NCBI GenBank assembly: GCA_023441125.1
Contig: JAEZQV010000335.1
Span: forward strand, 1 to 11,731
DNA: 11,731 nt
Origin: Bacillota bacterium
GTDB lineage: Bacteria > Bacillota_C > Negativicutes > Sporomusales > Sporomusaceae
Direction: 5' to 3'
In this document: positions 1 to 11,731 of the stretch, one piece after another
Numbering within the stretch: position 1 is the first letter of the stretch
How the letters are laid out: each line of letters opens with the position of its first letter
Position numbers and translations under genes: made by a program
Notes under the pieces: generated by a model
Databases searched by the model: none
Told to the model about the DNA's origin: nothing
Seen by the model: only the letters and a program-made list of their open reading frames with translations

Positions 1-1
1 T

Positions 2-1078
2 ACCTGGTCTGATCGCAGCAATCCCCGCTATTTTATGGCGCTCGGTTTATTCCTCTCCGGGGTTATCAACCTGTTCTTCCCGGTAGCCGGCAGTGTGGCC
101 GCCATGTTCGCCCTGATGCTGCTGAACGGCTGGTTTCAGGGAATGGGCTGGCCTCCCAGCGGCCGGACCATGACCCACTGGTTTTCGGCCAGTGAGCGTG
201 GTACGAAAATGGGGATCTGGAATTGTGCCCATAACATTGGCGGCGGCACTATCGCGCCAATCTGTCTGTGGGCCATGGCCTACTTCGGGTCCTGGGAAGC
301 CATGTTCTATGTGCCTGGTGTTATTGCCATCATCATGAGTATCTTTATTGTCGTTACCCTGCGGGATACGCCCCAGTCGGTCGGTTTGCCGTCTATTGAA
401 GAATACAAGAATGATTATCCTGTTGTCGGCAAAGAAGCAGACCGGGAAAAAGAACTAACTGTTAAAGAAATTCTCTTTAAATATGTATTGAACAATAAAT
501 ATGTGTGGCTGGTGGCGCTGGCCAATGCCTTTGTGTATTGTGTGCGTTATGGCGTAGTGGACTGGTCGCCTACCTACCTGACGACGGTAAAACACATTTC
601 AATTAAAAGCTCCACCTGGGGTTACTTCATCTATGAGTATGCCGGTATTCCCGGCACGCTGCTGTGCGGCTGGTTAAGTGACAAGATCTTCAAAGGGCGC
701 CGCTCCCCGGTTACTTTCCTATTCATGTTCCTAACCCTGATATCGGTTATTGTTTACTGGCAGAATCCGGCCGGCAACCCGGTAGTGGACATAATCGCCC
801 TGGCGGCAATTGGCTTCTTAATTTACGGACCGATTATGCTGATTGGCGTGAGTGCCCTGGACTTGGTTCCCAAAAAAGCTGCCGGTACGGCTGCCGGCTT
901 TACCGGGCTGTTCGGTTATCTGTTTGGCACAGTCGGGGCGAGTTCCGGCATCGGTTATGCAGTAAAGGCTTTTGGCTGGGACGCCGGTTTCTATATTTTA
1001 ATGGCCTCCTGCGTGATTGCCATGTTTATTCTGGTCTTTACCTGGAACGTAAGGCCGTCCGGAATGTCGGCTGAATAA
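2..1078 (+). CDS. glpT: Glycerol-3-phosphate:phosphate antiporter GlpT, 5' truncated by window edge
   Basis: Inner-membrane transporter of the major facilitator superfamily, organophosphate:phosphate antiporter group, which imports sn-glycerol-3-phosphate in exchange for inorganic phosphate. The frame is open from base 2, so the true start lies outside; the visible part begins at about residue 85 of E. coli GlpT as I recall that sequence, at the loop motif SDRSNPR. Agreement with E. coli GlpT is close along the whole length: GWFQGMGWPP, WNCAHN (the His equivalent to His165), DTPQS.GLP.IEEYKNDYP in the central loop, VRYG..DWSPTYL (the Arg equivalent to substrate-binding Arg269), YEYAGIPGTLLCGW and PKKAAGTAAGFTGLFGYL. 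The other substrate arginine (Arg45) would be in the missing N-terminus. Hydrophobic segments alternate as expected for an MFS protein. The paralogues UhpT and PgtP are less likely given the match to the GlpT central loop. A terminator follows at once, so it ends its operon. Confidence 0.95.
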   Translation, partial: TWSDRSNPRYFMALGLFLSGVINLFFPVAGSVAAMFALMLLNGWFQGMGWPPSGRTMTHWFSASERGTKMGIWNCAHNIGGGTIAPICLWAMAYFGSWEAMFYVPGVIAIIMSIFIVVTLRDTPQSVGLPSIEEYKNDYPVVGKEADREKELTVKEILFKYVLNNKYVWLVALANAFVYCVRYGVVDWSPTYLTTVKHISIKSSTWGYFIYEYAGIPGTLLCGWLSDKIFKGRRSPVTFLFMFLTLISVIVYWQNPAGNPVVDIIALAAIGFLIYGPIMLIGVSALDLVPKKAAGTAAGFTGLFGYLFGTVGASSGIGYAVKAFGWDAGFYILMASCVIAMFILVFTWNVRPSGMSAE

Positions 1079-1096
1079 TGTAAAAGATACAGGCTT

Positions 1097-1150
1097 ACAT
1101 AACCCGCTTGACAACAGCGATGTTGCAAGCGGGTTATGTGTTTCTTTTTA
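1097..1150 (+). terminator. Rho-independent terminator of glpT
   Basis: A 14-bp perfect stem (1097-1110 with 1126-1139) continues after one bulged A (1111) into 5 more pairs (1112-1116 with 1121-1125), closed by a GCGA tetraloop of the GNRA type. A T-rich run (TTTCTTTTTA) follows on the + strand. It lies between the convergent glpT and glycosyltransferase genes. The opposite strand has only a weak T run, so it should work mainly for glpT. Confidence 0.9.
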
Positions 1151-2173
1151 TTAGCCCCATGCCAGCTTGCTATTGATCAGCGCCAGCAAGCTTTCTGCCC
1201 GGTTATGCCAGGCGTTAGCGCGGGCCAGTTGAATTCTGTCAGCGCGGCTTCGCTCCCCGGATGGTGGTGAGAAGCCGGGAAGAATCATATCTGTGGTTAT
1301 GTGGCTGACATACCCGGCGGGGATTTCCGGCAGCGGCGTGCTTAAAATGGGAATACCGCTGGCCAGATACTCCCAGAATTTTACCGGATTGACACCTTTG
1401 GTCATGGCGGTAATTTTAAAGGGAATCAGACAATAACTGAAATTGCTTAAATAACAGGGCAGTTCGGCATACGCCTTGTGATGCAGATAATGGATATTTT
1501 TGTGGAGCAGGGCTATCCCGTTTTGCTTCAGTAAAGGCCCGATGAGAACAAATTCATAAGCGGGCATGCAGCGGGCCAGTGTATTGACAAGGCGCATGTC
1601 TACCCAGGGAGCAATGGCGCCAATATACCCGATAATTGGTTTGTCCTGGCTAAATGGCGCAACGGACAGCCGCTGTTTATTTTGCGCCAGCTTAAAATGG
1701 TCATAGTCACAGCCGTTCGGCAGCACAGAGACCTCACTGCGCAGCAAGCGGGCCCGGTCGGCTAGCGAGCAGGCTGTGGCGGTAACAATATCGGCTTGTG
1801 TTACGGCGGCGGCATAGCCAGGCAGCCAGTAGGCAAAGTCATCAACCGGCTCATCCACCGAATCGAAGACCAAAAGATCGGTTTTGACTCGCTGCAAATG
1901 GACGATATGAGGCGGATAAGTAAAATAAGTCACTAGCGGCCGGCCGGGATACATGCTGCGTACTACCTGGATAGAGCTGTTAAATTCCTGGCCGTTGGCC
2001 AGCAACAGGTTTGGCGCAAGCTGAGTAAACCCGTCCGGGTGACGGTTGTGCGCATTTATATTGTAAAAAATACAAGTGCAGCCAAGTACGGCCAGGGCCT
2101 TAAATAGCTGCTGCGGCCGCTGATGCAGATAATCCCAGTCGATTGTTGGCGGATAGAGAATCACCGGTTGCAC
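1151..2173 (-). CDS. GT-B glycosyltransferase (GT1/GT4-like), TuaH-like
   Basis: Predicted cytoplasmic glycosyltransferase of about 340 residues, probably transferring a sugar from a nucleotide donor to a cell-envelope glycan; the substrate cannot be read from sequence. Visible landmarks: an N-terminal DWDYLHQRPQQL (residues 12-23) of the 'QRPQ' type found in this group, DSVDEP (104-109), VLPNGCDYDHF (150-160) at the domain linker, GYIGAIAPWVD (182-192) opening the C-terminal Rossmann domain, and NPVKFWEYLASG (from 262) with a downstream PLPE, the usual donor-binding region. There is no signal peptide or membrane segment. I chose the GTG at 2173: reading the minus strand, GAGGTGG lies 6 nt before it, whereas the upstream in-frame GTG at 2203 has no Shine-Dalgarno sequence. 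A terminator separates it from the AraC gene, so it is probably transcribed separately; a TATACT element lies at 2191-2196 on the minus strand, but no good -35 was found. No other glycan genes adjoin it. Confidence 0.8.
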   Translation of the reverse strand: MQPVILYPPTIDWDYLHQRPQQLFKALAVLGCTCIFYNINAHNRHPDGFTQLAPNLLLANGQEFNSSIQVVRSMYPGRPLVTYFTYPPHIVHLQRVKTDLLVFDSVDEPVDDFAYWLPGYAAAVTQADIVTATACSLADRARLLRSEVSVLPNGCDYDHFKLAQNKQRLSVAPFSQDKPIIGYIGAIAPWVDMRLVNTLARCMPAYEFVLIGPLLKQNGIALLHKNIHYLHHKAYAELPCYLSNFSYCLIPFKITAMTKGVNPVKFWEYLASGIPILSTPLPEIPAGYVSHITTDMILPGFSPPSGERSRADRIQLARANAWHNRAESLLALINSKLAWG

Positions 2174-2235
2174 AAAAAACCACCTCGCTGCCAGTATATT
2201 CACGGTCAGTTGGGAGGTTGCCGATTGGGAAAATT

Positions 2236-2270
2236 AAATCCCGCCGGTCCGGCTACCGACGGCGGGATTT
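2236..2270 (-). terminator. Terminator after the AraC-family gene
   Basis: An 11-bp perfect stem (2236-2246 with 2260-2270), GC-rich at its core (CCCGCCG/CGGCGGG), encloses a 13-nt loop. Read on the minus strand it is followed by AATTTT; on the plus strand it is followed by a short T run, so it could stop both directions. It lies just past the stop of the AraC gene and about 60 nt before the glycosyltransferase start, decoupling the two. Confidence 0.8.
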
Positions 2271-2275
2271 TTACA

Positions 2276-3166
2276 CTAATCAATCTTTTTTTCTTGTCCG
2301 GGTAGCTTATGATACTTCTTGGGGGATAGGCCATACATTTTTTTAAAGGCCCGGGCAAAGTTGGCATAATCATGAAAGCCGCTGTCCAGGCAAGCCGTTA
2401 ATACCGGTTGGCCGGCCCGGAGCAGGTGGTTGGCGGCAATCAGCCTTTTCTGCAGCACATACTGGTGAATGCTAAACCCGGTATGCTGCTTAAATTTGCG
2501 CATAAGATAATACTTGCTGAGAAAAAAGACGGCTGCCAGTTTTTCAATTGTTAAATCACCGGCCAGGTTGCTGTCAATGTAGGCAAGTATGTGATTGACG
2601 GTTTCATCATATTCTCTGTCGACAGCTGCGGCGGCAACTCCATTCTTCATCGCCAGGCTCATGCGGTTTACATAAATGATAAATTGGAGAAATAACGCAT
2701 TCCCTAGTAAATCGTCGGCAAAGTTCCGGTTTTGGCAGGTATGCTCAATTTGTGTCAGCAGCGCCTGCATAATGTCCCGCATTTCCGGTGTCATGCGCAA
2801 TACATTGAATTTGTGCCGGCAGCTGAACTCAAAGCAGGTTAATAAATTGGTGTTGGTGTCGCTGTTCTTTTCCAGGAAGGCGGGCTTCAGCCAGAGAACC
2901 ATCCGTTGGTAAGTGGCGGACGGATCAATCACCGGTTTATGAATGGTGTCCCGGCTGATCAGCAGAATATCCCAGGGTTTGAGCTTGTAAGCGGTTCCTT
3001 CAATGTAGTAAGTAACCTTACCGGCAATAAATACGACTACTTTGTTAAAATCATGGTAATGGGATTCGATATGTATTTCTTGCTTGTCCTGCAAGCTGAA
3101 AAAACTAAAGTCGCGGGTTAAATAGCCGCGTTTGTGATTGGGCGGTTCGGTAATGTTGTTCATCAT
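2276..3166 (-). CDS. AraC-family transcriptional regulator with N-terminal cupin domain
   Basis: Probable DNA-binding transcription activator sensing a small ligand. The N-terminal half has a cupin-like sensor, HYHDFNKVVVFIAGKVTYYIEG-type, at about residues 36-57, followed by PWDILLISRDTIHKP. The C-terminal ~100 residues hold the paired helix-turn-helix: first motif about 206-230 (LTIEKLAAVFFLSKYYLMRKF), second about 255-278, and the family signature GFHDYANFARAFKKMYGLSP. The length of 296 residues is normal. Two adjacent ATG codons (3166 and 3163) can start it. Neither has a recognisable Shine-Dalgarno sequence, and an AT-rich ATTATT (AATAAT on the coding strand, 3173-3178) lies almost against the start, so a very short or absent leader is possible. 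It is divergent from the GNAT-dapF-like pair with 121 nt between starts, which makes those genes candidate targets; the ligand is unknown. Confidence 0.9.
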   Translation of the reverse strand: MMNNITEPPNHKRGYLTRDFSFFSLQDKQEIHIESHYHDFNKVVVFIAGKVTYYIEGTAYKLKPWDILLISRDTIHKPVIDPSATYQRMVLWLKPAFLEKNSDTNTNLLTCFEFSCRHKFNVLRMTPEMRDIMQALLTQIEHTCQNRNFADDLLGNALFLQFIIYVNRMSLAMKNGVAAAAVDREYDETVNHILAYIDSNLAGDLTIEKLAAVFFLSKYYLMRKFKQHTGFSIHQYVLQKRLIAANHLLRAGQPVLTACLDSGFHDYANFARAFKKMYGLSPKKYHKLPGQEKKID

Positions 3167-3241
3167 AATTGTATTATTCGGTAGAGCAGCTTTTGCAACC
3201 TTTTTTTCAGCTTACGCAATGTTTGCCGGCAGTAATCCGTA

Positions 3242-3247
3242 TATAAT
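3242..3247 (+). promoter_or_regulatory. Candidate -10 element for the GNAT/dapF-like operon
   Basis: A perfect TATAAT lies about 40 nt before the GNAT start. No good -35 is found at 16-18 nt; the nearest resemblance (TTGCCG at 3223-3228) is too close. This would fit a promoter that needs an activator, such as the divergent AraC-family protein, but that is inference. Confidence 0.45.
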
Positions 3248-3287
3248 GGCTGTAGATACTGCAAAACATGGTTAGGAGGAAATGCAA

Positions 3288-3725
3288 ATGCTGACCATAA
3301 CGCCGGTATGTGCCGCCGATCTGGAGGACCTTGCCGTCCTTTATGAGGAACTCACCGGCCATAAGACCAACCGTTTGAATATGGCCAGGATATTTGACCA
3401 GATTGCCGGCAATACAAATTACCTGCTAATCGGCGCCAGAGACCGAAAGCAGCGCCTGGTGGGCTCGCTGCTGGGAATCCTGTGTCTGGACATTGTCGGC
3501 GAGTGCCGGCCGTTTCTGGTGCTGGAAAATGTTATAGTGAGTGAGAAATGCCGCCGGCAGGGTATCGGAAGAAAGCTAATCGGCTACATTGAAAACTGGG
3601 CGCGTGAGCATAACTGCTATTATATCATGCTGGTATCTTTGAGCAGGCGCAAGCAGGCCCATGATTTTTATGCCCGGCTGGATTATAAACCGGGTGTAGT
3701 GCAGGGGTATAAAAAATATCTGTAA
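3288..3725 (+). CDS. GNAT-family N-acetyltransferase
   Basis: Predicted acetyl-CoA-dependent acyltransferase of 145 residues, about the minimal size of a single GNAT domain. The acetyl-CoA pyrophosphate-binding motif A is clear: strand LENVIVSEK, then RRQGIGRKLI (residues 89-98), matching the R/Q-x-x-G-x-G/A loop. The late QAHDFYARLDYKP (about 123-135) is the typical C-terminal GNAT element. The acceptor amine is unknown. I place the start at the ATG at 3288: AGGAGGA (3274-3280) lies 7 nt before it, but only 1 nt before the alternative ATG at 3282. The dapF-like gene follows after 31 nt with no terminator, so they are probably co-transcribed. This pairing suggests an amino-acid-like substrate, which is inference. 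Confidence 0.85.
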   Translation: MLTITPVCAADLEDLAVLYEELTGHKTNRLNMARIFDQIAGNTNYLLIGARDRKQRLVGSLLGILCLDIVGECRPFLVLENVIVSEKCRRQGIGRKLIGYIENWAREHNCYYIMLVSLSRRKQAHDFYARLDYKPGVVQGYKKYL

Positions 3726-3756
3726 AATATTTCGGTAAACAGAGGAGGCGTTCACT

Positions 3757-4611
3757 GTGGAATACCATTTTTACAAGTATCATGCGCTCGGCAATGATTA
3801 CATTGTCATTGACCCGAATAAGACCCGCATTACCTTGTCGGCGGAAAACATCCGATTGATTTGCCACCGGAATTTCGGGATCGGCTCAGATGGCATTCTC
3901 TTCGGACCGTTGCTGCAGGCTAATGCCACCGGCCTCAGGATATTCAATCCGGACGGGAGCGAAGCCGAAAAAAGCGGCAACGGAATTCGGATTTTTTCCC
4001 GCTATCTGGCAGATGCCGGCTATATAACCAGCAGGGCGTTTCGTTTGGCAACCTTGGGCGGGGAGGTTAACGTAGAACTCCTGGACAGCAAAGGCCGGCA
4101 AATTCGGGTGGACATGGGGACGGTTACTTTCCAAAGTCAGGAAATCCCGGTAGCCGGTCCGGCCCGGGAAGTAATCCGGGAGGAATTAATGATTCAGAAC
4201 CACCGGCTGAGCGTTTCCTGTCTGTCCATTGGCAATCCGCACTGCGTTGTGCTTTGTGACGAGCTTTCCCGGGACACCACCGTTGACCTGGGGCCGGCTA
4301 TTGAGACCCATGCCCTGTTTCCCAGGCGGATCAATGTACAGTTTCTGAAAATCATAGACCGGGGCAACATCCGGATTGAAATTTGGGAACGGGGCGCAGG
4401 CTACACACTGGCTTCAGGCAGCAGCAGCTGTGCGGCGGCCAGCGCTGCTCACAAGCTGGGGCTGGTCGACAATACGGTCAACGTCCATATGCCGGGAGGG
4501 ACAATCCGGATAGACCTTCTGCCATCAGGCCGGGTCCTGATGACAGGTCCGGTAACTCAGGTGGCCGCAGGTTTCTTGGGTGAAGATTTATGGGCGCAGG
4601 TTGCTGAATAG
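3757..4611 (+). CDS. Diaminopimelate epimerase homologue lacking both catalytic cysteines (Ser73/Ser220)
   Basis: DapF-fold protein of 284 residues, close to the usual length. True DapF interconverts LL- and meso-diaminopimelate without cofactor, using two cysteines (73 and 217) as acid/base pair. Here the fold and substrate-contact motifs are retained: HALGNDY (residues 9-15), FGIGSDG (40-46), FNPDGSEAEKSGNGIR (63-78), SIGNPHCVV (157-165), RRINVQFL (190-197) and ERGAGYTLASGSSSCAAA (211-228). The first catalytic cysteine is Ser73 (AGC) and the second is Ser220 (TCA); the Glu that normally precedes TLACG is Tyr216. Cys225 matches a non-catalytic position. Thus meso-DAP epimerase activity is doubtful; a changed racemase/isomerase chemistry or a binding role are alternatives. 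The GTG start is fixed by AGAGGAGG at 3741-3748, 8 nt upstream. It follows the GNAT gene by 31 nt; 172 nt with no clear terminator separate it from marR. The symbol dapF is deliberately not assigned. Confidence 0.9.
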   Translation: MEYHFYKYHALGNDYIVIDPNKTRITLSAENIRLICHRNFGIGSDGILFGPLLQANATGLRIFNPDGSEAEKSGNGIRIFSRYLADAGYITSRAFRLATLGGEVNVELLDSKGRQIRVDMGTVTFQSQEIPVAGPAREVIREELMIQNHRLSVSCLSIGNPHCVVLCDELSRDTTVDLGPAIETHALFPRRINVQFLKIIDRGNIRIEIWERGAGYTLASGSSSCAAASAAHKLGLVDNTVNVHMPGGTIRIDLLPSGRVLMTGPVTQVAAGFLGEDLWAQVAE

Positions 4612-4706
4612 GAATGGGCTCGCAGCTGCTTGTCTGCCTGAGGGGAAGGATTGGTGCGGCAAGAGTCATTGGTTTGTGGCGCAATAAAGATTTGGTGGAA
4701 AAGTGA

Positions 4707-4735
4707 TTGACAGGCGATGTATATTTTCTTATAAT
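4707..4735 (+). promoter_or_regulatory. Consensus sigma-A promoter of the marR-MFS operon
   Basis: TTGACA (4707-4712), a 17-nt spacer and TATAAT (4730-4735) make a full consensus core promoter. Transcription should begin near 4742, giving a leader of about 42 nt before the MarR start. Such a strong promoter normally needs repression, which fits a MarR regulator encoded directly downstream. Confidence 0.85.
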
Positions 4736-4736
4736 A

Positions 4737-4769
4737 GTTGCGATAGCAAATATATCGTTGCTTGCGCAA
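4737..4769 (+). promoter_or_regulatory. Candidate MarR operator at the transcription start
   Basis: Clustered inverted repeats lie right after the -10 box: TTGC-GATA-GCAA (4738-4749), CGATA-N7-TATCG (4741-4757) and TTGCGCAA (4762-4769), with GTTGC also repeated directly 20 nt apart. The position over the start site is where self-repressing MarR proteins commonly bind. That this protein binds here is inference. Confidence 0.5.
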
Positions 4770-4783
4770 TGGATGGGGGAAGC

Positions 4784-5221
4784 ATGAACGAGTTAATAAA
4801 GTGGATTTCTATTGCTGACCGGTTTAACAAAATGTATCTGAATAAAAAATTGGAACCCTTGGGAATTAACAGCAGTCAGCATATGTATATCCTGCGCATC
4901 TGTGAACATGAAGGCATCACCCAGGACAAACTGCAGCCGTTGATTCACATCAACAAAAGCAACATAACAAGGGCGCTGGCGCAGCTCGAAAGTGCGGGCT
5001 TTATCAGGAAAGAGCCCAATAAAAAAGATAAGCGGACAATCCGGCTGTATCCTACCGAGCAAGCAAGACGCATTTACCAGGAGATTATCGATATTGAAGC
5101 TGAGTGGGTGGCTGTCTTAACCCAGGAATTTTCTTCGCAGGATACGGAAATTTTGGCCAGCCTCATAAAAAAAGTTGGTGAAAGTGCCATCAATTGTTTG
5201 CATGGGGCTGAAGACGAGTAA
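4784..5221 (+). CDS. MarR-family transcriptional regulator
   Basis: Winged-helix repressor of 145 residues, typical MarR length. It has N-terminal dimerisation helices, then the DNA-binding part: ITQDKLQPLIHI, recognition helix NKSNITRALAQLESAGFI (residues 57-74) and the wing KKDKRTIRLYPTEQ (about 80-93) with the conserved D-x-R of the family. MarR proteins usually release DNA on binding a phenolic or other small ligand, or on cysteine oxidation. The start at 4784 has GGGGGA (4775-4780) just upstream; the frame is open back to 4703 but that stretch covers the promoter itself and cannot be coding. The MFS gene begins 32 nt after its stop, so the pair is probably a self-regulated export operon. 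Confidence 0.92.
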   Translation: MNELIKWISIADRFNKMYLNKKLEPLGINSSQHMYILRICEHEGITQDKLQPLIHINKSNITRALAQLESAGFIRKEPNKKDKRTIRLYPTEQARRIYQEIIDIEAEWVAVLTQEFSSQDTEILASLIKKVGESAINCLHGAEDE

Positions 5222-5253
5222 ATTAAATTGCACAAGAAATGTCAGGGGATTTT

Positions 5254-6447
5254 ATGCAGAAACAATCGTTGTGGACGCAGGCTTTTCTGGGGATGAGCCT
5301 GAGTAGTTTTTTTCAGTATATGACGCACTATGCCTTCATTGCCGTGTTGCCGGTTTTTGTTATAGAACAGCTGCAGGGGAATAACTGGCAGGCAGGGCTG
5401 GCAATGACGTTCTTTCAGATCGGCGCCGTGCTCTGCCGTCCGCTGGCAGGTAAATGGATCGACGAATTTGCTCCCAGGAAAATGTTATTTGTCGCGTTAG
5501 GCCTTTTTTTATTGGTCAGTGTAATGTACTTAGGCGCTGACAGCCTGTACTTTTTGTTGCTGCTACGTTTACTCCATGGGGTCGTGTTTGCATTAGGCAC
5601 TACCCTGGTGGCCGCGTTGGCCGCACTGGCTTTGCCGCCGCCGCGCAGGGGCGAGGGAATTGGTTATTTTGCCTTGTTTTCCAATTTGGCGATGGTCATC
5701 GGGCCGTTTTGCGGGTTAACCGTCATTGCGCATTATTCGTTTACTGTATTGTTCGCCGGGTGTATCGTGCTGGCGATATTCGCCTTCTGCTGCGGCAATA
5801 TAAGCAAAATACCGGCGATTGCCGGCCAGGCGGCAGCCAGGCCGGACAGACGCTCTTTGGATTGGAGTAATTTTATCGAACCCGGCGCCTTGACCATGGC
5901 TTTAGTTGGTGGCCTGTTATTTTTTGCCTACACCGGCGTGCTGGTGTTTATTCCTTTATACGCGAAAGAACTTAGGCTGGCAGAATATACCAGTGCCTTT
6001 TTCGCCGTATTTGCTGTATGGATTGTGGCGACCAGGCCGTTTGTGGGCAGACTGTTTGATCACGCGGGCGCCAATGCCGTCGTTTATCCGGGTTTTATTG
6101 TGTTCTTGCTCGGTTTGCTTGGGCTAACCCAGGTGCAGGGACTTGCCGGATTTTTAGCGGCAGGCAGTGTCCTCGGGATTGGTTTTGGCGCGCTCAGTCC
6201 TGTGTTTCAGACCCTGGCGATACAGCTGGCACCCGCGCGCCGGGCCGGTGTGGCCACCGCCACATATTTTTTAGCTTTGGATATCAGTGTGGGACTTGGC
6301 TCTTTTTTTCTTAGTGTAGTGGCCGCCCATGTCGGCTATCGCGACATGTATCTGTTTGCCGCGGCAGTGACTGTTCTTACCGCCGGCGTGTACTATCGCC
6401 TGACAGCCAAAAGCTATACCGCTAAATTAGCTGAACAGGGTGAATAA
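5254..6447 (+). CDS. MFS transporter (drug/metabolite efflux type)
   Basis: Inner-membrane proton-linked exporter of the major facilitator superfamily, 397 residues with hydrophobic segments consistent with 12 transmembrane helices. The loop 2-3 motif A appears as GKWIDEFAPRKM (residues 66-77) and is echoed in the second half as GRLFDHAGA (from 265), the pseudo-twofold repeat of this fold. A basic loop (about 190-205, rich in Arg/Asp) separates the two halves. The substrate cannot be read from the sequence; the COG2814 (AraJ-like) class is the best guess. I prefer ATG 5254 because AGGGGA (5242-5247) precedes it, while ATG 5239 has no Shine-Dalgarno sequence. It is co-transcribed with the MarR gene, and a strong terminator follows. 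Export of an antimicrobial or a self-made small molecule are both possible. Confidence 0.9.
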   Translation: MQKQSLWTQAFLGMSLSSFFQYMTHYAFIAVLPVFVIEQLQGNNWQAGLAMTFFQIGAVLCRPLAGKWIDEFAPRKMLFVALGLFLLVSVMYLGADSLYFLLLLRLLHGVVFALGTTLVAALAALALPPPRRGEGIGYFALFSNLAMVIGPFCGLTVIAHYSFTVLFAGCIVLAIFAFCCGNISKIPAIAGQAAARPDRRSLDWSNFIEPGALTMALVGGLLFFAYTGVLVFIPLYAKELRLAEYTSAFFAVFAVWIVATRPFVGRLFDHAGANAVVYPGFIVFLLGLLGLTQVQGLAGFLAAGSVLGIGFGALSPVFQTLAIQLAPARRAGVATATYFLALDISVGLGSFFLSVVAAHVGYRDMYLFAAAVTVLTAGVYYRLTAKSYTAKLAEQGE

Positions 6448-6460
6448 TACCGGGCTATTG

Positions 6461-6506
6461 CCTAAAAAAATGCTGTTTCCATACATGGAAACAGCATTTT
6501 TTTAGG
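6461..6506. terminator. Bidirectional Rho-independent terminator
   Basis: A perfect 20-bp stem (6461-6480 with 6487-6506), plus one A-T pair, closes a TACA loop. It has seven A's on the left and seven T's on the right, so a U tract ends the hairpin on either strand. It sits between the convergent MFS gene (stop 6447) and aminotransferase gene (stop 6510) and should serve both. Confidence 0.95.
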
Positions 6507-6509
6507 TTA

Positions 6510-7691
6510 TTAACGAAATTCCTCTGCCAGCGCTTTGAAAGCGGGGATGGAGTTGGTAATTGTTTGCAAATCAACGCAATAAGCAATGCGGAAATGTCCG
6601 GGGCAGCCGAAGCCGCTGCCGGGTACTAATAGGAGATTATACTTGAGCGCGCGTTTGGTAAATTCGATATCGTCGGGAATGAGCGACTGCGGGAACAGAT
6701 AGAAGGCTCCCTGGGGCTTTACACAAGCATAGCCGAGTTCGGTAAGCCGGCTGTATAAATAATCGCGCCGCTTCTGGTACTCTTGTGTATTGACTGCGGC
6801 TGCCAGCGCATCGCCGACAATTTTCTGAAACAGAGCGGGTGCATTGACAAAACCCAGGGTACGGTGGGCGAATATGAGACCGTTGACAAACAACTCGCTG
6901 TCCTCGATCGCCGGGTTTACCGCAATATAACCGATGCGTTCCCCGGGGATAGCCAACGATTTACTGTAGGAGTTGACGAGAACGGAATGGTTGAAGATTT
7001 TCAGTATCTGGGGAACACTCGCCTGCTCATACACGATTTTGCTGTAAGGTTCGTCCGATATCACCAGGATCTCGGAGGCGAATTCCTGTTCTTTGCCGGC
7101 CAGCAAAGCGGCTAGCTGCTGCAAGGTCTCTTCACTGTAAATGACACCGGTGGGATTATTGGGCGAATTGAGAATAATCGCTTTGCACTTCGGGGTAATG
7201 CTCTTGGCCAGGGCGGCGATGGAAGGTTCAAAGGTGTTGGAATCGGTGGGGACGACCACTGGTTTGCCGCCATGGTTTTCTACATAGAACAGATATTCAA
7301 CGAAGAAAGGCGCCAGGACGACTACTTCGTCTCCGGGATTCAGGATGGCTTTTAAGACGACATTGAGCCCGCCGGCAGCGCCGGAGGTCATGATGATATG
7401 ATTTTGCGTCAGCGGGGCATTGCTTTCTTCGCTGACTTTTTTTGCTATTTTCTCACGCACGGCTGGATAGCCGGCATTGCTCATATAACGGTGCAGTCCC
7501 GGTTCGCCGCCGTTGGCGTATTTTTCCAATGCTGCTTTTACTTCTGTTGGCGGTTCATAATCCGGATTTCCCAGACTAAAATCATATACTTTGTCGGCGC
7601 CGTGAATTTTGCGGAGTTTTTCCCCTTCCTCAAACATGGCGCGTATCCATGAAGATTTAGCTATTTTGTCATAAATATTGCGTGAAAGCAT
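6510..7691 (-). CDS. Class I/II pyridoxal-phosphate aminotransferase (AspC-like)
   Basis: Cytoplasmic fold-type I PLP enzyme of 393 residues, full length. Features in order: DFSLGNPDYEPP near the N-terminus, TSGAAGGLN (about 102-110) for the PLP phosphate pocket, NSPNNPTG (175-182) with the Asn contacting the PLP ring, ISDEPYSKIVY (Asp213 pairing with the pyridine nitrogen, Tyr216), and SYSKSLAIPGERIGY with Lys244 as the Schiff-base lysine and the following Arg. FRIAYC near the end carries the probable substrate-carboxylate arginine. It presumably transfers amino groups between an amino acid and 2-oxoglutarate, but the specificity (Asp, Ala, aromatic) is not decided by these motifs. The start at 7691 is set by AAGGAGG 6 nt upstream on the minus strand; the longer start at 7712 would swallow that site. 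It is monocistronic and divergent from the deaminase gene; the 248 nt between the two starts show no clear promoter match. Confidence 0.93.
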   Translation of the reverse strand: MLSRNIYDKIAKSSWIRAMFEEGEKLRKIHGADKVYDFSLGNPDYEPPTEVKAALEKYANGGEPGLHRYMSNAGYPAVREKIAKKVSEESNAPLTQNHIIMTSGAAGGLNVVLKAILNPGDEVVVLAPFFVEYLFYVENHGGKPVVVPTDSNTFEPSIAALAKSITPKCKAIILNSPNNPTGVIYSEETLQQLAALLAGKEQEFASEILVISDEPYSKIVYEQASVPQILKIFNHSVLVNSYSKSLAIPGERIGYIAVNPAIEDSELFVNGLIFAHRTLGFVNAPALFQKIVGDALAAAVNTQEYQKRRDYLYSRLTELGYACVKPQGAFYLFPQSLIPDDIEFTKRALKYNLLLVPGSGFGCPGHFRIAYCVDLQTITNSIPAFKALAEEFR

Positions 7692-7939
7692 AGTTTTCCT
7701 CCTTAGATGCATTATGACCCGTTACTACGTTGGATTTTCTGTTAAGAAAATAATTCCTTAGCCCAGTTTACAGCAGGATGACGCAAAAAAGCAACCGGTA
7801 ATTTGAGATGTTAACTGATGTTTCTCTGTCATAGACAATCTGAACGGGGCTATTTTGTAAAAAATAACTGGCGCTAAGGCAATAAGTGTGTTATTCTGTA
7901 ACGATATTTACCTTAACTACATGTATTGGAGGGCGTTTT

Positions 7940-8806
7940 ATGGAGGTCACTCATTATATGAATATAGCGATAGAAGAGGCTAAGCTGAGCTTGCGTGAGG
8001 GCAATCATGGTTTTGGGGCGGTTCTTATCAAGGATGGGCAAATCATTGCTGCTGAGCATGACCGGGAAGAAACAGCAGGGGATCCAACCGCGCATGCTGA
8101 ACTTAATGCAATAAAAGCGGCTGTCCGGAAATTGGGCAAAGACCTTGCCGGCTGTGTGTTAATAACTACGCATGAGCCCTGCCCGATGTGTGCCGGCGCA
8201 ATTGTCTGGGCAAACATTTCCGGACTTGCGTTTGGCTGTTCCATTAAAGACGCCAGGTCGCAGGGACGCAGGCGCATCGATTTAACCTGTGAAGATGTAT
8301 TCAACAAAGCCAATTGCAATATCAATATACAGGCCGGTATCCTGCAGCAAGCCTGTTCTGTTTTATACCGGCAGGATGTAAGAAGCGAAATCGAGAAATT
8401 GCGTACAGCAGATGCCGGTAAGCTTGCGGAACTGAACGCCGATTCAGTAGCCAAGCGGGTGGCCTGGTTCCGGGAAAACCGGGATCGATTCCAGTTTATC
8501 AGTGACGACTTGTTAGAGTCCGGTTACCGACTTTTATTGACGCGGTTTGGCATTACCGCGGAGCAGGCGCCCATTATTAGCAAGTCGGCAAAGGAAATTA
8601 TCTTTCATTCCCAAAACTTTTGTCCCACGCTGGAGGCCTGCAAAATTTTAGAGATGGATACAAGCTATGTATGCCGCAGACTGAATGAAGATGCAACCGA
8701 TGCATTATTGAAACAGCTTAGCCCGAAACTCAGGTTTACAAGAAATTACGCCAAACTGAGGCCCTATACGGACTACTGCGAAGAAATGATCAGCATCCGG
8801 GAGTAA
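7940..8806 (+). CDS. Zinc nucleoside/nucleobase deaminase with extra C-terminal domain
   Basis: The N-terminal ~150 residues are a cytidine/deoxycytidylate deaminase fold: NHGFGAVLIKDGQII, TAHAELNAI (zinc ligand His52, proton shuttle Glu54) and HEPCPMCAGAI (zinc ligands Cys81 and Cys84). This arrangement matches guanine deaminase/TadA/CMP-deaminase type enzymes; the base or nucleoside deaminated is not decided. Stand-alone enzymes of this class are about 150-160 residues, but this protein has 288. The added ~120 residues (about 165-288) begin with a charged helical stretch and contain FCPTLEAC (Cys228, Cys234), YVC (Cys245) and DYCEE (Cys280); I do not recognise the domain. It may bind metal or substrate, which is inference. 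TGGAGGG at 7927-7933 sets the ATG at 7940 as the start, not the longer frame from 7886. It is probably monocistronic; a tetR promoter follows. Confidence 0.85.
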   Translation: MEVTHYMNIAIEEAKLSLREGNHGFGAVLIKDGQIIAAEHDREETAGDPTAHAELNAIKAAVRKLGKDLAGCVLITTHEPCPMCAGAIVWANISGLAFGCSIKDARSQGRRRIDLTCEDVFNKANCNINIQAGILQQACSVLYRQDVRSEIEKLRTADAGKLAELNADSVAKRVAWFRENRDRFQFISDDLLESGYRLLLTRFGITAEQAPIISKSAKEIIFHSQNFCPTLEACKILEMDTSYVCRRLNEDATDALLKQLSPKLRFTRNYAKLRPYTDYCEEMISIRE

Positions 8807-8841
8807 ATATTCTTTGGCGGCAAACAAAGCGAAACCAATGC

Positions 8842-8869
8842 TTGACAGTATAATCATCAGTACTATACC
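8842..8869 (+). promoter_or_regulatory. Probable tetR promoter
   Basis: TTGACA (8842-8847) is followed after 16 nt by TATACC (8864-8869). A perfect TATAAT at 8849-8854 overlaps the spacer but has no good -35 of its own. With either choice, transcription would start near 8861-8876, directly at the operator-like palindrome and upstream of the AAGGAG ribosome binding site. Confidence 0.6.
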
Positions 8870-8875
8870 ATACAA

Positions 8876-8897
8876 TTGTACCAACCGGTAGGTATAA
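8876..8897 (+). promoter_or_regulatory. TetR operator box 1 (in front of tetR)
   Basis: The core 8879-8894, TACCAACC|GGTAGGTA, is a 16-bp palindrome with a single mismatched pair. It spans the expected tetR transcription start. The 22-nt region matches 9574-9595 at 20 positions, and that second copy stands in front of the iron-sulfur gene. Binding by the adjacent TetR protein is inferred from position and repetition. Confidence 0.7.
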
Positions 8898-8909
8898 GGA
8901 GTGGTTTAG

Positions 8910-9518
8910 TTGTCACAAAAGCGCCAGGAAATCGTTAGGTCGGCAGCCGCATTGATGCATTCCAAGGGCTATGAAAGTACCAAACTCAGTGATATTTTGG
9001 CAGCCGCACAGATTGGCAAAGGCCAATTTTACCACTACTTTTCATCCAAGCATGAGTTGGGGCTGGCTGTCATCGATTACCTCTATCATAGCTGGTGCCA
9101 GCGCTTGCTGGAAGACATCCTTAGTTCGGAGAAAGAGCCGGAAATCAGGTTTAATGAGATGCTGGACTGGATTGTAAACAGACAACTGATGAATCAGGCG
9201 AGATGTGGCTGTGTGTTCGGCAATCTCGCCATAGAAATGAGTGAACATGATGAGGTATTCCGCCAGAAACTGCAGTCTGTATTTGCGACCTGGACGGAAA
9301 AATTAAAACCTGTGCTGGCAGGCATGGTGAAACCTCCCTTGGCAGTTGCGCCGGCCGAGCTTGACAAATTGGCGCAGGGTGTGGTGGCGATGGTGGAAGG
9401 CGGTATCCTGCTGATGAAAAGCAAACAGGATATTGAAGTGCTTAAAAATATGACCGTTTTAGTCAGGACACTGGTTCATGCGGTTATTGGCCCCCGCTGC
9501 CATGAGAATATGCGGTAG
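8910..9518 (+). CDS. TetR-family transcriptional repressor (YxaF/LmrA-like C-terminus)
   Basis: Dimeric helix-turn-helix repressor of 202 residues, normal for the family. The N-terminal domain (residues 5-52) has the TetR pattern: IVRSAAALMHSKGYESTKLSDI, then AAQIGKGQFYHYFSSKHEL with the recognition helix around 37-43. The ligand domain contains CGCVFGNLAIEMSEHDE (99-115), like the 'GC..GNLA.E' stretch of YxaF/LmrA-type regulators; its two close cysteines (99, 101) could sense thiol-reactive compounds, which is speculation. The start is a TTG at 8910, 8 nt after AAGGAG (8896-8901); no better start exists because an in-frame stop lies just upstream. It is likely to repress itself and the following iron-sulfur/Crp genes through the matching boxes at 8876 and 9574. 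Confidence 0.92.
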   Translation: MSQKRQEIVRSAAALMHSKGYESTKLSDILAAAQIGKGQFYHYFSSKHELGLAVIDYLYHSWCQRLLEDILSSEKEPEIRFNEMLDWIVNRQLMNQARCGCVFGNLAIEMSEHDEVFRQKLQSVFATWTEKLKPVLAGMVKPPLAVAPAELDKLAQGVVAMVEGGILLMKSKQDIEVLKNMTVLVRTLVHAVIGPRCHENMR

Positions 9519-9573
9519 CTGCTATTGCGCAGCATAGTGCTATCACAAACATAAATGGGGCAGTCAGGTTTTG

Positions 9574-9595
9574 TTGTACCAACTGGTGGGTATAA
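9574..9595 (+). promoter_or_regulatory. TetR operator box 2 (in front of the iron-sulfur gene)
   Basis: The second copy of the tetR-region box. The shared core of the two copies is TACCAACYGGTRGGTATAA, differing at only two positions. It lies 46 nt before the start of the QueG-like gene. The TATAAC at its right end (9591-9596) could be the -10 element, so bound repressor would block polymerase; no convincing -35 was found. Confidence 0.7.
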
Positions 9596-9640
9596 CCCAT
9601 AAACTTCTCTCGGTAAATTAATTGAAAGGGAGCGATGTTC

Positions 9641-10555
9641 ATGCAGAAAAATTCCGATGGTGAAACTACGCAAGCCTGTCTAACGGCTGACAGCGAAATG
9701 AGTCAGGCGATAATCAGGGAGATTTGCCGCTTTGTCCAGGAAAGTCCGGCTAATTGCTTTCCCGATGAAGACAGGCCCTTTTTCGCGGAACCGCTGGTTG
9801 GTTTCGCCAGTGCGACTGATCCGTTATTCACCCAATACAAAACCATCATCGGCGACTTTCATCTGACGCCGCAGGAATTACTGGCCCAATCGGACGGCGG
9901 GGCGACCTGGCAGCCTGCTACCGTAATTAGCTGGGTGCTGCCGGTTACGCTTGCTACCAGGCTGACCAATCGTGAGGAAAGCACCTATCCCTCCAAGGCC
10001 TGGGGCCAGACCAGAGGTTTCGGTGAAAAGTTCAATGCCGCTCTAAGAACCCATATTGTCGAATATCTGCGCGGCCTGGGCTGCCAGGCTGCCGCACCGC
10101 AACTGCTGTCTGCCTGGCAAAGGTTTACCGAGACGCCCGTCGGCATAGCCTCGTCGTGGTCTGAACGACATGCTGCCTATGCTGCCGGTTTGGGTACCTT
10201 TAGCCTGAATGATGCGCTGATTACCCCCAAAGGCATTGCCCACCGGCTGGGCAGTGTGATCACCGATTTAGTGCTTACGCCCTCACCGCGGCTTTACCCC
10301 GGTCTCCGCTCGAACTGTCTTTATTTCCGGGAGGAAAGCTGCGGGTTATGCATAGAACGTTGTCCGGTCGGCGCCTTGTCTGTCGACGGGCATGATAAAA
10401 ACAAATGCTGCCAGCATGTCTACGGCACGGTCCTGGCGGCTGTAGGCGAGTCTTACGGCGTTGCGGAAGCCGGGTGCGGCCTTTGTCAAACCAAAGTCCC
10501 GTGCGAAGGGCGGATTCCCGCCGGCCGTACACCCTATTCGCCCTGTGGCCGGTAG
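9641..10555 (+). CDS. QueG-like 4Fe-4S protein (epoxyqueuosine-reductase-related, atypical cysteine pattern)
   Basis: Predicted cytoplasmic iron-sulfur oxidoreductase of 304 residues. The middle region, ERHAAYAAGLGTFSLNDALIT (about 175-195) followed by HRLGSVITDL, corresponds to the 'ER..A..AGLG..GKN.LL......LGE...D' stretch of QueG and related cobalamin-dependent reductases. A ferredoxin-like part follows: Cys226-x7-Cys234-x2-Cys237-x3-Cys241-Pro, Cys256/Cys257, then Cys279-x2-Cys282-x5-Cys288. QueG has two [4Fe-4S] clusters with CxxCxxCxxxCP and CxxCxxxCP; here the first loses its middle cysteine and gains one upstream, and the second has wider spacing. The C-terminal HEAT-type extension of long QueG proteins is absent. 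Activity on tRNA epoxyqueuosine is therefore unproven, and reduction of another substrate is plausible. GGGAG (9628-9632) favours ATG 9641 (8 nt) over ATG 9635 (2 nt). It is preceded by a TetR box and followed after 47 nt by a Crp/Fnr gene. Confidence 0.8.
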   Translation: MQKNSDGETTQACLTADSEMSQAIIREICRFVQESPANCFPDEDRPFFAEPLVGFASATDPLFTQYKTIIGDFHLTPQELLAQSDGGATWQPATVISWVLPVTLATRLTNREESTYPSKAWGQTRGFGEKFNAALRTHIVEYLRGLGCQAAAPQLLSAWQRFTETPVGIASSWSERHAAYAAGLGTFSLNDALITPKGIAHRLGSVITDLVLTPSPRLYPGLRSNCLYFREESCGLCIERCPVGALSVDGHDKNKCCQHVYGTVLAAVGESYGVAEAGCGLCQTKVPCEGRIPAGRTPYSPCGR

Positions 10556-10602
10556 TACCCTTACCCGGCTTTGGGGACGCGCACCTAGGTAAGGAGGGCT
10601 TT

Positions 10603-11274
10603 ATGGATAACAGATCGCATTTTTGTTTACGGGACAGTACCCTGTTCTCGGGTTTGAGCATGGAATTTTTCAAACATATCTGTTGGGCCACCAGCAAACA
10701 GCAGATAACAAAGGGCTATGTTTTATTTCAACAAGGGGAAGAGGCTGACCGCATTTACGTTATCAAAGAAGGCCGGTTCAAATTAGTACGGCTGAGTGAA
10801 GACGGCGGCGAATCCATTCTGCAGATTGTGGGTCCGGGCGATTTGTTGGGGGAAACGGCCTTATTCCGTCCCGGCACTACTCAGCTGGCCACGGCCATTG
10901 CTTTGGAAGCGGCCAAAGTCTGCAGTATCGACCGGGCTACGTTTGAAACAGTGCTTAAAGGCCAGCCGGATCTGGCCTGGGAAATCATCAAAAATATGGG
11001 TGACCGGTTATATACCATGTGGGAGCAGGTAGCGGAAAGCAACAGGCAGACCACCCCGGAAAAAGTATTGCGGCTTTTGGTGCGGCTGGCAAGGGAACAC
11101 GGCAAGTCCTGCACCCAGGGCATTAAGCTCACCATTCCCTTAACCCAGCAGGAAATTGCCGCCCTGGTGGGTTCCTCCCGAGTAATGGTTTCGCAATCCA
11201 TCAAAGAATTAACGGACAAGAATTATCTCTGCCGGGAAGAAAGGCATTATATTCTAAAAAATAAGTGTTTTTAG
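10603..11274 (+). CDS. Crp/Fnr-family transcriptional regulator
   Basis: Regulator of 223 residues: a cyclic-nucleotide-binding-like beta-roll (about 12-115, with GYVLFQQGEEADRIYVIKEG and PGDLLGETALFRPG), a long dimer helix (about 118-148) and a Crp-type helix-turn-helix, LTQQEIAALVGSSRVMVSQS (180-199). The phosphate-binding cassette reads GETALF...TTQLATA, with Gln where cAMP-binding Crp has Arg, so cAMP is an unlikely ligand. Six cysteines (8, 27, 107, 170, 210, 222) are present, but not in the N-terminal cluster spacing of E. coli Fnr. AAGGAGGG (10591-10598) gives the ATG at 10603; the frame runs open upstream to 10405 inside the preceding gene but that part is a shadow. It probably shares a transcript with the QueG-like gene and may sense a redox signal or metabolite; the target is unknown. 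Confidence 0.9.
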   Translation: MDNRSHFCLRDSTLFSGLSMEFFKHICWATSKQQITKGYVLFQQGEEADRIYVIKEGRFKLVRLSEDGGESILQIVGPGDLLGETALFRPGTTQLATAIALEAAKVCSIDRATFETVLKGQPDLAWEIIKNMGDRLYTMWEQVAESNRQTTPEKVLRLLVRLAREHGKSCTQGIKLTIPLTQQEIAALVGSSRVMVSQSIKELTDKNYLCREERHYILKNKCF

Positions 11275-11321
11275 TCCGGCGCTGTAAAATAGTTAACAGC
11301 TTATCCTTCTTTTCTAAGCTA

Positions 11322-11354
11322 TTATTGTCTTAGGTGCTCAATAACTGACAATAA
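11322..11354. repeat. 8-bp inverted repeat before the PNPOx-like gene
   Basis: TTATTGTC (11322-11329) and GACAATAA (11347-11354) are perfect inverted copies 17 nt apart. The right arm runs into the AAGGAG ribosome binding site. It could be a regulator site or a weak leader hairpin that touches the ribosome site. A second, 6-bp inverted repeat (AGCTTA 11298-11303, TAAGCT 11315-11320) lies just upstream and might be a weak end of the Crp/Fnr transcript; no clear T run follows. Confidence 0.4.
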
Positions 11355-11366
11355 GGAGTGGTAAGC

Positions 11367-11693
11367 GTGAGTGAAAAAGTAGAACCGGCCGTTATTCTTG
11401 CCGACGACATGAAAGCGGTAATCGCGGCATCGCCGTTCATTGCCCTGGCATCGGTGTCCGCAAACGGTGAACCCCATCTGATTGTAGTTGGCAAAGCCAA
11501 ACGGGTAGAAGACGACAGCCGCTTGGTCTTTGGTGTGTACAAAATGGACAAAACCCGAGAAAATCTGGCCGCAACCGGCCGGTTGCAGGCAGCGGTGGTT
11601 GACGGGAAAATTGGCTACCGCTTTACCGGTACTGCCGTGGTGCAGGGCGACGAAGTTATTTTCTCAGTGCAGCAAGTGGCGACACTGCTGTAG
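11367..11693 (+). CDS. Pyridoxamine 5'-phosphate oxidase-like FMN-binding split-barrel protein
   Basis: Small protein of 108 residues resembling short members of the PNPOx-like split beta-barrel superfamily, which bind FMN (or F420/heme) as dimers. The pattern is typical: a first helix (MKAVIAASPFIALASVSANG), strands EPHLIVVGKAKRVEDDSRLVFGVYKMDKTRENLAATGRLQ-type with the turn at KTRENL, and a last strand pair IGYRFTGTAVVQGDEV. Full PNPOx is about twice as long, so vitamin B6 oxidation is not expected; flavin-dependent reduction or flavin storage is more usual for such short forms. The GTG at 11367 follows AAGGAG (11353-11358) by 8 nt. Nothing recognisable lies in the remaining 38 nt to the window end. 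Placement after a Crp/Fnr regulator suggests, without proof, a redox context. Confidence 0.75.
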   Translation: MSEKVEPAVILADDMKAVIAASPFIALASVSANGEPHLIVVGKAKRVEDDSRLVFGVYKMDKTRENLAATGRLQAAVVDGKIGYRFTGTAVVQGDEVIFSVQQVATLL

Positions 11694-11731
11694 GCAACAT
11701 AAAAGTTTACCCCAAAAGGGCCGTGCTGAAA

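Follow-up and report, generated by a model that had tools for sequence, protein, structure and literature searches.

A clade of DapF-like proteins with serine at both catalytic cysteine positions: probable thiol-free diaminopimelate epimerases

DapF serves as the textbook example of how a pair of thiols can abstract a proton of very low acidity, and its cysteines are the point of attack that makes it an antibacterial target. The window, the whole stretch of 11,731 nucleotides analysed here, carries a gene for a DapF-like protein with serine at both cysteine positions. This raises the question whether a diaminopimelate (DAP) epimerase can work without thiols, or whether such a protein has taken on another task. 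An earlier note on this DNA had left three options: that the chemistry differs, that the substrate has a more acidic alpha carbon, or that the protein has become a binding or isomerase-like one.

The gene, its product and its surroundings

The gene (3757–4611, plus strand) was recognised by reading of the open reading frame (ORF), by profile and by structural model. It encodes 284 aa from a GTG start codon, with a GAGGAGG stretch 8 bases 5' of this start. Reading of the ORF confirmed that serine has replaced both catalytic cysteines: Ser73 (codon AGC, 3973–3975) lies in the motif EKSGNGIR and Ser220 (TCA, 4414–4416) in GYTLASGSSSC. Lys72 (AAA, 3970–3972) and Ser223 (AGC, 4423–4425) lie close to the two serines, and Cys163 (4243–4245) is part of the motif GNPHC; all these codons are on the plus strand. 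The substrate-contact motifs (asparagines, Glu-Arg and GNPH) remain, as the earlier note had it. The DAP contacts described for Anabaena DapF are Asn13, 66, 164 and 197, Glu215 and Arg216 (PMC12039745); equated by motif, the window protein has Asn13, Asn64, Asn160 (of GNPH), Asn193, Glu211 and Arg212, and the same six residues are found in all 121 Ser/Ser proteins aligned below.

The window protein scored 245.5 bits on the DapF profile TIGR00652, well over the cut-off of 114.65. PF01678 was its sole Pfam match (188.3, cut-off 34.7), so that Pfam gave no sequence membership of the proline racemase superfamily. When the PDB was searched by sequence, DapF chains ranked best (phmmer; 9mro, E 3.7e-57), and neither CntK nor HisR nor PddB was among the 17 phmmer PDB matches. 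An AlphaFold model of the protein (mean pLDDT 95.1) had the two-domain DapF fold, with a cyanobacterial DapF as best PDB match (9mro_A, TM 0.89). The 26 best PDB chains by fold were all DapF or O-ureidoserine racemase. CntK had 16% identity to the window protein by fold comparison, and 4HypE chains resembled the model by fold alone (TM 0.67–0.73). The model helices 74–86 and 221–233 start directly after Ser73 and Ser220, respectively, a predicted placement that matches the helix ends at which the catalytic cysteines of DapF have been described (PMC12039745).

The PROSITE signature of DapF, as quoted in PMC8225329, contains a C in its active-site motif. In the window protein Ser73 and Ser220 take the place of the thiolate/thiol pair, and because this defining pair is missing we name the protein, judging by its sequence, a member of a Ser/Ser DapF-like clade and not a thiol DapF. 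Automatic annotation names all Ser/Ser proteins plain diaminopimelate epimerase, which masks the difference.

A gene for a GNAT acetyltransferase (3282–3725, plus strand) lies 31 bases upstream of the Ser/Ser gene on the same strand, and is preceded by the divergent gene of an AraC-type regulator (2276–3166, minus strand), giving the order AraC gene, GNAT gene, Ser/Ser gene. A GNAT gene also adjoins the Ser/Ser gene in two other loci, L258 and L262; it is located upstream in the window and L258, and downstream and overlapping in L262. Of the 18 Ser-bearing genomes of the window's class (the class of G007, see below), 9 have an AraC homologue divergently adjoining the Ser/Ser gene, and the same arrangement occurs in 4 further Firmicutes loci (L015, L030, L050 and L079). 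In the loci of this class, no lysine or DAP pathway gene was recognised beside the Ser/Ser gene.

Two other contexts were considered and rejected. A staphylopine-like cluster, in which the protein would be an analogue of CntK, did not fit: the MFS gene at 5239–6447 scored 60.6 bits on the CntE model (cut-off 235), and the scanned ORFs of the window included no opine synthase gene. A place in a defence system was likewise not indicated, as the Ser/Ser protein had no match in PADLOC. Elsewhere in the window, a 306-aa protein without a Pfam match (9635–10555, plus strand) has a Cys-rich stretch (CGLCIERCPVGAL) resembling a 4Fe-4S site, and a TadA-like deaminase (7886–8806, plus strand) has a long C-terminal extension and scored 72 bits against the TadA cut-off of 150.

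Conservation of the two serines

Lys-Ser and Ser-Gly-x-Ser were present at the two sites in all of the best 120 of 7,999 scored homologues (a stricter motif pattern missed the second site in 3 of these 120). Among the matches listed, the nearest named sources were Sporomusa (76–77%), Methylomusa, Lucifera and Pelosinus. All 64 DapF ORFs kept from the best 80 related loci, drawn from data with one genome per species, were Ser/Ser. With the protein of the cyanobacterium Gloeomargarita as query, the first site was Ser in 119 of 119 readable proteins of the 120 listed, and the second in all 120. Because similarity decided the ranking, these lists show how common Ser/Ser is but do not give the frequency of exceptions.

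We aligned 206 distinct DapF proteins from the loci, of which 121 were Ser/Ser, 84 Cys/Cys and 1 Ser/Cys. In a tree of 93 of these proteins (catalytic columns masked, quick method, midpoint root), 55 Ser/Ser rows and the Ser/Cys row were split off together by a branch with a length of 0.98 and an SH-aLRT of 100. By this tree the Ser/Ser proteins are one deep clade, as the earlier note had wanted checked, and the idea of a lone oddity of one genome was discarded. Named loci of the clade stand under 13 phylum labels, mostly as metagenome-assembled genomes. Conservation of the pair across so deep a clade upholds the view that selection, not decay, maintains it.

To the features already described, the alignment adds that Ser73 is preceded by Lys, where Met is usual, and that Ser223 stands where Cys/Cys proteins have Gly. 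Lys72 was found in 118 of the 121 Ser/Ser proteins, against Met in 75 of the 84 Cys/Cys proteins; Ser223 was likewise found in 118 of 121, against Gly in 84 of 84. Cys163 is invariant in Ser/Ser proteins (121/121) and present in 18 of the 84 Cys/Cys proteins. Tyr216 (117/121) was absent among the residues listed for Cys/Cys, and Tyr8 and Tyr15, each in at least 97% of Ser/Ser proteins, are rare or absent at the same places in Cys/Cys. A Gly-Pro insertion at 50–51 also marks the Ser/Ser rows. Asn160 is present in 121 of 121 Ser/Ser proteins, and 43 of the 84 Cys/Cys proteins have Val there.

Three Lachnospiraceae proteins (L050, L065 and L079) were the only Ser/Ser rows without Lys72, and the same three are without Ser223; their motifs read EMSGNG or ERSGNG, and ASGTG. 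These proteins may be drifting or may have another role.

The single Ser/Cys protein (L176, from G136) has Ser73 and Cys220, kept Lys72, carries Ala223 and is the sole DapF of its genome. Because it sits inside the Ser/Ser clade, Cys appears to have been regained once at position 220, which on its sequence makes L176 a natural partial reversal. Ala223 beside Cys220 in this single case is consistent with Ser223 being the partner of Ser220.

Distribution of the two forms and the need for meso-DAP

The motifs were read in all 24 genomes that had yielded Ser/Ser loci: 12 also had a Cys/Cys DapF and 12 had Ser/Ser only. Four classes, named here by their centre genomes, were then surveyed using genomes at least 95% complete. 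Among the 57 genomes of the class of G016 (Opitutia), 16 had Ser/Ser only, 40 Cys/Cys only, none had both and 1 gave no match; DapF was read in all 56 genomes with a match. The class of G013 (a deltaproteobacterium, n = 59) comprised 8 genomes with Ser/Ser only, 1 with Ser/Cys only, 1 with both types (G130), 48 with the Cys type (47 proteins read, one a fragment) and 1 without a match. For the class of G008 (cyanobacteria, n = 78) these numbers were 4 with Ser/Ser only, 1 with both, 70 with the Cys type (assigned by identity, 12 of them read) and 3 without a match. In these three classes Ser/Ser and Cys/Cys nearly exclude each other, with Fisher p values of 2.9e-13, 7.8e-9 and 1.2e-4, respectively, which overstate the exclusion because related species were treated as independent. 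The DapF profile found a single DapF in 30 of the 31 Ser-bearing survey genomes, G025 included.

In the window's own class, that of G007 (Anaerospora; Negativicutes; n = 60), Ser/Ser is an additional copy. Both forms were present in 18 genomes, 41 had the Cys type (assigned by identity, 12 read) and 1 gave no match; the second copy was read as Cys/Cys in all 18.

Two side observations were made during the surveys. The Cys/Cys DapF proteins carry GVPH in 40 of 40 read in the class of G016 (L127–L166) and in 27 of 29 read in the class of G013 (L301–L329), and a long branch separates this GVPH type from the remaining Cys/Cys DapF. One Ruminiclostridium genome (G009; L018, L032 and L089) has two Ser/Ser proteins and one Cys/Cys DapF, with both Ser/Ser genes behind lysA-type genes.

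Genomes without another dapF, one half of the refuting case set out in the earlier note, were thus found among relatives; their gene content and gene neighbourhoods would fit epimerase activity there. Pathway genes were checked in 36 Ser-only genomes (35 Ser/Ser, 1 Ser/Cys). MurE was over cut-off in 34 of them, and DNPR, which we take to be the mark of meso-DAP ligases, was present in 29 of the 30 MurE loci read. Ddh, which bypasses DapF, was over cut-off in 2 of the 36 (G050 and G081); no Ddh over cut-off was found in the other 34 or in the 4 cyanobacterial genomes. DapL, the product of which is LL-DAP (PMC4176475), was over cut-off in 23 of the 36, and 13 had none over cut-off. In 20 Ser/Ser-only genomes dapL and murE occurred without a Ddh over cut-off, and these should therefore need epimerisation of LL- to meso-DAP. 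Another set of 24 genomes, which overlaps the first in part, had dapB over cut-off in 19 cases and lysA in 16. GapMind's DapX was looked at as a possible DAP epimerase and turned out to be an aminotransferase.

Ser/Ser-only genomes that consist of a single contig include G013, G025, G118 and G236. The last is Gloeomargarita lithophora Alchichica-D10, which has one DapF, of the Ser/Ser type, and no Ddh match. As a photoautotroph, this cyanobacterium would be expected to synthesise both lysine and its cell wall by itself. Genomes with the Ser/Ser form only make the question directly testable.

Neighbours were read by eye in 66 of the 80 loci, and all 80 were probed with LysA, DapL and AraC sequences (one neighbour reading of 73 loci gave no neighbours in 14). 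The earlier note had asked for conserved neighbours, and these were found in part. Besides the AraC gene in half of the Ser-bearing genomes of the window's class, pathway genes confirmed with NCBIfam lie beside the Ser/Ser gene in six loci from five lineages; most of the 80 loci have no lysine or DAP pathway neighbour. The six are dapF-dapA-dapB (L057), lysC-dapB-dapA-dapF with a split dapA (L045), dapB-dapF followed by a DapL/DapC-like aminotransferase that scored under its curated cut-offs (L016), lysA-dapF-dapL in two loci of one genome (L018, with dapL split, and L032, with dapL cut by the contig end) and lysA-dapF (L012).

Interpretation and comparison with known systems

In our judgement the Ser/Ser proteins are probably an ancient clade of the DapF fold that epimerises LL-DAP to meso-DAP without thiols. 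The roles of base and acid would pass from the cysteines to Ser73 and Ser220, both of which would face the alpha carbon from the N-terminal end of a helix, and the substrate would be bound as in DapF through Asn13, Asn64, Asn160, Asn193, Glu211 and Arg212. A probable role of Lys72, directly before Ser73, and of Ser223, three residues beyond Ser220, is to orient or activate the serines; the three Lachnospiraceae proteins without both residues speak against this reading. Of the three options in the earlier note, different chemistry with the old substrate is favoured, because Ser/Ser is the sole DapF in many genomes that look equipped to make meso-DAP, because in three of the four surveyed classes a genome with one form generally lacks the other, and because some Ser/Ser genes lie in runs of dap and lys genes. 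For the window protein a changed role is possible as well, since its Ser/Ser kin also hold a Cys/Cys DapF (18/18).

Many lineages would have the Ser/Ser protein as their only DapF, whereas Sporomusa-type Firmicutes would have it as a second DapF, encoded beside an AraC regulator gene. The window probably carries such a second copy, plausibly an epimerase that is used under particular conditions and withstands oxidation and thiol poisons. DapF of Corynebacterium glutamicum is described as having a disulfide switch (PMC5296763); a thiol-free DapF would escape a switch of this type, and it is our guess that this escape is why the Ser/Ser form is retained. If the Ser/Ser enzyme does the job of DapF, a thiol is not needed for it, a familiar active site would be at hand for studying how serine achieves catalysis, and thiol-directed DapF inhibitors would miss the organisms concerned. 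The full-text literature searched, with subscription journals mostly outside it, gave no description of a natural Ser/Ser DapF.

The first alternative concerns Firmicutes such as the source of the window. There, meso-DAP would be made by the Cys/Cys copy, and the Ser/Ser paralogue would have taken on a changed job: it might act on a different substrate, serve D-amino-acid metabolism under certain conditions or bind a ligand. It would be controlled by the adjacent AraC regulator and might be linked in function to the GNAT acetyltransferase. The window copy need not perform the DapF reaction, because all 18 Ser-bearing genomes of its class also have a Cys/Cys DapF; the AraC homologue in 9 of these 18, the adjoining GNAT gene in the window and in L258 and L262, and the drift of the Lachnospiraceae members at Lys72 and Ser223 point the same way. 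However, the DAP contacts are all kept, the 27-row subclade of the window includes sole DapFs (L002 of G002, L004 of G003, L006 of G004 and L075 of G023), and L018 has its Ser/Ser gene between lysA and dapL although its genome has both forms. We regard a changed job as conceivable but rather unlikely.

Alternatively, the protein is a DAP epimerase whose base is a residue other than serine, with Lys72, Cys163 beside His162 or one of the clade-specific tyrosines (8, 15 or 216) taking part. The near-invariance of these residues in Ser/Ser proteins fits such a role, as does the rarity or absence of Lys72 and the tyrosines in Cys/Cys proteins, Cys163 excepted. Cys163, however, occurs in normal Cys/Cys DapF too, and both serines are present in 121 of 121 Ser/Ser proteins, located where the thiols sit. 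L176 regained Cys only at position 220, which suggests that this site is still catalytic, and we think a different base unlikely.

The pKa of serine is far above that of cysteine. Engineered Cys-to-Ser variants of PddB and, as reported in the same paper, of Mycobacterium tuberculosis DapF had less than 0.1% activity (PMC8225329), and that of HisR Cys-to-Ser mutants was greatly reduced (PMC11602996). Because such engineered enzymes are nearly dead, either something in the natural Ser/Ser form compensates for the loss, or the favoured reading is wrong. Also weighing against that reading are the one genome with both forms in each of the classes of G013 and G008, the two Ser-only genomes with Ddh, the 13 of 36 lacking a dapL over cut-off, and the incomplete detection of lysA (16) and dapB (19) in 24 genomes. 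The mutants are also one ground for supposing that Ser/Ser proteins are inactive as epimerases everywhere, a non-homologous enzyme making meso-DAP in Ser-only genomes, such as DapF2, proposed in genomes lacking dapF (PMC9026213), or Ddh, over cut-off in two Ser-only genomes. This leaves the mutual exclusion of Ser/Ser and Cys/Cys, the dap/lys neighbourhoods and the invariant substrate contacts unexplained, and a Ddh over cut-off was missing from 34 of the 36 Ser-only genomes tested and from all 4 cyanobacterial ones; we consider general inactivity improbable. Sequencing error or a pseudogene, already thought a poor explanation in the earlier note, can practically be dismissed in view of the open 284-aa frame, the two different types of Ser codon (one of which is separated from Cys by two base changes) and the conservation of the same residues in the best 120 homologues and in closed genomes.

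Compared with thiol DapF (EC 5.1.1.7, TIGR00652), the window protein shares the fold, the profile score, the substrate contacts and, in some relatives, the gene neighbours. Its clade differs in the replacement of both catalytic cysteines by serine, and is further marked by Lys72, Ser223, Cys163, Tyr8, Tyr15, Tyr216 and the Gly50-Pro51 insertion. DcsC, which presumably has a Cys pair, has the same fold (E 3.1e-35 by sequence, TM 0.87 by model), and the window protein matches DapF chains better. CntK, HisR and PddB, described with Cys pairs (PMC8225329, PMC11602996), share the fold with DcsC and the window protein and, like DcsC, act on other substrates. Chlamydia DapF has Val145 at the Asn site of GNPH (PMC5885031), and the Cys/Cys rivals with GVPH in the class of G016 resemble it; this type differs from the Ser/Ser proteins, which have GNPH, in having kept its cysteines. 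DapF2, a PLP-dependent Alr-like epimerase predicted from genome context in staphylococci, is likewise a proposed DapF substitute where DapF is lacking, but is unrelated to the Ser/Ser proteins in fold and cofactor.

Natural catalytic serines are described in the proline racemase superfamily, in a Ser/Cys 4-hydroxyproline 2-epimerase and a Ser/Thr trans-3-hydroxyproline dehydratase, where an Asn three positions further along holds the Ser (PMC4113996). That superfamily is another branch with another substrate, and has at most one Ser, opposite Cys or Thr, and never two. It shows that a natural Ser can work in place of a catalytic Cys, and its Ser-Asn spacing is that of Ser220 and Ser223, a resemblance which is not in itself a test of the role of Ser223.
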